From Lacticaseibacillus pabuli (GTDB lineage: Bacteria; Bacillota; Bacilli; Lactobacillales; Lactobacillaceae): DNA of 64,000 nt. The notes below the pieces were generated by a model. The model was not told the DNA's origin, made no database searches, and was given only the letters and a program-made list of their open reading frames with translations. The stretch is taken from the NCBI RefSeq assembly GCF_028736235.1, contig NZ_CP117884.1, positions 248,001 through 312,000 of the forward strand. The letters are read 5' to 3'. The position numbers were made by a program, and so were the translations under genes. Shown in pieces: positions 1 through 64,000 of this stretch (the first letter of the stretch is position 1; each line of letters begins with the position of its first letter).

Positions 1-443
1 TCCAGGATGGCAACAATCAATAGGATGAGACTGGCACCGGCGGCCCGCGCCTCGTAAATCATGTAGGGGTCGATGGTGAAGTCTTTGCGGAGCAGTGGCA
101 GGTCAACTTGCGCGGCAATTTGCTTCAAGAAATCAATATTGCCCTGGAAATAATCGGGTTCGGTCAACACGGAGATGGCGCTAACGCCCGCAGCTGCGTA
201 TTCCTTGGCTGTCGCCACGGGGTTGAAGTCGGCGGTGATGAGGCCTTTAGAAGGGGATGCCTTCTTCACTTCCGCAATGACGTTGAGTGGCTGGTTCGGC
301 TGACGGCGGAGTGCTGCCAGCGTGGCCTGCCGATCGGGTTTAGGCGCCGCCTCAGCCTGCATCTTCATGGCAGCTAAGGGTACCAGTGCCTGTTCGCGCC
401 GCATGCGGGCCTTCGTCGCGGCGACTAAATCGTCTAGAATCAT
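1..443 (-). CDS. trpC: Indole-3-glycerol phosphate synthase, C-terminus beyond window
   Basis: Closes the indole ring in tryptophan synthesis, converting carboxyphenylamino-deoxyribulose phosphate to indole-glycerol phosphate in the cytosol. About 147 codons are present; the rest lies off the left edge. Reading the complement from the ATG at 443 gives [14 protein letters not shown] near the start, then the substrate-binding stretch [13 protein letters not shown], then [10 protein letters not shown] and LLRKDF, all typical of TrpC. The ATG overlaps the trpD stop as ATGA, so the two are translationally coupled. It is the third gene of a unit read trpB-trpD-trpC; whether trpF and trpA follow cannot be seen. 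Family assignment is firm. Confidence 0.95.
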
Positions 444-1459
444 GCGCTCACCTGCTCGTTGGTTGCGGCGATGAGGTCGGCCAGCTTGGCGGCAGCGGCA
501 CCGGATGCGATGCTGTCCTTGGCCATCTGCAGGCCTTGTTCGATGGAAACATCTGGACGAGCGGCGTGGATGGCACATGCAGAGTTGAGGAGGACGGCGT
601 CAAGCTTTGGCCCCGGTGTGTTGTTCAGGATTGCACGCGTGATTGCGGCGTTTTCTTCTGGGGTGCCACCGACCAAATCAGCGTCGGTCGCGCGCTTGAT
701 GCCGAACTGTTCTGGGGTAATGGTGTACTTCGTTGTCTTGCCATCGCGCAATTCTACGATGTCAGTTGGGCCAGTCACAGTGACTTCATCGAGACCGTCG
801 CCGCCGTGGACAACCAGGGCGTTAGTGACCCCAATCTTGCCGAGCGTTTCAGCGAGAGGTTCGAGCAAGTCTTCACTGTAAACACCGAGTAACTGGGAGT
901 TGGCGTGTGCCGGATTGGCCAGGGGACCAAGGATGTTGAAGATGGTGCGAATGCCGAGTTCCTTGCGAACGGGACCGACAAAGCGCATCGCCTGGTGGTA
1001 CTCCTGGGCAAACATGAAGCAGATGCCGTATTCATCGAGGGCGGCTTCGCTCACTTCTGGGGTGGCGTTGATGCCGACACCAAGCGCTTCGAGCACGTCA
1101 GCGGCACCACTCTTGGATGATGCGGCACGATTGCCGTGTTTGGCAACGGGGATGCCAGCGCCGGCGACAACGAACGCACTGGTGGTGGAGATGTTGAAGG
1201 TGGCGGCGTGATCACCACCCGTGCCGACGATTTCGAGCACGTTGCGGTCGGTCTTGAATGGCAAGGCGTGGGCGCGCATGGCAGTGGTGGCACCGGCGAT
1301 TTCAGGGACCGTCTCGCCCTTCATCGCCAGGGCGGTGAGGAAGGCGCTAATCTGGGTGTTGTCACACTTGCCGTCCATGATTTCGTTAATCACGGCTTCG
1401 GTTTCGGTGAGGGTCAAATCTTCTTTGTTGGCGAGTTTTTGGATTGCTGTAATAATCAT
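440..1459 (-). CDS. trpD: Anthranilate phosphoribosyltransferase
   Basis: Transfers phosphoribose from PRPP to anthranilate, the second step of the tryptophan branch. The 339-aa length is normal for TrpD. Family motifs are visible: [17 protein letters not shown] (the glycine-rich PRPP loop), [22 protein letters not shown], and [20 protein letters not shown]. The start ATG has a GAGG ribosome-binding site in the short gap after trpB, and the stop overlaps the trpC start by 4 nt. It is transcribed with trpB from the T-box-controlled promoter near 3215. No anomaly was seen. Confidence 0.97.
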
Positions 1460-1474
1460 TTTTATTTACCTCGA

Positions 1475-2713
1475 TTAGTCTTCTGAAATGTTAATGCCAC
1501 GGTACTTCGCAATGGATGCGACGTCCTTATCACCGCGACCAGACAGCGTGCAGATGATCACTTTGTCCTTGCTCAATGTTGGCGCGAGCTTCTGGACCTC
1601 GGCGATGGCGTGGCAGCTTTCGATGGCGGCCACGATGCCTTCCTGCTTGGCGATGTATTCGAACGCGTTGACGGCTTCGTCATCAGTGATTGGCACGTAC
1701 TGCGCGCGCCCTGAGTCCATCAGGGCAACGTGTTCGGGGCCGACACCTGGGTAGTCCAGCCCGGCAGAAATGGAGTAAACCGGGTTGATCTGGCCATCCT
1801 TGTTCTGGAGGAAGCGGCTCTTCATGCCATGGAAGATACCCGTTGAGCCGAGTGCCATAGTGGCCGCGGTGTCCTTGGTATCAATCCCCTTACCAGCTGC
1901 TTCACAACCGATGAGCTGGACGCCGTCTTCTTCAATGTATTCGGCGAAGCTCCCGATGGCGTTGCTACCACCGCCGACACAAGCAATCACGTAGTCAGGC
2001 AGGTTGCCGGTTTCTTCAAGAATCTGCTGCTTGCTTTCCTTAGAGATGACGCTCTGGAAGTCATGCACCATTGCGGGGAAGGGGTGGGGACCAACCGCGC
2101 TGCCCATGACGTAGAAGGTGTCTTCGCTGCGGGCCGCGTAGTTCTGGAGGGCGGCGTTCACGGCGTCCTTCAGAACGGCACTACCAGTGGTGACGGGGTG
2201 CACCTTCGCACCAAGCAATTCCATCCGGTAAACGTTCAGGCGCTGACGGTCGGTGTCCATCTTGCCCATGAAGATTTCGCATTCCATCCCGAACAGAGCG
2301 GCGATGGTGGCGGTGGCAACCCCGTGCTGGCCGGCACCGGTTTCGGCGATGAGACGCTTCTTACCCATGCGCTTGGCGATGAGTGCCTGGCCGATGACGT
2401 TGTTAATCTTGTGCGCCCCGGTGTGGTTGAGGTCTTCACGCTTCAGGTAAATTTGTGCGCCGCCGAGGTCTTCGGTCATGTTCTTGGCGTAGTAGAGGAG
2501 GGATGGGCGGCCGACGTACTTCTTCAGGAGACTGTGGAATTCGTTGAGAAATTCGGGGTCGTCCTTGTACTGTTCGTATGCCGCTTCAACGCGGTGAATT
2601 TCTGGAATCAGGATTTCGGGGAGGTACTGACCACCGAAGCCGAGGTAGCGGCCTTCCTTCATGGCGGTTTCTGGGTTGTAGGCTTTTTCAGCTGTTTCGT
2701 TTGCGTTTGTCAT
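1475..2713 (-). CDS. trpB: Tryptophan synthase beta chain
   Basis: The PLP enzyme that condenses indole with serine to tryptophan, normally as an alpha2-beta2 complex with TrpA. The 412-aa protein carries the PLP-lysine motif [13 protein letters not shown], the [13 protein letters not shown] loop that binds the serine carboxylate, the phosphate loop [12 protein letters not shown] and the C-terminal SGRGDKD. It is the first gene after the T-box leader, with a GGAG-type site before the ATG. First position is unusual: in most operons trpB follows trpE, G, D, C and F. This may be a rearranged or split operon, since no trpE or trpG lies upstream here. Confidence 0.97.
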
Positions 2714-2816
2714 TGTGATTTCTCCTTGTGAGTTGATTGAAGTGAATTACGATTTGAATGCTTGCTTTACTGAATTTGCCATCGTTTGATCATCATGTTT
2801 GATTCCTCCGTATGTA

Positions 2817-3196
2817 AAAGAAAAAGCCCGTCCAAAGTTCACTCCAAAAATAGGAATGAACTAAGGACGGGCTTTTCCCGCGGTGCCACCTTAATTCGAC
2901 CGGTTGTCATTTGCAAAAGAAAACCCGCGTCAGATAAAATCTGCAGCGGGCTCTACGCAAAATTGACTGATGGGACTGGTCCCATCACGGTCACTCTTAG
3001 CGAAGAGCTATCACTCTCCCGGCAATTGACGTATGCCTAAACGTATCCGGTGACTTGCACAATGCTTTTGCCGGATCCCTCGGTGGTCCATTTGCCTGTC
3101 TGCGTCCGAACGCCATTCTCATCACCGGCGTCTCTCTGTACGTGCACAACAGGTTTGATCTCCACCTCATCGGTTTGCTGAACAATTTGTTTGATT
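2817..3196 (-). promoter_or_regulatory. T-box riboswitch, probably tRNA-Trp responsive
   Basis: On the minus strand the leader contains the conserved T-box sequence GGTGGCACCGCGGG (complement of 2877-2890). An intrinsic terminator follows directly, with stem AAAAGCCCGTCC/GGACGGGCTTTT at 2817-2876. Upstream are a large stem-I region with a likely specifier UGG at 3088-3090 (context AAATGGACC) and a second hairpin near 2930-3000. T-boxes bind uncharged tRNA to prevent termination; a Trp specifier fits the genes downstream. The T-box and terminator are clear, while the specifier is inferred from context and was not folded. Confidence 0.88.
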
Positions 3197-3202
3197 GACA
3201 TG

Positions 3203-3231
3203 ATAATAGCGCGCTGAAAAAAGAATGTCAA
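3203..3231 (-). promoter_or_regulatory. Promoter of trp operon
   Basis: TTGACA (complement of 3226-3231), a 17-nt spacer and TATTAT (complement of 3203-3208). This is a near-consensus sigma-A promoter that would start transcription just before the T-box leader. Confidence 0.85.
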
Positions 3232-3265
3232 CACTCTCATGAAAATATTTTTTATCGTGGAGGGG

Positions 3266-3511
3266 GGCTGGGTTTGGGGCGGGTTGAGGGGGCTCCGGGA
3301 GAAGGACATGGTGGTGCGGACGCTTCAGACAAGTTGATTTGGACAGAAAAGCACTGTCCAAATCAACTTGTCTTCTCGCTAAATTTTGAACCAGCAAAGA
3401 CCGCTGTTTCAAAATTTCCGGTTCTATTAAAGCACAAAACCCGTGCCTTAATAGAACTTTCACCACCATGTCCTTCTCCCTCCGCCCCCTCAACCCACCC
3501 CAATCCCAGCC
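3266..3511. repeat. Modular multi-hairpin intergenic repeat, copy 1
   Basis: About 246 bp whose two ends are long inverted repeats: GGCTGGG...GGGTTGAGG...GGAGAAGGACATGGTGGTG at the left, its complement at the right. Inside are three hairpins: a 19-bp perfect stem at about 3328-3375 (GACAAGTTGATTTGG arm), one at about 3380-3418 (AAATTTTGAACCAGCAAA arm) and one at about 3420-3460 (GGTTCTATTAA arm). No open frame is convincing. Related copies lie at 4617-4900 (inverted) and 9432-9668. I do not recognise it as a named repeat family. Confidence 0.85.
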
Positions 3512-3621
3512 ACTTGCGCATCGTTGATTTGGCCGGACATTCTGTTGGTTGCTAAAGGTGGAGTGGGGTTCTTTTGGCCGTTAGAGCCCGCTTTTTCTAG
3601 CAAACTAGTGGCAAACAAATC

Positions 3622-4524
3622 CTATCCCCGATACTCCCAGCGTTCTTCCATGACCGGATCGTCCTTCCACTCGGTATTCTGCTTGGACTCGACCTGGGCA
3701 AATCCATTCCGTCCGTATAGACTCCTTGCCGCCTTTAGCTCGCTGACCGTCCATAGATACATCTTCGTAATTTCGTTTTGCTTCGCGTAGTCCATCAGCG
3801 CTTGCATCAACTGCTTACCTAGGCCGTGTCCCTGGAAAAGCGGGTCGACTACAAACCAGCGCACCTGCCAGTTGCCATCCTCCGCCTCGACCAGACTAAT
3901 CGTGCCCGCTCGTTGCCCATCTACCTTCGCGATGAACGTAACGCCGTCCATCTTTGACTTCGCATAGTCTGCCAGCGCCGCTAATACATAGTACTGAAAC
4001 ACCGCGTGATAGCCCCGACTCGTGTAGACACGTGCATGTAAATCGGCGATATAACCAATGTCTGCCAGCTGCCCGGGTTCGATTTTAACCTCGTGTTGGT
4101 TGGTTAGGGCCTTTTGCAAGGTTGTCATCGCCGAGTCAATCCGCCGCAGTTGCGTGTGTGTGTAAGGAACAAAGAATTGGTGCAATCCGGTATGTACAAT
4201 CCCGACCTGTTGCCGCTGCAGGCTTTTGCCATGCGCGGTTAACGTGATGAGTGTTGACCGCTTGTCTTGCGGATTTGCTGTGCGACTAATCACTTCTTGC
4301 TTGGCCAGTTTGCTCAGAATCTTGCTCAACTGACTCTTGTTGAGATTAAGCTCATTACTGATTTCTGCTGGGCTAATCGGTTCATTATCCCAAATGGCCG
4401 TCACGACACGGTCCTCGACCAGGGTGAAGGGATCGCCGTAAAGCGTGCGATCAAAGCTTGATAGTAAGTCTGCGTAGTAACGGTTAAATGCACGGTATTT
4501 GTCGATGAATTCATTTGTATTCAT
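3622..4524 (-). CDS. MarR-type regulator fused to GNAT acetyltransferase
   Basis: A 300-aa two-domain protein. Residues 1 to about 140 form a MarR winged helix with the helix-turn-helix SPAEISNELNLNKSQLSKILSKLAKQEVI followed by a wing (DKRSTLITLT). Residues about 150-300 form a GNAT N-acetyltransferase with the acetyl-CoA loop FQGHGLGKQL and the C-terminal YGRNGFAQVESKQ. I chose the ATG at 4524 because it follows GGAGG; an upstream in-frame ATG lacks such a site. The promoter contains a strong inverted repeat (4542-4589), which fits autoregulation. The acetyl acceptor is unknown. It is flanked by repeat copies 1 and 2. Confidence 0.85.
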   Translation of the reverse strand: MNTNEFIDKYRAFNRYYADLLSSFDRTLYGDPFTLVEDRVVTAIWDNEPISPAEISNELNLNKSQLSKILSKLAKQEVISRTANPQDKRSTLITLTAHGKSLQRQQVGIVHTGLHQFFVPYTHTQLRRIDSAMTTLQKALTNQHEVKIEPGQLADIGYIADLHARVYTSRGYHAVFQYYVLAALADYAKSKMDGVTFIAKVDGQRAGTISLVEAEDGNWQVRWFVVDPLFQGHGLGKQLMQALMDYAKQNEITKMYLWTVSELKAARSLYGRNGFAQVESKQNTEWKDDPVMEERWEYRG

Positions 4525-4541
4525 GGGTGCCTCCGAATAAT

Positions 4542-4589
4542 GTTGACGTTGCAAACTAAATGCTAATCCGGATTGTTTGCAATGTCAAC
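4542..4589 (-). promoter_or_regulatory. Promoter and inverted-repeat operator of the MarR-GNAT gene
   Basis: Two 15-bp arms, GTTGACGTTGCAAAC (4542-4556) and GTTTGCAATGTCAAC (4575-4589), are inverted with a single mismatch. The outer arm contains the -35 TTGACA (complement of 4583-4588); 17 nt later comes a weak -10 TAGCAT. A regulator bound here would block its own promoter, the usual MarR arrangement. Confidence 0.75.
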
Positions 4590-4616
4590 AATCTCTTAGA
4601 AGATAAGTGGATTTCC

Positions 4617-4900
4617 GGGATTGGGGCGGGTTGAGGGTGCGGAGGGAGAAGGACATGGTGGCGAAAGTTCTATTAATGCACGGTTTTTGTGCCTTAATAG
4701 AACCGGAAATTTTGAAACAGCGGACTTTGCTGGTTCAAAATTTAGCGAGAAGAGTGACATCAGTTGCGACGTTTTTTCGCTACTGATGTCACTCTGAAGC
4801 GTCCCTTCGGTGTCCGAGGGTCTAAGCGCTAAAGCGCCAAGACCCTCTGGCCGCGCCAGCATGTCCTTCTCCCGGAGCATCCTCAACCCGCCCCAATCCC
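4617..4900. repeat. Modular multi-hairpin intergenic repeat, copy 2 (inverted)
   Basis: About 284 bp in opposite orientation to copy 1. The outer arm GGGATTGGGGCGGGTTGAGG is mirrored at the right end. The GTTCTATTAA and AAATTTTGAA hairpins are shared with copies 1 and 3. The variable hairpin here is AGAGTGACATCAGT...ACTGATGTCACTCT, unrelated in sequence to the others. An extra segment of about 70 bp (4800-4860) adds a hairpin with arms GAGGGTCT and AGACCCTC. Confidence 0.85.
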
Positions 4901-4939
4901 AGCCTGGCCGGACCTTCACCCATCTGGTAGGATAGTGGC

Positions 4940-5785
4940 ATGGAAAACACTGTGCAGCACCCTAACCAATTTTTTGAAAATCCGCGCAATCAGGCCCTCT
5001 TGCAGCAGCGTGCCGGCGACCGCCTCCACCTTTTGAAGGTCCGTAACGCCCGGACTTACCGGAACGTCCAGACCACGGACGGTCGTTATTTGCGGGATAA
5101 CGTCCTCGTCCGGATGGCACGTTTAACTCATGCGACGCCGGCCGACCTGGCTCAGTTGCGTGACGTTGGCGTGACTGCCGTGGTTGACCTGCGTCTGCCT
5201 AATGAGGCCGCGGCCGCGCCGGACTTGCGCTTGCCCGGCTGGCAGTACGTACCCGCGCCGACTGCTTCGGATAAAGTGACGCCGGGGATGCCGCTGCCTG
5301 AGCTCTTTGACTACCTCAAAGATCATGATGATGCCCTCGATCAGATGCGCAACGGCTACCGTGGCATTGTGGCTGACCCTGAGCAACAGGCGAGTCTGCG
5401 CGCTGCCATAAACGCCGTGCTGACAACGCCCGGCGCCACCGCCTTCCATTGCTCAATGGGGAAGGACCGCACCGGCGTGTTCGCTGCGCTGATGCTAAGC
5501 GTCGCTGGGGTCGACCGGCACTTCATTGATGCCGATTATATGTATTCGAACGTGTCCGGGGCCGCGCACATTCAGGCCCTGCGCCAGAAATTTGCGGATT
5601 GGGGCGGTGATGCGCGCATGCAGAATCAAATTGACTACCTCGCCAGCACCAGCACCGCTTACCTCGACGCGATGTTTGACTGGGTGCGGAATAACTACGG
5701 GGACGCCGCCGGATTTGTCGCGGATGGGTTGGGCTTTGGCCACGACGGGGTCATCGCATTGCGGCATAAACTTATTGCGGAGTAA
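4940..5785 (+). CDS. Tyrosine-protein phosphatase (PTP, Y_phosphatase3 type)
   Basis: Probable dual-specificity or tyrosine phosphatase of 281 aa, cytosolic, with no signal peptide. The CX5R signature is HCSMGKDRTG, with Cys171 and Arg177 as catalytic nucleophile and phosphate-binding arginine. The N-terminal NARTYRNVQTTDGRYLRDNVLVRMARL and VVDLRLPNEAA are the usual preceding elements of this bacterial family (Lp-PTP/MptpB relatives). The gene stands alone between repeat copy 2 and a strong terminator. Substrate is not predictable; relatives act on phosphotyrosine or phosphoinositides. Confidence 0.88.
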   Translation: MENTVQHPNQFFENPRNQALLQQRAGDRLHLLKVRNARTYRNVQTTDGRYLRDNVLVRMARLTHATPADLAQLRDVGVTAVVDLRLPNEAAAAPDLRLPGWQYVPAPTASDKVTPGMPLPELFDYLKDHDDALDQMRNGYRGIVADPEQQASLRAAINAVLTTPGATAFHCSMGKDRTGVFAALMLSVAGVDRHFIDADYMYSNVSGAAHIQALRQKFADWGGDARMQNQIDYLASTSTAYLDAMFDWVRNNYGDAAGFVADGLGFGHDGVIALRHKLIAE

Positions 5786-5787
5786 CT

Positions 5788-5824
5788 CAAATAGGGTCTG
5801 CATTCACGTGCAGACCCTATTTTT
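5788..5824 (+). terminator. Intrinsic terminator after phosphatase gene
   Basis: AAATAGGGTCTGCA, a short loop, TGCAGACCCTATTTTT. The symmetric A and T runs mean it may also end transcripts of the convergent antitoxin gene. Confidence 0.9.
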
Positions 5825-5849
5825 GACGTTCAATATGCTTAACATCTGC

Positions 5850-6110
5850 TCACGGCTCCGTTTCGTTGCTCGTCTTGCTGTCGGCAACCTGGCTGTCCGG
5901 CACCGTGTCATCTGCGACGTCGAGTGGCAGGGCTTCCGCAACTTTTGCAGAAGGTGTAAATGGCAGGCCTTCACTCGCAACCACTTGCTTCAGGAAAACA
6001 TTCATTCCTGTTGACAGGTTCATTCCCAACGCACCAAAAATCGCCTTTGCTTCCTTGGCCGTTTCTTTGTCTGTTTTGAAGGAAACAGTGACTCTCTTCT
6101 TTGCACTCAT
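5850..6110 (-). CDS. RelB/DinJ-family antitoxin-like protein, no toxin partner visible
   Basis: An 86-aa protein with a ribbon-helix-helix start, KKRVTVSFKTDKETAKEAKAI, then FGALGMNLSTGMNVFLKQVV, the standard RelB/DinJ pattern. The segment ASEGLPF also matches (usual antitoxins read ...GIPF). The tail is acidic and hydrophilic. The ATG at 6110 follows AGAGGTG; an earlier in-frame ATG lacks a site. A RelE/YafQ-type toxin would be expected just downstream, but only the shared terminator (5788-5824) is found, and nothing toxin-like lies upstream. It may be a solitary regulator or a leftover of a toxin-antitoxin pair. Confidence 0.8.
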   Translation of the reverse strand: MSAKKRVTVSFKTDKETAKEAKAIFGALGMNLSTGMNVFLKQVVASEGLPFTPSAKVAEALPLDVADDTVPDSQVADSKTSNETEP

Positions 6111-6373
6111 TTTGCTCACCTCTTTTAGACATATCATAGACCGAAAGAAACCGCTTGCATAGTTATTTCAAGGGATTATCCTAACTTATTTTTTGCTTGT
6201 CTCAACATGAATCGGTCTAGTTACCGGTTTCTGAAATTGTCGCGAATTATGTGCACAGATTTACAAAGATTTGCGCAAACCAATTTGCTGGTTCAGACCA
6301 GTCATGACAAGCAATTCGCTGGTAAAATCTGCTTATCTGCACGAAATGCCACCGTGTATTATTCATTTTTCAA

Positions 6374-6402
6374 TTGACATCTAATCAATCTATAATTAGA
6401 CT
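6374..6402 (+). promoter_or_regulatory. Promoter of the cystine-type ABC operon
   Basis: TTGACA at 6374-6379, 17 nt, TAGACT at 6397-6402. The rest of the gap (6111-6373) is AT-rich with no gene seen. The predicted transcript starts about 25 nt before the Cys-rich leader ORF. Confidence 0.6.
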
Positions 6403-6434
6403 AAGAATCATTAACCGAAAGGAAGTGAACTTCA

Positions 6435-6605
6435 ATGCGAATGTGTCAAGCCATGTGTATGTGCAAACAGCAGAATAGGGGGCAGAGAAATGGATTGGGC
6501 TATCATCTCGCAGAGCCTACCGCAGTTTGCGGCTGGACTCGTGCTGACATTGAAGCTCGCGGTAATCGGTATCCTCGGCGCACTGATCGTTGGTGCAATC
6601 TCTAG
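6435..6605 (+). CDS. Cys/Met-rich upstream ORF overlapping first permease gene
   Basis: A 56-codon frame beginning MRMCQAMCMCKQQNR, preceded by a good site (GAAAGGAAG, about 10 nt before the ATG). Cys occurs at codons 4, 8 and 10 and Met at 1, 3, 7 and 9, far above the normal frequency of these rare residues. The frame runs through the permease ribosome-binding site (AGGGGG, 6477-6482) and overlaps the permease by over 110 nt before TAG. The genes behind it look like a cystine importer. I therefore infer a cysteine-sensing leader working through ribosome stalling or translational coupling. No typical terminator hairpin was seen between it and the permease. Confidence 0.6.
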   Translation: MRMCQAMCMCKQQNRGQRNGLGYHLAEPTAVCGWTRADIEARGNRYPRRTDRWCNL

Positions 6606-7149
6606 CTTGGTACAGTACTTTCACGTACCAGTGCTTAGACATGTGGCAAATGCCTATATCGAAATATCCAGAAACACCCCACTACTCGTACAATTGTTCT
6701 TCATTTTCTATGGCCTGCCAGGTCTAGGTGTGAAGCTCAGTGCGAACGTTAGTGGGGTTTTTGGTCTCATCTTTTTGGGCGGCAGCTACATGGCCGAGGC
6801 CTTTACCGGGGGCTACAATGCAATTTCTAAGAGTCAAATCGATTCCGGACGGGCGCTTGGGCTGACCGATTTACAGCTCGCGCGTTACGTCGTATTACCG
6901 CAGGGGTTAGCAGCCAGCGTGCCGGCACTTGCTGCTAACGTTATTTTCCTGATTAAGGAAACCTCTATCTTTTCTGTCATTGCCGTTCCAGAGCTCACTA
7001 ACACCGCGCTGGATCTCATTGGCTTGTACTACCACAGCTCGGAGTACCTCTTCGTGCTGGTTGTTGCTTATGCAATCGTGCTGATTCCACTCTCGGTTGC
7101 CCTGACTTACCTCGAAAGGAGGGTGCGTTATGCTCAGTTCGGTCGCTAA
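6490..7149 (+). CDS. Amino acid (probably cystine) ABC transporter permease 1
   Basis: A 219-aa membrane subunit of a polar amino acid importer of the HisM/GlnP family. It begins with a transmembrane helix (residues about 15-40) and has about five in total. Family motifs are YIEISRNTPLLVQLFFIFYG and the EAA-loop region SGRALGLTDLQLARYVVLPQG, which docks on the ATPase. AGGGGG precedes the ATG. The 3' end overlaps the second permease by 20 nt. Substrate is inferred from the binding protein and the Cys-rich leader, not from this sequence. Confidence 0.9.
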   Translation: MDWAIISQSLPQFAAGLVLTLKLAVIGILGALIVGAISSLVQYFHVPVLRHVANAYIEISRNTPLLVQLFFIFYGLPGLGVKLSANVSGVFGLIFLGGSYMAEAFTGGYNAISKSQIDSGRALGLTDLQLARYVVLPQGLAASVPALAANVIFLIKETSIFSVIAVPELTNTALDLIGLYYHSSEYLFVLVVAYAIVLIPLSVALTYLERRVRYAQFGR

Positions 7150-7816
7150 TATTTTCGGCGGACAAAACCTACCACGCCTTCTCCAGGGGTTCCTGGTCAC
7201 GCTCGAGGTTGCAGCCGTGGTGCTGGTCATCGGCGGGATCCTCGGCATCTTGCTCGGGGTCTTGCGGACGCTGCACATCACCTGGCTGAACGTGGTGCTC
7301 CAACTGTACCTGGAAATTTTCCGGATTGTACCTACCGTGGTGCTATTGTTCGTGGCTTATTACATCTTGCCGCAGTCGTTTGGGATTAACCTCAGCGGCT
7401 TTGGCGTGGCGGTTCTCGTCTTCACGCTTTGGACCGGTGCCGAGATGAGCGATATCGTGCGCGGCGCATTGGAATCCGTGCCGCAGCACCAGCGTGAGTC
7501 CGGCATTGCAATTGGACTCACAACCACGCAGCTTTACCGTTACGTGCTCGTGCCCCAGTCAGTGCCGATGATGCTACCTGGGGTCATTAACCTGGCGACC
7601 CGGATTATCAAAACCACGTCGCTACTGCTGCTGATTAACGTTATGGACCTCGTGAACGTTGGTCAGACGCTGGTTGAAGCGGAGGGTCACAAGTATCCTG
7701 ACGCGGGCTTCTGGATATACGGCGCCATGTTTATTCTGTACTACATCCTTTGTGCACCACTGTCCCACTGGGCAAAGCACATGGAGCGTCGGGAAATGGA
7801 GATTGCAAATGGCTGA
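7130..7816 (+). CDS. Amino acid (probably cystine) ABC transporter permease 2
   Basis: A 228-aa partner permease. It shows YLEIFRIVPTVVLLFVAYYILP and the EAA-like loop RESGIAIGLTTTQLYRYVLVPQSVPMMLPG, with several transmembrane helices. The ATG lies inside the end of permease 1 after AAAGGAGGG, and the stop overlaps the ATPase start by 8 nt, so the four proteins are made together. The two different permeases point to a heterodimeric channel. Confidence 0.9.
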   Translation: MLSSVANIFGGQNLPRLLQGFLVTLEVAAVVLVIGGILGILLGVLRTLHITWLNVVLQLYLEIFRIVPTVVLLFVAYYILPQSFGINLSGFGVAVLVFTLWTGAEMSDIVRGALESVPQHQRESGIAIGLTTTQLYRYVLVPQSVPMMLPGVINLATRIIKTTSLLLLINVMDLVNVGQTLVEAEGHKYPDAGFWIYGAMFILYYILCAPLSHWAKHMERREMEIANG

Positions 7817-8549
7817 TCAAACTTTACTAAGCGTGTCGCACCTGGTGAAAAATTACGGGGCCAAACACGTGCTGAAGGACATTAACTTTGATGTGCAGGA
7901 GGGCGAAGTGGTTGCGCTACTCGGGGCCTCTGGTTCCGGGAAGAGTACCCTAATTCGGACCCTGAACGGCCTGGAAGACTACCAGGGCGGCACGATTACC
8001 TTTAACGGCAAGACCGTGCAGCCAAGCAAGGCGACCTGGCTCGAACTGCGCCAGCATATCGGCATGGTGTTTCAAAGCTACGACCTCTTTCCGAACCTGA
8101 CCGTCTTGGACAACCTGTTGCTGGGACCACTGAAGGTGCAACACCGTGACCGCGCGGAAGCGACGAAGGAAGCCAAGACGCTGCTGGCATCCGTTAGCCT
8201 CGCCGAGTACGGCAATTCCTACCCGCGGCAGTTGTCTGGTGGGCAGAAGCAGCGTGTCGCCATTGCGCGGGCGCTGGCCCTGCATCCGGACTTGATGTTA
8301 TTTGATGAAGTCACCGCCTCACTGGATCCAGAAATGGTCCGCGGCGTGCTGACCATCATGACTGACCTGGCGCGGCAGGGGATGACGATGATCGTCGTTA
8401 CCCATGAAATGAACTTCGCCCGCCAAGTTGCGGACCGGGTGCTGTTCCTGAGCGACGGCACCATTCTTGAAAATGAACCTGCCAAGGACTTCTTTGCCCA
8501 ACCGAAGACCAAGCGGGCCACCGACTTTTTGGACAGTATGTCATTTTAA
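7809..8549 (+). CDS. Amino acid (probably cystine) ABC transporter ATPase
   Basis: A 246-aa nucleotide-binding subunit. Walker A is GASGSGKST, the Q-loop is MVFQSYDLFPNLTVLDNLLLGP, the signature is LSGGQKQRVAIARAL, Walker B is LMLFDEVTAS and the H-loop is VVTHEM. The start at 7809 gives a normal N-terminus (MADQTLLSVSHLVKNYG) and overlaps the permease stop. One deviation is visible: Walker B ends DEVTASLDPE where DEPTSALDPE is usual, and Val replaces the common Pro. The catalytic Glu is kept. Confidence 0.93.
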   Translation: MADQTLLSVSHLVKNYGAKHVLKDINFDVQEGEVVALLGASGSGKSTLIRTLNGLEDYQGGTITFNGKTVQPSKATWLELRQHIGMVFQSYDLFPNLTVLDNLLLGPLKVQHRDRAEATKEAKTLLASVSLAEYGNSYPRQLSGGQKQRVAIARALALHPDLMLFDEVTASLDPEMVRGVLTIMTDLARQGMTMIVVTHEMNFARQVADRVLFLSDGTILENEPAKDFFAQPKTKRATDFLDSMSF

Positions 8550-8576
8550 TTCGTCAATATATCGAGGAGAAAATTT

Positions 8577-9419
8577 ATGAAGAAGAATCGATTGTTTGGG
8601 TTATTAACCGTTGCCGCCGCGTTGCTCGTGTTCGCGACCGCCTGCGGTAAATCTAGCAGTAGCTCCGCCAGCAATTCTGATAACGCGGCGGTTGCTAAGA
8701 TCAAAAAGGCCGGCAAGATTAAGATTGCCGTGTTCGGCGACCTGCCACCATACGGCTGGATTAACAAGTCTGGCAAGCGGGTTGGCTATGACTTGGCCCT
8801 TGCCCGGCGCATTGCCAAGGACCTCGGCGTGAAGCCTGAATTCACTCAGGTTAACGCGAACGGCCGTGTCGATGCGCTGAACGCGGGCAAGGTCGACTTG
8901 GTACTCGCCAACTTCACCGTGACGCCAGAGCGTAAGCAGGTCATTGCCTTCGCCAAGCCTTACATGAAGGTATCCGTTGGGGTGGTTTCACCTAAGGATG
9001 CGGCCATCACGAAGCCTAGCAAGCTGGCCGGCAAGAGCGTCATCGTGACAAAGGGGACGACCGCCGAGCAGTACTTCACGCAGAGTCAAAAGAGCGTCAA
9101 GCTGCAGAAGTACGATTCCAAGACACAACAGTTTAACGCGCTGAAGAGTGGTCGCGCCGATGCCTTGGCCGACGACAACTCTTACCTTTACGCCTGGGTT
9201 AAGAAGAACCCGAAGTACCGCGTGGGGATTAAGACGCTTGGCCCTAATTCTTACATCGCACCTGGTGTGAAGAAGGGGAACAAGTCGTTGCTGAACTGGA
9301 CGAATAAGGAAATCACTAAGCTGACGAATGACGGCTTCTTCGAGAAGGCTTACAAGCAGGAGTTGGCCCCTTACTTTGGTTCAGACATCAAGGCTAAGGA
9401 TATCGTGATCACAAAGTAG
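8577..9419 (+). CDS. Amino acid-binding lipoprotein, BspA/CjaA-like (probably cystine)
   Basis: A 280-aa solute-binding lipoprotein. The signal peptide ends in a lipobox FATAC (Cys at about residue 23) followed by a Ser-rich linker. The SBP family 3 fold begins GKIKIAVFGDLPPYGWINKSGKRVGYDLALARRIA. The stretch VDALNAGKVDLVLANFTVTPERKQVIAFAKPYM matches what I recall of CjaA (cysteine-binding) and lactobacillar BspA (cystine-binding) more than glutamine-binding proteins. GAGGAG lies before the ATG. It is the last gene of the operon; repeat copy 3 starts 12 nt after the stop. Confidence 0.85.
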   Translation: MKKNRLFGLLTVAAALLVFATACGKSSSSSASNSDNAAVAKIKKAGKIKIAVFGDLPPYGWINKSGKRVGYDLALARRIAKDLGVKPEFTQVNANGRVDALNAGKVDLVLANFTVTPERKQVIAFAKPYMKVSVGVVSPKDAAITKPSKLAGKSVIVTKGTTAEQYFTQSQKSVKLQKYDSKTQQFNALKSGRADALADDNSYLYAWVKKNPKYRVGIKTLGPNSYIAPGVKKGNKSLLNWTNKEITKLTNDGFFEKAYKQELAPYFGSDIKAKDIVITK

Positions 9420-9431
9420 TATGCTCTCGTC

Positions 9432-9668
9432 GTGAAATTGGTGGGGCTGGGGGCGCTCCGGGAGAAGGACATGGTGGTGCGGGACGCTTCAGACAAAAGC
9501 AATGACGGAAAAGCGTCGTCATCGCTTTTGTCTTCTCGCTAAATTTTGAACCAGCAAAGACCGCTGTTTCAAAATTTCCGGTTCTATTAAGGCACAAAAC
9601 CCGTGCCTTAATAGAACTTTCACCACCATGTCCTTCTCCCTCCGCACCCCCAGCCCCGCCAATTTCAC
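9432..9668. repeat. Modular multi-hairpin intergenic repeat, copy 3
   Basis: About 237 bp in the same orientation as copy 1. Its outermost arms (GTGAAATTGGTGGGGCTGGGG and complement) differ from those of copies 1 and 2 yet still pair with each other. The variable hairpin is AGACAAAAGCAATGACG...CGTCGTCATCGCTTTTGTCT, again different in sequence. The AAATTTTGAA and GGTTCTATTAA hairpins are almost identical to copy 1. It may end the ABC operon transcript, though it has no clear U-run. Confidence 0.85.
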
Positions 9669-9778
9669 TGTCCACCGTGTACAAGAAACAAAACAGGTAA
9701 GATAAAAACGAATTACAATCGCGGCAACCATATAGTCTCCTTCCTATTCATAGGGAGGGGATTTTTTTCGCAGTCAGC

Positions 9779-9820
9779 TTGACCCACGTCAACGCAACTT
9801 ACTCGATTCCCCCGTATTCT
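9779..9820 (+). promoter_or_regulatory. Crp/Fnr-type box and -10 of P-type ATPase gene
   Basis: The palindrome TTGACCCACGTCAA (9779-9792) is followed by a -10-like TATTCT (9815-9820). With the start point set 7 nt after the -10 end (9827), the palindrome centre is at -41.5, the class II activator position. There is no good -35, as expected for an activator-dependent promoter. The same layout recurs at 11727 and 14485. Confidence 0.7.
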
Positions 9821-9854
9821 TAAACCATTAACAAGACCACAGGGGGTAAACATC

Positions 9855-11717
9855 ATGAGTATTAATCGGCCAATCACTAAGCTCAATATTTGGTACAGCC
9901 AAAATTCTGGTAAAACTAGTGCCGCGCTCGCCGGCTTGATTGTCCTTAGCTTGTTGCTGCAACTCGCACGGCTTGGTAGCACTGGGGTCGCCATCATGAC
10001 CTTCGCTGGTTTGCTCGGCACCTTCCCCATTGCCTTGCGTGCCTGGAGTGCCCTGCGCATGAAAACCATCAGCATCGAGCTCCTCGTCACCATTGCTTGC
10101 ATCGGTGCCCTCGCAATCGGTGAACCGGAAGAAGCCGCCATCGTGACCTTTCTCTTCCTATTTGGGAATGTTCTTGAGGCGAGGACCTTGGCGAAAACTC
10201 GTTCTGCCGTGAAGGGGCTCACCGACATGGCGCCGCAACAGGCCGACGTCGTTCAAGCCGATGGGAGCACGTGGCCAACCGATATTGATGACATTGATGC
10301 GGGTGACCGGGTCTTGGTTCGTCCCGGGGGGCAAATTCCGGTCGATGGGCGCGTCGTCGCGGGGACCGGCAGCGCCATTGAAGCTATGATTACTGGTGAG
10401 GCCACACCTGTTGAAAAGGGCGTCGGCGATATCGTCTATGCGGGTGCCGCCTTGGATTCCGGCGCGCTCACCATTGAAACCAGTGCCGCCGGGGATGACA
10501 GTACCTTTGGCCAGATTGTCGAACTTGTGGAGAACGCGCAAGACGCACAGGCACCAGTTGCCCAGTTTATCGATAGGTTTGCGGCCTATTACACGCCAGC
10601 CGTGCTGGTGATTGCGCTGGTGGTGGGGCTCGTTAGCCGCAACGTTGAACTGGCCATCACCATGTTGGTTCTCGGTTGCCCCGGCGCACTCGTGATTGGT
10701 GCGCCCGTTGCCAACGTCGCCGGGATTGGACGTGCTGCCAGTCGGGGGGTGCTGTTTAAAGGCGGCAAAACCGTTGCGGCGCTGGCCGGTGTTGATACCG
10801 TTATGCTGGACAAAACCGGGACGCTCACGACCGGACACATGACCGTCAACGTGGTGCGGGCTTTTGGCGGGGATGCGGACATGGCCTTGGCCAAACTCGC
10901 GGCCATCGAGGCGGATTCCAGTCACCCGCTGGCACATGCTATTGTCGCTGAGAGCAAGCACCGTGGTCTCACCCTGGCGCAAGCCCCAGAGATGGCCACG
11001 ATTAAGGGTCGGGGTCTGGTGAGCGCTGATGGTCGGATTCTCGCGGGTAACGTGGCGTTGTTGCAAGAACACAGCGTCGCTGTTCCGGGGAGGGTGCAGG
11101 CTGCTATTGACGCGGCACAGCATGATGGCAATTCCGTTGTGTTGTACGCGCAAGCTGGCGTGGTTCAACTGCTGGTAGCCGTCGGGGATCAGTTGCGACC
11201 TGACGTTGCCGCGGGATTGACAACACTCAAGAACCGCGGCGTGAAGCGGATTGTGATGCTGACGGGAGATAACCGGTCTGCTGCGGAACAGATGGCTGCT
11301 GGACTCCCAATTGACGAAGTGCGCGCGGAGTTGTTGCCGCAAGATAAACTGCGCATTGTCCAGGCTGCGCGGCAACACGGCCGTCGAATCGCATTCGTCG
11401 GGGATGGCATTAATGACGCGCCGGCACTGGCCACCGCGGACGTTGGCATCGGCATGGGCGGTGGAACGGCCGTGGCGCTGGATACGGCCGATGTCGTCCT
11501 CGTGAAGCCGGACTTTGCAACCTTAGCGATTGCCTTGCAGTTGGCAAAAGGGACCACGGGTGTCACCACGCAGAACATTGTTATCGCGGTGGGGACGGTT
11601 GTGCTCTTGCTACTAGGGCTGCTGGTGGGCATTGTCCACATGGGAAGCGGGATGTTTGTGCACGAAGCTTCTATCTTAGTGGTGATTGCCAACGCGCTAC
11701 GACTATTACACAAATAA
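9855..11717 (+). CDS. Heavy-metal translocating P1B-type ATPase
   Basis: A 620-aa membrane pump that moves a transition metal out of the cytosol using ATP. Visible in order: N-terminal transmembrane helices (residues about 17-110), actuator loop [11 protein letters not shown] (about 179), membrane metal-site motif CPGALVIG (Cys about 275), phosphorylation motif DKTGTLT (about 318), SSHPLAHA, and the hinge [11 protein letters not shown] (about 515). There is no N-terminal HMA domain; a free HMA protein is encoded next door. CPG in place of CPC or SPC makes metal identity uncertain; Cu, Zn/Cd and Fe pumps are all conceivable. AGGGGG precedes the ATG. Probably controlled by the Crp/Fnr protein at 14552. 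Confidence 0.9.
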
Positions 11718-11726
11718 TCGTGTCGC

Positions 11727-11768
11727 TTGACGGCCGTCAATTACCGTTTTGATGATTGCTAGTAGTCT
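11727..11768 (+). promoter_or_regulatory. Crp/Fnr-type box and -10 of metallochaperone/Dps genes
   Basis: The perfect 14-bp palindrome TTGACGGCCGTCAA (11727-11740) lies before the -10-like TAGTCT (11763-11768). The predicted start is 11775, which puts the palindrome centre again at -41.5. Confidence 0.7.
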
Positions 11769-11800
11769 GAAGGTATCAACGAATTGATGGAGGTATTAGC

Positions 11801-12025
11801 ATGAAGCAAGCAATTTTGAAATTGGACGGGTTAACCTGCCCGTCATGCATGCAGAAAATCGAGCACGCCGTTGCAGGTGTTGCCGGCGTTCAGGACGTCA
11901 AGGTGCTGTTTAACGCGGCCAAGATGAAGGCCCATTTTGACGCCGAGCAGACGGATGCCGATCATCTGGCGAACGTCATTCAGGGACTGGGCTACACCGT
12001 CGAGAGCGTCAATGTGAAGGATTAG
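11801..12025 (+). CDS. HMA-domain heavy-metal-binding protein (CopZ-like)
   Basis: A 74-aa cytosolic ferredoxin-like HMA domain. The metal site is GLTCPSCMQKIEHAV, i.e. a TCxxC motif. The remaining pattern (GVAGVQDVKVLFNAAKMKAHFD and a C-terminal GY before the last strand) is typical. It probably hands metal to the neighbouring ATPase, which lacks its own HMA domain. GGAGG precedes the ATG. The gap to the Dps-like gene is only 51 nt, suggesting a common transcript. Confidence 0.88.
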   Translation: MKQAILKLDGLTCPSCMQKIEHAVAGVAGVQDVKVLFNAAKMKAHFDAEQTDADHLANVIQGLGYTVESVNVKD

Positions 12026-12076
12026 TTGTCCACAGGTGGATAAGTTCGACCTCGCCGGGAAAATAAAGGAGTTCAC

Positions 12077-12637
12077 ATGACAGAGTTTACAGATACCGTT
12101 AAAGAACAGTACGCCGCTGAAGTTGCACAGTCTGACTATGATCACAAGCATCCGACTGCGGGCGCGATGACCAATCACATCATCAGCAATCATGTGGTGA
12201 TGACCAACCGGCTGCGGCAGGCCCGGTGGTTCGTGAAGGGGCTGAACGCCGGGCAATTGGCCGCGACATTCAAAGCCACGGGCGCCGCTAACTTCGATTG
12301 GATTGACCGGATCGGCCAGGACCTGCTGGACGAGGACGAGATTCCGGCCAACATCGCCAGTGAGTACGCGGCGTGGAACATGTTGGCGGAAAACGGCGAA
12401 GCTAAGTACCTGGATGCCGCGGGGATGATTGATGGCATTATCCACGATTTCAACACGGATAACTTGTTTGTCACCCGCGCAATTGCGCTGGCGCAGAAGG
12501 AGAACAAGCCCGTGCTCGCCGCCGAATTGACTGCTTTGTACGGCTGGAACAACCGCCAGATTCGGCAGTATCAGGCGCTACTCGGCAACACTGCACGCGT
12601 TGGCCTGAACGAAGAGGATGAGGACAACGACGATTAA
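12077..12637 (+). CDS. Dps/ferritin-like stress protein
   Basis: A 186-aa, mostly helical protein. The region MTNHIISNHVVMTNRLRQARWFVKG followed by a Phe/Asp/Glu stretch (NFDWIDRIGQDLLDEDEIPA) aligns by eye with the A and B helices of Dps, where His, Asp and Glu form the intersubunit ferroxidase site. A long helix (HDFNTDNLFVTRAIALAQ) and a Trp-containing final helix follow. Dps stores iron and protects DNA from peroxide. Ligands are not all canonical, so activity is uncertain. The tail is highly acidic (EEDEDNDD). AAAGGAG precedes the ATG. Linkage to metal genes and a redox-type regulator supports a stress role. Confidence 0.72.
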   Translation: MTEFTDTVKEQYAAEVAQSDYDHKHPTAGAMTNHIISNHVVMTNRLRQARWFVKGLNAGQLAATFKATGAANFDWIDRIGQDLLDEDEIPANIASEYAAWNMLAENGEAKYLDAAGMIDGIIHDFNTDNLFVTRAIALAQKENKPVLAAELTALYGWNNRQIRQYQALLGNTARVGLNEEDEDNDD

Positions 12638-12739
12638 GTAACGGTTGCGTAGCATTGAGCGATTGTTTCACACCATACTTTTCAAGCTGCCTGCAGAGGG
12701 TTTACAATGCGGGTGAAGGCCCAGTGAGGAGTGAGTCAC

Positions 12740-12916
12740 ATGCTTATTCTTATCTGGCAACTGGTGTATGGCGTGATTGTCATTGGTTTGATTTCCTTAT
12801 TTTTGATGCAAATGGAACTATTGCCGAACTGGTATCGCGTTTGGCACTACATGCGAACTGCAGGGTTTAGCATTACAAATTTTAAAGTGGCCTTCAAAGA
12901 ATATATGTGGCATTAG
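12740..12916 (+). CDS. Small single-pass membrane protein
   Basis: A 58-aa protein with one hydrophobic helix (about residues 2-25, LILIWQLVYGVIVIGLISLF) and a cationic, aromatic remainder (NWYRVWHYMRTAG...FKEYMWH). GAGGAG lies 8 nt before the ATG. A -10-like TACAAT (12703-12708) precedes it and a perfect terminator follows at once, so it looks like a complete independent gene. I do not recognise the family. Confidence 0.65.
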   Translation: MLILIWQLVYGVIVIGLISLFLMQMELLPNWYRVWHYMRTAGFSITNFKVAFKEYMWH

Positions 12917-12917
12917 C

Positions 12918-12953
12918 AAAAGGAAGTTATCCACTGTGGATAACTTCCTTTTT
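12918..12953 (+). terminator. Intrinsic terminator after small membrane protein
   Basis: AAAAGGAAGTTATCCAC paired with GTGGATAACTTCCTTTTT; perfect stem with a T run. The stem incidentally contains DnaA-box-like TTATCCAC in both directions. Confidence 0.9.
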
Positions 12954-13056
12954 GTATGCAACAAACTGTCAACTTTGTTCCATCACGGGCCAAAACCGGC
13001 AGACTAGTGATTTCAACGACTGCTTATTTCCCTTAATATCATCATCAAGCCAAGGG

Positions 13057-13593
13057 TCAGCGCGCCAGTTTCATGACCGCGTCGCGCAGGAAGGCCTTGG
13101 CCCCATCAATGTTTTGCATGTCGCTGGAGGCCAAGGCTTCCTTTGACAGACCAATCAGGGCGTTCGCCATGAACTTGCTCATGATTGGCGGCGAGATTGA
13201 CTGGCGAATTGCCGCGACCAGCGGATCATTCGTTTCATGCACCGGGTCGGCGGCGGCGTTTAAGTAATCGGCGACCAGGCGGACGAATTCACCGTAGAAC
13301 TTGCCTTGCGTTTCCGGCAACAGGTGCCGAATCAGGGCGCGGTTGTCGTCAAAGAAGTCGCAAAACTGGCCAACCAAATCCGTGTTGTCGGCGGCAGCCA
13401 AATCCGCGAAGATGCGGCTGATGAGCGCCAAAGCCAGCTCAACCTTGCTCGGAAAGTAGCGGTAAAACGTCGTGCGGTTCACGAGCGCCGCCTTGCAAAT
13501 GGCATCCACGGTGATGTCATCGAAGTTTTGTTTTTGGAGCAGCCCCTGAAAGGCCGCGATGATGTCGCGTTTGGTGCGTTCAACTTGTCCCAT
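13057..13593 (-). CDS. TetR/AcrR-family transcriptional regulator
   Basis: A 178-aa regulator. The N-terminal helix-turn-helix reads FDDITVDAICKAALVNRTTFYRYFPSKVELALALI, a clear TetR pattern. The rest is an unclassified helical ligand domain. I use the ATG at 13593, which follows GGAGG; an earlier in-frame ATG has no site. It is divergent from the SDR gene with only 40 bp between starts, so it most likely controls that gene and itself. Confidence 0.9.
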   Translation of the reverse strand: MGQVERTKRDIIAAFQGLLQKQNFDDITVDAICKAALVNRTTFYRYFPSKVELALALISRIFADLAAADNTDLVGQFCDFFDDNRALIRHLLPETQGKFYGEFVRLVADYLNAAADPVHETNDPLVAAIRQSISPPIMSKFMANALIGLSKEALASSDMQNIDGAKAFLRDAVMKLAR

Positions 13594-13633
13594 CTGGACC
13601 GCCTCCACAGTTTAAATAATAAGGAGAATTGTT

Positions 13634-14482
13634 ATGTCTAATTCAGAATCTATCGTTGTTGTTACCGGTGCATCCTCTGGTTTAGGACGCGCAACCGCCT
13701 CTAGTTTAGCATCAATGGGCTACCATGTTATTGCCGGCGTGCTCAATATCGACGAAGCACGGGCCATCAATGAGTCACACATCGAGCCTTTTGTGCTTGA
13801 TATTACCAAGGATGCAGATATCCAGCACCTGGCGCACCGTCTGGCAAACGACGAACGCCACCGCCCATTGCGCGCGTTGGTCAACAATGCCGGCATTGAG
13901 TTTAACGCCCCATTCGAACTGCTGAAAGTGAGCGAATGGCGCAAGCAGTTCGACGTGAACCTGTTTGGCCAGGTGTCCCTAACGCAAGCCCTGTTGCCGG
14001 CTTTGCGCGCCAGCAAGGGCACCATCGTCAATATCACTTCAGTCGGCGGTAAGCTCGCGATGGCGAACTACTCGGCGTACGCGGCCACTAAGTTTGCGTT
14101 CGAAGCGATGAGTGATTCGCTGCGCCGCGAAGTTAAAGCGCAGGGGATCAAGGTAGTCGTCGTTGAGCCGGGCGGTATTCAGACCAAGATGGCGGGTTAT
14201 AGTGGCGACTTGTCACTCAACTTTGCCAAGAAGATGTCACCTGAATATCAGAAGCTATACGGTGATATGGTCCATGGCGCCGTGGCATCGCAGTCGAACT
14301 TTCTGAAGCATGCGATGACTGCGGAGAAGGCTGGGGCGAAGGTGGCTAGTGTCGCCGTCAGCAATCGTCCGCGGACTCGTTACGCCTTAGGTTCTGACGC
14401 GCACATGTCGATTCCAATGGCACGCTGGGTCCCGACGCGCCTACTTGATTGGGCACTCGCGATGAGCCGGCGCAATGCTTAA
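13634..14482 (+). CDS. Short-chain dehydrogenase/reductase
   Basis: A 282-aa Rossmann-fold oxidoreductase of the classical SDR type. The cofactor loop is VTGASSGLGRA (residues about 10-20), followed by NNAG, an active-site Ser (ITSVGG) and the YSAYAATK catalytic Tyr-Lys pair. The C-terminal extension with RTRYALGSDAH is common in SDRs of the Ybbo/retinol-dehydrogenase-like group. Substrate is unknown. AAGGAG precedes the ATG. The divergent TetR gene is the probable regulator. Confidence 0.92.
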   Translation: MSNSESIVVVTGASSGLGRATASSLASMGYHVIAGVLNIDEARAINESHIEPFVLDITKDADIQHLAHRLANDERHRPLRALVNNAGIEFNAPFELLKVSEWRKQFDVNLFGQVSLTQALLPALRASKGTIVNITSVGGKLAMANYSAYAATKFAFEAMSDSLRREVKAQGIKVVVVEPGGIQTKMAGYSGDLSLNFAKKMSPEYQKLYGDMVHGAVASQSNFLKHAMTAEKAGAKVASVAVSNRPRTRYALGSDAHMSIPMARWVPTRLLDWALAMSRRNA

Positions 14483-14484
14483 AC

Positions 14485-14526
14485 TTGATCTGCGTCAAGC
14501 TGGTGATGACCATAGCGGGATATAAT
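14485..14526 (+). promoter_or_regulatory. Crp/Fnr-type box and -10 of the Crp/Fnr gene itself
   Basis: TTGATCTGCGTCAA (14485-14498) and a perfect -10 TATAAT (14521-14526). The predicted start is 14533, again with the palindrome centre at -41.5. It begins 3 nt after the SDR stop codon and suggests positive autoregulation. Confidence 0.72.
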
Positions 14527-14551
14527 GTAGTCATCGAGACGTGAAGGAGCG

Positions 14552-15238
14552 ATGGCTGTGGATATCAAGGAAGCGGAAGACTGTGTGCGGCTGGTGCCGA
14601 TTTTCGCAGGAATGGCAGAGCCGGCTGTTCGTCAAATCGCGGGGCTCGTGCGTGATCACGACTATGCCGCACGTGAGTTCCTGTTCAATGCTGGTGAGGA
14701 CGCCGACCGGCTGTTCATCATTGCACGCGGCCAGGTGAAGGTCACCTCGGATACGGCGAGCGGTCGTGAGCAGATGCTGCGACTGTTGACGCCGGGCGAT
14801 TTCGACGGTGAGGCGGTGCTGTTTAACGCGGGTGCCTACACCACGACGGCTGAAGCCCTGATGCCGGTGCAGGCTTGTACGATTAGCCGTGCTGATTTTC
14901 AAGGTTTGCTACAAGCACAGCCCGCACTGGCGCTCAACGTGCTCAATGCGTTAGGCCAACGGGTCGTGTCCTTGGAAACCCAGGCCGCGGCGGTGACTGC
15001 CAGTAGTGTGGGTGAGCGGCTGGCGAATTATTTAGTCGAAACAGCTGCCACATTGGGCGGGGACGTTTTCACCCTGCCGTTGCGTAAGAAGGACCTGGCC
15101 GCATACTTAGGTACCAGTCCAGAGACGGTCAGTCGGCGGCTGCGGACCTTTGAGGACGCCGGGTATTTGACACAACCACGGCGAGGACAGATAAAACTGC
15201 TGGATGCGGATGGGTTGTTGTTAGCTAGTCAAAAGTGA
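14552..15238 (+). CDS. Crp/Fnr-family regulator, FLP-like
   Basis: A 228-aa transcription factor: N-terminal cyclic-nucleotide-type beta-roll (about residues 12-125), long dimer helix, and C-terminal winged helix with KKDLAAYLGTSPETVSRRLRTFEDAGYL. The recognition helix ETVSRRL is the FNR/FLP kind that reads TTGA half-sites. There is no four-Cys cluster, but Cys11 and Cys109 are spaced like the two cysteines that form a redox-switched disulfide in Lactobacillus casei FLP (recalled). TTGA boxes precede this gene, the P-type ATPase and the HMA gene. I infer a redox or metal-stress activator. AAGGAG precedes the ATG. Confidence 0.88.
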   Translation: MAVDIKEAEDCVRLVPIFAGMAEPAVRQIAGLVRDHDYAAREFLFNAGEDADRLFIIARGQVKVTSDTASGREQMLRLLTPGDFDGEAVLFNAGAYTTTAEALMPVQACTISRADFQGLLQAQPALALNVLNALGQRVVSLETQAAAVTASSVGERLANYLVETAATLGGDVFTLPLRKKDLAAYLGTSPETVSRRLRTFEDAGYLTQPRRGQIKLLDADGLLLASQK

Positions 15239-15250
15239 ATTGTGATGACA

Positions 15251-15283
15251 CGTCGTTCTTCTTAATAGAGGAACGGCGTTTTT
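15251..15283 (+). terminator. Intrinsic terminator after Crp/Fnr gene
   Basis: Stem CGTCGTTC...GAACGGCG followed by TTTTT. The rest of 15284-15546 holds no gene I can support. Confidence 0.75.
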
Positions 15284-15546
15284 GGTGCCGCAATTATTTG
15301 TCGGTGCTGGGCTGGATCCTATCCGCATGATGGTGCAAATTGGGTGTAGTCCACACACTAAAATTGACACTTAGGAATGCTGAGCGGGGCAATTTGCGTT
15401 TGCACAGACGCAGGAGAGGTGCTTGCGGGGCAGGATATTAAATTATTATCCACTTATTAGCCATTAACTATTGAAATACACCTCATGAATCCTCAAAATA
15501 AAGGCTGTTGAAATATTACATTCACTTTTTTTGGAGGAGAAATAAG

Positions 15547-16533
15547 ATGACTAATAAGTTCCGTTTGAGTGGCTTTGTCGCCGCCGTTGCGGCAACCATT
15601 GGCTTGGGCATTGGGGTCGGTCAAGCCGCACCACAGCAGGCACAGGCAGCTGCACCGAAGGCCAACAGTTACGCGTGGTTTGCGGCCAAGAACTATCAGG
15701 GCCAGCAGGTAATCACCGTCAATGGCAACAAGGTGGACTTCACCCGCAACGAGCTGAAGAATTCCGGCGCGTGGGCCAAGTACGGTAACCTGGACAAGTA
15801 CAACCGGGCAACCACGGCGCAGGCCAGCTTGAACTACAAGCTGATGCCTAAGAAGGAACGCGAACCACTCTATGTCGACCCAACCGGCTGGCACAACAAG
15901 AAGATTGGCGGCGGCTACTTGTTCAACCGGAGCCACTTGATTGGTTACCAGCTGACTGGTCAGAACAATAACCCGAAGAACTTGATCACCGGGACGGCTT
16001 CACTGAACGCACCAAGCATGGAACGGTACGAAAACCAGGTTGCCGGCTACATGCGCCAACACCACAGCAGCTACATCCGTTACCGCGTGGAACCCGTATT
16101 CCGCGGTAAGGAATTGCTCGCTCGTGGGGTGCACATGGAAGCCCAGAGCCTCGGTAGCAACGCCGTGCACTTCAACGTTTACATCTTTAACGTTCAGAAG
16201 GGTGTGTCACTGAACTACAACAACGGGACTAGCGTGGTCTCCAAGGCCGCGATGGCAACACCAACCAAGACGGCGGTCAAGAAGCCGGCTGTCAAGAAAG
16301 CGCCCGTTAAGAAGGCAACGACCAAAAAATATGTCGTTAAGAAGACACCTGCGAAGAAAGCACCAGCCAAGGGCGTTTCCGATAACACGACAGTTTACAT
16401 CGTTGGTAGCGGTCATGTTTACCATTTGAACCGGAATTGTGTCGCACTTAAGCGCAGCCACAACGTCATGAAGATGACCTTGAAGCAAGCAAAAGCACGC
16501 GGCCATTACAGCAAATGCAAACTAGAACACTAA
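15547..16533 (+). CDS. Secreted DNA/RNA non-specific endonuclease (EndA-like)
   Basis: A 328-aa exported nuclease. The signal peptide (residues about 1-35) ends in QAQAAAP. The core carries the DRGH-like active site as NRSHLIGYQLTGQNNNPKN followed by LITGT, the pattern of streptococcal EndA/streptodornases, with the general-base His in NRSH. After it comes a Lys/Pro/Ala linker (about 240-275, KKPAVKK-type repeats). The C-terminal module VYHLNRNCVALKRSHNVMKMTLKQAKARG resembles the short Cys-containing tail often found on such enzymes, but only one Cys remains in the final KCKLEH. The ATG at 15547 follows GGAGGAG; the upstream ATG has no site. Likely role: degrading extracellular DNA. Confidence 0.87.
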   Translation: MTNKFRLSGFVAAVAATIGLGIGVGQAAPQQAQAAAPKANSYAWFAAKNYQGQQVITVNGNKVDFTRNELKNSGAWAKYGNLDKYNRATTAQASLNYKLMPKKEREPLYVDPTGWHNKKIGGGYLFNRSHLIGYQLTGQNNNPKNLITGTASLNAPSMERYENQVAGYMRQHHSSYIRYRVEPVFRGKELLARGVHMEAQSLGSNAVHFNVYIFNVQKGVSLNYNNGTSVVSKAAMATPTKTAVKKPAVKKAPVKKATTKKYVVKKTPAKKAPAKGVSDNTTVYIVGSGHVYHLNRNCVALKRSHNVMKMTLKQAKARGHYSKCKLEH

Positions 16534-16542
16534 ACCATTTGG

Positions 16543-16566
16543 GAGTCGCAGAGATGCGGCTCTTTA
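16543..16566 (+). terminator. Intrinsic terminator after nuclease gene
   Basis: GAGTCGCA-loop-TGCGGCTC followed by TTTATTTG. Confidence 0.65.
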
Positions 16567-16657
16567 TTTGTATAGACCTTTAAATAAAAGAACGTAGCGA
16601 AATATATTACTTTATTACAGCTTTTAATACAATGTGATTAAACGCGCGCTAACAGGC

Positions 16658-16685
16658 TTTACTCGCGAGACTGATAACATATAAT
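16658..16685 (+). promoter_or_regulatory. Promoter of macrodomain gene
   Basis: TTTACT at 16658-16663, 16 nt, TATAAT at 16680-16685. Confidence 0.6.
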
Positions 16686-16738
16686 GAGTTTAATAATTAC
16701 AGGACGATATAAGACAAACAACAAGGAGGGCGAAGCCA

Positions 16739-17269
16739 ATGCGAGTTAGAGTAGAAGTAATCCGAGGCGACATCACGAAGAGTCGGGTCGATGCAATCGT
16801 GAACGCTGCCAACCCGAGTCTTCTCGGTGGCGGCGGTGTGGACGGTGCCATTCACCGTGCAGCGGGTCCCCAATTGTTGGCGGCCTGTCGTCAGTTAGGC
16901 TCATGCCCGCGCGGCGAGGCACGTGTGACGAACGGCTTCAACTTGCCAGCCCACTTCATCATCCACACGCCCGGTCCAATCTGGCAGGGTGGCATTGCGG
17001 ATGAGGCACACGTGCTGGCGGACTGCTACCGCAACAGCTTGCAGTTGGCTGAAAAGATGGGGTGCCGCACGGTCGACTTCGCATCAATCAGTACCGGCAT
17101 TTACGGCTTTCCATTGCCACGTGCCGCGCGGATTGCGACGCAGACAATCAACGAGGTTATCTCCGAAAATCCTGGTAAGCTCCGCCGCATCCGGATGGTT
17201 GCCTTTGATGGCGAAACGGAGAATGCATACAAACAGGCTTTGTCCGCCGCGTACTTTAACATGGCATAG
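16739..17269 (+). CDS. Macrodomain protein (O-acetyl-ADP-ribose deacetylase-like)
   Basis: A 176-aa single macrodomain. The ADP-ribose-binding motifs are complete: GDIT, DAIVNAANPSLLGGGGVDGAIHRAAG and the phosphate loop SISTGIYGFP. It matches the YmdB/MacroD type, which hydrolyses O-acetyl-ADP-ribose or removes ADP-ribose from proteins. AAGGAGG precedes the ATG. It has its own promoter and terminator, and no ADP-ribosyltransferase or sirtuin is visible beside it. Confidence 0.92.
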   Translation: MRVRVEVIRGDITKSRVDAIVNAANPSLLGGGGVDGAIHRAAGPQLLAACRQLGSCPRGEARVTNGFNLPAHFIIHTPGPIWQGGIADEAHVLADCYRNSLQLAEKMGCRTVDFASISTGIYGFPLPRAARIATQTINEVISENPGKLRRIRMVAFDGETENAYKQALSAAYFNMA

Positions 17270-17279
17270 TGATACCGAG

Positions 17280-17311
17280 TGAATTCACCGCAACTGGCGG
17301 TGAATTTTTTT
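17280..17311 (+). terminator. Intrinsic terminator after macrodomain gene
   Basis: GAATTCACCG...CGGTGAATTTTTTT. Confidence 0.88.
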
Positions 17312-17926
17312 GCTTTCAAGAACAGACCGTTTGTTGTCTGTGGATTGGCTAAGATTTGTTGCCTGATATCGCGTCAGTGTTTCTAGACAGAACTAATGGA
17401 TGCATGATTTGTTTCTAAAAGAACAGCCGGTTCAATTTTATGGCGATTGTCGCGCCTAAAATATACTGAATATTTGCAATTTATGTATATTCCACGGCAC
17501 TTTTGGTCCTAACGATGCAAATGTGACAATAGATTAAAACAACAGTATTCCAATATTAAAGGCGACATACATCCGTAGAATGTGCAATTAATTGTTCGTT
17601 TAACGGTCATAAAAGCCTTTTTATTGCGTCAAATTGGCCGTTAAGTTCGTGTTTGTTCATCATTTGCGGTCTAAATTTTTGATGTGTACAGATAACGTCA
17701 ACAATTGTCTTATCGTTTTTCCTTGTGGTGCTTATGATACATAAGAAAAACAGTATCCGTTTATTAAAAAGTGACGGCTTTCTATTATTATTTAGTTGTA
17801 CAATAACCTAGACGCGAGCTGTCGGGGGACAGCCGCAAATATCAGAAATTAATTAACGTAGCCACTTAATAAAGTTTGAAGCGTAGGACGGATCATTCAG
17901 TTCTGCTTAAGATGGGGGATTTATAA
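17312..17926. other. Long AT-rich gap before giant adhesin gene
   Basis: About 615 bp clearly lower in GC than its surroundings and without a credible ORF. It presumably holds the promoter and a long 5' leader of the 3544-aa gene. GGGGGA at 17913-17918 is the ribosome-binding site. I could not single out one convincing promoter. Confidence 0.5.
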
Positions 17927-20900
17927 ATGAATAAGCAACAATACACCACCAGTGTCCGCAAAGAGCACTACAAGATGTACAAGGCCGGTAAACGCTGGGT
18001 TTACGCCGCGATTTTCGTCGCTTCTTTAGGTACCGGCGCAATGGTTGGCCAACACGCGGTTGCCGCCGATGACCAAGCACCAACTGATGCGGCTCAGACT
18101 GCCAACAAGGTTGAGAGCACCACTCCGGATGACACGCACGGCACAGTTGCCTTGCAGACACCCGCAACAACCACGAATGCGAGTGATACGGCTCAGAAAC
18201 CAGCTTCTTTAGCTGCATCTGAAGCACAACCGGCGTCAGCCACGGCTTCATCGCGAGCTGCTTCTGATCAAGCGAGCGTTTCAACGCAGCAGTCTGCAAC
18301 AAAGACGGCTACTGCGGCGCAACCAGCTTCTGCAGTTGCTTCAACGCAAACAACGAAACCAAGCACTGTTGATAGTCAGCAGGGCGCTGTTAGTGTGCCT
18401 GCAAGTGACGGCGATGCTAACAAGGATGCGGTTGATACGGCAACTAACGCTGCGGTTTCCGATACGAATGCAGATGCCAATGCAACAACGACCTCTGCCT
18501 CCACGCCTAAGCCTGAAGTGACCTATTACAGCGACGGGGATGGCGAGACCGCGGTTCAGAAGAACCAACAACTGACGATTGCGGATGTCACCGCATTGAA
18601 TGAAGTTGGGGATGCTATCACAATCAACAGTGCGCAGGATATTGACGCTAACTTTGTGTTGAACCAGAAAGACGGAACAAAAGATGGTGTCACGTCGTCA
18701 CGTGCGACCGATAAAGACTTTAAAAAGGATGGTGATTTCGTCGTTCTTGCCACTGCTAATGGTCACGGTGGCGCTTATGCGTACCAGTACCTGATTGACG
18801 CTACCAAGGGGTTCAGTGTCACTGGCGCTTTTAAGTCATCAGTTTCGGGTGCAGATCCACTGGCTGGTGGTAGCGGTCTTGGCATCATTTTACAAGGTGC
18901 CAACCCAGTTAGCGCCGGGTTGACTGACCAAAGTAACCCTAACGCCAACGACGGAATTGCGGCCACTGACGCAGCACATCCTGGCTTAGCCAACGCCATC
19001 TTTGCCGGTTTTGATGGTTATCCATCGGGGACCGCCGACTCTGGTCTTTCCACGGGGGTTGCCTACATTCGCTCAACAGATGCGAGCGGAAATATTTCTG
19101 ACAAGTCACACAGTGGGGTGGCCACCGGCAGTCAATTGCAGGGTGGATCCTCCAGGGTTGTCGACTTTACTTTGACCTGGACGCCAACTGGGTTGGCGAC
19201 GTCATCCACTAACATGGTCGCCGGCAACTTGACGATGATCATTTCAGACGACAACACGCAAGCCCAACTTCAGACAGTTACCTATGCTGAAAATTTGAAT
19301 AAAGCAACTGCCATTGCCGCATTTGGTGGCCTTGGTGGTAACAGTGGGACCCGTGAAGTCCGGATTGATAGTGTCAATCTGACGGCTGCCACTGCGACCG
19401 TGAACGTTAAATATGTCGACGCGGATGGCAACCTGATTCCGAACATGCCGGATGCACCTATCACCGCAAACGTTGGGTCCACCCTGACTATCGCGGATAC
19501 AACTAATGTTGATACGCTAACTTATGCACCAGCCGTCATCGATGGGTACACTTTTTGGAAAGCAACCGGTAACGCCACGGGAAATAACACCGTTAACGCG
19601 CTGAACATGACCTACGCAACGGCAGCACAACAGGCTAACAACACCATCACCCTAACTTACGTGAAGAGTCCGGATGAGGGCAACGTTGATAATGAGCCGA
19701 GTGTGCTGGCGGCCAAGCAAAACTTACAAGCCGTCCTTGCCGCGGCAACTGATCCGAAATCACAGGCGGTTAACGATGCCGTGCAACAGCTGCAATCTGC
19801 CATCACCGAAGCGACCAGCGCGCGCACAACAGCAACCACTGCTGCGCAAGCTTCCGTGGGGACGAATATTTCCTTAATCACACATGAAACTTTGCCTGAC
19901 GGAACAACGCTGCAGGATGCCCAAATCAGCTTGAAAAATATGCTTGCCGCTGCGAGCGCCGCGAGTGATCCGGCACATGCAGCTTCCTACAATGATGTTC
20001 TCGTTAATGCTCAACAGACTTTTGATGCTGCTATAGCGAAGGCGAATACAGATCGGACCACTATTGCCGGCAAGGTGACGGTTAATACGGCTAAAGCAAC
20101 ATTTGCCAAGGGGGGTAACAAAACATACAATGTTGCCAACAGCGGCGATGTGGCTAACGCAATTGTCACTTACCAAAATCTACTGACTATGGCGCAAACT
20201 GCCCAGACGTTGCCTGGCTCAACACATGTGCCAAACAATGTTGATTTATCGACCGCGGCGGACGCGATTGCAACAGCTGCTAATAAGGTTGCAACTGTTA
20301 TTGATACTGCAACGACCACACTCAATACTGACTGGGGAACAGCCAGTGTCGAACCGACTTTAACGTCACTCAAGGCTAACCTGAAGACGGCAATTGAGGC
20401 TGCACAAAACGGTGGCTCTTCAGCTGATTTGCAGATTGCCATTACAACGTTTAATGACGCCGCTACGCAACTGCAGACTGACCGGACAACAGCAGTTGGG
20501 AATGCAAATGCCCTCATTACGGCTGGTACAACTACGTCAGTGTTGATGGACACAACCGTACGCGATGCCATTCAAAGCCTGACTAATGTTGTCACCGCTA
20601 CGGGGAATAATACGGCAACCACAGAGGCTATTCAGGCTGCCACTGCCGCTGCCAAACAAGCCATTGGTGACGCCAATACCGCGTACAGCAACGTTGCTAG
20701 TGCCCAAACAACCACACCTGCTGCACCCGTCTCTAATGAAGCTGACGTCGAGGCAGCCATTATGGCCTTAAACAACGCCAAGACCACGTCAAATCTGACC
20801 ACCACCGATTTGACGCAGTTAGTGACCACTTATAATAATGCAGTGGTAACGGCGAACAAGTTACGCCAAGCCGCGCTGGATGCCGGCACGACGGCGTTGG

Positions 20901-23900
20901 CAGCCGCGCAACCCGTTCAGGCCAACAATTCGGTTGCGACCGCGGTGACCGCCTTGAACAAGGCCGTTGCGTCGGCTAACGCTGATACAGGTAGTACAGC
21001 GGCCGTCACTGGCGCCGCGACGGCACTTACCAATGTCGTGGGGGCGCTAAACGATGCAAACACTCAGGTCCAAACGGCCCTGAACGATGACGGCGGGTAT
21101 GTTAGCAATGAAGCTACTGTCCAAGCTGCCCACGCTGTCCTCCTGGCGGCGCAGAGCAATAACGCATTAACGGCTAGCGATTTGGTTACAGCGGCGACGA
21201 CCTACGATAACGTGGTGATCGATGCTAAAAAAGACCGGGACCGTGCGATTCAACTTGGAAAGGCACTCGCGCAAACCACAACCCAAACTTATGGCGCAAA
21301 CGCGACCATCATGGACAAAGTGACAGCCTTCAACAACAGCGTCATTGATTCAGAGTCTGCAGGGGTGACGACGGCGGCAGTGAATGATGCTGCGACCGCA
21401 ATTTCGACTGCCATTAATAATGAAACTGATGCGATGACCAAGGCAAACACGGCACTTGCACAAGATGCGACGGCTGTCAGTGGGGAAACAGCGGTGCAGA
21501 CCGCTTTAGCCGCTTTGCAGACGGCCACCCGCACGACACCTGCTGATCCACAATCAGCGGCTAATGTTGCGACACCAACGGATGAACTGATTGCCAAGAC
21601 GACTGCCTACAACACGGCCGTTTCGACAGCGAAGGCAACCCGGAAAACCACATTGGCAGCGGGAACAGCCGAACGTGCCATCGCTAGCGCCAGCCAAAAT
21701 CCTGAAGTTAAACAGGCCGTGGCCAACTACGATGCTGAGGTCATACTAGCCGCACAAGGTGGTGTGACTTCCGATGATCTCAATGACAAGATCACTGCAA
21801 TGAATACAGCGTTGGGCCAGGCTGCGCAAGCCCTGACCGCTGCAAAAGCCGTCCAATTGACGGCTGCAGGGGCTGTACAAAACGAACAAGCAGTCATTGA
21901 TGCTTATAACAATTTGAACAGCGCGCGCCAGGACCCAACAACGGCCACGGCAACACTGACCAACCTCACGGATACGTTCACCTTGGCTGTATCAACCGCC
22001 CAGAGTGCCCGTTTGGATGTGACCACCAAGACGGCGGCGACGATTGCTGGGACTGCAACACTTTATGACCCTACCAGCCAGGGCATTATGGATAATCCGA
22101 CTGTTGCGGCAGCAAAGACTGCTTACGATGCCGTCGTGACTGGATCGCAGAATACGACGCAGCCGACTGCAACAACACAGGACATTACGAATGCTTCGGG
22201 TGCGGTTACGAGTGCTATTGCCGCTGCCAAGACCGCACGGGATGCTGTTGTGACCGCGCACGGGAATGAAACACTCACGGCCAACCAGTCTGTCGCGGAC
22301 GAAGCTGACGTTAGCGCCGCACTGATAACCCTGAACGACGCATATGATTTGGCCAACAACAAGACCACCAGTACGGCCGACCTGACCGCTGCCGCTAGCA
22401 TCTACAACAAGGCGGTCACCGATGCACTGTTTAACCGGAATACGGCCCTGACTGCTGGTAATGCCGTTGAAAGCACAACCCAGGGCGATGCGACAGTTGC
22501 GCAAAATCCTGATGTTTTGCAGGCAATCAGCGATTATGAAACAACGAAAACAGAGGCGGGAAAAGGTCAGAAAACGACATTGGATGTCTCAACGGCGGCA
22601 AATGCGATTGGTACAGCAGTTACCGCAGCTGGTACAGCTCGGCAGAATGCGAGCGACTTGCTCGCCCAGTCCGCAACAGCTGTGGCCAATGAGGACATTG
22701 TCTCCCAGGCAAACGCTGCGCTCACGAATGCTTTGACAAACCCAGCAACGGCCACTTCGGCTTTAACCGCCTTGACAACGAGCTACAAGCAAGCATTGAG
22801 TAATGCTGCGGGTGCTCGTGACAAGGCAGAGAAGGATGGCCAAGCTATTGCGGATGCTGTGAGTGCTGATGCGCGTCAGAACACAACGGTGGCCGCCACG
22901 ATTGCAGACTTTACAAGCCTCGTGACTGCTGCGGATAATGGGTCCGCTACGACCGCACAACTTAATGCTGCGGCTGGTGCGATTACCACTGCCCAAAATG
23001 CGGCGGCAACCGCCAAAACGGCTGCCACCACCGCGTTGACGATTAATGCTGCACCTGTGGCCAATGAAACAGACGTGTATGATGCGCTCACAAAGCTGAC
23101 TGCGGCTATCAATGATAAGACCACAGCGACACAAGATTTGACTGATTTGGCAACAACTTACACGAATTTGGTCAATTCCGAAAAGACAGCGCGGACGAAT
23201 ACGATTGCCTCGACGGACCTCATCAAACAGGCAGCCAATTCCTCTAAGAATGATACTGTGCAGGCTGCCATCACAGCTTATGACAACGTGGTGAGTGCAT
23301 CCCAAAATGGCAAAGCGACAACCCAGAACATTGTTGACGCCGCTAACGCCATTACGACGACGCTTGGGGACGCCCAGAAAGTCAGTAATCAGGCAACCGC
23401 CGCTCTGAAACAAAGCGCCGGTGTGGTAAGAAATGAACAGGGCGTTCAAGACGCATTCGCCGCGTTGCAGGCGGCAGTTAGTGCCCAGCCAAACATCACT
23501 GCGGATTTGATTAAAACGACTGCCGCGTACAATACGGCAATCGATACGGCTAACGACTTGCGGCAGCAGGCGGTGCTGGCTGGTAAAACGGCCATGGCAA
23601 CCCAAGATGCGCAGGACTTCGCCCAAAATGCGTCAGTGAAATCCGCGATTGGAGCGTTACTGACTACTGAAGTTCACGCCGCGACAGCCAACGCGACAAC
23701 CCAGGACATTACCGTGGCAACTCACGCGGTAACGGCGGCTGTTGCGGCGGCGAAGGCTGCTACCGGCCGGGGCAATACTTTAATCAAGACCGCAGACAAG
23801 GCCGTCGCTAATGAAAGCAACGTGCTGGCAACGACGACAACATTGACTAATCTGCTTGCCGACAGCACAAGTGCCACGAACGCCATTACAGACGCAATCA

Positions 23901-26900
23901 CGGCCTTCAATCAGGCCCAGAATGATGCTGAAAACGCGCGGACCGCTGCGATTAATGCGGGCAACGCCATCGTCACCAACCTTGATTCGTCGATTGCGAA
24001 TGATGCGACGGTCAGTGACCTTGTGACGGCATACGATAATTTGAAAGCGGCGGCAAATCTGGGCGCCGAAGACGCTACGACGGCAGCTCTTAACGATGCT
24101 TCGGCCGCAATTACGGCTGCTGCAGGACCAGCTGTGGCAGCGCGGCAGGCGCGTGATACCGCCTACGCTAATGGTGCGGGAAATGCCGGCATCGTGACCA
24201 ATGAGCCAACAGTCCAAGCAGCATTTGCCGCTTTGGTTGACCCAGCTCAATCTTGGACAACCGACGCGATGCAAATCGCGACTAATACCTATGTTCAGGC
24301 CATTTCTGATGCTAAGACCATCCGGACCAACACCATCAGTGTTAATAAAAAAATTGTGGATGCATTAGTTTCCCCCATTGTATGGAACACGACGGTTGCG
24401 CAGGCCAAACAGATTTACGAGTTGACCCAAGATTTGGCAAGCCGTGGTGAAAGGACAACGGCTGATGTGATGGACGCCTTTACGACATTAAGAGCAGCCT
24501 ATGATCTGGCGGCCGCGACAACTTCTGCAAGTAAGATAATGTTGAACGACTATCCTGCAGCCCCAGTTGATAATGAGCAGCCAGTCATCAACGCTAAACA
24601 GGCACTGACAGCTGGATTAGCCAAGGCTAGCACCCCGACAGCGCAATTGAAGCTGCTCAGCGACGCATACCAGAGCGCGGTTGATTCCGCAAAGAAGAGC
24701 CGGCAAGATGCCATTGATGGAGGGACGAGTGTGGTCACGGGCGTTGACGCGACGACTGCCCTGAATGCAACAGTGGCGGCAGCTATGGCAGCATACACGG
24801 CGACTGTGAACGGGAGCAATAACATTCGGCCAACAACCCTGGCAATTACGCAGGCGAGTGGGGCAATTACCACCGCTGTCAACCAGGCCACCACGGCAAA
24901 AGCCACGGCAAACACGGCAGTTTCTGAAGCAGGCAACCAAGACAACATCTCAGTCCAAAACGAACCTGCCGTCGTAGCCGCCTTGGCTAATCTCACGACT
25001 GCCAACCAAGATGCGACGACTGCCACGCAAACCTTACTTGATGACGCCGGGGCATACCGGTCTGCGGTCACGGCCGCGCTGGCAGACCGGCAAACCGCGA
25101 CGGCCGCAGGGAATGCTGTCGTTAAAAACAGTCAGCCAACTGCCAACTCTGATGGGCAGACGGCCATTGCGGCGTATAACGACGCTGTGTCTGACGCTGG
25201 CACGGGCAAAGGCAGTACCCAGTTGATTAACCAAGCCATCGCCAACCTGAAGGATGTCATCGGTAAGGCCAGCGCTGCGAAGTCCGTGGCCAGCACTACC
25301 GTTGTTCCTAGCTATGTTAGCAAGGAATTGAATGTTCAAGATGCAGCGAAGGCGTTAACAACTGCGGTAAATACACAGCTGACGTCAACTAGTGAATTAA
25401 CACGGCTCACAACCGCCTATACAGCCGCGGTTGGTAGCGCGGAAGCTGCACGGAACGCTGCAATAACTGCCGGCCATACTATCGTGAGCGGCGTGACGGC
25501 GACTGAAAGCCAGAATCCTGAAGTCAAGGCGGCAGTCGCAGCCTACACAAGCATGGCTCAAGATGCGCTGGCGACCGGGACTCAAGTTACAACCAGCGGA
25601 CTCAAGGCCGCAAGTGGCGCCATCACCGCTGCGCTTGGCAACCTGGATACTGTGAACCATGCTGTTGCTGCCGCCAAGGGTGGCACATTGAATCTAGAAA
25701 CTGGTGTCGCAAATGCCCTTAAGACACTACGGAGTCTGACCGACAATTCTAGTACAGCAGACAAAACCGTTGCAGTCGCAACCTACACTCAGGCAATGGC
25801 GACGGCCCAGACGATTCGCGATGGGGCAACGGCGACGGGGACAAAGGCCGTTAACGCAGCCAAGGCAAGCCCAGTTGCGGGCAAGCACGATGTTGCAGCA
25901 GCGTTGACCAGATATGCGGCATTGCTCGCTAACGCAACCTCAGCCGAGCGCGTGCAGGCCGCGCAGGCTATCGATTCTGCAGTGGCAGCTGCGCAACAGG
26001 CACACGACGACGTTAATCAGGCGATTACCACCGTCGTCACTGCGGTTGCGGATGAGCCGACTGTGATTCAAGCTTTGCAACAGCTGCAGAACGCACAGGC
26101 GGATTCGAACCTTACAACGAGCGATTTGAAGCAACAACTGACTGATTATCAGGCGATGGTTGCGACGGCGCAAGGCGATCGGCAGAAAGCAATCGCGGCC
26201 GGTAACATTATCCGTGATGCTTCAACGACACAGCCATACGCCCAATTCAAAGATGTGGCAACGGCCTTATCCACGTACGCAACCGCACTAGCGGATTCGG
26301 ATAGCTCGCAGACGAAGACGGCTGTCATCACGGCCGACGCCGATGCAATTAAAACCGCTGCGAGTCACATGCGTACGGCGGTCTATGCCGCAAGCAAGGC
26401 GCAGCTGAGCGTTGGCCCGTATTCTGAGGAAACTGATGTCCAGGTTGCTGAGATGGGACTTGCCAATGTCTTATCCGATCCTAGTACCGCGAGCGCTGCT
26501 GCTATCACGGCGGCGACGGGAGCGTTGAACACTGCCATTGGTGCAGCCAAAACCGCCCGTCAACAAGTGATTGATGGCGCCGCGGCCAGTGTCGCATTGG
26601 CAAATTCGCCGAAGTACAAGAACCGGTCTGACATCGCTTTGGCCTACCAGAATTACCTGGACGCCGTTGCACAAGCTGGCAATTCAGAAATTGACACGGC
26701 TGGCCTGCAAACGGCTGCAACTGCACTAGCAACTAGTATTAGTAATTTGGATGATGCGATTAGTGCGGCAAAGACTGGGAATCTTGGAAATGTAGCAAGC
26801 GAACCGGTTGTCGCTGCCCTCAATCGGTTGTTGACTTATCTTGAAAAAGATGGAAACGCAGCCGACGCGCAGGCGATTAACGATGTTGCCCAGGGTCTTG

Positions 26901-28561
26901 GAGCCGCCGTGGTTGATGCCACGGCAAAGCGCAAGACGGTGACGGATGACGCCAGCGATGCCGTTACCGCCGCCACAACGGCTGACGATTTGAAGGAGGA
27001 TCCCACAATCAAAATTGCGTTACAGCGATTCCAAGCTGCGACAACAACGGCCGCCATGAGTACCACCGCGGACGCTCTGAAACAGGCAATTACCGTAAAG
27101 CGTGCTAATGACGCGTTGACGGCAAGTATCGCGCGGGCAAATGCCGCACTGGCGTCTAGCCAGGATGTTGCCAATGAGCTAGATGCTGGTTTGGCAAGGC
27201 AAGCAGTTGATGACGCAATTAGCGCACCTGGCGCCTCCGCGGCTACCGTTGATGCCGCAGTGGCCACATTGAATGCTGCTGCCGATTCGGCTATGAACGC
27301 AAGGAATCAGGCGATGGTGGCCGCATTAGCAAGTGTTGCAAACGCTGAAGAAGCCAGGCCGACCCTCAACCCTGTGTGGCAGCGAAGGGTGCAAAACGCG
27401 GTTGATGCGCTCAACCATACCGCTAAGGATTCTGTGGCCGCGAAAGCAACGACTGCACAAATTTTGGCGGATAGCCAGACAGTCAACGCTATTTTAGCAA
27501 CGGCAACCCACATTAAAACTTCAGTGGCGAACGCACTTGAAGCTACAGACTTCAACCCTGTTGGTAACGAGATTGCTCTGACGGCGGCACAATGGCTCCT
27601 TCAAGCGCAAGCCATTCTAAGCGATGGTGACCAACCCAAGTTGGACGCTGCCGTAGCGAACTACAAAGCTGCTGTTCAAAAAATGAAAGATTACCGTCAA
27701 GCAGCTATTGATGCAGGCAACGCGGCAAAGCAAAAGGCACAACAAACGCTGCACCAGCCATTGCCAAACACCAAGACGGCTACCGCTCTTCAAGCAGCCA
27801 TTGATAACTTTGATGCTGTTTCGGCAAGGGCAATTATGCAGCATGCAACAACTGTAGAAGTTAACGTGGCCGCAGCCGCGCTAGACAAGGCAATTGCTGA
27901 TGAAAAGCAGGCTGAAGATGCACAAGCTAAGGCTGACGCCGTGGCACGTGCCGCAGCCGCCGCAGCTCAGGCTCAGTCTGATGCAGACGCCCAGAGCCGC
28001 AACAATGCTCAGAGCCAAAACGTCAAGGATACTACCAAGCAACAGGGCGATCGGCTCGTTAAGCAGGCGACTGATGACCACTTGGCCGACGTCCCAGACG
28101 TTGCGCAGGCAATCCAGCAGTACGCAGACGCACTCACTCGCGCCCAGAAACATCAGGCAAGTGATGCTGACGTCCAGACAGCTATTCAGAATCTCGCCAA
28201 TGCGATTAAGTCCGCACAAGCTACTCAGTCCGCGACCGGTGTAAGCCAGCCTCAGACGGGCATGCAAACTGCGACGGATGGCGTTTCAGAGACTGCCACT
28301 GCAGAAGGCGAAAGCCAGACCACAACAACCGACGACATGGCAGCTAGTGCAAACGACACTGTGGTAAGACACACGCTCGCAAACACGGGTAAAAACCTCA
28401 ATACTGGTAAGGCACTCAATGCGGGTGTTAAGACCAGCAAGAATGATTTGCCACAAACTGGCGATTCAAACAACGGTGCTGCTACTGGCTCTGGTGTGTT
28501 CGGATTGGCACTGACCACGTTGTTCGGCCTCTTCGGACTCGCAAAAAAGCGCGAAGACTAA
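17927..28561 (+). CDS. Giant LPxTG surface protein with lectin-like domain and about 20 helical repeats
   Basis: A 3544-aa cell-wall protein, probably an adhesin. The N-terminus has the KxYKxGKxW signal (KMYKAGKRW, residues 16-24) with likely cleavage near residue 47. Residues about 48-195 are rich in Ala/Thr/Ser. Residues about 200-490 look like a bacterial L-type lectin domain (GGSGLGIILQG...NAIFAGFDGYPSG). About 492-585 is a MucBP-like domain (VNVKYVDADGNLIP...YAPAVIDGYTF). About 586-3330 holds some 20 helical modules of about 137 residues, each marked by a VxNExxV motif. The C-terminus has NDLPQTGDS, a hydrophobic helix and KKRED for sortase anchoring. No frameshift seen. Confidence 0.9.
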   Translation: MNKQQYTTSVRKEHYKMYKAGKRWVYAAIFVASLGTGAMVGQHAVAADDQAPTDAAQTANKVESTTPDDTHGTVALQTPATTTNASDTAQKPASLAASEAQPASATASSRAASDQASVSTQQSATKTATAAQPASAVASTQTTKPSTVDSQQGAVSVPASDGDANKDAVDTATNAAVSDTNADANATTTSASTPKPEVTYYSDGDGETAVQKNQQLTIADVTALNEVGDAITINSAQDIDANFVLNQKDGTKDGVTSSRATDKDFKKDGDFVVLATANGHGGAYAYQYLIDATKGFSVTGAFKSSVSGADPLAGGSGLGIILQGANPVSAGLTDQSNPNANDGIAATDAAHPGLANAIFAGFDGYPSGTADSGLSTGVAYIRSTDASGNISDKSHSGVATGSQLQGGSSRVVDFTLTWTPTGLATSSTNMVAGNLTMIISDDNTQAQLQTVTYAENLNKATAIAAFGGLGGNSGTREVRIDSVNLTAATATVNVKYVDADGNLIPNMPDAPITANVGSTLTIADTTNVDTLTYAPAVIDGYTFWKATGNATGNNTVNALNMTYATAAQQANNTITLTYVKSPDEGNVDNEPSVLAAKQNLQAVLAAATDPKSQAVNDAVQQLQSAITEATSARTTATTAAQASVGTNISLITHETLPDGTTLQDAQISLKNMLAAASAASDPAHAASYNDVLVNAQQTFDAAIAKANTDRTTIAGKVTVNTAKATFAKGGNKTYNVANSGDVANAIVTYQNLLTMAQTAQTLPGSTHVPNNVDLSTAADAIATAANKVATVIDTATTTLNTDWGTASVEPTLTSLKANLKTAIEAAQNGGSSADLQIAITTFNDAATQLQTDRTTAVGNANALITAGTTTSVLMDTTVRDAIQSLTNVVTATGNNTATTEAIQAATAAAKQAIGDANTAYSNVASAQTTTPAAPVSNEADVEAAIMALNNAKTTSNLTTTDLTQLVTTYNNAVVTANKLRQAALDAGTTALAAAQPVQANNSVATAVTALNKAVASANADTGSTAAVTGAATALTNVVGALNDANTQVQTALNDDGGYVSNEATVQAAHAVLLAAQSNNALTASDLVTAATTYDNVVIDAKKDRDRAIQLGKALAQTTTQTYGANATIMDKVTAFNNSVIDSESAGVTTAAVNDAATAISTAINNETDAMTKANTALAQDATAVSGETAVQTALAALQTATRTTPADPQSAANVATPTDELIAKTTAYNTAVSTAKATRKTTLAAGTAERAIASASQNPEVKQAVANYDAEVILAAQGGVTSDDLNDKITAMNTALGQAAQALTAAKAVQLTAAGAVQNEQAVIDAYNNLNSARQDPTTATATLTNLTDTFTLAVSTAQSARLDVTTKTAATIAGTATLYDPTSQGIMDNPTVAAAKTAYDAVVTGSQNTTQPTATTQDITNASGAVTSAIAAAKTARDAVVTAHGNETLTANQSVADEADVSAALITLNDAYDLANNKTTSTADLTAAASIYNKAVTDALFNRNTALTAGNAVESTTQGDATVAQNPDVLQAISDYETTKTEAGKGQKTTLDVSTAANAIGTAVTAAGTARQNASDLLAQSATAVANEDIVSQANAALTNALTNPATATSALTALTTSYKQALSNAAGARDKAEKDGQAIADAVSADARQNTTVAATIADFTSLVTAADNGSATTAQLNAAAGAITTAQNAAATAKTAATTALTINAAPVANETDVYDALTKLTAAINDKTTATQDLTDLATTYTNLVNSEKTARTNTIASTDLIKQAANSSKNDTVQAAITAYDNVVSASQNGKATTQNIVDAANAITTTLGDAQKVSNQATAALKQSAGVVRNEQGVQDAFAALQAAVSAQPNITADLIKTTAAYNTAIDTANDLRQQAVLAGKTAMATQDAQDFAQNASVKSAIGALLTTEVHAATANATTQDITVATHAVTAAVAAAKAATGRGNTLIKTADKAVANESNVLATTTTLTNLLADSTSATNAITDAITAFNQAQNDAENARTAAINAGNAIVTNLDSSIANDATVSDLVTAYDNLKAAANLGAEDATTAALNDASAAITAAAGPAVAARQARDTAYANGAGNAGIVTNEPTVQAAFAALVDPAQSWTTDAMQIATNTYVQAISDAKTIRTNTISVNKKIVDALVSPIVWNTTVAQAKQIYELTQDLASRGERTTADVMDAFTTLRAAYDLAAATTSASKIMLNDYPAAPVDNEQPVINAKQALTAGLAKASTPTAQLKLLSDAYQSAVDSAKKSRQDAIDGGTSVVTGVDATTALNATVAAAMAAYTATVNGSNNIRPTTLAITQASGAITTAVNQATTAKATANTAVSEAGNQDNISVQNEPAVVAALANLTTANQDATTATQTLLDDAGAYRSAVTAALADRQTATAAGNAVVKNSQPTANSDGQTAIAAYNDAVSDAGTGKGSTQLINQAIANLKDVIGKASAAKSVASTTVVPSYVSKELNVQDAAKALTTAVNTQLTSTSELTRLTTAYTAAVGSAEAARNAAITAGHTIVSGVTATESQNPEVKAAVAAYTSMAQDALATGTQVTTSGLKAASGAITAALGNLDTVNHAVAAAKGGTLNLETGVANALKTLRSLTDNSSTADKTVAVATYTQAMATAQTIRDGATATGTKAVNAAKASPVAGKHDVAAALTRYAALLANATSAERVQAAQAIDSAVAAAQQAHDDVNQAITTVVTAVADEPTVIQALQQLQNAQADSNLTTSDLKQQLTDYQAMVATAQGDRQKAIAAGNIIRDASTTQPYAQFKDVATALSTYATALADSDSSQTKTAVITADADAIKTAASHMRTAVYAASKAQLSVGPYSEETDVQVAEMGLANVLSDPSTASAAAITAATGALNTAIGAAKTARQQVIDGAAASVALANSPKYKNRSDIALAYQNYLDAVAQAGNSEIDTAGLQTAATALATSISNLDDAISAAKTGNLGNVASEPVVAALNRLLTYLEKDGNAADAQAINDVAQGLGAAVVDATAKRKTVTDDASDAVTAATTADDLKEDPTIKIALQRFQAATTTAAMSTTADALKQAITVKRANDALTASIARANAALASSQDVANELDAGLARQAVDDAISAPGASAATVDAAVATLNAAADSAMNARNQAMVAALASVANAEEARPTLNPVWQRRVQNAVDALNHTAKDSVAAKATTAQILADSQTVNAILATATHIKTSVANALEATDFNPVGNEIALTAAQWLLQAQAILSDGDQPKLDAAVANYKAAVQKMKDYRQAAIDAGNAAKQKAQQTLHQPLPNTKTATALQAAIDNFDAVSARAIMQHATTVEVNVAAAALDKAIADEKQAEDAQAKADAVARAAAAAAQAQSDADAQSRNNAQSQNVKDTTKQQGDRLVKQATDDHLADVPDVAQAIQQYADALTRAQKHQASDADVQTAIQNLANAIKSAQATQSATGVSQPQTGMQTATDGVSETATAEGESQTTTTDDMAASANDTVVRHTLANTGKNLNTGKALNAGVKTSKNDLPQTGDSNNGAATGSGVFGLALTTLFGLFGLAKKRED

Positions 28562-28615
28562 AAATGTTTCACACCGTTTCACATGATGTTCTGCCGCACT
28601 GATTATTGGCGCGAC

Positions 28616-28649
28616 AAAATAGCCGTCCTTCTGGGACGGCTATTTTTTT
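28616..28649 (+). terminator. Intrinsic terminator after giant adhesin
   Basis: AAAATAGCCGTCC, loop, GGGACGGCTATTTTTTT. Confidence 0.9.
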
Positions 28650-29397
28650 GACATCAAATCAGGAATGGTCGATGCGTGTAGGCGGACACTACATGATAAT
28701 AGAAGGCTTGTTGAATGGGCATTAGCCTGCAAATAATGTACATTTAGCAGGCAATCCGAACGATTCGTACCCGAATTGGATCGTGTGGATTACCTGCAGT
28801 AGTTTGTGATTTATTGGGTGGATTAAGCTTGGAAGGGTAGTATTAATTAATAATCAGTCATTTGATGTATAACTAATTCATACAATAAGCACTGCATACA
28901 TTACGGACCATACAGGCAGCAAATGAAGGATAGTTGCAAAAATCATAGTCTATACGACTTGTGGTACTGGTGTTTTCACTGAAGCTCATGTTACTGGTAC
29001 AAGTGTTCATGACGCATTTAAAAACGGGACTAGTCCTTGGCTACAATCAGTTTTGGTTTAAACTGACGGTCAAACGGGTCATAAACCGTGTCTAACTTCA
29101 TGAATATTAGATTTGTCGATATTTTAATATATTCATGAATAAAGTCGTTCTGCCAAATTGTAAACACGGTAAATTAATTCTAATATCAATACTACGGTGA
29201 GCCTTATCTATGAATATGATAATTATAAAAACTTCTGGTATTTTTGCACCACATAGTATTTAATTAGCATGTAAAGAATTTGGAACATGCCGGTGCGGAC
29301 CGGTGTGCTCATGGTTCCATTAGTAAAAAGGCGAAATCAAAATCGCGCCTGGTTATCAGACGCGATTTTTCGTGCTAAAAATTCGGGGGAACGATTG
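28650..29397. other. Long AT-rich gap with inverted repeat and terminator-like hairpin
   Basis: About 750 bp without a supported gene. It contains an inverted repeat at 29097-29139 (TTCATGAATATTA...TAATATATTCATGAA). Just before the next gene there is a hairpin with a T run (29347-29372; arms AAATCGCG and CGCGATTTTT). The latter could act as an attenuator of the 1445-aa gene. Confidence 0.5.
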
Positions 29398-32300
29398 ATG
29401 ATTAAAGATGGGCAGCGTTTGGCGTCACGTAACATGGATAGCAAATCTCATTATAAGATGTACAAAGCAGGCAAGAATTGGCTTTACGCAGCAATTTTAA
29501 CGACTAGTATTGCTGCAGGTGCCATGATGACACAGCATACTGTTGCAGCAAGTACCATGGATCAGGTGCCCGCAGGTGAAGTGGAACAAACACCGGCGGT
29601 AGCGATTCATGAGGAAAAATCCCAGCCAGTGATCCAATCAAATCGGATTAAGCAAACGACAACGCAGTCCCAGTCTGCTTCGGTACAACCAGATACCAAC
29701 TCGACCGCCACTAGCCAATCTTCTCAGACAACTACTGTGAACTCTAAGACGGATGCGAAGACGAGCTCAGCAAGTAACGGCAGTAGTATGTCAGTTTCCG
29801 AGGCGGCCAGTGTAAGCACTCAGGCATCGGAGACAGCCAAACCAAGTGTTAGTGCCACTGCAACTGTTGAAACGACGCAGCCAACTGACAAGACCATTGA
29901 TCAAGTGACTGCTGTTGGGGATGCGGCAAAACCTGATACGACAACGAATAAGGATGCTGACACCAAGAGTCATTATGATGTTTCCAATCTGGAAGACATG
30001 AAAATTGGTGTAACACCGGACGGCCAGTTTGTCGTTGAAGCAACGGTGACCGGCACTTCAAACAAGGCGTTGCTTTACAAGGCTGGTGAACAGTCGAAAC
30101 TTGATAATAAGCAGCTGACTGAGAAATTTTCAAATTATAAGCATGTGGTTAAATTGACCAACTGGTTGAATGCCGATTTTCAATACAAGGACACAGATAG
30201 CATTCTTGATTTCATTCACAACCTGAATTCCTCAGTGGTTCATGATATTATCCAGTATTTCGGCGGCACTGTGATTGAGCCTGTTGAACCAACCCAGGTC
30301 ATCGACCCCGCAAAACCGATTACTAAAACGCATGTCACTGTTAACTACCGTGATGATTCCGGGCAGGATATTACCGGAGCCGGTTCACTAAATATTCTGA
30401 TTAACTCAGGAGATACGCTTACCATTGCGGCGACAACGGACGAGACGAAGAACACGTACGCGCCAACAGTCATTGATGGTTACACCTTCTTGAGCGCAAC
30501 AACTACGGCTGATGGCACCGCAACTGTCCATGCAGCGGACGATGCTCAGGCTAATGTCATTAAGTTAACCTACGTGAAAAATGCCGTTGTACCAATTGAC
30601 GTAGCCAACGAATCCAATGTTTCTTCAGCACAGAAAAGCCTTGATGATTTGCTCGCAACGACACCTAATCACAATACGCCTGACCTTGCGCGTGACCAGA
30701 AACTGTTAAAACAGGCGGTCAGCGCTGCGACTGATGCCCGTAAACTGGCAATCAGTAATGGTGGGGCAGAACTCGTCAAATCGGTTAATCTGCTCGCCGT
30801 AATGTCAGCTGAATGCCAAGCAATGATTAATAAGTCGATTGATGAATATGTTTCAACGGTTGCCGATTCGAACAATGGTCAGAAAAACAGTTCAGACATT
30901 TCGGGTGCTACGACGCGGATGGCCACCGTTCGAGGCATTGCTATTGCAACGAACTCAGCACAGCAGGCAATGACACAGTATGACCATCTGAAAGTTGAAC
31001 ATGGATACAAGGCGCTAACAACGACACTGCAGAATGCCATCAATCAGAATGATGCAAGTGCTGTGGAAATTGATGAAGCTACTGATACCTTCAAACAACA
31101 AGCTGATGCGCTCACCCAGCAACGTTCAGAAAAGTTAAAGCTCGGAAAAGTGGTCAGTATTGCCGCAAATGATTACAGACAGGATATGCCCGAAAACCTC
31201 CGATTGGCCATTAGGGATGCTGTCGACCAGTACGTTGGCACAAGTGTAGGATTTGTCCAGTATAAGCAATCAATCAACGACTTACAGAATGCCATTTCTC
31301 GCATAGATGCCGCCGTTTCGTCAACTAACAAGGTCAAACGAGTGCTGACTGCAACGGCGAAGACGCCATTTGCTAATGAAAAAGCAGCCCTGGATGCACA
31401 AACAAATCTTGAAGCGGAATTGGCAAAACACTATAACGATGCGTCAGTGATTGAGCAATCCATTAGTGATTATCAGAATCAAATTAATTTGTTACAGGAG
31501 CAGTACCAGGTTACCCAGAATGAGGATGCGGTCGCAAAAGCACTCCGGGATCCACATTACCTTCTCGTGGCAAACGAGGACAACATGGCTGCTAACAAGA
31601 TTATGCTGAAGGTTCAGGCCAATCTGGCAAGTCCCAACACCGACGCGGTTCAATCAGCTATCGCACGTTTTGAGGAAGCGGTTGATGCCACTTACAAATT
31701 GCGCCAGACAGCACTTGCCAATGCAGATGACGCGACTAGAAATGCCCAGGTTCTGTTAACCAAATTCGACACTGCTGCGGAACGAGTTGTGCGTGCGGGA
31801 TTATACAACCTTGCGCAAACTCGGCGGAACGCAACGACTGCTGACTTACAGGATGCATCAGCCAAGCTGGCTACTGCAGTTGTCGATGCCCAGAAAGTTA
31901 ACGATGCGTTGCAGAATGCCTCTTATCTCAAATATGCGGGCCAAAACGTCATGCGGGATAACGAACTTGCCTTGTCCGTGAGTGCCCTACACAATTGGGA
32001 CCAATCAGATGCAACTGATAAAACGATTGCCCAGTTTAATGCAGCTGTTAATGCAGTTTATGCTGTTCTAACTCAGGTTGAACAAACCACTGCCGCTGCG
32101 AATACTGCACAGCAAGGCAAGCAGATTCTTGTTGCAAAGGCGGTCCAGCAGGCAACTGATGCAATGACACAAACCCTTGCGAAAGCTAATGATCACAAGG
32201 CCACAATTGAAGACCTTCAACGGACAATTTATGCGGTTAACGCAACAATTGTGATGGCGCAGGGTGTGCAGGACGCTTTGAATGACGCAAGTTCGAGCGT

Positions 32301-33735
32301 TGTTGCAAATGAGGACGCAGTTAAGTTCAACCAGTTTATGCTGGCGGTTCAGACGAGCCAAAACTGGCAGAATGCGACTGCTGTTGAAAAAGCTCTGGCG
32401 CAGTTCCGTTCATTTGTTGATGCCACATACCAAACTCGTGGTGATGCGCTACGCGAAACGATACTTGCGCAATCAAATGCCTTGTCAGCTACACGACAAC
32501 TCAGCACTTCACGGGCAAACATCGTTCAGGATGCGATGGCCAAATTAAACGAGGCGGTCCAAGCTTCTAATGGTGCCAAAGCGACTACGCAGGATATTTT
32601 AGCGGCGACCAAGGCATTGAATGATGCAGTTGCCCAGCAAAATGCCGATCAGAGTGCGGAGAAGCGTGCTCAGGCCAAGGCCGCGAAGGAACGTAAAGAA
32701 GCCAAGGCTGCAAAGGAACGTAAAGAAGCCAAGGAAGCCAAGGAACGTAAAGAAGCCAAGGAAGCCGAGGAACGTAAAGAAGCCAAGGAAGCCAAGGAAC
32801 GTAAAGAAGCCAAGGCTGCAAAGGAACGTAAAGAGGCCAAGGCCGCGAAGGAACGTAAAGAAGCCAAGGAAGCCAAGGAACGTAAAGAATCCAAGGAAGC
32901 CGAGGAACGTAAAGAAGCCAAGGAAGCCAAGGAACGTAAAGAAGCCAAGGCTGCAAAGGAACGTAAAGAGGCCAAGGCCGCGAAGGAACGTAAGGCAGCC
33001 CAGGCTGCAAAGAAAGCTAAAGCAGTCCAAGATGCCGAAGCACTCGCCAACGCCCAAGCCAAGGCAGCAGCCCTAAACCAACGGGCCGCCGAGATCTCAA
33101 CCAAAGCGCACCAGGCAGCGACTGTAGCCAAAGCCAAGGCTGCCAAAGAGGCCAAAGCAGCCCAAGATGCCGAAGCACTCGCTAACGCCCAAGCCAAGGC
33201 CGCAGCCCTAAACCAACGGGCCGCCGAGATCTCAACCAAGGCGCACCAAGTAGCGGCCACAGCTAAAGCAAAGGCTCAAGCACTCCGCGATGCGCAGATG
33301 GCTCAGCCCGTCGATTCTACCAACACCCTTCCAGACACGATGGGTGCTGACACGAATACAAATACTTCTAAAGGTGTCAAAACCAATGCAATCGACCACC
33401 AGCAAACAGACGCCGATAACGAACCATTGCTTCCAAACACAGGATACTTTGGTAAGAACAACGCCAAGAGTCAGTCTAAGGGGCAGAATGGTCACATTAG
33501 CCGGACGAATGCCACAAGTCAAACGCGTAATACATTAGTTGCTAGTTCTTCTGCTCGCCAGGCACGTGTTCAAGGTGAGCACATGTTGCCAAGTACGTTC
33601 AGCAAAGGTGCATCAAAGTCATTGCCACAAACTGGGGACACCGAAAACAACACCATGACCATCCTCGGTGCAATCGGTCTTGCCGCCACGACATTGGTTG
33701 GTCTGACAGGCCTTGCCAAAAAGCGGGAAAACTAA
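29398..33735 (+). CDS. LPxTG surface protein with helical repeats and Lys/Glu/Ala stalk
   Basis: A 1445-aa paralogue of the preceding giant protein. KMYKAGKNW marks a KxYKxGKxW signal; a Ser/Thr-rich region follows. A unique domain (SHYDVSNLEDMKIGV...) takes the place of the lectin. A MucBP-like domain (VNYRDDSGQDI...YAPTVIDGYTF) matches the paralogue, then about five VANE-type helical modules. From about residue 1090 comes a charged coiled coil of 9-residue AKERKEAKE units, then a 45-residue duplication. LPNTG appears at about 1345 and the working LPQTGDTE, hydrophobic helix and KKREN at the end. I use the ATG at 29398 (GGGGGAA site); the longer frame from 29287 crosses a terminator-like hairpin. 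Confidence 0.88.
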   Translation: MIKDGQRLASRNMDSKSHYKMYKAGKNWLYAAILTTSIAAGAMMTQHTVAASTMDQVPAGEVEQTPAVAIHEEKSQPVIQSNRIKQTTTQSQSASVQPDTNSTATSQSSQTTTVNSKTDAKTSSASNGSSMSVSEAASVSTQASETAKPSVSATATVETTQPTDKTIDQVTAVGDAAKPDTTTNKDADTKSHYDVSNLEDMKIGVTPDGQFVVEATVTGTSNKALLYKAGEQSKLDNKQLTEKFSNYKHVVKLTNWLNADFQYKDTDSILDFIHNLNSSVVHDIIQYFGGTVIEPVEPTQVIDPAKPITKTHVTVNYRDDSGQDITGAGSLNILINSGDTLTIAATTDETKNTYAPTVIDGYTFLSATTTADGTATVHAADDAQANVIKLTYVKNAVVPIDVANESNVSSAQKSLDDLLATTPNHNTPDLARDQKLLKQAVSAATDARKLAISNGGAELVKSVNLLAVMSAECQAMINKSIDEYVSTVADSNNGQKNSSDISGATTRMATVRGIAIATNSAQQAMTQYDHLKVEHGYKALTTTLQNAINQNDASAVEIDEATDTFKQQADALTQQRSEKLKLGKVVSIAANDYRQDMPENLRLAIRDAVDQYVGTSVGFVQYKQSINDLQNAISRIDAAVSSTNKVKRVLTATAKTPFANEKAALDAQTNLEAELAKHYNDASVIEQSISDYQNQINLLQEQYQVTQNEDAVAKALRDPHYLLVANEDNMAANKIMLKVQANLASPNTDAVQSAIARFEEAVDATYKLRQTALANADDATRNAQVLLTKFDTAAERVVRAGLYNLAQTRRNATTADLQDASAKLATAVVDAQKVNDALQNASYLKYAGQNVMRDNELALSVSALHNWDQSDATDKTIAQFNAAVNAVYAVLTQVEQTTAAANTAQQGKQILVAKAVQQATDAMTQTLAKANDHKATIEDLQRTIYAVNATIVMAQGVQDALNDASSSVVANEDAVKFNQFMLAVQTSQNWQNATAVEKALAQFRSFVDATYQTRGDALRETILAQSNALSATRQLSTSRANIVQDAMAKLNEAVQASNGAKATTQDILAATKALNDAVAQQNADQSAEKRAQAKAAKERKEAKAAKERKEAKEAKERKEAKEAEERKEAKEAKERKEAKAAKERKEAKAAKERKEAKEAKERKESKEAEERKEAKEAKERKEAKAAKERKEAKAAKERKAAQAAKKAKAVQDAEALANAQAKAAALNQRAAEISTKAHQAATVAKAKAAKEAKAAQDAEALANAQAKAAALNQRAAEISTKAHQVAATAKAKAQALRDAQMAQPVDSTNTLPDTMGADTNTNTSKGVKTNAIDHQQTDADNEPLLPNTGYFGKNNAKSQSKGQNGHISRTNATSQTRNTLVASSSARQARVQGEHMLPSTFSKGASKSLPQTGDTENNTMTILGAIGLAATTLVGLTGLAKKREN
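32656..33275 (+). repeat. 27-bp tandem repeats in 135-bp super-units, inside coding sequence
   Basis: From about 32680 to 33000 the DNA repeats a 27-bp unit (AKERKEAKE). Five units form a 135-bp super-repeat: the stretch at 32791 recurs at 32926 almost unchanged. Directly after, another 135-bp (45-codon) segment with AEALANAQAKAAALNQ is duplicated (about 33018 and 33153). All periods preserve the frame. Confidence 0.88.
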
Positions 33736-33764
33736 AGCAATAATCTGAATACTATCCCATCAAC

Positions 33765-33794
33765 AGAGCCGCCCCGGCAATCGGAGCGGCTCTT
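33765..33794 (+). terminator. Terminator between convergent adhesin and Rgg genes
   Basis: AGAGCCGC, loop, GCGGCTCTTT. Confidence 0.75.
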
Positions 33795-33858
33795 TGCGTA
33801 CCGAAACCGGGCATAAAAAAAGGAGACACCCGCCGCAGCGATTGCCTCCAGAACAATA

Positions 33859-34743
33859 TTAGTTTGCACGCTTGATTGGGACCCCGATGGCCTTGAGCCA
33901 GTGGGTCGTGACGTCAGCGAGTTCATCGCTGCCGATGGTGCGGACCGCCTGTAAGTACTCCTCCAGCGCGTGCAAATGTGCTGGGGTTTCGTCCAACAGG
34001 TAGTCGTAAAGACGCTGTGCACTCACAACGCCGGCGTGCAGCATAGGCTGGCAGTTGCCAATCTCCATTTGCTGCATGTCCTTTAGAATCTCGGCGGCCA
34101 TGTCCAAGTCGCGGTCGGCGAGTGGCCGGCGTACAGCGTTGACCATTGCCTTGGTGAACGCAACGCGCTCATCGACTGGGTGGCGGCGTTTCTTATATGA
34201 CCGCTGCATGAGACGCAAGCACCGCTCGGCGCCATGCTTACTCATGAAGTAGACGAGGTTGGCGAACAGCTCGTATTCAAAGCGGTGCCAATCATCGTCG
34301 ACCGTCAGGAACTTGACGACCTGCTCTTCATCCTCAGCTGTCATGCGCACGAACGGCTCTGTAATCGCCGCAGCACGGTATGACAGGGCGATGATGTTGT
34401 ACTGGCGCAGTGGCAGCTGCATGTGTGCTGTTGCGGTCTTATAGGCCTTCAGCGCGGCAGCTGCTTCATCGGAATCCATCTCCACGATGGCGCCTGTTTC
34501 ACGATCAAAAGCGTTGTCATAGGCTTGCTTAGCCTGATTGGAGCTCATGAAGATATCATCTGGATCAATCTCCGCGGCCTCAATTGCTGGAGCGAGCTTC
34601 GCCACGGTGAGGTCGATTTGACCTCGTTCAAACCGTGACAGTGTTGTTTCGGACACACCTGCCGCGACGTCGCGAATCTTTAACCCACGTCGTTGGCGGA
34701 TGTGACGGAAGAATGGTCCTAGTTGTGCCCCGTAATCTTCCAT
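33859..34743 (-). CDS. Rgg/GadR/MutR-family transcriptional regulator
   Basis: A 294-aa protein: N-terminal XRE helix-turn-helix (GPFFRHIRQRRGLKIRDVAAGVSETTLSRFERGQIDLTVAKL) followed by a long all-helical C-terminal domain with the features of Rgg regulators (YNIIALSYRAA..., WHRFEYELFANLVYFMS). Rgg proteins often sense short exported peptides. I looked for a small hydrophobic peptide gene of the SHP type on both sides and found none convincing. GGAGGAG precedes the ATG. Targets are unknown; the convergent adhesin and the divergent unknown operon are the nearest candidates. Confidence 0.85.
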   Translation of the reverse strand: MEDYGAQLGPFFRHIRQRRGLKIRDVAAGVSETTLSRFERGQIDLTVAKLAPAIEAAEIDPDDIFMSSNQAKQAYDNAFDRETGAIVEMDSDEAAAALKAYKTATAHMQLPLRQYNIIALSYRAAAITEPFVRMTAEDEEQVVKFLTVDDDWHRFEYELFANLVYFMSKHGAERCLRLMQRSYKKRRHPVDERVAFTKAMVNAVRRPLADRDLDMAAEILKDMQQMEIGNCQPMLHAGVVSAQRLYDYLLDETPAHLHALEEYLQAVRTIGSDELADVTTHWLKAIGVPIKRAN

Positions 34744-34793
34744 TATTAGCTCCTCCTATTATGATGTTGTGAAACCTTACTCTCCTTAAGCAA

Positions 34794-34822
34794 TATAAAC
34801 ATACCAAGGAGACCAATGTCAA
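34794..34822 (-). promoter_or_regulatory. Promoter of the Rgg-type gene
   Basis: TTGACA (complement of 34817-34822), 17 nt, TTTATA (complement of 34794-34799). The remaining gap up to 35249 is AT-rich with no gene seen. Confidence 0.7.
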
Positions 34823-35249
34823 TGTAAATCTCTACAAAACTGTTATCAGATTGCTAAAATTGTCTTAACCGATTTGTGTAAAAGTTAGTGAAAATGCCCC
34901 TAATAAAAGGCCGAATAAAATCCTGATGTATTTAGTAAAATGTTCGGGTGAGCTAAATGCGTTATTTAAATGAACGTAGGCCAAAACGTTTTATAACGAA
35001 TAGTGTGACAGTATAGTCGCCAATCACATATGCGTTTGTGCACATATGTTGACATGACGGCGCTGATAACGCCATTAGTACGTGGCACAACAAAGACGAA
35101 TTTGACTACAAATATTACGCCACAAAATACCGGCATGACACCCGGTGAATTCTTTAATATCCAGCATCGGTGGTGTTTCTATTATCTAAATTGGGTATAC
35201 TTGGCATAGAGGAACATTCAGATAACGATTCATATTTGGGGGGATTGCC

Positions 35250-36305
35250 ATGGCTGCAGACTATGATGCCCGGGTGCAGACGCTCATCACGGATTTCATG
35301 CATACGCCACAAGCAGCGGTATTGACCGTCGATTTTGGGCTCGATCAGAAAGTCGTTCGCAAACGGATTACGAGTTTTGTCAGGGACATGTTGCAGTGTG
35401 AGGACCGCAAGATGCGTCAGTGGACGCGGCGGAGTGTCCTCGACATGCTGGAACGTGAGGACTCACCTTGGCTAAATCTGTCGGTGCAGGAGTGGTTCTG
35501 TGCGAATGATGCGATTTTTGATTTTTGTATGTATTTGCAAATGAAGCATTGCATCACCGATGCGAACCTCATTGGCCGTGCCCTGGATACCTTCACGCAG
35601 GATAACTTTGAAGTGACTGACGCCGAACTGTATAAGTCGCTGGCGTCTGCGCAGACTAACAAGAATTTCTCGCCGCTGAAGTCAGCCACCATTCTCGCAG
35701 ATTACCTCGGGGAGCAGCCTGCCGTCACCCAGAATCTCGGTGCCTTTTTGCATCGCTACATGTCCGATATTATCCTGCTGAGTGAGGGCGCGGATGGCAT
35801 GGACATACTGTTGCTCACCGCACTAGCTGATAATGTCGCGGAGCCGAGTCCGCAGTATATTGCCAACTGGGTGAACCGCAACGTGATGCCGGACATCGAC
35901 ATGGATCAGCTGGCGCAATCCAGCACCCGACTCTACCCGCACCAGGATATTGTCGGCCGCCGGGATTTGGAGCGCTACGCACAGGAGGCCTTTATCAACA
36001 ATCCGGAGCCGCTTGCGACGTGGCCGCGAATGATGATTGGCGCGCGCATTGATGGTGATCCACTCGTTGACACCACCTCACTGCAGCGGTACTATACGCG
36101 TCATGCAACGGTGATCAGTCACTTCTTTGACCGCGATGGTGACCAGCTCACAATGAAGCCGTTCAAGACGGGTCGTTCAACTATCGATATGCGCCAGGTC
36201 CTCGCGTCATTTGATGCGGGCCGCCCCACAATCACGAATCAAGAGCACGCCGCAAAGGTCATCGACTTTAACTCGGCACGTAAGGAAATGGAGAAAAACA
36301 AGTGA
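35250..36305 (+). CDS. Protein of unknown function, 351 aa
   Basis: Not recognised. It is a soluble, mostly helical, mildly acidic protein with no signal peptide or membrane segment. Cys and Trp are scattered (MLQCEDRKMRQW, QEWFCANDAIFDFCMYLQMKHC). The C-terminus is charged (ARKEMEKNK). A strong GGGGGGA site precedes the ATG. The stop overlaps the start of the 75-aa gene by 4 nt (GTGA), so the two are made together. It lies divergent from the Rgg-type regulator across about 500 bp. Possible regulated target of Rgg, but nothing shows this directly. Confidence 0.8.
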   Translation: MAADYDARVQTLITDFMHTPQAAVLTVDFGLDQKVVRKRITSFVRDMLQCEDRKMRQWTRRSVLDMLEREDSPWLNLSVQEWFCANDAIFDFCMYLQMKHCITDANLIGRALDTFTQDNFEVTDAELYKSLASAQTNKNFSPLKSATILADYLGEQPAVTQNLGAFLHRYMSDIILLSEGADGMDILLLTALADNVAEPSPQYIANWVNRNVMPDIDMDQLAQSSTRLYPHQDIVGRRDLERYAQEAFINNPEPLATWPRMMIGARIDGDPLVDTTSLQRYYTRHATVISHFFDRDGDQLTMKPFKTGRSTIDMRQVLASFDAGRPTITNQEHAAKVIDFNSARKEMEKNK

Positions 36306-36529
36306 AAGTATACGTTCTGACGTTTGCCAGCCCTGATGAAGTGGCCAGCACCGTTTATGCCAAGCCAGACCGCGCCCGCAAGGAGTTCCGCAACTTTGTG
36401 GACCAGATCATGAGCCACTACGACGAAGCCAGTCTCGATATGGAACTGGAAGACGAGGACGACCACGGTCGCTTCTTCGACGGGTACGGGATTACCGTGC
36501 GCTGGGGCGAAGAAGAGGTTGTCGATTAG
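36302..36529 (+). CDS. Small acidic protein of unknown function, 75 aa
   Basis: Starts with GTG overlapping the upstream stop. Begins MKVYVLTFASPDEVASTVYAKPDRARKEF and continues with a strongly acidic stretch (ELEDEDDHGRFFDGYG). It appears to be a small alpha/beta protein. The overlap makes a partner role for the 351-aa protein likely. Family not recognised. Confidence 0.7.
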   Translation: MKVYVLTFASPDEVASTVYAKPDRARKEFRNFVDQIMSHYDEASLDMELEDEDDHGRFFDGYGITVRWGEEEVVD

Positions 36530-36561
36530 GACTAGCTTTAGTAGTAAACTTGATCAATATT

Positions 36562-36609
36562 AATAGTACCAACGCCAGAGAAATTACTGGCGTTGGTACT
36601 ATTTTTTTT
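36562..36609 (+). terminator. Strong terminator after unknown two-gene unit
   Basis: AATAGTACCAACGCCAG, 8-nt loop, CTGGCGTTGGTACTATT followed by a T run. It sits just before the ribosome-binding site of the next small ORF. Confidence 0.92.
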
Positions 36610-36622
36610 GGAGGTGTTTAAA

Positions 36623-36808
36623 TTGTCAGAAAGCAATGATTTTGAACAACATGTTCGCGAGTTTGGCGATCAGCTCGCAAAGATGAGTCGTCTCGACTAT
36701 ATGGCGTTCGTCGCAGCACTAGTTGAGCTGGAAGGGCGTGACTTTGACGAGGAAAGATACTGGGCGTGGTATAACTCGGAATTTGGGTTGCTGGATGAGT
36801 CGCTGTAA
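36623..36808 (+). CDS. Small acidic protein, 61 aa, TTG start
   Basis: A 61-aa frame beginning with TTG after a perfect GGAGGTG site (36610-36616). The sequence (SESNDFEQHVREFGDQLAKMSRLDYMAFVAALVELEGRDF...) is acidic and helical, with a Trp-rich end (RYWAWYNSEF). It follows the terminator at once, so it would be expressed by read-through or from a promoter inside the previous gene. Family not recognised. Confidence 0.6.
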   Translation: MSESNDFEQHVREFGDQLAKMSRLDYMAFVAALVELEGRDFDEERYWAWYNSEFGLLDESL

Positions 36809-36855
36809 TCGGGACAGTGCTGTGGCACTTAGAGTCCGAAACCGTTGTAGTTGTA

Positions 36856-38589
36856 CTAATTAGTCAAAAGTCCGCTAATGATGGCTGAGATGACGTTATT
36901 GGCACGATTTTCTATTTGCACGTTAACTGTATCGAAATCTTGTTCCTTAAGCGCATTGAAGCTGGTTTCAAAACTTTCTTTTGATGGGTAGCTAGATAAA
37001 CGAATGAGCTGATCATACTTCCCCGAATCGTCAGCTTCGTAGAGTGTGTTGTCCTTTTTGTGATTGTTGTCAGATTTTGGCAACAACATACCATTTCCCA
37101 AAGAACTGAGGTGCACTTTTGCAGGTGTGGGATCGCTGTCTAATACACGTTTCTTGGGAATGATATGTTCATATTCATAATCTTCCCCGTGCGGAATATC
37201 TAGGGCAAGGTAAGTGAGGTTCGAATGAATTGTGATTAGTGCCTGCAAGTCTCTGCTAAAAGTTTTCCTAATCCCTGTGTTTTCATCTGCCCAGCGGACA
37301 AAAGCAGTTCTGAATTTTTCCTGATTAACGGGATTCATATAATTTTTGTTTCGGATGTCAGGATAATAATCACTTAGACGCTGGTCACCATGAGCATTCC
37401 ATAGACCTGCGACGTAGTCCGAAACATAGTATCCGGGCAAATTGCGTAAAGTTTGTTGTGTATCTTCCTCGTCCAAAGACCAAAGGCTGGCAAAATATGA
37501 AAGAAGTTTAAACGTCGAGGTGAGCGCGTTTGAATAGACTTGTTTTTTAGCCTTTGCCTTTTTGGAGTGAGAAATTTGTTGCTTGAGTATTTTATCAAAG
37601 GTCTCATTTAGTTGATTTGATATTCTAGAAACACTTTCTAGCGTTCCCTCAAGCCCTTTTTGAATTTGGTCAAACTTCGTGTGTACTTCGGCAATCTTTT
37701 TGTTGTCTACACCGCTAATGATTCCTAGTAGTCCAAATCCAACTTCATTACGGTTTTTGTCAGTATCATTCATTAGAGCAGGTATTCGGGTGAGCACGAA
37801 ACGGCCAAGAGCTCGTGCAAATTCTGCAACACTAATCTCTCGGCTGTCAGAAAGCTCATCTTCTGAAAAATCTGAGACTTCAAATTTACCGTCCTGACCC
37901 ATACCGATATAATAATCCTTTACATTTTTGAGGATTTCATCGGCATTTTCTGAGCCAACGGGTAGAGTTAGACGGTCGTTAATCCACGCCGCATTGAATA
38001 CCTCATATTTGGATAAAGGTGTTCCACCCTTATTCAGATTTTCAAAAACCTCCGGAAGGTCAGCTGTTGCGCCTTGAAACTTGATGACTGGAATCATTAA
38101 AGTATCGAGGTTAATGTAGTCATTGATTTGTTTTCTTGTCTCAGTAATTAAATCGCGAAGCTCTTTCCGTGTGGTTTTGCTTATATTGTCTAAGTCATCT
38201 GTCCAATCTGCTAATTCGTAGTCAGGATTAAGTAATTTTTCAAGCTGTTGTTCCGTAACGGTATCAGAGTCATTACGTATGATTGAGTTGATTTTATCTA
38301 GTAATTCATTACTGGATTCAACGTTCAGTTCCATCCAGTAACCAACTTTGTTTTGTTGGTAATCCTTAATAGTGGCTAGTCGTTGTTGACCATCAAGTAA
38401 CTGTAAGGTCCTGTGGCTATCATCATTTTCGGCAACCAGTAGTACTCCAAATGGAAATCCTTTATGCAAAGTTTCAATTAAATTGTTTTTCTTTTCCTTT
38501 GTCCAAACCAAGCCGCGTTGATATTTTGGTACCTGTACACGGTTCAAATCGTTTGCGTAAGAAAGCTGAAGATATTCATAGTGACTCAT
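36856..38589 (-). CDS. DUF262/DUF1524 protein, GmrSD/SspE-like putative type IV restriction enzyme
   Basis: A 577-aa protein. The N-terminal DUF262 (ParB-like fold) carries VPKYQRGLVWTKEKKNNLIETLHKGFPFG and the nucleotide-binding-type motif LLDGQQRLATI. The C-terminal DUF1524 region holds an HNH-like nuclease motif: YEYEHIIPKKRVLD, SLGNGMLLPKSDNN and KKD. The pairing is that of GmrSD, which cuts modified phage DNA, and of SspE. I use the ATG at 38589, where a GGGGG site and short spacer fit. GC is clearly lower than the neighbours, which hints at transfer. No modification genes (Ssp/Dnd) or methylase are nearby, so it would act alone. Confidence 0.82.
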   Translation of the reverse strand: MSHYEYLQLSYANDLNRVQVPKYQRGLVWTKEKKNNLIETLHKGFPFGVLLVAENDDSHRTLQLLDGQQRLATIKDYQQNKVGYWMELNVESSNELLDKINSIIRNDSDTVTEQQLEKLLNPDYELADWTDDLDNISKTTRKELRDLITETRKQINDYINLDTLMIPVIKFQGATADLPEVFENLNKGGTPLSKYEVFNAAWINDRLTLPVGSENADEILKNVKDYYIGMGQDGKFEVSDFSEDELSDSREISVAEFARALGRFVLTRIPALMNDTDKNRNEVGFGLLGIISGVDNKKIAEVHTKFDQIQKGLEGTLESVSRISNQLNETFDKILKQQISHSKKAKAKKQVYSNALTSTFKLLSYFASLWSLDEEDTQQTLRNLPGYYVSDYVAGLWNAHGDQRLSDYYPDIRNKNYMNPVNQEKFRTAFVRWADENTGIRKTFSRDLQALITIHSNLTYLALDIPHGEDYEYEHIIPKKRVLDSDPTPAKVHLSSLGNGMLLPKSDNNHKKDNTLYEADDSGKYDQLIRLSSYPSKESFETSFNALKEQDFDTVNVQIENRANNVISAIISGLLTN

Positions 38590-38604
38590 AGGAGTGCCCC
38601 CAAA

Positions 38605-38633
38605 ATTATAGTGAATAACGTATATTCCGTTAA
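38605..38633 (-). promoter_or_regulatory. Promoter of the DUF262/DUF1524 gene
   Basis: TTAACG (complement of 38628-38633), 17 nt, TATAAT (complement of 38605-38610). The leader before the ATG would be only about 10 nt. Confidence 0.65.
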
Positions 38634-38880
38634 CAGTTAACATACATTACTTATGCTTTGATCATATAAGCAAAACTGGTGTTGATCAATACCACAAGTC
38701 TGATATTTCGAAAGATGGGGGATAAATATCGAGAACCATGATACTGACATCGCAGTTTGGCTTGTCATTTATCGACAATTTTTCCCAATTGATCTGTACG
38801 TCGTCTGGTCAAATAAGATTACTACCGATCCGCCATAAAATGGGAACCCCACACGACTTGGACTTTCGTTAAGAAAAGGC

Positions 38881-38908
38881 TTTACTAACTTAATGTAAGT
38901 GGTATCCT
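38881..38908 (+). promoter_or_regulatory. Possible promoter of ackA
   Basis: TTTACT, 16 nt, TATCCT. The gap 38634-38880 holds nothing else I can support. Confidence 0.4.
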
Positions 38909-39011
38909 AGAACTATCAAAGCTGTTAATATGAAGTCGAATTCAAAGTAACTAGACAAAACAGCACGGCGATTTCCAGCCGCGGATAATTCAGTTGTGAA
39001 GGGTGATAAAC

Positions 39012-40196
39012 ATGAGCAAGATTCTGTCTGTAAATTCTGGTAGTTCAACGTTGAAGTGGCGTCTATTTGATATGCCGTCCGGGGAGATGCTGGGTAAAGG
39101 CCTGATTGACCGCGTGAACGAGCCCATCTCGACCGTTACCATTCAGACGAAAGATGATAAGAAGACTTACGAGGCGAAATCGACCGATTGCGGCGCACTC
39201 GTGTCTGACATGTTGTCCCAGATGAAGGCCATGCACCTCGTCAACCGGCTGCATGAAATCGTTGGCGTCGGGCACCGGGTTGTCGCCGGTGGTGAAACCT
39301 TCAGTAAGTCCGTTGTCGTGGATCAGGACACGCTGGTCAAGATTAACAACCTGCGTAACCTTGCACCGCTACACAACGCAGCTGAAGCTTCATTCATCAA
39401 GACATTCTCAAACGTCCTCCCGTGGGCCACTGAGGTCGCGGTGTTCGACAGCGCGTTTCACTCAACCTTGCCGGAGCAGAACTACCTGTACGGTATCAAC
39501 TACGACTACTACCGCAAGTACGGTGTCCGCAAGTTCGGCGCGCACGGCACCAGTGTCCGCTACGTGAGCCGGCGCGCGGCCGACTTCCTTGGACGCGACC
39601 TGAAGGACCTGAAGATGGTTGTGCTTCACCTCGGTGCCGGCTCCAGTGCCACCGCGGTTGTTAACGGCAAGTCTTTTGATACCTCGATGGGCTTCACGCC
39701 ACTCTCTGGTTTGATGGGGGCGACCCGTTCTGGTGACATCGACGTTTCGCTGGTGACCTACCTGCAGAACAAGCTTGGCGTCTCCAGCAGTGAGATGATT
39801 GAAAAGCTGAACCATGACTCCGGCCTGCTCGGTGTTTCCGAACTGTCCGGCGACCAGCGGACGTTAAAAGAGGCTAGCGACAACCACCAGGCACAACTTG
39901 CCCTTGAGATGTACGCGAACGCGGTTGTGAAGTATTTGGGTTCCTACATCGCTGAAATGAACGGCATTGACGCGATTGTCTTTGCCGGCGGTGTCGGTGA
40001 AAACAGCTACGAGATGCGTTCACAGATTATGAGTCACTTCAATTACGTCGGCGCAACCATCGACGAGAAAAAGAACAAGACGAACGGTCAGGAGATTGAT
40101 ATCAGTGCCGCGGATGCCAAAGTACGCACGCTGGTTATCCCGACTGACGAAGAGTTGATGATTGCACGTGACACTTATGGTTTGATTGAGAATTAG
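39012..40196 (+). CDS. ackA: Acetate kinase
   Basis: Interconverts acetyl phosphate and acetate with ADP/ATP, the substrate-level phosphorylation step of heterolactic or pyruvate metabolism. The 394-aa protein has all AckA hallmarks: ILSVNSGSSTLKW at the start, VGHRVVAGGE, FDSAFHSTLPEQNYLYGI, GAHGTSVRYVSRRAA, LHLGAGSSATAV and FAGGVGENS. I use the ATG at 39012, giving MSKILSVNSG; the upstream GTG adds only three residues. It stands alone with its own terminator, not beside pta. Confidence 0.97.
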   Translation: MSKILSVNSGSSTLKWRLFDMPSGEMLGKGLIDRVNEPISTVTIQTKDDKKTYEAKSTDCGALVSDMLSQMKAMHLVNRLHEIVGVGHRVVAGGETFSKSVVVDQDTLVKINNLRNLAPLHNAAEASFIKTFSNVLPWATEVAVFDSAFHSTLPEQNYLYGINYDYYRKYGVRKFGAHGTSVRYVSRRAADFLGRDLKDLKMVVLHLGAGSSATAVVNGKSFDTSMGFTPLSGLMGATRSGDIDVSLVTYLQNKLGVSSSEMIEKLNHDSGLLGVSELSGDQRTLKEASDNHQAQLALEMYANAVVKYLGSYIAEMNGIDAIVFAGGVGENSYEMRSQIMSHFNYVGATIDEKKNKTNGQEIDISAADAKVRTLVIPTDEELMIARDTYGLIEN

Positions 40197-40211
40197 ACCA
40201 CCGAAGCAACT

Positions 40212-40249
40212 AGCACTGACCGGAATCCCATGCCGGTTAGTGCTTTTTT
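40212..40249 (+). terminator. Terminator after ackA
   Basis: AGCACTGACCGG, loop, CCGGTTAGTGCTTTTTT. Confidence 0.9.
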
Positions 40250-40357
40250 GTTGTTCAATGGGTGGCACGCCGCTTGAACGTTTTGAGAAGTCACATCATA
40301 ATCGCGCCGGTGCCGTACACGTACGGCGTTGTTTTTGACAAATGATGTGTGGTTGCT

Positions 40358-40545
40358 GAAAAACGTTTTTCTTTACGGGCTAAATAGTGAGCAGTATTTG
40401 AAGACATAGTAATACAAAACGTTTCTTACGCGAAAAACCTGTATGCACTGACAAAACAGCATAAAAACGTTTTCGAAATTTCTGAAGAAAACGCTTGCTC
40501 ATTCGAATGACTGGGAGTACGATGAAGCAGTAGAAAAACGTTTTT
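40358..40545 (+). promoter_or_regulatory. Beta-glucoside promoter with five ACGT/ACGC-centred operators
   Basis: Sites: AAAAACGTTTTT at 40359-40370; AAAACGTTT at 40416-40424; AAAAACGTTTTC at 40463-40474; AGAAAACGCTTGCT at 40486-40499 (one mismatch from the catabolite element consensus); AAAAACGTTTTT at 40534-40545. A promoter TTGCTC (40495-40500), 17 nt, TACGAT (40518-40523) lies between the last two, so the cre-like site covers the -35 and the final operator follows the start point. The LacI-family gene at 43179 is the likely binder, with CcpA at the cre-like site. Confidence 0.75.
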
Positions 40546-40680
40546 ATTGTTCGGCCGAAGATTAAGTTCGTTTTCTCGGATTCATCGCACATCGTTTTGA
40601 TATTTTTAAATCGAGCTCAGTGCATGTTGAGCATCGTAAGGATTTGTGTCATTCATTCAAATCATATAGGAGACGTTATT

Positions 40681-42045
40681 ATGGCAGATACAACAAGTTC
40701 AAGAAGGGACAAATTTGCCGCAGCAATCGGGAAGTTCTCAGGTTCCCGTTTCGTTCGTTCCATCATGGCTGCTGGTTACAGTGTGATCCCGTTCTCAATC
40801 ATTGGTGCAATTTTTCTGATTTTGGAAGTTTTACCGCAAGCCATCCCAGTTCCCGGGTTCGCAGCCTGGTATGCCGGCACGATTGGCCGCTTTAACCCAG
40901 TCTTCCAGGTTGTGTTCAACTCAACCATGGGCATTCTGGCCTTGATTTTCTCTGGTACCTTCACGTTCAAATACGTGCAGATTTACCGGGACGAAGAACA
41001 CCTCGCCCTGGACCCACTAAACGGTCTCATGATGTTCTTCATGGCACTGTTCATCACCGTCCCACAGCTCGCTTGGAAGAGCGGCGCAATCCAGCCCGTT
41101 CAGAGTGTTGCGAACAACAACTTCATCATCGGTGGTTACGCAGTTTCCGGCGCCGGCATGACGCGTATCGGGGCTGTCGGTATTTTCACCGGACTCGTTG
41201 TTGGGTGGATTACCGTCCAGATTTACCGTTTCACAATCAAGCACAACTGGCAGATCAAGATGCCGGCTTCAGTACCAACGGGTGTTTCGAACTCCTTTAG
41301 TGACCTGATCCCTGGTATCTGTGTCGCTGTCGTCATTTCCGCTATCAACCTGCTCCTGATCTTTGGCGGAACGGACATCTTCAACATTCTCTACATTCCG
41401 TTCTCCTTCATTTCCCAAATCGTTGATACATGGTGGGGCTTCCTGATCATGATTTTCCTGACCAACCTGCTCTGGTGGTTCGGGATTCATGGTGCCACAA
41501 TCATTGGCTCCCTGGCAACGCCTATTGCGCTTGCTAACCTGGCCGCTAACGTTGCCGGTGCCTCTCACTTCTACGCTGGTGACCCAAGCAACGCCTTCGT
41601 TTCCATCGGTGGTTCTGGTGCAACGCTCGGTGTTGCGATTTGGCTGGCATTCCGTTCCCGTTCAAAGCAGCTGAATGAAATTGGTAAAGTTGAACTCGTC
41701 CCATCTCTCTTCAACATTAACGAACCATTACTCTTTGGTCTGCCAATCGTGTACAACGTTGACTTGGCTATCCCATTCATCTTTGCCCCAATGGCTTCAG
41801 GCCTGCTCGCCTACGTTGCCATTGCCATGAAGATTGTGCCTAAGATTCGTGTTCAACAGCCATGGCCGACAACGGTTGGTCTTGGTGGGTTCCTTGCCAC
41901 TGCCAGCTGGAAGGGTGGCGTGCTCGGGATTGTCTGTGCACTGCTCGCCTTCGTCATCTGGTACCCATTCATCCGCAGATACGACCGCAAGTTGCTGAAG
42001 CAGGAACAAGAAGCCGAAGCAAAGTTGGCTGCTGAACAGAAATAG
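40681..42045 (+). CDS. PTS EIIC component, lactose/cellobiose family
   Basis: A 454-aa membrane channel subunit with about ten transmembrane helices. Family features include the N-terminal FAAAIGKFSGSRFVRSIMAAGYSVIPFSIIGAIFLI, LWWFGIHGATIIGSL and NINEPLLFGLPIVYN, the conserved sugar-binding NEP motif of CelB/LacE-type EIIC. The ATG at 40681 follows AGGAGAC; the longer frame is unsupported. No EIIA or EIIB is encoded nearby, so these must be supplied elsewhere. Neighbouring GH1 enzyme suggests a beta-glucoside substrate. Confidence 0.93.
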   Translation: MADTTSSRRDKFAAAIGKFSGSRFVRSIMAAGYSVIPFSIIGAIFLILEVLPQAIPVPGFAAWYAGTIGRFNPVFQVVFNSTMGILALIFSGTFTFKYVQIYRDEEHLALDPLNGLMMFFMALFITVPQLAWKSGAIQPVQSVANNNFIIGGYAVSGAGMTRIGAVGIFTGLVVGWITVQIYRFTIKHNWQIKMPASVPTGVSNSFSDLIPGICVAVVISAINLLLIFGGTDIFNILYIPFSFISQIVDTWWGFLIMIFLTNLLWWFGIHGATIIGSLATPIALANLAANVAGASHFYAGDPSNAFVSIGGSGATLGVAIWLAFRSRSKQLNEIGKVELVPSLFNINEPLLFGLPIVYNVDLAIPFIFAPMASGLLAYVAIAMKIVPKIRVQQPWPTTVGLGGFLATASWKGGVLGIVCALLAFVIWYPFIRRYDRKLLKQEQEAEAKLAAEQK

Positions 42046-42108
42046 ATGACTTCATTTCTCCCCGTATTGCGAGTGAGATTATGAACTTAAAGATGGGGAG
42101 GCTTTACG

Positions 42109-43035
42109 ATGACTTATTATGTAGGTTTTGACATCGGTGGAACCACGACGAAGTACGGTCTGCTCGATGAAACAGGCAAAATTATCGAGCACCAAAAGTA
42201 CGACACCTTCAAAGATGCCGAGCACAACGTCCAGCGCATCGTTGAGATTGTGCAAGACTACCAAAAGAAGCAGAAAATTGCTGCTGTAGGTGTCGATTGT
42301 CCGGGTATCGTTGATCAAAACGGTTTTATGATTACTGCCGGTGCGATTGAAGGCTTGTATGACTTTCCGCTTGGCCAAACGCTCAGGGATGCACTCAAGC
42401 TACCCGTCAAAGTTGAAAATGACGCGAACGCCGCGGCTATTGCTGAAAGATGGCTGGGTAACGCACGGGATATTGATAACTACGTCTGCTTGGTGCTCGG
42501 CACTGGAATTGGCGGGGGTATTGTCATCAACGGCGCGGTCTACCGCGGCTATCACGGGCTTGCCGGGGAGATTGGCTGGGAAATCACGCACGACCTGGAT
42601 TTTCAGGACAATTTTGAATCGGGTTCCTTAAACTTCAGTGCGTCCGTTGTGACGGGGCTCGTGCGTCGTTACAACCTATCGCTCCGCGAGTACGACCCGA
42701 GTTTGCCCGAAGAGCAGGACGCGGCGACCATCATTGGGCTCGCTCATGACGATGATTTCATCGCCCGGCCGATTTACCAGCAGTTTCTCTCGGATGTCAC
42801 GGTCATGCTAATGAACCTGATCGGAACGTTTGATCCCGGCCGGATTTTGATTGGCGGTGGGATTAGCGCCAACGATACGTTTATGGCGGACTTGCAGAAG
42901 ACCTTTGATGAGTATATTCGCCGGCACCACGGGTTGAATGAATCCGCAAAGCACTTCCATTACGACATCCAACCGGCTGGCTTGCGAAATAATGCAGGAC
43001 TGCTTGGGGCGGTCTACCCCTTAACCCTGGCATAG
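42109..43035 (+). CDS. ROK-family sugar kinase
   Basis: A 308-aa cytosolic kinase. It begins YYVGFDIGGTTTKYGLLD (phosphate-1 loop), and continues VGVDCPGIVD, VENDANAAAIAE and VLGTGIGGGIVINGAVYRGYHGLAGEIGWE. The CxCGxxGCxE zinc motif of many ROK proteins is missing, as in beta-glucoside kinases of the BglK type. With a PTS importer and a GH1 enzyme beside it, it may phosphorylate free glucose released from phospho-beta-glucosides, or a glucoside. GGGGAGG precedes the ATG. Confidence 0.88.
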   Translation: MTYYVGFDIGGTTTKYGLLDETGKIIEHQKYDTFKDAEHNVQRIVEIVQDYQKKQKIAAVGVDCPGIVDQNGFMITAGAIEGLYDFPLGQTLRDALKLPVKVENDANAAAIAERWLGNARDIDNYVCLVLGTGIGGGIVINGAVYRGYHGLAGEIGWEITHDLDFQDNFESGSLNFSASVVTGLVRRYNLSLREYDPSLPEEQDAATIIGLAHDDDFIARPIYQQFLSDVTVMLMNLIGTFDPGRILIGGGISANDTFMADLQKTFDEYIRRHHGLNESAKHFHYDIQPAGLRNNAGLLGAVYPLTLA

Positions 43036-43139
43036 CAAGATGCAGGCGACTTGGAGTCAACACGTGTGGTGTTGGCTCCTTTGTTGTCCTTCGATGAATC
43101 CCCAGAGCGCCCGAATAGGTGATGAGACTGCTTATGGTC

Positions 43140-43161
43140 TATAATTGAGAGAAACGTTTTT
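43140..43161 (+). promoter_or_regulatory. -10 and operator of the LacI-family gene
   Basis: TATAAT (43140-43145) followed by GAAACGTTTTT (43151-43161). The operator has the same ACGT-centred core as the sites upstream of the PTS gene and lies where it would block initiation, suggesting autoregulation. Confidence 0.65.
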
Positions 43162-43178
43162 ATTTGGGGGCTAAGCGC

Positions 43179-44183
43179 ATGAGAAAGACAACAATCAAGG
43201 ACGTCGCAGAGCGGGCGGGCGTTGCAATTTCGACCGCCTCAAACGCCCTGAACGGCACCAAAACGGTCTCCCCGGCGACTCGTGACCGCATTCTGGCCGC
43301 CGCAAAGGCACTAAACTATACACCGAATCTGATTGGCAAGCGGCTCCGATCTGGGCAAACCAATGTGATTGGCTTGTATACCGCCAGTGTTGCGGGCCCG
43401 TACTTCTACATTTTGGTGGAGGCTATCGCCAAGGCAGTCGATGCGGCGGGCTATGGCTTGACCATCACCCTCATGAATAATCACGAGGCGCTCATGGACT
43501 CGCTGCTGGGAAACACTTGTGATGGGGCGATTATCTTCAGCCCGACCATCACGGATGAAGACCTGGCACGTGTGACTCAGCAACATTTGCCAACGGTGGT
43601 TCTTGACCGTCCGCTGACAGCCGCATATCTAAGCAGTATCATTTTTGATTCGTTCGAAGGTGGTTACCAGGTCACCAAGTACCTGATCCGCCTGGGACAT
43701 AAGCATTTCGCTTTTGTCGGCGGCCTTGATGAAAACCGGGACAGCAATGAACGGCTGCGGGGGATTCGGGCAGCACTGAAAGAAACCGGCTTAGACGCGG
43801 AACCACTCGTGTTGTTACACGGTAGGTTTGAGGAACAAGCTTCATTTGACGCGGTGACAGACTATCTGACGGCAAATCCGGAGCGCAAGGTGACAGCATT
43901 TATCGCTGGGAACGACCTGAGCGCAATGGGGACGATTAAGGCTGTGCAACGTATGGGCCTTTCCGTACCAGGTGACATTAGCGTGAGCGGCTTTGATGAT
44001 ACCGTCGTTTCCGCGTACTACCGCCCCAGCTTAACCACGTTCCGGAATCCCATTGAGACGCAAGGTCAGCTCGCGGTAAGAGAGGCGCTCCGCATGATCT
44101 CCGGCGGCAACCCAGCTGGGACGCAGCAGTTACTGAAGGGGCAGCTTGTTCGCCGGGATTCCACGAGTGAGCTTAACGATTAG
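43179..44183 (+). CDS. LacI-family transcriptional repressor
   Basis: A 334-aa sugar-responsive regulator. The LacI headpiece TIKDVAERAGVAISTASNALNGTKTVSPATRDRI is followed by the hinge and the NVIGLYTASVAGPYF start of the periplasmic-binding-like domain; SVSGFDDT is near the end. The ATG at 43179 has a GGGGG site. LacI proteins favour palindromes with a central CG, which fits the AAAAACGTTTTT boxes here. It probably represses the PTS-kinase-glucosidase genes until the sugar is present. Confidence 0.92.
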   Translation: MRKTTIKDVAERAGVAISTASNALNGTKTVSPATRDRILAAAKALNYTPNLIGKRLRSGQTNVIGLYTASVAGPYFYILVEAIAKAVDAAGYGLTITLMNNHEALMDSLLGNTCDGAIIFSPTITDEDLARVTQQHLPTVVLDRPLTAAYLSSIIFDSFEGGYQVTKYLIRLGHKHFAFVGGLDENRDSNERLRGIRAALKETGLDAEPLVLLHGRFEEQASFDAVTDYLTANPERKVTAFIAGNDLSAMGTIKAVQRMGLSVPGDISVSGFDDTVVSAYYRPSLTTFRNPIETQGQLAVREALRMISGGNPAGTQQLLKGQLVRRDSTSELND

Positions 44184-45692
<1,509 letters not shown>

Positions 45693-45725
45693 GCATACCC
45701 ATTAGTGCTGGTTGTCAGCACACGA

Positions 45726-45767
45726 AGAGGACCTCTAGACTGGTTGTTCAGTCTAGAGGTCCTCTTT
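45726..45767. terminator. Bidirectional terminator between GH1 and kinase genes
   Basis: AGAGGACCTCTAGACTG, 6-nt loop, CAGTCTAGAGGTCCTCTTT. Perfect 17-bp stem between convergent genes. Confidence 0.92.
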
Positions 45768-45771
45768 CGGT

Positions 45772-46698
45772 TTACTGGTCCAGCTGTATCACGTGTGTAT
45801 TTGCGACGAGCCGGTCGAGATTGTTGAAATCTGTAATCCACGGCTTACTGGCGGTGTCGCTACCGGCGGCCAGGGCGTATTGCAGGTTAGTCGCGTCATC
45901 CTTGCCCCGCGCCATTCCCGCCACAAAGGTTGCCAGCATCGTGTCGCCCGCACCGGCCGTGTTCAGAACAGCCACGTCCGGTGCGTTGCCGCTGTAGACG
46001 TGCTTGCCGACGAATATGGCCCCATCGTTGCCCCGCGAGATGAGGATGTTTTGTGCGCCGCGCTGCTGGAGGTCACGCCCCAAAGCCACGAGACGATTGG
46101 CGCCGATGTCGGCGGGCAGGTCGTACCAGCTCGCGAGCTCCGCGTTGTTTGGTTTGATCAGCAACGGATGGTAAGGCAATGCATCCAGTACGTCGTGGTA
46201 GGATGTGTCCAGAATGAGGTCAACGCCGCGCTCGGCGGCAATCTGCGCGATGATGACGACCAGCTGAGGTGCGACGCCGCGCGCAAAACTACCGGAAACG
46301 ATGAGCTGGTCGCCCTTGTTTAGTTGCCGGAGCTTTTCCAGGAGTTGCACCACTGCTTCCGGTGCGACTTCTGGCCCTGGATTGACCAGTTTGTACTCCT
46401 GACCGCTCGTCTGGACGTGGGTGAAGACGTTGATGCGGGTGATGCCGCCACCATCGATGAAATCCGTAGGGATGCCCGCCGCCTGCAATTGCTGTGTGAT
46501 GTAGGCCAGGGTGAAGCCGCCGCCGATGCCCAGAGCCGTGTTCGCAATCCCCAGTCGCTGCAGGATGAACGACACATTGACGCCTTTCCCGTTGGCCTGC
46601 ACGTCGGAATCGGTGGTACGGTTGACCCTGCCGGCTTCCATTTGTGGCGTGTTAATAAATAAATCAATTGCTGGATTCAGTGTTAATGTATTAATCAT
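45772..46698 (-). CDS. PfkB-family sugar phosphate kinase (1-phosphofructokinase/LacC-like)
   Basis: A 308-aa ribokinase-fold kinase. TLNPAIDLFINTP at the start and AGRVNRTTDSDVQANGKGVNVSFIL are the signatures of FruK/LacC-type hexose-phosphate kinases. The C-terminal AVLNTAGAGDTMLATFVAGM contains the catalytic Asp and anion hole. It phosphorylates fructose 1-phosphate or tagatose 6-phosphate; the sequence does not decide which. The ATG at 46698 follows GGAGG. No fructose PTS gene is adjacent. Confidence 0.9.
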   Translation of the reverse strand: MINTLTLNPAIDLFINTPQMEAGRVNRTTDSDVQANGKGVNVSFILQRLGIANTALGIGGGFTLAYITQQLQAAGIPTDFIDGGGITRINVFTHVQTSGQEYKLVNPGPEVAPEAVVQLLEKLRQLNKGDQLIVSGSFARGVAPQLVVIIAQIAAERGVDLILDTSYHDVLDALPYHPLLIKPNNAELASWYDLPADIGANRLVALGRDLQQRGAQNILISRGNDGAIFVGKHVYSGNAPDVAVLNTAGAGDTMLATFVAGMARGKDDATNLQYALAAGSDTASKPWITDFNNLDRLVANTHVIQLDQ

Positions 46699-46754
46699 AA
46701 GGATACCTCCACTCACAACAATTTTAGCGCGCAGGGGGTACGACTGGAGGCGTA

Positions 46755-47201
46755 ATGATGAACTTCTACAACTTAAATTATGTTGAGAATCAGGCAAACC
46801 TCAACAATTACCTCAAATATGGGGTCATGGCCGTCGCCGTGCTGGTGATGTTGGGCGGCTTGGTACTGTATATGCGCCACCGCCTGCAGACCAAGTACCG
46901 TGACCTTGCCATCATGATGCTGCTGGTGCTCGTGTTTTTCGGCGGCGTGCAATATAGCGACTACAAACAGGCTAGCAGCCAGCGCGACCAGACCTCACAG
47001 ATGGCGGGGTTCCTGGCCAGCGTGGCCAAGGATCAGGACGTGCCGCAAAAGCAGGTGTACGCGAACGCCACGCAACTGAGCGACGGCATTGTGCTCCGAA
47101 TCAATCAGCGCTATTACCGCGTTGACCTCAGTGCGGACGCCTCGTCGTACGTGTTACACCGCACCCATTTAGTCAATCGGCACGTGCAGTTGCACGAGTA
47201 G
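46755..47201 (+). CDS. DUF3290 membrane protein
   Basis: A 148-aa protein with two transmembrane helices (about residues 22-43 and 52-70) and a hydrophilic C-terminal domain. The pattern NFYNLNYVENQANLNNYLKYG and the pairing with a DUF421 protein immediately downstream are typical of lactobacilli. GGAGG precedes the ATG. Function is unknown. Confidence 0.82.
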   Translation: MMNFYNLNYVENQANLNNYLKYGVMAVAVLVMLGGLVLYMRHRLQTKYRDLAIMMLLVLVFFGGVQYSDYKQASSQRDQTSQMAGFLASVAKDQDVPQKQVYANATQLSDGIVLRINQRYYRVDLSADASSYVLHRTHLVNRHVQLHE

Positions 47202-47210
47202 GAGGTAACC

Positions 47211-47846
47211 ATGCAGACATACATTCCGGTCATTGAAAAGTTGGCACTGGGCATCATCTGCCTAGTCGCACAAATTAACATTCTGGGCAAAACGAACATC
47301 GCACCCAACTCCGCGCTTGATTCCGTGCAAAACTTCGTGCTCGGTGGCATTATCGGTGGGGTCATCTACAACGAGGCCGTCACGGTCACCCAGTTCATCC
47401 TGGTACTGGTCGTCTGGACCTTTCTCGTGCTCGTGACCAAGTTCCTGAAAGAGCACACCCAACTGGGCAAGCGGATTATCGACGGGATCCCCGTGACGCT
47501 CGTTCGCAACGGGCAGGTCGACGTTGCCGCATGCATGCGGACGGGTTTATCGGCGGACAACCTGATGTTTAAGCTGCGCGAGGACGGGATTACCGAGCTG
47601 TCGCGCGTGAAGCGGGCAGTGTTGGAACAAAATGGACAGCTGACCGTCATTGAGAATGGGGATGCGACGATGCACTACCCGATTATCGCGGACGGCAAGC
47701 CTAATCCGGACGTGCTGGAAATTATTAATCATGACGAGGGCTGGTTGCTGAAGCAGGTTCAGGCACACGGGTATAACGGGTTCGGCGAGATTTACCTCGG
47801 TGAGTATATTGATGGTCAGGTGCTGCTGACGGGGTATGTGAAATAA
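47211..47846 (+). CDS. DUF421 (YetF-like) membrane protein
   Basis: A 211-aa protein with about three N-terminal transmembrane helices and a cytosolic DUF421 domain. Landmarks are KTNIAPNSALDSVQNFVLGGIIGGVIYN, the IDGIPVTLVRNGQVD strand region, and LREDGITELSRVKRAVLEQNGQLTVI. AGGAGG precedes the ATG, which lies only 9 nt after the DUF3290 stop. Probably forms a complex with it; role unknown. Confidence 0.88.
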   Translation: MQTYIPVIEKLALGIICLVAQINILGKTNIAPNSALDSVQNFVLGGIIGGVIYNEAVTVTQFILVLVVWTFLVLVTKFLKEHTQLGKRIIDGIPVTLVRNGQVDVAACMRTGLSADNLMFKLREDGITELSRVKRAVLEQNGQLTVIENGDATMHYPIIADGKPNPDVLEIINHDEGWLLKQVQAHGYNGFGEIYLGEYIDGQVLLTGYVK

Positions 47847-47924
47847 ATTGGTTTAGGCGAGAGGCCGGTGAATCTTTCGACCTTTATTGAAGAGACATTC
47901 TGGAAAAAACAAGGGGTAATTATT

Positions 47925-48387
47925 ATGAAATTTCCTGAGAATCATCAGCTTTGCGAAATCTATAATCAGTACGCGCAAGGCGACAGTTTCTCCGTAGGTA
48001 CAATCATAAATAGTGATTCACGTTTCATTTTGACAAAATACAGATTACCTCCACGGAATTAGTCGCATGATATCCGTCCAAAAACGCTTAGGCGTATTTG
48101 ATGATTACAACCGTGAGTTGCCATCTAGTATTCAGATGGCGTCTACAGATTTGTTAGGGGCCGTCTCTAAGTGGGCGAGAACTGGACAACAGTTGATTTC
48201 ACTTGGGCAGGAAACTGAAGACGAAATTTGGACCGGTCTAATGACTGAACCAGATCACACGAATAGCTACACGCTAAAACTTCTTGGCAACGATTTGAAT
48301 TTTAACGAATTGCATCATTTACCTGTTGACCGCATTGACCTCGTAGAGTTCCTTTCTGTTACGAGTGCCGTGATTAAGGCTGAATAA
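47925..48387 (+). pseudogene. Small gene split by a probable frameshift
   Basis: Two frames together look like one protein. The first starts MKFPENHQLCEIYNQYAQGD at 47925 (AAGGGG site) and reads to the TAG at 48060-48062. The second frame (+1) is open from just after 48033 and reads QNTDYLHGISRMISVQKRLGVF to the stop at 48387. Joining them near 48031-48040 gives a coherent protein of about 150 aa (RFILTK then NTDYLHGISR). The switch point lies in TTTTGACAAAA, a plausible slippage run. It could be a pseudogene, a programmed shift or a sequencing error. The family is not recognised. GC is low. Confidence 0.6.
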
Positions 48388-48395
48388 TTGCAAAG

Positions 48396-48428
48396 GAAGG
48401 ACCGAATGCGGAAAAAACGGTCCTTCTT
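48396..48428 (+). terminator. Terminator after the split gene
   Basis: GAAGGACCG, loop with A run, CGGTCCTTCTT. The gap 48429-48748 is AT-rich, holds a weak hairpin near 48465-48500 and no supported gene. Confidence 0.65.
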
Positions 48429-48748
48429 CAATGCGAATGACAATGGACAATATATTGCACTTAAGCAGCCGTGTCTCCGATTGGAGGTGCGGCTACTTTT
48501 GTGGCCAGGAGTGGTAAAATTTATCGACACTTTTTACTGATTAAGCAGAGCACATTTGGTTATTTTTATTAACAACCGCACTTTAAGCAAATACTAAATC
48601 ATGCCATTAATTAAAGACATACCAATGGGCATAAAGCGAGACATAATTCGTCGAACATGAACATTTAGATTATATTAATCATGTTACGATGACCTTGTAG
48701 TGAACAGTAGATTTCGTTCTGGGATAACCCTACAAGGAGGAAATTCAA

Positions 48749-51700
48749 ATGAGGAGGATTGTTGAACAACACAGTGGTCTACAACCACAAATTAAGGAAC
48801 GATTCAAGATGTACAAGGCCGGTAAGCGCTGGTTGTTCGCTGGCATCGCGTTCTTAGGGACGAGTGCGGTCCTCTTTGGCGGTGGTGTCGCCCATGCGGA
48901 TGATCAGGCGCCAGCTGCGGACACGACGCCCGTTGCGCAGGTAAGTGAACAGGGCCAGGATGCTGCATCAGAATCTAGTACGGAACCAGCACCGCAGGCT
49001 GAGAAGCCAGCTCCAAAAACGGAAGACACAGCGGCCGATGCCTCGAAGCCAGCGGTGCAGACGGAAACGCAAACGGATTCCGGTCAAACGGGCGAAAACA
49101 GTGCCCCGGCAACTGCACAAGCACAGGTAACGCCAACGAGTACCGCGAAAACACAAGAAGGTGCGGTTCCTGCATCAGACAAAGCGGCAGTTGTTACGGC
49201 TGATTCTGCTCAAGAGAAACCAGTCCCTGCTGCTGCTGTCACCCGCACCGATGCCACCAAAGCGACACTAAATTTGCAAGCAGAACAACCCGCCATTTTG
49301 TCTGGGGAGAATGCCAGCTTTGACGTCAAACTCGACGTGACCGGGATTGTCGCAGACGGCCGCCAGCAACGGCTTGTACTGGATTTGCCGGCTGGGTATG
49401 ATCTTGCAGATGGCAGCGATTTGAGTATTGAAGGGGTGACACCAACCCTTGATGCTACCACGCACCAGTTGGTATACAACTTCACAACGCCGCAAAATGG
49501 CTTAACGTTAAGCAAACGTTTTGAGTTTAAAACCACTTCTGGCTCGGTCGTGAATGGGAGCAAGGTTAAGCTCAAAGCCAGTTTCATGAACGGTGAGGAT
49601 GTCACTGAAGCCGGCGAGCAAAGCGTGACTGTCAACTCAAAGGCTAACCTTGCCGTGTCGAATCAGGTAATCGGTGTGATGGTGGCGGATAAGGATGGTA
49701 AGCCGATTCAGGACGCGAGTGGGAATGTTGTCGTGGACGGCGACAAAATATCCGGTTACGCAGGTGATGTCGTTGCATACCAGTTTGGTGTATCTGCACC
49801 AAATAAGGAACTCGGCCAAGCATACTTTGATCCCGGTACAATAGTTAAAGTGCGCTACCAGCTGCCAAAGGGACTTGACTATATTAATGTTGATTCCAGT
49901 ACCGCTCAGCCTGCAGATGTTATTAAGGACGGCAATGGAAACACAACCCTAACTTGGTACATTCAGGCACCAAGTTTGGCTGCCCAAATCGCTGCAGATG
50001 GAAATTTACTAGCTGCCCAGTTTAAATTGATTGCGCAAATTAACGAATCGGTACCTTACAATACTAAACTCACTACGCAAGCAATTGCGGGTGGTCAAAC
50101 AATTAATGGTGATATGGTAACCTCTGCCATTGCCAAAAGCACGATGCAGACTGTGCCTAATTTCAATAAGGATACCCTCCCAACCGATGGCACTGATTTC
50201 TATTTTTACAACTGGGGACCGGCAGATGGTGAGGGCAATCTGGCACCGCATGTGACGGCAGCAGATCCACAAGTAGGGCCAAATGCTAACCTTGCTTACT
50301 TCATAATGGTTGGACCGACGATATTTCATTATCACACTCAGACATGGGGCCCAAATATCCCGGTAGTTGGCGACGGAAAACCGATTCAGCAATTTGACGT
50401 GACGTACGACGTTGATGACCACCTGAACGTCAACACAATGACGATTGATGCACCAACTGCAACGGTGTGGGGTATAGCGACTGGGTTAGACGAAATGCCC
50501 AAGTTTGACTTATATGTGCGCTATCAAGGCGAAGCTGACTATGATAACACGCCGATTCTTCAAGACATCACGGACACAGGCGGAAAAACACTTGATATGA
50601 ACTCCTTACTAGATAACAGTCGTGGTGTTGCAGAGCTAAAGTTTGTTTGGACGACAATTGCACAGGGGCAAACTTATAGTGGTATTTGGTTCAACATGAG
50701 TCCAAAAGCTGGGTACTACGGCACCGTTGCGAATAATCTTCGTGTTGATATGGCAGGCCAAACTGCCGCTGGTTGGATGCAAGCAACATTTACGAAAGAT
50801 GGCGCCTACTATACTGGTGTCCTCAAAAATTCGTCAAATGGATACGGGCATATTGGCCAAGAGATTCATATGATTGATTCAAACGGCCAACTGGTCGCAC
50901 CCGGAAGTGCCGGCGACAGACGCGCCATCTACAACCAGTACATGAAGACGCAGACTGCCGAAATCGTTAAGCCCGCCGAAAACGAGCCGCGTGTCATCAA
51001 TGAGTCTTTGGGCTTTGCCAACACGACAGACCAGGGCGTTTCGGCTGGTGACAACGTGTTGAACGTTTATGTCGAAAACAACAAGGCCGCCGTCAACAAC
51101 TTCTCTGGTCTGAAGAGCTATGTCGTTCTGCCAGAAGGGGTCACCTACACCGGCTCGGATAGTCAGGTAACTGCGACACAGGTTGGCGGCAAGACCTTGC
51201 TCACCATCAATTGGCAGCAAGATGCCCTGGCTCCAAACTCAGGTAATCGCCTGAATTTGGGCGTGCACATTGATCCGGGCCTGAACTTGCGGAATCTCAA
51301 TTTGAACCTGTACTCGACCGTGAATGAAAAGGACACGCTGGTTCCGAAGAACATTAATGCCCAAGACCCCAGCGACGTTCAGAAGATGGCGGACGGCCTC
51401 AAGATTGACGGCCTGACGCTGGATCAGCCAGTCTACGCACTGAATGTTGTTGCGCAAGCGGATAATCAGGCCGGCAACCTGGTGCACGCGCAGACCTTTG
51501 CTGAGAATCAGGCGGGGCAAAAGGGTGCCGAGGTCACGGTTCATCAGGGTGAGACGGCAACGCTGGGCTTCAACCTCACGCCAGGCACAGACGGCGCGTT
51601 GCAGGACTTTGAGCTTGTTGCGACGCTGCCATCTCCAGACGACACCGCGGTTCTGGACGACACGGCACGTGGCACGACGACCAACGCGGTCACGCTGACG

Positions 51701-52408
51701 GGGCCCGTTCAGTTGCCAGCTGGCTGGGATCAGGCAACGGTGGTTTATGTCACCGCGGCGCATCCAGAGGGCATTCCTGCCAATCAGGTGACCGACTTCG
51801 GACAAGTCACCGGGTTCAAGATCAGCTACACGGATGCGACCGGCTACCTGCCGGGTCACGCGGTTCAGCTCCTCGTGCCAGTCAAAGTTGGCGCCGGCGC
51901 TGCAGTCGGTAGCAAGGCTTACATCAGTTATGCCGTTAAAGCGAACGGCCTCCAGCAGACGGAAGGACTGAAAGCCGGCATCGTGATTGCCGCAGCTGAT
52001 ACGGGTGGCGGTACACCGACTGGCCCGACTGAACCAACCGGACCAACGACGCCAACCACGCCGGTGGGACCGACGACCCCAACGGAACCAGGTGAGCCGA
52101 CAACGCCGGACGAACCGAATATTCCGTCGGTACCAGTGACGCCTGACCTGCCAAGTACTGGTGGCGAGACGACACCTAATCGGGGGAATGGTCAAGTGGA
52201 TCTGCCAAGCACATTGGGCGGTGGTACCCAGACTGGACGCACAGCTACTGGCAGGACGCGGGATACCGTGGGAATGCGGTCACGTTCGACGAGCAAGCAG
52301 ACCCTGCCACAGACTGGAGACGGTAACAGTAGCTGGCTCGCAGTCGTGGGGCTTGCACTCATGGGTCTCCTGAGTGGCGCTTGGTTTAAGAAACGCACGG
52401 TGAAGTAA
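48749..52408 (+). CDS. LPxTG surface protein with KxYKxGKxW signal, 1219 aa
   Basis: A cell-wall anchored protein. KMYKAGKRW (about residues 27-35) is the KxYKxGKxW signal, with cleavage likely after AHA. Residues about 50-165 are rich in Ala, Pro, Thr and Glu. The long middle (about 165-1075) is composed of beta-type domains resembling adhesin Ig-like folds (LNLQAEQPAILSGENASFDVKLDV...). A Pro/Thr/Glu spacer (about 1080-1135) leads to two LPST motifs and the true anchor LPQTGDGN, a hydrophobic helix and KKRTVK. GGAGG precedes the ATG. Unlike the other two surface proteins it lacks the helical VANE modules. Ligand unknown. Confidence 0.87.
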   Translation: MRRIVEQHSGLQPQIKERFKMYKAGKRWLFAGIAFLGTSAVLFGGGVAHADDQAPAADTTPVAQVSEQGQDAASESSTEPAPQAEKPAPKTEDTAADASKPAVQTETQTDSGQTGENSAPATAQAQVTPTSTAKTQEGAVPASDKAAVVTADSAQEKPVPAAAVTRTDATKATLNLQAEQPAILSGENASFDVKLDVTGIVADGRQQRLVLDLPAGYDLADGSDLSIEGVTPTLDATTHQLVYNFTTPQNGLTLSKRFEFKTTSGSVVNGSKVKLKASFMNGEDVTEAGEQSVTVNSKANLAVSNQVIGVMVADKDGKPIQDASGNVVVDGDKISGYAGDVVAYQFGVSAPNKELGQAYFDPGTIVKVRYQLPKGLDYINVDSSTAQPADVIKDGNGNTTLTWYIQAPSLAAQIAADGNLLAAQFKLIAQINESVPYNTKLTTQAIAGGQTINGDMVTSAIAKSTMQTVPNFNKDTLPTDGTDFYFYNWGPADGEGNLAPHVTAADPQVGPNANLAYFIMVGPTIFHYHTQTWGPNIPVVGDGKPIQQFDVTYDVDDHLNVNTMTIDAPTATVWGIATGLDEMPKFDLYVRYQGEADYDNTPILQDITDTGGKTLDMNSLLDNSRGVAELKFVWTTIAQGQTYSGIWFNMSPKAGYYGTVANNLRVDMAGQTAAGWMQATFTKDGAYYTGVLKNSSNGYGHIGQEIHMIDSNGQLVAPGSAGDRRAIYNQYMKTQTAEIVKPAENEPRVINESLGFANTTDQGVSAGDNVLNVYVENNKAAVNNFSGLKSYVVLPEGVTYTGSDSQVTATQVGGKTLLTINWQQDALAPNSGNRLNLGVHIDPGLNLRNLNLNLYSTVNEKDTLVPKNINAQDPSDVQKMADGLKIDGLTLDQPVYALNVVAQADNQAGNLVHAQTFAENQAGQKGAEVTVHQGETATLGFNLTPGTDGALQDFELVATLPSPDDTAVLDDTARGTTTNAVTLTGPVQLPAGWDQATVVYVTAAHPEGIPANQVTDFGQVTGFKISYTDATGYLPGHAVQLLVPVKVGAGAAVGSKAYISYAVKANGLQQTEGLKAGIVIAAADTGGGTPTGPTEPTGPTTPTTPVGPTTPTEPGEPTTPDEPNIPSVPVTPDLPSTGGETTPNRGNGQVDLPSTLGGGTQTGRTATGRTRDTVGMRSRSTSKQTLPQTGDGNSSWLAVVGLALMGLLSGAWFKKRTVK

Positions 52409-52433
52409 TTTAATCGTATGAGTAAGAGGCTGT

Positions 52434-52538
52434 GCCAAAAGGCGTTTAGGCCCCGATATACAAGCATGAGGAACCGTAAATCCCGAACTTAGGATTTATG
52501 GTTCCTCATGTTTGTATATCAGGGGCCTGCCTTTTGGC
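52434..52538. repeat. 105-bp near-perfect palindrome
   Basis: GCCAAAAGGC at 52434 pairs with GCCTTTTGGC at the other end. Continuous arms pass through GGCCCC, ATATACAA, CATGAGGAACC and TAAATCC to a short central loop. Only scattered single mismatches interrupt it. It has no U-run, so it is not a standard terminator. It may be a mobile palindrome remnant or an RNA stability element of the surface protein transcript. Confidence 0.85.
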
Positions 52539-52560
52539 GCGCGACTAGGATGAAACGTTC

Positions 52561-52664
52561 GTGTCACTCGAAATTATGTCACAACCCGCCTTTTCGTGGT
52601 GACAAATGTCATGGTGAACTGGTGACATTCACGACTACGCCTGCCCAGCGGTGACGCTTATCCT
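52561..52664 (+). promoter_or_regulatory. TGGTGA(C) iterons before the ABC/two-component operon
   Basis: TGGTGA occurs at 52597, 52612 and 52620, and CGGTGAC at about 52649; inverted forms TGTCAC occur at 52562 and 52577. TGACAAATGTCA (52600-52611) is a palindrome. A -10-like TATCCT follows at 52659-52664. The cluster looks like a binding region for the response regulator encoded downstream. Confidence 0.5.
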
Positions 52665-52685
52665 TAACTCAAGGAGGATAGGCGT

Positions 52686-53570
52686 ATGACAAATGAATTA
52701 GTGGTTCGGGATTTGCAGTTTAGCTATGGCAAGCAGGCGGTGCTCCGCGGCATTAGCTTCAGCACGACACCAGGCACGATTATTGGCCTGATTGGTGCCA
52801 ATGGGGCGGGCAAGACCACGCTCCTGAATATTCTGTTGGGGCTATTGCCGGCAACGGGGAAAGCACAGGTATTTGGCGGTAAACCGGGTAACCACGCCGC
52901 CAAACAGCAAATTGGCTCGATGCTCCAGGGCGACATGGTTTTGCCTGGGGTCACGGTGATTGAGATGCTGGCAAACCTGGCGAGCGCTTACCCGACTTCC
53001 CAGTCTCCGATGAAACTGCTGAAGGAGAATGGCCTGGCCGACCTCGCCAACAAGCGGCTCCGCAGTTTGTCCGGTGGGCAGTTGCGGCGCGTCATCTTTG
53101 TCGCCGCGCTGGTTGGTGACCCGCAATTGCTGTTTCTTGATGAACCGACAGTGGGGATGGACGTCACGGCACGCGATGCGTTCTGGGATCGGGTGCGTGC
53201 ACTGCGGTCGGCCGGGAAAACAATCGTGATTACCAGTCACTATCTCGAAGAAATTCAGGGCGTTGCGGACCGCTTGCTGATTATGCAGGCTGGCAAGATT
53301 GCCTTTGACGGGACATTTGCAGAGCTGCAGACACACTTTCAGGAGACGGCCATCACGTTTACCAGCAATCTCCCTGAGAGCACGTTTGCTGGTTTGGCGG
53401 GCGTTGACCGTCTGCAAAACGAGGCGGGGCAGGTTCAGTTGATTACCCGTGATAGCAAAGCCACGATGGCCGCATTGGCACCAATGCTACCAGAAATCGA
53501 TAATCTCACGGTTACACACGAATCACTGGCGGCAATTTTCACAAAGATGATGCAAAAGGAGACGGCATGA
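52686..53570 (+). CDS. ABC-2 type exporter ATPase
   Basis: A 294-aa ATPase. Walker A is GANGAGKTTLLNILLGLLPATG, the signature is LRSLSGGQLRRVIFVAAL, Walker B is LLFLDEPTVGMD and the H-loop is ITSHYLEE. The C-terminal 90 residues are the accessory part of drug/lantibiotic-type exporters. AAGGAGG precedes the ATG, and the stop overlaps the permease start by 4 nt (ATGA). Forms a four-gene unit with a permease, sensor kinase and response regulator. Confidence 0.92.
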   Translation: MTNELVVRDLQFSYGKQAVLRGISFSTTPGTIIGLIGANGAGKTTLLNILLGLLPATGKAQVFGGKPGNHAAKQQIGSMLQGDMVLPGVTVIEMLANLASAYPTSQSPMKLLKENGLADLANKRLRSLSGGQLRRVIFVAALVGDPQLLFLDEPTVGMDVTARDAFWDRVRALRSAGKTIVITSHYLEEIQGVADRLLIMQAGKIAFDGTFAELQTHFQETAITFTSNLPESTFAGLAGVDRLQNEAGQVQLITRDSKATMAALAPMLPEIDNLTVTHESLAAIFTKMMQKETA

Positions 53571-54334
53571 TGAAACGATTAGGCAAACAATTTGTATTTG
53601 ACGTCAAGCGTGAGGTGCTACGCAATCAGTCCTTCCTGTTCTTTTCCGTCCTGATGCCAGCGGGATTCTACCTGCTGTTTACCAAGGTGATGATTAGCGG
53701 AACCAAGTCGGAAATGCGCGGGTTCGCCATGAGCTACATGGGCAGCATGATTGTTTACAGCGGCCTCATTAGTGCCTTCTTCGGCATCACGGCACTCATG
53801 ATGCGCGACCGTAAAACGGGCTACCTGACGCGACTGTCTTTGAGTCCAACCGGGCTATTACCTTACTACGTTTCGATTGGCCTGCTGTTCGTTTTGATTA
53901 ACTTTGCGGCATTTGCCGTGATTGGGTTGCTCGCAGTGGTGCTAAACGGCGTCAACCTAACATTCCTGCAGTGGGCCTGGATTGTGGTCATCGGCCTCAT
54001 CGGTCAGGTGCCGCTCCTCATCATCGGAACCATGCTGAGCCACCTGAAGCGTGAGGAGACGCTCAGTGTCGCCAGCAATCTGCTCACTTTTCCCATGGCC
54101 ATCATCAGCGGGCTCTGGTGGCCACTATCGATGCTGCCGCGGTGGGTTCAGGCAATTGGCCAACTGATGCCAACTTACATGACGAATCACCTGCTGACCG
54201 CTGTAATGACTAATGGTAAGATTAACGGCAGCGATGTTATTGGATTGCTAGCGTGGATTTTGGTTGCGCTGGCCGCCGTCGCAATTCAAATTCAAATGGA
54301 AAAGCGGTGGCAGCATGAGTCAAACTTCGCGTAA
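53567..54334 (+). CDS. ABC-2 type exporter permease
   Basis: A 255-aa integral membrane protein with about six helices. The pattern (NQSFLFFSVLMPAGFYLLFTKV..., MRDRKTGYLTRLSLSPTGLLPYYVS..., FPMAIISGLWWPLSMLPRW) is that of ABC-2 permeases of LinrA/YvfS type. The start overlaps the ATPase stop; the 3' end overlaps the kinase start by 20 nt. Probably exports a drug, peptide or lipid; substrate unknown. Confidence 0.88.
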   Translation: MMKRLGKQFVFDVKREVLRNQSFLFFSVLMPAGFYLLFTKVMISGTKSEMRGFAMSYMGSMIVYSGLISAFFGITALMMRDRKTGYLTRLSLSPTGLLPYYVSIGLLFVLINFAAFAVIGLLAVVLNGVNLTFLQWAWIVVIGLIGQVPLLIIGTMLSHLKREETLSVASNLLTFPMAIISGLWWPLSMLPRWVQAIGQLMPTYMTNHLLTAVMTNGKINGSDVIGLLAWILVALAAVAIQIQMEKRWQHESNFA

Positions 54335-55430
54335 ATGGCGACGCAATCTCCTAAGTATTGAGTGGTCGAGTTACATCTGGCTATTTTACGTCCCTTTTAA
54401 CCTGCAGGATCAGATTCCCCCACATTCGTTGGTTGACTGGCTGTGGCTTGGGCTCGGCGCACTCTTTATCCTCAACTACGTGGCGGTCAACGAGCGTCCA
54501 CATTGGCGCCGTATCACGATTCCTCTCGAGCTGCTCATCACTGGCGTTTTTGCCATCGTGGGGATGGACGTCTTCATGATTATTTTTCCGGCATTCCAAG
54601 TCGCTTTTATCTTTGCACGCGACGTGAATGGTACCCGCAAATTTAGTTGGTTTGCCCTCTGCTATTATTTAATTTTTGCAGTGTTCGTTTATCGAGGCTT
54701 TCAGCAAGGCCTACCGCACGCGTGGGAGATAACGGCGTTAATCTTTCCAATGTTAGCCCCAATTGGCGGTTACGTGATTGCCCGCCAGACCTTTAGCAAC
54801 TGGAACCTGGCGCAAACTAATCGGCGCTTGCAGGCCGTTGTTCAGCGTGACGAACGTGAACGTATCGCCCGCGATTTGCACGACAACTTGGGCCAGAGTT
54901 TCTCCATGATTACAGTGAAAACGGAATTGGCGAAAAAGCTACTCGAAAAGGCGCCTGACCGTGTCGCTGGTGAGCTGGATGACATCGAAGCCGTCAGCCG
55001 CGCCAATTTGCAGCTCGTTCGCCAAATTGTGAACGGGCTCCATGACGTGTCCTTTAGCGAACTGCTACTGAAGGAGGAACAAAATTTGACGGATGCCGGC
55101 ATCACCCTCTCGACAGCTGGCGAGGAGGCGGCGCGGCAGTGGCCCACCACGGTCCAAACGCAGCTGGCCGGCGCGATGCGTGAGGCGCTAACCAACGTGA
55201 TTCGGCATGCCCGTGCCCACCGCGTGATGATTTCCTTTGATCGACCGGACAACGATTACCGTGTCCAGATTCAGGATGACGGCGTGGGCAAAACTTATGT
55301 CCGTGAAGGGTCGAACGGCATGACGAACATGCAAGCTCGTCTGTCTGAGGCAAATGGGACGATGACGGTCCAGGCTAACCGCATTGGGACGCTAGTGAAC
55401 CTGACTGTCCCCAAAGGAGCAAAATCATGA
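54315..55430 (+). CDS. Sensor histidine kinase, NarL/DesK type
   Basis: A 371-aa membrane sensor. Residues about 15-150 hold five or six transmembrane helices with almost no extracellular domain, as in DesK/LiaS-like sensors that monitor the membrane. The HisKA_3 motif RDERERIARDLHDNLGQSFS starts at about residue 178, with His in the RDLHD box. The ATPase part has EALTNVIRHARAH (N box) and IQDDGVGK (G1). The ATG at 54315 lies inside the permease end. Likely controls the exporter through the next gene. Confidence 0.9.
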   Translation: MSQTSRKWRRNLLSIEWSSYIWLFYVPFNLQDQIPPHSLVDWLWLGLGALFILNYVAVNERPHWRRITIPLELLITGVFAIVGMDVFMIIFPAFQVAFIFARDVNGTRKFSWFALCYYLIFAVFVYRGFQQGLPHAWEITALIFPMLAPIGGYVIARQTFSNWNLAQTNRRLQAVVQRDERERIARDLHDNLGQSFSMITVKTELAKKLLEKAPDRVAGELDDIEAVSRANLQLVRQIVNGLHDVSFSELLLKEEQNLTDAGITLSTAGEEAARQWPTTVQTQLAGAMREALTNVIRHARAHRVMISFDRPDNDYRVQIQDDGVGKTYVREGSNGMTNMQARLSEANGTMTVQANRIGTLVNLTVPKGAKS

Positions 55431-56032
55431 TTTCACTATACTTGGCTGAAGATCAGAGCCTGTTGAATACGGCTTTGGCACAATTGCTCGATTTGGAAGA
55501 TGACCTGCACGTGGTCGGCACGGCAACGGATGGTCAGACCGCGCGTGATGAGGTGTTGCGGCTGCAGCCTGACGTCGCCATCCTAGATATTGAGATGCCC
55601 AAGCTAACCGGCTTAGACGTGGCGGATGCGATTCACGATGCGGCTATTCCCACCAAGGTCATCATTCTCACAACTTTCGCTCAGAAAGCATACTTTGAGC
55701 GTGCCGTGCACGCAGCGGTGGCGGGATATCTGCTTAAGGACAATCCGAGCGACGAACTGGTCGCGACGATTCGCGATGTCGTTGCTGGGCAGACCGTGTA
55801 CTCACCGGAGCTGGTGCAGAACATGTTGTCTGCTGATAGTAATCCGCTGTCTGCGCGGGAAAAGGACGTGCTGGTGGCCGCTGCCACTGGTGAGACCACG
55901 AAGGACATCGCCGCGTCCCTGTACTTATCCGACGGGACGGTGCGTAATTATCTCTCAGCTATCTTTAGCAAGCTGGGGGTGCACAATCGCCTTGAAGCCA
56001 TCCAAACCGCCAAGCAAAATAAGTGGCTGTAA
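55427..56032 (+). CDS. Response regulator, NarL/LuxR type
   Basis: A 201-aa two-domain regulator. The receiver has the acidic pocket (LAEDQ), phospho-acceptor Asp54 (AILDIEMPKLTG) and Lys in the LLKDNPSDELV region. The C-terminal LuxR helix-turn-helix reads LSAREKDVLVAAATGETTKDIAASLYLSDGTVRNYLSAIFSKLGVHNRLEA. The start overlaps the kinase stop (ATGA). Probable target: the iteron region at 52561-52664. Confidence 0.94.
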   Translation: MISLYLAEDQSLLNTALAQLLDLEDDLHVVGTATDGQTARDEVLRLQPDVAILDIEMPKLTGLDVADAIHDAAIPTKVIILTTFAQKAYFERAVHAAVAGYLLKDNPSDELVATIRDVVAGQTVYSPELVQNMLSADSNPLSAREKDVLVAAATGETTKDIAASLYLSDGTVRNYLSAIFSKLGVHNRLEAIQTAKQNKWL

Positions 56033-56041
56033 AATAATTTT

Positions 56042-56070
56042 GACGGCCCGGCAAACGCGGAGCCGTCTTT
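56042..56070 (+). terminator. Terminator after response regulator
   Basis: GACGGC, loop, GCCGTCTTTG. Short but well placed. Confidence 0.6.
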
Positions 56071-56121
56071 GTTTAGCCAAGCTTGACTGCAATCATTTCC
56101 AAACATTTTCAGAAATAGGCG

Positions 56122-56150
56122 TTGACAGGTGGCGCAATCTGGATTAATCT
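56122..56150 (+). promoter_or_regulatory. Promoter of the branched-chain attenuator unit
   Basis: TTGACA (56122-56127), 17 nt, TAATCT (56145-56150). The transcript would begin about 20 nt before the leader peptide. Confidence 0.75.
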
Positions 56151-56178
56151 AACATCAACATTAAGCGGAAGTGAGGAA

Positions 56179-56271
56179 ATGACGATGAATATCAACGCAA
56201 TTATTAACAATGCAAATATCAATGCCATTTCCGCTGTTCGTGGATTGTTGTTGTTGAAGCCGAGGAGTTAG
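56179..56271 (+). CDS. Ile/Leu-rich leader peptide
   Basis: A 30-codon ORF: MTMNINAIINNANINAIS, then AVRGLLLLKPRS. It contains five Ile, one Val and a run of four Leu, which is the hallmark of ilv/leu leader peptides. The second ATG (56185) has the better-spaced GAGG site and would give 28 residues. It ends just before a set of alternative hairpins and a strong terminator. Starvation for Ile or Leu would stall the ribosome and favour the antiterminator. Confidence 0.88.
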   Translation: MTMNINAIINNANINAISAVRGLLLLKPRS

Positions 56272-56382
56272 CTGTTTAGCGCAAACAGTTAAGTCCTCTT
56301 ATTCGTGCATTTCGTGCAAGAGGGCTTAGCAACAATCCCAGGGGGGCCCATCTTGCACACGCTGCAAGGTGGGCCCTTTTAT
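56272..56382 (+). promoter_or_regulatory. Transcription attenuator (anti-antiterminator, antiterminator, terminator)
   Basis: Segments: 1 (56295-56300, CCTCTT) can pair with 2 (56313-56325, CGTGCAAGAGGGC). Segment 2 can instead pair with 3 (56346-56358, GCCCATCTTGCAC) with a one-base bulge. Segment 3 (GGGCCCATCTTGCA from 56344) pairs with 4 (56363-56377, TGCAAGGTGGGCCC) followed by TTTT, forming the terminator. The choice 1:2 plus 3:4 versus 2:3 is the classic attenuation switch. Confidence 0.85.
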
Positions 56383-56411
56383 ATACCGGGACCCGCCAAT
56401 TCATAAGGAAA

Positions 56412-57593
56412 ATGGTGGATAAAATGGAATCAAGTACAGGTAAGGTTAGCTACAAACGTATTTTTCAGTTTACGGGTGCGATTATCGCGTTCCTGATCGG
56501 GTCGGGTTTCGCGAGCGGACAAGAAGTGCTCCAGTTCCTCGCCAGTTACGGCATTAAGGGCATCATCGGTGGGTTTGTTTCCATGATTCTCTTCGCAATC
56601 CTCTGCGCCGTTCTCATGAAGTTCGGGTTTAACAACAAGAACAACCCTAAGGCAGATGGGTTCCGCTACTACTGCGGCAAGATCATCGGAACCTTTATGA
56701 AGTGGTACACGCCGTTCTTCTGTTTCCTCATCGGGATTGTGATGATCTCCGGGGCGGGGGCAACCATGAACCAATACTTCGGCATCTCGACCATGACCGG
56801 GACCGTCATCATGTCCGTCATCGTCTTTGTTACCACGATGTTTGGCTTCAAGCGGCTGGTGGATATCATCAGCTACCTTGGCCCACTGACCATCATCTTC
56901 ACCATTCTCATCGGTGTCATTTCCATCATCAAGCACCCGGTCAACCTGATGCAGGCCGATGCCGTCATCAAGGCAACGCCAAACCTGCCATTCGGTGCCG
57001 GTAACTCCAGCAACTTCTGGCTGATTGCCGCAATCCTCTACGTGGGCTACAACGTGGTCGCGGGTGTCCCATTCATGACCGTGCTGGGCAAGGATGCGAA
57101 GTTCAAGCGCGAGGCCGTTATCTCTGGTGTGCTTGCTGGGTTCTTCCTCATGGCAGCCGCTATCATGCTTGACCTCGCCGTGATGGGTCAATTCAAGTCG
57201 ATTGTTCGCGTCGAGGTGCCAATTCTTTACCTCGCCAACGAAATTTCACCGATTCTCAGTGCCATCTTTACCTTCATTCTCCTCGAAGAAATCTTCTCCA
57301 CTGCAGCGCCAATGGTCTGGACCGTCACCTACACCTTCATCGGTCGTGACGCATCCCCACGCAAGTATCGCTGGTTCATCTTTGCCCTGACCGTCATCAC
57401 CGCCGCATGTGCGCAGATGCCATTTGGTCAGCTGGTCGGCATTGTGTACCCAATGACCGGTTACCTTGGCATCGCAGTGCTTGTTGCCATCATTGGTCGC
57501 GAAGTCTACGACCAAATTAAGGCGCGTCGCATCAAGGCCGCGGCAATTGCTGAAGACGATACCGACGAAGCTGCCGGTGAGGAGGTCATCTAA
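56412..57593 (+). CDS. YkvI-like amino acid transporter family membrane protein
   Basis: A 393-aa protein with about ten to eleven transmembrane helices and an acidic tail. It resembles YkvI-type members of the amino acid transporter superfamily (FTGAIIAFLIGSGFASGQEVLQFLASYG at the start, with the unwound GSGFASGQE in helix 1 as in LeuT-fold proteins). The attenuator upstream and the epimerase-like gene downstream suggest a branched-chain amino acid or its D-allo form as substrate; this is inference. Start may be 56412 or the ATG at 56424, which has the better-spaced GGTGG site. Confidence 0.82.
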   Translation: MVDKMESSTGKVSYKRIFQFTGAIIAFLIGSGFASGQEVLQFLASYGIKGIIGGFVSMILFAILCAVLMKFGFNNKNNPKADGFRYYCGKIIGTFMKWYTPFFCFLIGIVMISGAGATMNQYFGISTMTGTVIMSVIVFVTTMFGFKRLVDIISYLGPLTIIFTILIGVISIIKHPVNLMQADAVIKATPNLPFGAGNSSNFWLIAAILYVGYNVVAGVPFMTVLGKDAKFKREAVISGVLAGFFLMAAAIMLDLAVMGQFKSIVRVEVPILYLANEISPILSAIFTFILLEEIFSTAAPMVWTVTYTFIGRDASPRKYRWFIFALTVITAACAQMPFGQLVGIVYPMTGYLGIAVLVAIIGREVYDQIKARRIKAAAIAEDDTDEAAGEEVI

Positions 57594-58939
57594 TGGACAA
57601 AGTGAAAACAACTAGCCGCGCAGACGCGTTTGTCGCTGAAGAGGCCAAGACATTCGCCCCAGTTGGCCGGATTCCGTACTACAACCTCGTGATTGACCAC
57701 GCAAAGGGGAGCCAAGTCGTCGATGTGGACGGTAAGATTTACACTGACCTCATCGCCAGTGCGGCCGCCATCAATGTGGGTCACAGTCATCCCAAGGTGG
57801 TTGCAGCGATTCAAGATCAAGCCGCACAGCTGATTCACTACACCACGGCATATTTCCACCAGGGTCCAGCCAAGGCGCTCGCCGACAAGTTGGTCGCGAT
57901 TACGCCTGGTGACTTTCCTAAGAAGGTGGCGTTCGGGCTTTCAGGCTCTGATGCCAACGATGCCATTATCAAGTTCGCCCGTGCCTACACGAAGCGGCCG
58001 TACGTCATTTCCTTTGATAATGCCTACCACGGTGCGACATATGGGTCCATGACACTCACCACGGTTAGTGACGCAGCATCCCAGGGCATCACGCCGATGG
58101 TACCTGGAATCGCGCACCTGCCATACCCCGACACGGCGCATACCGACGAAACGCCGGCGCAGGTCACTGCACGTTGCATTCAGGCGGTGCACGACCTGTT
58201 CCAGAAAATTTCGGCCGACCAGATTGCTTGCATTCTGATGGAGCCTATCGCCGGTGACGCGGGAATTATCGTCCCACCAACGGACTACGTGCAGCAGCTT
58301 GTGGCCATTTGCAAGGCAGAGGGAATTCTCTTTGCCGTTGACGAAATTCAGCAGGGGATGGGCCGCTCTGGCAAGTGGTTCAGCATCGAACACTTTGGCG
58401 TTGCGCCTGACCTGATGTCTCTGGGTAAGGCACTAGGCTCAGGAATGCCAGTCTCCGCCGTTGTGGGTCGCGCCGACGTCATGGACAGTCTGCGGGCACC
58501 CGCACACACCTTCACCACAGCCGGCAACCCGGTGTGCTGTGCGGCCGCGCTTGCGACGATCAATGTGATTGAAGAAGAAGATCTCGTGCAACGCTCACAT
58601 GATATGGGTGCGTACGTCATCGACCAGTTCAAACAGATGCAACGCGAATTTCACGCGATTGGGGATGTCCGCGGCGAAGGCCTGAACGTGGGGATTGAAA
58701 TTGTCGATCCCGTTACAGGCAAGCCGGATACCCAGGCGGCGCTAAAGTTTGTCTACCGTGCGTTCGAGAAAGGACTCATCCTCATCACTATCGCGGGCAA
58801 CACGATTCGCTTCCAGCCCGCGCTGACGATTAGTCGAGCAGAAATCGATGGCGCACTGGCGACCATGCGTGGCGTGTTCCACGAACTCCAGGTTGGCGCG
58901 ATTGCCGACGATATCGTGGATGACGCGGCGGGCTGGTAA
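57593..58939 (+). CDS. Class III aminotransferase-fold enzyme, isoleucine 2-epimerase-like
   Basis: A 448-aa PLP enzyme. The PLP Lys is K279 (SLGKALGSGMP), the cofactor Asp is in FAVDEIQQGMGRSG, and the phosphate loop is SGSDAND. Segments such as YYNLVIDHAKGSQVVDVDGKIYTDL, ASAAAINVGHSHPKVV and LIHYTTAYFH, plus the 448-aa length, closely match what I recall of Lactobacillus buchneri isoleucine 2-epimerase (about 450 aa, Lys280). That enzyme interconverts L-isoleucine and D-allo-isoleucine. A GABA- or ornithine-type transaminase is the alternative. GGAGGTC precedes the ATG, which overlaps the transporter stop by 1 nt. The Ile-rich leader supports the epimerase view. Confidence 0.85.
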   Translation: MDKVKTTSRADAFVAEEAKTFAPVGRIPYYNLVIDHAKGSQVVDVDGKIYTDLIASAAAINVGHSHPKVVAAIQDQAAQLIHYTTAYFHQGPAKALADKLVAITPGDFPKKVAFGLSGSDANDAIIKFARAYTKRPYVISFDNAYHGATYGSMTLTTVSDAASQGITPMVPGIAHLPYPDTAHTDETPAQVTARCIQAVHDLFQKISADQIACILMEPIAGDAGIIVPPTDYVQQLVAICKAEGILFAVDEIQQGMGRSGKWFSIEHFGVAPDLMSLGKALGSGMPVSAVVGRADVMDSLRAPAHTFTTAGNPVCCAAALATINVIEEEDLVQRSHDMGAYVIDQFKQMQREFHAIGDVRGEGLNVGIEIVDPVTGKPDTQAALKFVYRAFEKGLILITIAGNTIRFQPALTISRAEIDGALATMRGVFHELQVGAIADDIVDDAAGW

Positions 58940-58980
58940 TAGCAAATCAGGCCGGTTTAAGGTGCCATACTCAGAACGAA

Positions 58981-59027
58981 AAAGCACGCTAGCCCTGACT
59001 ATGATTGTGTCAGGGCTAGCGTGCTTT
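58981..59027. terminator. Bidirectional terminator after epimerase-like gene
   Basis: AAAGCACGCTAGCCCTGAC, 9-nt loop, GTCAGGGCTAGCGTGCTTT. Perfect 19-bp stem between convergent genes. Confidence 0.93.
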
Positions 59028-59039
59028 GGTTTGCAAAGA

Positions 59040-60701
59040 TTATTCGTCTGCTGCGTTACCGATTTGCGAGAGTGATTTCAGCGGCGTGCGGCGCGTTTGG
59101 AACAGCATGTAGGTGATCGACTCCCCATTCGCGGTGGAATAGACTGCCTTCACCATCTTGTAGTTCTTGATCAGGACACGGGGAACGTAGGCGTTGTGTT
59201 TGGCATTCGACGCATCAAGCCATTCAATCTGGATATAATTTTGCGGCTTTTGGAGCAAGAGCTGGTTGCGAAAGTCGCGATCGGGATTTGAGCGAATCGC
59301 GACAAACTCCACGTTGCGGCGGCGAATGTAGCGCAGCTGTGCATCGTATGACTCTGGAAATGACTGGTAAGGAAAATTGGTTTGCTCAAAGTACCGCACA
59401 GTTGGCACCACGTGGGCAAAGAGGAAAAAGCCGCTGTCGATGCCATTGTACTCAATCAGGCTAACATGATGGCGTTTATGGTGCGTCTGCATGTAGTCAC
59501 CAAACTCTTGTTGTGCGAGGACGTACTTGGTTTGTCCAGCAAGCATGGCATTTTTCATATTGAAGTTACCGGCGACGAACAGAATGATGGCGAAAAAGGC
59601 CAGGACCATCGAGGCGGAGAACCGGTATTGGCGCGACAGCCCAGTCGGGAATGGTTTCATCATCGTGGCCATCATGTTGGGCACTAAGGCGGCCACAATG
59701 ACGACGATAGCCAGCAAGTAGTACCACTGCGTATTGCCGGACCAGTAGGCGGTGACGAACTGACACAGAATCATGGCCAGGAGAATGAGAAAAATACCCT
59801 CCCGTTTTTGAAACTGAACTGCCAGTAGCAGGAGTACACTGAACAACAATGCCAGGATGAAGGGGTGGGTGAAGAGGTCGTTCCCCATTGACTTCAACAC
59901 CAAGGCGACCCGACTAAGGAAGGGCAAGCCATTGCCGTATGCGGTCAGATTCTGAAAGATGTAGACGTGATACAAAGACCCCACGGCGCCGCCCAGCGCG
60001 AATAGTAGGGTGACGATGATGGCGGGGATGGCAAAGCCCATGAGTGAGAATTTGGCCAAACGTCGGAATTTTGCCGGTGCTTTCACCAGTAAGTACAGGC
60101 CGTAGAAGAAGTAATAACCTATGAAAATCCCAATGAGGGTAAACTTCATCCAGAAGACGAGCCCAAATAGCACACCGTTAATCACCATGACGCGGCGCGG
60201 CGGCAACGTTTCTTGTTGTAGGTAGCAGGAACTAAAGTAGATGAAGGCAATAATCAAGGGCGCCGTCAGTTCTTCTGGACTACCCCCGTAGCCAAAAACG
60301 TTAGAGCCGTAAATCAGCGAGAGCGCAAAGAAAGCCACCAAATAGCGGGTGTATTCCCCAAACTTAGCAGCTGTGGCCAATTTCACGAGGAAAATGTAGC
60401 TCGTAATCGCCGTGATGAGTTCCACAATAAAAAGCCCCACAAAGGAGGTTCTCGAAATCAGTGCGGCGAGGGCGTACAAGATGTAGAACACCGGGCCGCG
60501 CTGTTCGAAGAGCGCTTTATAAGGCCAATCGTTTTGAATCCAAGCGCGTCCCATAGTAAAACTGACGTTGGTATCATCCCATTGGTTCGTTGCGAAAATA
60601 GGGGAACTTTCCGTGACGAAGAGCATGGCAATCACGACCAGCCCAATAAACAGGTAGGGCACGTAAGGCTTCAATTTTTCGATGAAGGGCTTCTCAGTCA
60701 T
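59040..60701 (-). CDS. Multi-membrane glycosyltransferase (PMT/ArnT-like)
   Basis: A 553-aa membrane protein with about eleven to twelve transmembrane helices and a C-terminal extracytoplasmic domain of about 150 residues. The first loop after helix 1 has WDDTNVSFTMGRAWIQNDWPYKALFEQRGPVFYILYALAAL, the position where GT39/GT83-type enzymes hold catalytic acidic residues. Such enzymes move sugars from polyprenyl-phosphate donors to proteins or lipids. Its ATG overlaps the stop of the small LPxTG gene by 1 nt (TAATG), so that protein or the wall is a possible acceptor; this is inference. Confidence 0.75.
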   Translation of the reverse strand: MTEKPFIEKLKPYVPYLFIGLVVIAMLFVTESSPIFATNQWDDTNVSFTMGRAWIQNDWPYKALFEQRGPVFYILYALAALISRTSFVGLFIVELITAITSYIFLVKLATAAKFGEYTRYLVAFFALSLIYGSNVFGYGGSPEELTAPLIIAFIYFSSCYLQQETLPPRRVMVINGVLFGLVFWMKFTLIGIFIGYYFFYGLYLLVKAPAKFRRLAKFSLMGFAIPAIIVTLLFALGGAVGSLYHVYIFQNLTAYGNGLPFLSRVALVLKSMGNDLFTHPFILALLFSVLLLLAVQFQKREGIFLILLAMILCQFVTAYWSGNTQWYYLLAIVVIVAALVPNMMATMMKPFPTGLSRQYRFSASMVLAFFAIILFVAGNFNMKNAMLAGQTKYVLAQQEFGDYMQTHHKRHHVSLIEYNGIDSGFFLFAHVVPTVRYFEQTNFPYQSFPESYDAQLRYIRRRNVEFVAIRSNPDRDFRNQLLLQKPQNYIQIEWLDASNAKHNAYVPRVLIKNYKMVKAVYSTANGESITYMLFQTRRTPLKSLSQIGNAADE

Positions 60702-61015
60702 TAGGCGCGTTTCTTAAGAATAATGCCGAATGTGGCGCTGATAAGGAGGACAAAGCCACTAAGCGTCAGCCATGACCGCGTCTGGTCACCTGTTTGGGGC
60801 AGAACGCCCTTAGGTGTGTGCGGTGTTTTACCATGGTTGTAGATTTTGATGTGTGGCGTCTTGTTGGTGTTTGGGGTGCCCCCATTATTAGATGGGGTTG
60901 TGGCAGTCACGGCAGTCGTTGGATTGCCAGCCGTATCGGCCAATACACTGTGATTGCCGCCCAATAATACTGCGGCGAACATCGCTAAAATAATGCTGCT
61001 GATAATCTTTTTCAA
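60701..61015 (-). CDS. Small LPxTG-anchored protein
   Basis: A 104-aa exported protein. From a TTG at 61015 it reads MKKIISSIILAMFAAVLLGG, a normal signal peptide ending near VLADT, with an AAAGGTAAG site 10 nt before. A Thr/Asn/Pro/His-rich mature part of about 50 residues follows, then VLPQTGDQ, a hydrophobic helix and KKRA. A longer upstream frame lacks a site and would bury the signal peptide. Coupled to the glycosyltransferase downstream. Role unknown; perhaps a wall-anchored spacer or a sugar acceptor. Confidence 0.75.
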   Translation of the reverse strand: MKKIISSIILAMFAAVLLGGNHSVLADTAGNPTTAVTATTPSNNGGTPNTNKTPHIKIYNHGKTPHTPKGVLPQTGDQTRSWLTLSGFVLLISATFGIILKKRA

Positions 61016-61082
61016 TTGTATACTTACCTTTCCCAGTTCCCATAGTGACGGATATTCGATTAACATCCTTTACTGTTACGTT

Positions 61083-61111
61083 ATTATAACATGGTATTTT
61101 TCGACTGTCAC
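61083..61111 (-). promoter_or_regulatory. Promoter of small LPxTG/glycosyltransferase operon
   Basis: GTGACA (complement of 61106-61111), 17 nt, TATAAT (complement of 61083-61088). The gap 61112-61472 shows no gene I can support. Confidence 0.75.
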
Positions 61112-61472
61112 TCAGCCGGATGACTTTCAAAGCCCAGTGTGACGCAGGTCTAGATAATTTTGGCAGTTAAGTGGATGCGATGGGAAGCGGGAAAAACAGA
61201 GTCAAACTGCACATTTTTTAGCAAATTAGTGTGAATACCAGTGGGCGCAATGCCAGTTAGCTGGGAACACAAAATGTCCGCCTAATTGCCCGAAACAGAA
61301 GCGTTTATAGGCTTTGCCTGTCCTGACTTTTCCAGTGAGGTCTGAAAGTACACCGGCCAGTCACGCACTGTATTCTGTGAGTGCAATGACGTATTTTAAT
61401 GTCAAGACAGTTTCAAAATTACAAAGTGGGTTTCATAGTAATTGTGAAATATTACATTTTCAAGAAAAGCCG

Positions 61473-61511
61473 AAAAAATGGTCTTTAGCGCATGCTAAAG
61501 ACCATTTTTTT
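61473..61511 (-). terminator. Terminator of the quinone reductase gene
   Basis: AAAATGGTCTTTAGC, 4-nt loop, GCTAAAGACCATTTT, with A/T runs on both sides. Confidence 0.9.
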
Positions 61512-61524
61512 ATGAATTTTGTGG

Positions 61525-62112
61525 TTAGATTTTAAATTGTTTCAATCGCTGGCTACGCTTCGCTGCCGACACTTTATCCACACGGTCGATGTTATGCCAG
61601 TGGAAGGAGCCGATCCGTGTCTTCAGCACAATCCCGCGGTGCATCATCTTCACCATGGGCGCGCCCAGAATCCACTTGTAAATCCAAGTTGGCGTGGTCA
61701 TGGTGGTGACGACGTCGATGCGGGGACCGTGGAGTTTCGTCTTCATATTTTTGGCACTGTACATAATATTCTTCGCGTAGACCTTCTCGAGAAAACCCTT
61801 CGTCATGGCCGGCATCATGTCCCACCAGATTGGAAAGATAAAGACGATGCGGTCAGCTGCAGCCAGACGACGTTGGTAATCTGCAACCTGCTCGTTCATT
61901 GGCTTGCTGAGACGCCATGCGGTGAGGTCATCCGCCGACATGACGGGGTTGAACCCGTCCGCGTGTAGGTCGATTAGGTCGACGGTGTCCCCCTGATCTT
62001 TGAGTTGGGTGATGACGCGCTTGCAGACCGCGGCCAGGTAAGCGCGGTGGTGCGGGACGTTTTCACTTGCTGCTGCGGTGTATGGGTGGTCGAAGACGAT
62101 AACTGTTTTCAT
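61525..62112 (-). CDS. NAD(P)H-dependent flavodoxin-fold quinone reductase
   Basis: A 195-aa protein of the MdaB/KefF/YwrO type. KTVIVFDHPYTAAASENVPHHRAYLAAV begins the fold. DRIVFIFPIWWDMMPAMTKGFLEKVYAKN is the diagnostic FMN/isoalloxazine-binding segment. It reduces quinones or electrophiles by two electrons. The ATG at 62112 follows GAGG. It is divergent from a Crp/Fnr-family gene, and a palindrome sits at -41.5 of its predicted promoter. Confidence 0.9.
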   Translation of the reverse strand: MKTVIVFDHPYTAAASENVPHHRAYLAAVCKRVITQLKDQGDTVDLIDLHADGFNPVMSADDLTAWRLSKPMNEQVADYQRRLAAADRIVFIFPIWWDMMPAMTKGFLEKVYAKNIMYSAKNMKTKLHGPRIDVVTTMTTPTWIYKWILGAPMVKMMHRGIVLKTRIGSFHWHNIDRVDKVSAAKRSQRLKQFKI

Positions 62113-62145
62113 AATTTTGTTTACCTCGATTTGATTAATGGCCCC

Positions 62146-62200
62146 ATTGTATCGAGGGTTGTCAGCGGCCGCCTTAACATTTGTTAATTTGCAGTATAAT
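62146..62200. promoter_or_regulatory. Divergent promoters with shared palindrome TTAACATTTGTTAA
   Basis: The palindrome is at 62174-62187. Leftward, the -10 TACAAT (complement of 62146-62151) gives a start at 62139, so the palindrome centre is at -41.5; the -35 there is poor. Rightward, TATAAT at 62195-62200 gives a start near 62207, so the same palindrome covers the promoter at -26.5. Activation of the reductase gene and repression of the regulator gene is the natural reading. Confidence 0.65.
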
Positions 62201-62218
62201 TTTGGCAAAGAGGTGACC

Positions 62219-62797
62219 ATGATGGCAGAATTTCAATTACCAGCATACCTGGCAAAACAGTTTCCGGCCTTAGCGTCGAACTGGGATGAGGTCAAACGCA
62301 ATTTCACGCCCGAAAGCATACCGGCCCATACTGTCCTGGTGCGTGAAGGCGAGCTGGCAACGCAGGTCTTTATCATCGTTCGCGGCGGCATCCGTTTGTG
62401 GCACAACGAACAGGACCGTGAAGTCACCGTCCGTTTCTTCTTTGAAAATCAGCCCGTGACTGCGTTTGAAAGCTTCTATCTCGGTGAACCCAGCCAATTT
62501 GTGATCGAGACGACCGAGGATAGCGAACTGTTGGTGCTAACGAAACGAAACTTTGACGCCCTGAGCAAGCAATATCCATCTGTCTATGACCAGATGATGC
62601 GGCTCGCCATCAAGCGTTTCTACGATTATCGCGACCAGGTTTACGAATACTTGCACACCTCACCCACGCAGCGATACCAGCACGTCCTAGCCAATGAACC
62701 GGAATTGATGGCCCGTGTGCCACTCAATCAATTGGCGTCCTATCTGGGGATTACGCCAATTTCGTTGAGTCGAATTCGGCGAAAGCTCAATCGATGA
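62219..62797 (+). CDS. Crp/Fnr-family transcriptional regulator, second in window
   Basis: A 192-aa protein with a cyclic-nucleotide-type beta-roll (HTVLVREGELATQVFIIVRGGIRLWHNEQDREVTVRFFFENQPV) and a short C-terminal helix-turn-helix (RVPLNQLASYLGITPISLSRIRRKL). The recognition helix ISLSRIRR differs from the ETVSRR of the FLP-like protein at 14552, which fits a different palindrome. AGAGGTG precedes the ATG. Likely controls the divergent quinone reductase. Ligand unknown. Confidence 0.9.
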   Translation: MMAEFQLPAYLAKQFPALASNWDEVKRNFTPESIPAHTVLVREGELATQVFIIVRGGIRLWHNEQDREVTVRFFFENQPVTAFESFYLGEPSQFVIETTEDSELLVLTKRNFDALSKQYPSVYDQMMRLAIKRFYDYRDQVYEYLHTSPTQRYQHVLANEPELMARVPLNQLASYLGITPISLSRIRRKLNR

Positions 62798-62809
62798 CTG
62801 GCGCCAAAC

Positions 62810-62857
62810 AAAGAAGACGTCCCACCTGACGACATATTCAGGTGGAACGTCTTCTTT
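62810..62857 (+). terminator. Terminator after second Crp/Fnr gene
   Basis: AAAGAAGACGTCCCACCTGA...TCAGGTGGAACGTCTTCTTT; long stem with one mismatch. Confidence 0.9.
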
Positions 62858-62868
62858 AGCTTGGTGGC

Positions 62869-62946
62869 CTATTCAGGCTTGTAATCTGGGTCAATCACCA
62901 GCACTGGCTTGATTGTCTTGCCAGAGCGTGAATCCGCATTGGTTTA
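62869..62946 (-). pseudogene. Possible 3' remnant of a lost gene
   Basis: The complement reads ...SGKTIKPVLVIDPDYKPE then TAG, a protein-like ending of about 25 codons. A stop lies just upstream in frame. GC then drops sharply. It looks like the tail of a gene whose body was deleted. Family not identified. Confidence 0.35.
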
Positions 62947-63070
62947 GTGTAACTGGTCGAAAGTTACATATTAGGCTAAGATTCTCAAAAACATTGCAAA
63001 CTAATTAGTTATTTAATAGTGCGTTGTAATCTGCATATATTAATTTAAATAACACATTTTGGCGCGAATT

Positions 63071-63106
63071 AAACGTTTTGACAAAATCAAACGTTTTTTC
63101 GTAAAT
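63071..63106 (+). promoter_or_regulatory. Putative promoter with two AAACGTTT boxes
   Basis: AAACGTTT at 63071-63078 and 63089-63096, centres 18 bp apart, flank a TTGACA (63078-63083). A weak -10 (TAAAT region, about 63102) follows. The boxes resemble the ACGT-centred operators of the beta-glucoside locus. The rest of 62947-63211 is AT-rich without a gene. Confidence 0.4.
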
Positions 63107-63211
63107 GTATTTACAATATCAGACAATCGATTTAAAACATGAATTTAAGTTGACTTGATTTTTATAGGGATAGCTACGCTATACTTCTATATTACAGGGG
63201 AAATTATAATT

Positions 63212-63622
63212 ATGAAGAAAGTGAAAAACAGGTCATTAATATCATTGTTCAGTATCGCTGTAGCGGTATTGTCGATTGGTAGCAGTACGGTGTTAGCATC
63301 AAGCTGGTCAATTTCGAAAGTGTATGTTCCAGCACACGGTAAAGGTTCCGGCGTAAATGGTAGTGGTAATACGAAGGCAACAAATGGTGGGGAAGCATCA
63401 TTCAACGGGGATTCTCAACCAAACTGGTTGGGTTGCAAGTCACAATTAGTCAATACAAGTAATATTCGGCGTTCCGATGATGCAAGTCTTTATAAGAACA
63501 AGACAACACATGCTGCAACCATGGCTCAGCGTGGTTACACATACTATGCAAATGTGCATTCGGCCGGGTTGGAGCCGAATGGTAGCTGGGTCAAATTGCA
63601 TTTCTCAGCTGACAAAAAATAA
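63212..63622 (+). CDS. Small secreted protein, DUF2712-like at best
   Basis: A 136-aa exported protein. A signal peptide (MKKVKNRSLISLFSIAVAVLSIG..., cleavage near VLASS) is followed by a Gly/Ser/Asn-rich mature part of about 105 residues with one Cys (NWLGCKSQL) and many aromatic and Asn residues. The end NGSWVKLHFSADKK recalls small secreted proteins encoded beside bacteriocin-type ABC genes (DUF2712), but the match is weak. CAGGGGAA precedes the ATG at 63212. A membrane protein gene follows. Confidence 0.7.
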   Translation: MKKVKNRSLISLFSIAVAVLSIGSSTVLASSWSISKVYVPAHGKGSGVNGSGNTKATNGGEASFNGDSQPNWLGCKSQLVNTSNIRRSDDASLYKNKTTHAATMAQRGYTYYANVHSAGLEPNGSWVKLHFSADKK

Positions 63623-63633
63623 TCTCATCGTTT

Positions 63634-63662
63634 CAGAGCGGCAATAGTCGCTCTGTTTTTTT
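63634..63662 (+). terminator. Terminator after small secreted protein gene
   Basis: CAGAGCG, loop, CGCTCTG followed by eight T. Partial read-through would limit expression of the next gene. Confidence 0.85.
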
Positions 63663-63678
63663 AAGGAGTGAAGGGAAC

Positions 63679-64000
63679 ATGAAACAAAAAATTTGGGTGT
63701 ATGTTATTGCAGCGTTGTGCAGTGTACTGCTGGTTTGGACAACTTTAGGTGGTCTTCAACCCAATATTCCGAGTAAAGTTCCCGAGGCAGGCGTGAGCGC
63801 GTTCTTTGCACTTCAGCTCGGAGCAAGCCAACCGGTTTGGTTTACAACGGTATTACTATTATTGATTCCGTTCACGGCTGGAATCTCAATAATTTACATG
63901 AAGAACAATCGCGCTATAACCAATGTGGTTGTGCGCGCAAAGGGCTATAAACGAATTTTGATTGGCACGGCATTTTCATCTTTTTTGAACGGGTTCTTTT
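63679..64000 (+). CDS. Membrane protein, C-terminus beyond window
   Basis: About 107 codons from the ATG at 63679 (AAGGAG and AAGGGA upstream). It begins MKQKIWVYVIAALCSVLLVWTTL, with a second hydrophobic helix (FTTVLLLLIPFTAGISIIYM) and a cytosolic stretch (NNRAITNVVVRAKGYKRILIG) before a third. The layout of an extracytoplasmic loop between helices 1 and 2 resembles membrane proteins that accompany small secreted peptides in lactobacilli. Not firmly assigned. Confidence 0.65.
   Translation, partial: MKQKIWVYVIAALCSVLLVWTTLGGLQPNIPSKVPEAGVSAFFALQLGASQPVWFTTVLLLLIPFTAGISIIYMKNNRAITNVVVRAKGYKRILIGTAFSSFLNGFF

Follow-up and report, generated by a model that had tools for sequence, protein, structure and literature searches.

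In attenuators of the Escherichia coli trp and his type, a ribosome on the sensor codons picks between terminator and antiterminator, and transcription terminates without a ribosome. For branched-chain amino acids (BCAA), the available text of PMC5794164 describes the leucine-rich attenuator of the Staphylococcus aureus ilv-leu biosynthetic operon, in which a 26-aa leader with Leu codons accompanies a Leu-responsive terminator and antiterminator and CodY is added for Ile, and cites BCAA leaders predicted for L. lactis, Streptococcus and Corynebacterium; the accessible part of PMC2965389 deals with leader peptides in Firmicutes. Operons that pair a transporter, the APC/CAT-type AAP, with an adjacent isoleucine 2-epimerase (ILEP) are described for L. 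fermentum and L. buchneri in the available text of PMC11907396, according to which D-BCAA physiology in lactic acid bacteria is unsettled between production and reuse. The words ‘attenuat’ and ‘leader’ do not occur in PMC11907396, and no paper among the matches listed in one open library links ILEP to an attenuator or a leader peptide.

Here, we analyse a stretch of 64,000 nucleotides of the Lacticaseibacillus pabuli genome (hereafter the window; contig NZ_CP117884.1, positions 248,001 to 312,000), in which a leader peptide and a chain of RNA helices precede the genes of a YkvI-family transporter and a probable isoleucine 2-epimerase. We consider it likely, from modelled structures and the gene pair, that this is a ribosome-mediated attenuator that senses leucyl-tRNA supply and controls a BCAA salvage operon for import and D-to-L racemisation. 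Whereas the S. aureus attenuator controls biosynthesis and is joined by CodY, judging from the text available, the window has its attenuator ahead of genes for a transporter and a probable racemase, and the genome has a match to neither ilvC nor CodY; and whereas the ILEP-AAP transporter is of the APC/CAT type, the one found here belongs to the YkvI family. As in the E. coli systems, the structure is predicted to be chosen by ribosome position and to terminate without a ribosome but, unlike in those, the sensor-codon helix encloses a relay hairpin that would signal stop-codon occupancy to an arm roughly 45 nt away. T-box leaders likewise sense tRNA charging, but the window leader has no T-box match (Rfam RF00230). 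Leucine attenuation is thus known as a kind, and it is the target and the arrangement that are new to us. The features are as follows.

56122-56150, + strand: probable promoter, read by eye (TTGACA 56122-56127, 17-nt spacer, weak -10 TAATCT 56145-56150)
56164-56235, + strand: hairpin of the leader ribosome-binding region (5' arm from 56164) with mid-leader codons (3' arm to 56235)
56171-56176, + strand: Shine-Dalgarno GTGAGG of the leader ORF
56185-56271, + strand: leader peptide ORF, 28 codons, MNINAIINNANINAISAVRGLLLLKPRS (ATG 56185, stop TAG 56269-56271)
56242-56256, + strand: arm 0, sensor Leu codons (56245-56256)
56262-56277, + strand: arm 1, overlaps the stop codon, partner of arm 2
56283-56300, + strand: arm 2, partner of arm 1 or arm 3
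56314-56338, + strand: arm 3 (56314-56330), partner of arm 2, or of arm 4 as antiterminator; 56330-56338 complements the Leu-codon stretch
56344-56358, + strand: arm 4, partner of arm 3 (antiterminator) or arm 5 (terminator)
56363-56380, + strand: arm 5 and start of the intrinsic-terminator U-tract
56412-57593, + strand: YkvI-family membrane protein, 393 aa from ATG 56412 (or 389 aa from ATG 56424)
57593-58939, + strand: class III PLP enzyme, probable isoleucine 2-epimerase / branched-chain amino acid racemase
58981-59027, no strand assigned: inverted repeat, read by eye, possible terminator for the operon and a convergent gene

A leader peptide and a chain of alternative helices

The leader peptide contains five Ile, six Asn and one Val, along with four consecutive TTG Leu codons, which bears out the five Ile and the four-Leu run that an earlier note on this DNA had read in it; an alternative in-frame ATG lies at 56179. 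As expected of ribosome-mediated attenuation, the ORF is short, follows a ribosome site and repeats the codon of the presumptive regulating amino acid. Of the 77 Shine-Dalgarno-preceded ORFs of 15-40 aa in the whole window (every start counted), it is one of two that have four I/L/V in a row and nine or more I+L. Its promoter was missing from the output of a consensus promoter scan. The leader ribosome site folds into a hairpin of -17.0 kcal/mol (56160-56240; -17.9 for its counterpart in the Enterococcus leader described below) that encloses much of the Ile/Asn-rich part, and the upstream part of the leader, where Asn outnumbers Ile, may be mainly hairpin sequence.

Downstream, the arms compete for partners. 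When free of the ribosome, 56242-56250 of arm 0 pairs with 56330-56338; arm 1 pairs with arm 2 (56262-56277 with 56283-56298) and arm 2 with arm 3 (56288-56300 with 56318-56330). A 12-bp antiterminator with one bulge (3:4, 56314-56325 with 56346-56358) and a 14-bp terminator (4:5, 56344-56357 with 56363-56376), lengthened to 18 bp in the minimum-energy fold (56340-56357 with 56363-56380), are mutually exclusive and lie ahead of the first structural gene, as in an attenuator. The earlier note had both of these pairings right. Folding 56272-56382, the check that it had proposed, gave -52.4 kcal/mol (z -6.5, with none of 200 shuffles as good), and 56165-56385 gave -90.9 (z -7.3). Its description of a classic attenuator holds in that a peptide attenuator is predicted, but the plain four-arm scheme gives way to a longer chain with a relay hairpin. 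The U-tract, UUUUAUAUA, is short, and the terminator is missing from the output of a simple terminator scan. No Rfam family reached its gathering score in the window, with one chance-level match (E 4.9) in 56000-56600.

Ribosome position and the predicted sensor

We folded the RNA ahead of the ribosome codon by codon, on transcripts that stop just short of a complete arm 5, as an equilibrium calculation without kinetics or pausing; codons are numbered from ATG 56179 (subtract 2 for the 28-codon ORF). At a footprint of 14 nt and 37 °C, the antiterminator probability over three transcript ends was 0.81-1.00 at the four Leu codons, with 0.99, 0.99, 0.99 and 0.93 for A-sites at Leu23-26, compared to 0.07-0.18 with the stop codon occupied; without a ribosome it was 0.16. 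At the same footprint, Ser18 to Gly22 were permissive too (0.85-1.00), Val20 among them (0.98-1.00; 0.31-1.00 over all settings), and Lys27 to Ser30 were intermediate (0.29-0.45). The Ile codons are divided: Ile5 is intermediate (0.38-0.76, and 0.53 at footprint 14 and 37 °C), Ile8, 9 and 14 stay at 0.00-0.22 over all settings, and Ile17 gives 0.00-0.06 at footprints of 10-14 nt and 0.84-0.89 at 16-18 nt with the shorter transcript; at footprint 14 and 37 °C these last four codons give 0.00-0.10. When the footprint was varied from 10 to 18 nt, the temperature between 30 and 37 °C and the transcript end between two positions, Leu23-24 remained at 0.85 or more; at the largest footprint, Leu25 dropped to 0.56 and Leu26 to 0.21. 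The stop codon gave 0.01-0.63, highest at the smallest footprint (0.39-0.63 at 10 nt).

At equilibrium, ribosome position is thus predicted to select the structure, with read-through on stalling and termination at the stop codon. The predicted sensor is mainly Leu rather than Ile because read-through is favoured at the Leu run and termination mostly at most Ile codons; with the ribosome at Ile8, 9 or 14, the Leu codons pair with 56330-56338, which leaves little read-through. The modelling therefore points to leucine as the amino acid sensed, with valine possible, and most Ile and Asn codons fall outside the permissive stretch. Of the Ile/Leu attenuator in the earlier note, leucine sensing is retained and isoleucine sensing is considered unlikely.

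When the stretch before the terminator was shuffled, 4 of 2000 shuffles reached the difference between stalled and stop states. The four-state contrast was reached by 0 of 700 shuffles and the helix layout by 0 of 5000; the criteria of all three comparisons were chosen post hoc, with the structure already known. The Leu-codon helix alone is common by chance in the window (2075 of 5000). The sequence and the predicted structure both show a genuine attenuator, which is probably functional.

In the mechanism we propose, a ribosome stalled on the Leu codons would bar them from 56330-56338 and leave arm 1 largely free; 1:2 and 3:4 would form, and polymerase would read through. A ribosome at the stop codon would cover arm 1, arm 2 would take arm 3, and 4:5 would pair, leading to what we infer to be termination in vivo. 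With the ribosome absent or far upstream, the Leu codons would hold 56330-56338 and keep arm 3 off arm 4, again giving termination. Read-through would supply the YkvI-type transporter, a presumed importer of D- and/or L-BCAA, and a putative BCAA racemase that would bring scavenged D-Leu, D-allo-Ile and D-Val into the usable L form; leucine starvation would in this manner lead to uptake and inversion of D-amino acids.

The leader in other loci

We scanned 81 loci (110 regions), including the window and the sister operon of genome G027; the set holds at least three duplicate pairs (L031/L066, L032/L069 and L034/L071), and two loci (L125 and L137) had about 100 nt upstream in the first set and were later scanned further. 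No leader of this kind was found in the 80 other loci, the sister operon included, and no DNA match to it in 29 other genomes of the genus or in plasmids. Besides the window, a loose filter passed four short ORFs, none with a run of four I/L/V, whose hairpins are weak (-8.3 to -10.2 versus -24.2 in the window). As the window alone among the 81 loci had a four-I/L/V ORF with a strong terminator, we rejected an attenuator common to AAP-ILEP operons. At L065, the upstream ORF was rejected as a permease, its Pfam match being to an ABC protein.

By tblastn of a plasmid collection, we found a YkvI gene (50%) followed by an ILEP gene (50%) in Enterococcus faecalis plasmid pAT40b-a (NZ_CP097035.1), annotated as hypothetical protein and aspartate aminotransferase family protein. 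Its leader, the 28-codon ORF MRNLTKFSHKNNMSLCAAGNQVTILLIK ending in TILLIK, is dissimilar to that of the window, yet the helix chain is alike: Ile/Leu codons with a downstream arm (13 bp), 1:2, 2:3, 3:4 and 4:5 pairings, a ribosome-site hairpin, and a terminator followed by seven U. The antiterminator reaches 0.95-1.00 at codons 21-26, at most 0.10 at the five earlier codons sampled and 0.02 without a ribosome; with the stop codon occupied, the longer transcript gives 0.51 (0.46 for 2:3) and the shorter gives 0.97 for 2:3. Its layout occurred in 0 of 5000 shuffles, but its four-state contrast was reached by 89 of 700; with this and the near balance at the stop codon on the longer transcript, the Enterococcus leader is the weaker of the two. 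Among seven loci scanned later, this plasmid alone had a run of four I/L/V before a terminator. The earlier note had suggested looking for the same leader before homologous loci: its layout recurs in the plasmid, its sequence does not recur in the loci scanned.

Just downstream of the plasmid gene pair, positions 6727-7098 of locus L151 give a tmRNA match of 162.9 bits, and the plasmid is typed as conjugative. In a Pediococcus (L153) and a Weissella (L154) plasmid, a terminator-like hairpin without an Rfam match in its region lies at about 1900-1965, directly before the permease of a permease-ILEP operon; in the Weissella plasmid, an I/L/V-rich ORF of 23 codons that has no run of four also lies 363 nt ahead of the permease.

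These results bear on two other readings of the leader. An attenuator answering to a shortage of any BCAA, sensing Ile and Leu (and perhaps Val) as many ilv leaders do, would accommodate the five Ile codons and one Val, the permissive Val20, the intermediate Ile5, the high values of Ile17 at wide footprints on the shorter transcript, and the I-L-L-I run of the Enterococcus leader, but we consider it unlikely given the low values of Ile8, 9 and 14 in all settings and of Ile17 at footprints of 10-14 nt, and a leader in which Asn is commoner than Ile. That there is no attenuator at all, that the terminator instead ends a transcript from upstream, the operon has its own promoter after it and the short ORF is there by chance, seems very improbable: the linked helices exceed chance in shuffles, the layout recurs in the Enterococcus plasmid and 56380-56412 has no promoter-like site (a weak argument, as the same scan missed the leader promoter), even if the leader is absent from all relatives scanned except that plasmid.

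A probable isoleucine 2-epimerase behind a YkvI-family transporter

The enzyme gene, with a strong ribosome site, overlaps the transporter stop as TAATG. Among the solved relatives of the enzyme, isoleucine 2-epimerase sequences take the first three places (E about 1e-145, 490 bits), followed by a broad-specificity racemase (380 bits) and an alanine/serine racemase (311 bits), and chains named only 4-aminobutyrate aminotransferase score 271 bits and below. The enzyme retains Asp222 and the PLP lysine (279 here, 280 in ILEP); in the available text of PMC6053490, Asp222 is the proton donor and Lys280 the PLP lysine of ILEP, and homologues more than 70% identical to L. buchneri ILEP in O. oeni and L. 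plantarum have no activity. In a tree of 53 rows (49 different, the assayed ILEP proteins themselves not among them), the enzyme and its G027 relative fall outside the Lactobacillales ILEP clade, as sister to 37 rows of Lactobacillales and Sporolactobacillus ILEPs that include Lentilactobacillus; the enzyme's own branch, outside the Lentilactobacillus-type clade, is flagged as long. Among the best 25 of 70 NCBIfam matches, the generic equivalog PRK08593 (‘aspartate aminotransferase family protein’) is the sole one past its cut-off. Judged by sequence, the isoleucine-epimerase-like gene of the earlier note is probably just that, and a GABA/ornithine transaminase is disfavoured.

For the transporter, neither Pfam nor NCBIfam gave a match at E 0.001, and a YkvI profile found no real match among solved structures. 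Several of its named relatives are called ‘YkvI family membrane protein’, in agreement with the earlier note. One YkvI relative, P0001, is 92% identical and is encoded on a contig of 3224 bases. It is not among the ORFs that resemble the AAP-type permease of L068 (E 1e-10), which make up 45 of the 60 ORFs upstream of ILEP in the 81 loci. Whereas an ILEP relative is present at E 1e-100 in 146 of 301 genomes of the family (own included), YkvI is present at E 1e-20 in 2 of 397 genomes, the own one and G027. Judged by title and start of abstract, none of the papers listed with the word YkvI visibly concerns transport.

YkvI adjoins ILEP in eight loci and two gene orders: YkvI comes first in the window, G027 (L002) and the E. 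faecalis plasmid (L151), and ILEP first in Gudongella (L041), Soehngenia (L042), Peptostreptococcus (L047), G529 (L125) and G814 (L137); L049, YkvI-linked in one scan and not by tblastn, is excluded from this count. The matches in Gudongella and Soehngenia are both only 23-24% identical. A whole ILEP lies within the flanks retrieved for two of 23 further YkvI loci, some of these flanks being cut by contig ends: one of the 11 from the order search (within about 1.5 kb) and one of the 12 from the phylum search, where another has a piece. The link between transporter and substrate is strengthened because the pair recurs, yet most further YkvI loci are not beside ILEP. Among the neighbours of YkvI in seven other scanned loci and one plasmid locus are glycine/sarcosine reductase, enolase-superfamily, class I/II aminotransferase and antiporter genes, which speaks against a narrow role for the whole family.

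Host physiology and the direction of flux

The host genome (2.58 Mb, two contigs) has no ilvC match, in a search whose control found ilvC in 14 of 14, and the host appears unable to make BCAA. According to the available text of PMC11907396, an L. lactis strain that cannot synthesise BCAA is able to grow on D-BCAA when it has ILEP, AAP takes up both enantiomers, though growth on D-BCAA did not clearly profit from it, and L. fermentum also lacks ketol-acid reductoisomerase; the paper proposes storage followed by reuse. Reuse is the direction that a leucine-starvation switch fits, and a link to starvation-induced recycling of BCAA, as the earlier note had proposed, is sensible.

Two of the three brnQ-type importers of the host have T-box matches of 80 and 76 bits (E 1.7e-16 and 2.9e-15), below the Rfam cut-off of 93. 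At one brnQ locus (L149, C1:166873-168117, reverse strand), an Ile-rich ORF of 30 codons lies between a T-box match and brnQ; it has a ribosome site, and its start region pairs with the middle of the ORF. This is possibly a tandem of T-box and leader peptide on one importer. Kinship of this ORF with the window leader was rejected, as the peptide score was equalled by 689 of 5000 shuffles; the DNA score was higher than that of all 5000 background stretches. Just before the leader promoter, 56105-56115 is an exact 11-nt match to what we take to be the CodY-box core; CodY control was set aside, as the genome has no codY match (among 14 known genomes, the control search found codY in two, those of Bacillus subtilis and Lactococcus lactis). 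Around the operon, the upstream kinase is patchy, and the downstream gene has no match in the 29 other genomes of the genus; 59040-60701 (- strand) encodes a 553-aa membrane-like protein without a Pfam match and, at E 1e-20, without a match in those 29 genomes.

Two further readings concern what the operon does. It might make D-BCAA, for secretion, storage or cell-wall signalling, with the attenuator merely tying it to the amino acid state: the reaction is reversible, and in seven lactic acid bacteria that carry ILEP, D-BCAA build up as soon as growth begins (available text of PMC6053490). It would be odd for a host that lacks an ilvC match to convert L-Leu to D-Leu upon leucine shortage, and the growth of ILEP-expressing L. 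lactis on D-BCAA (available text of PMC11907396) also runs against production, which we hold to be improbable. We give as little weight to an enzyme of the GABA/ornithine aminotransferase type, or a racemase of other amino acids, with YkvI carrying that substrate and leucine control being indirect. The generic PRK08593 match, the other racemases that come next among solved relatives and the reductase, enolase-superfamily and aminotransferase genes beside other YkvI genes would suit it, but isoleucine 2-epimerases score 490 bits against 271 for the best 4-aminobutyrate aminotransferase chain, and the catalytic Asp and Lys are retained. A leucine-starvation switch on a transporter and a racemase, if borne out, would favour salvage in this lineage.

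A possible mobile module

A broader proposal, which we put forward tentatively and which may well not hold, is that YkvI and isoleucine 2-epimerase form a mobile BCAA-salvage module that has repeatedly gained a distinctive ‘position-window’ attenuator, and that this branch of YkvI imports D/L-BCAA. In such an attenuator, whose sensor codons are themselves an RNA arm and whose nested relay hairpin passes stop-codon occupancy to the antiterminator, read-through would be permitted only with a ribosome on or just before the Leu/Ile run. The leucine switch itself would give a branch of an uncharacterised family a testable substrate class, and the two unlike leader sequences with one RNA layout offer models for attenuators that answer to one codon stretch.

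In L157, a strong T-box (2375-2635, - strand, 137 bits) lies ahead of an operon of aminotransferase I/II and YkvI genes; YkvI genes therefore occur under two kinds of tRNA-sensing control.
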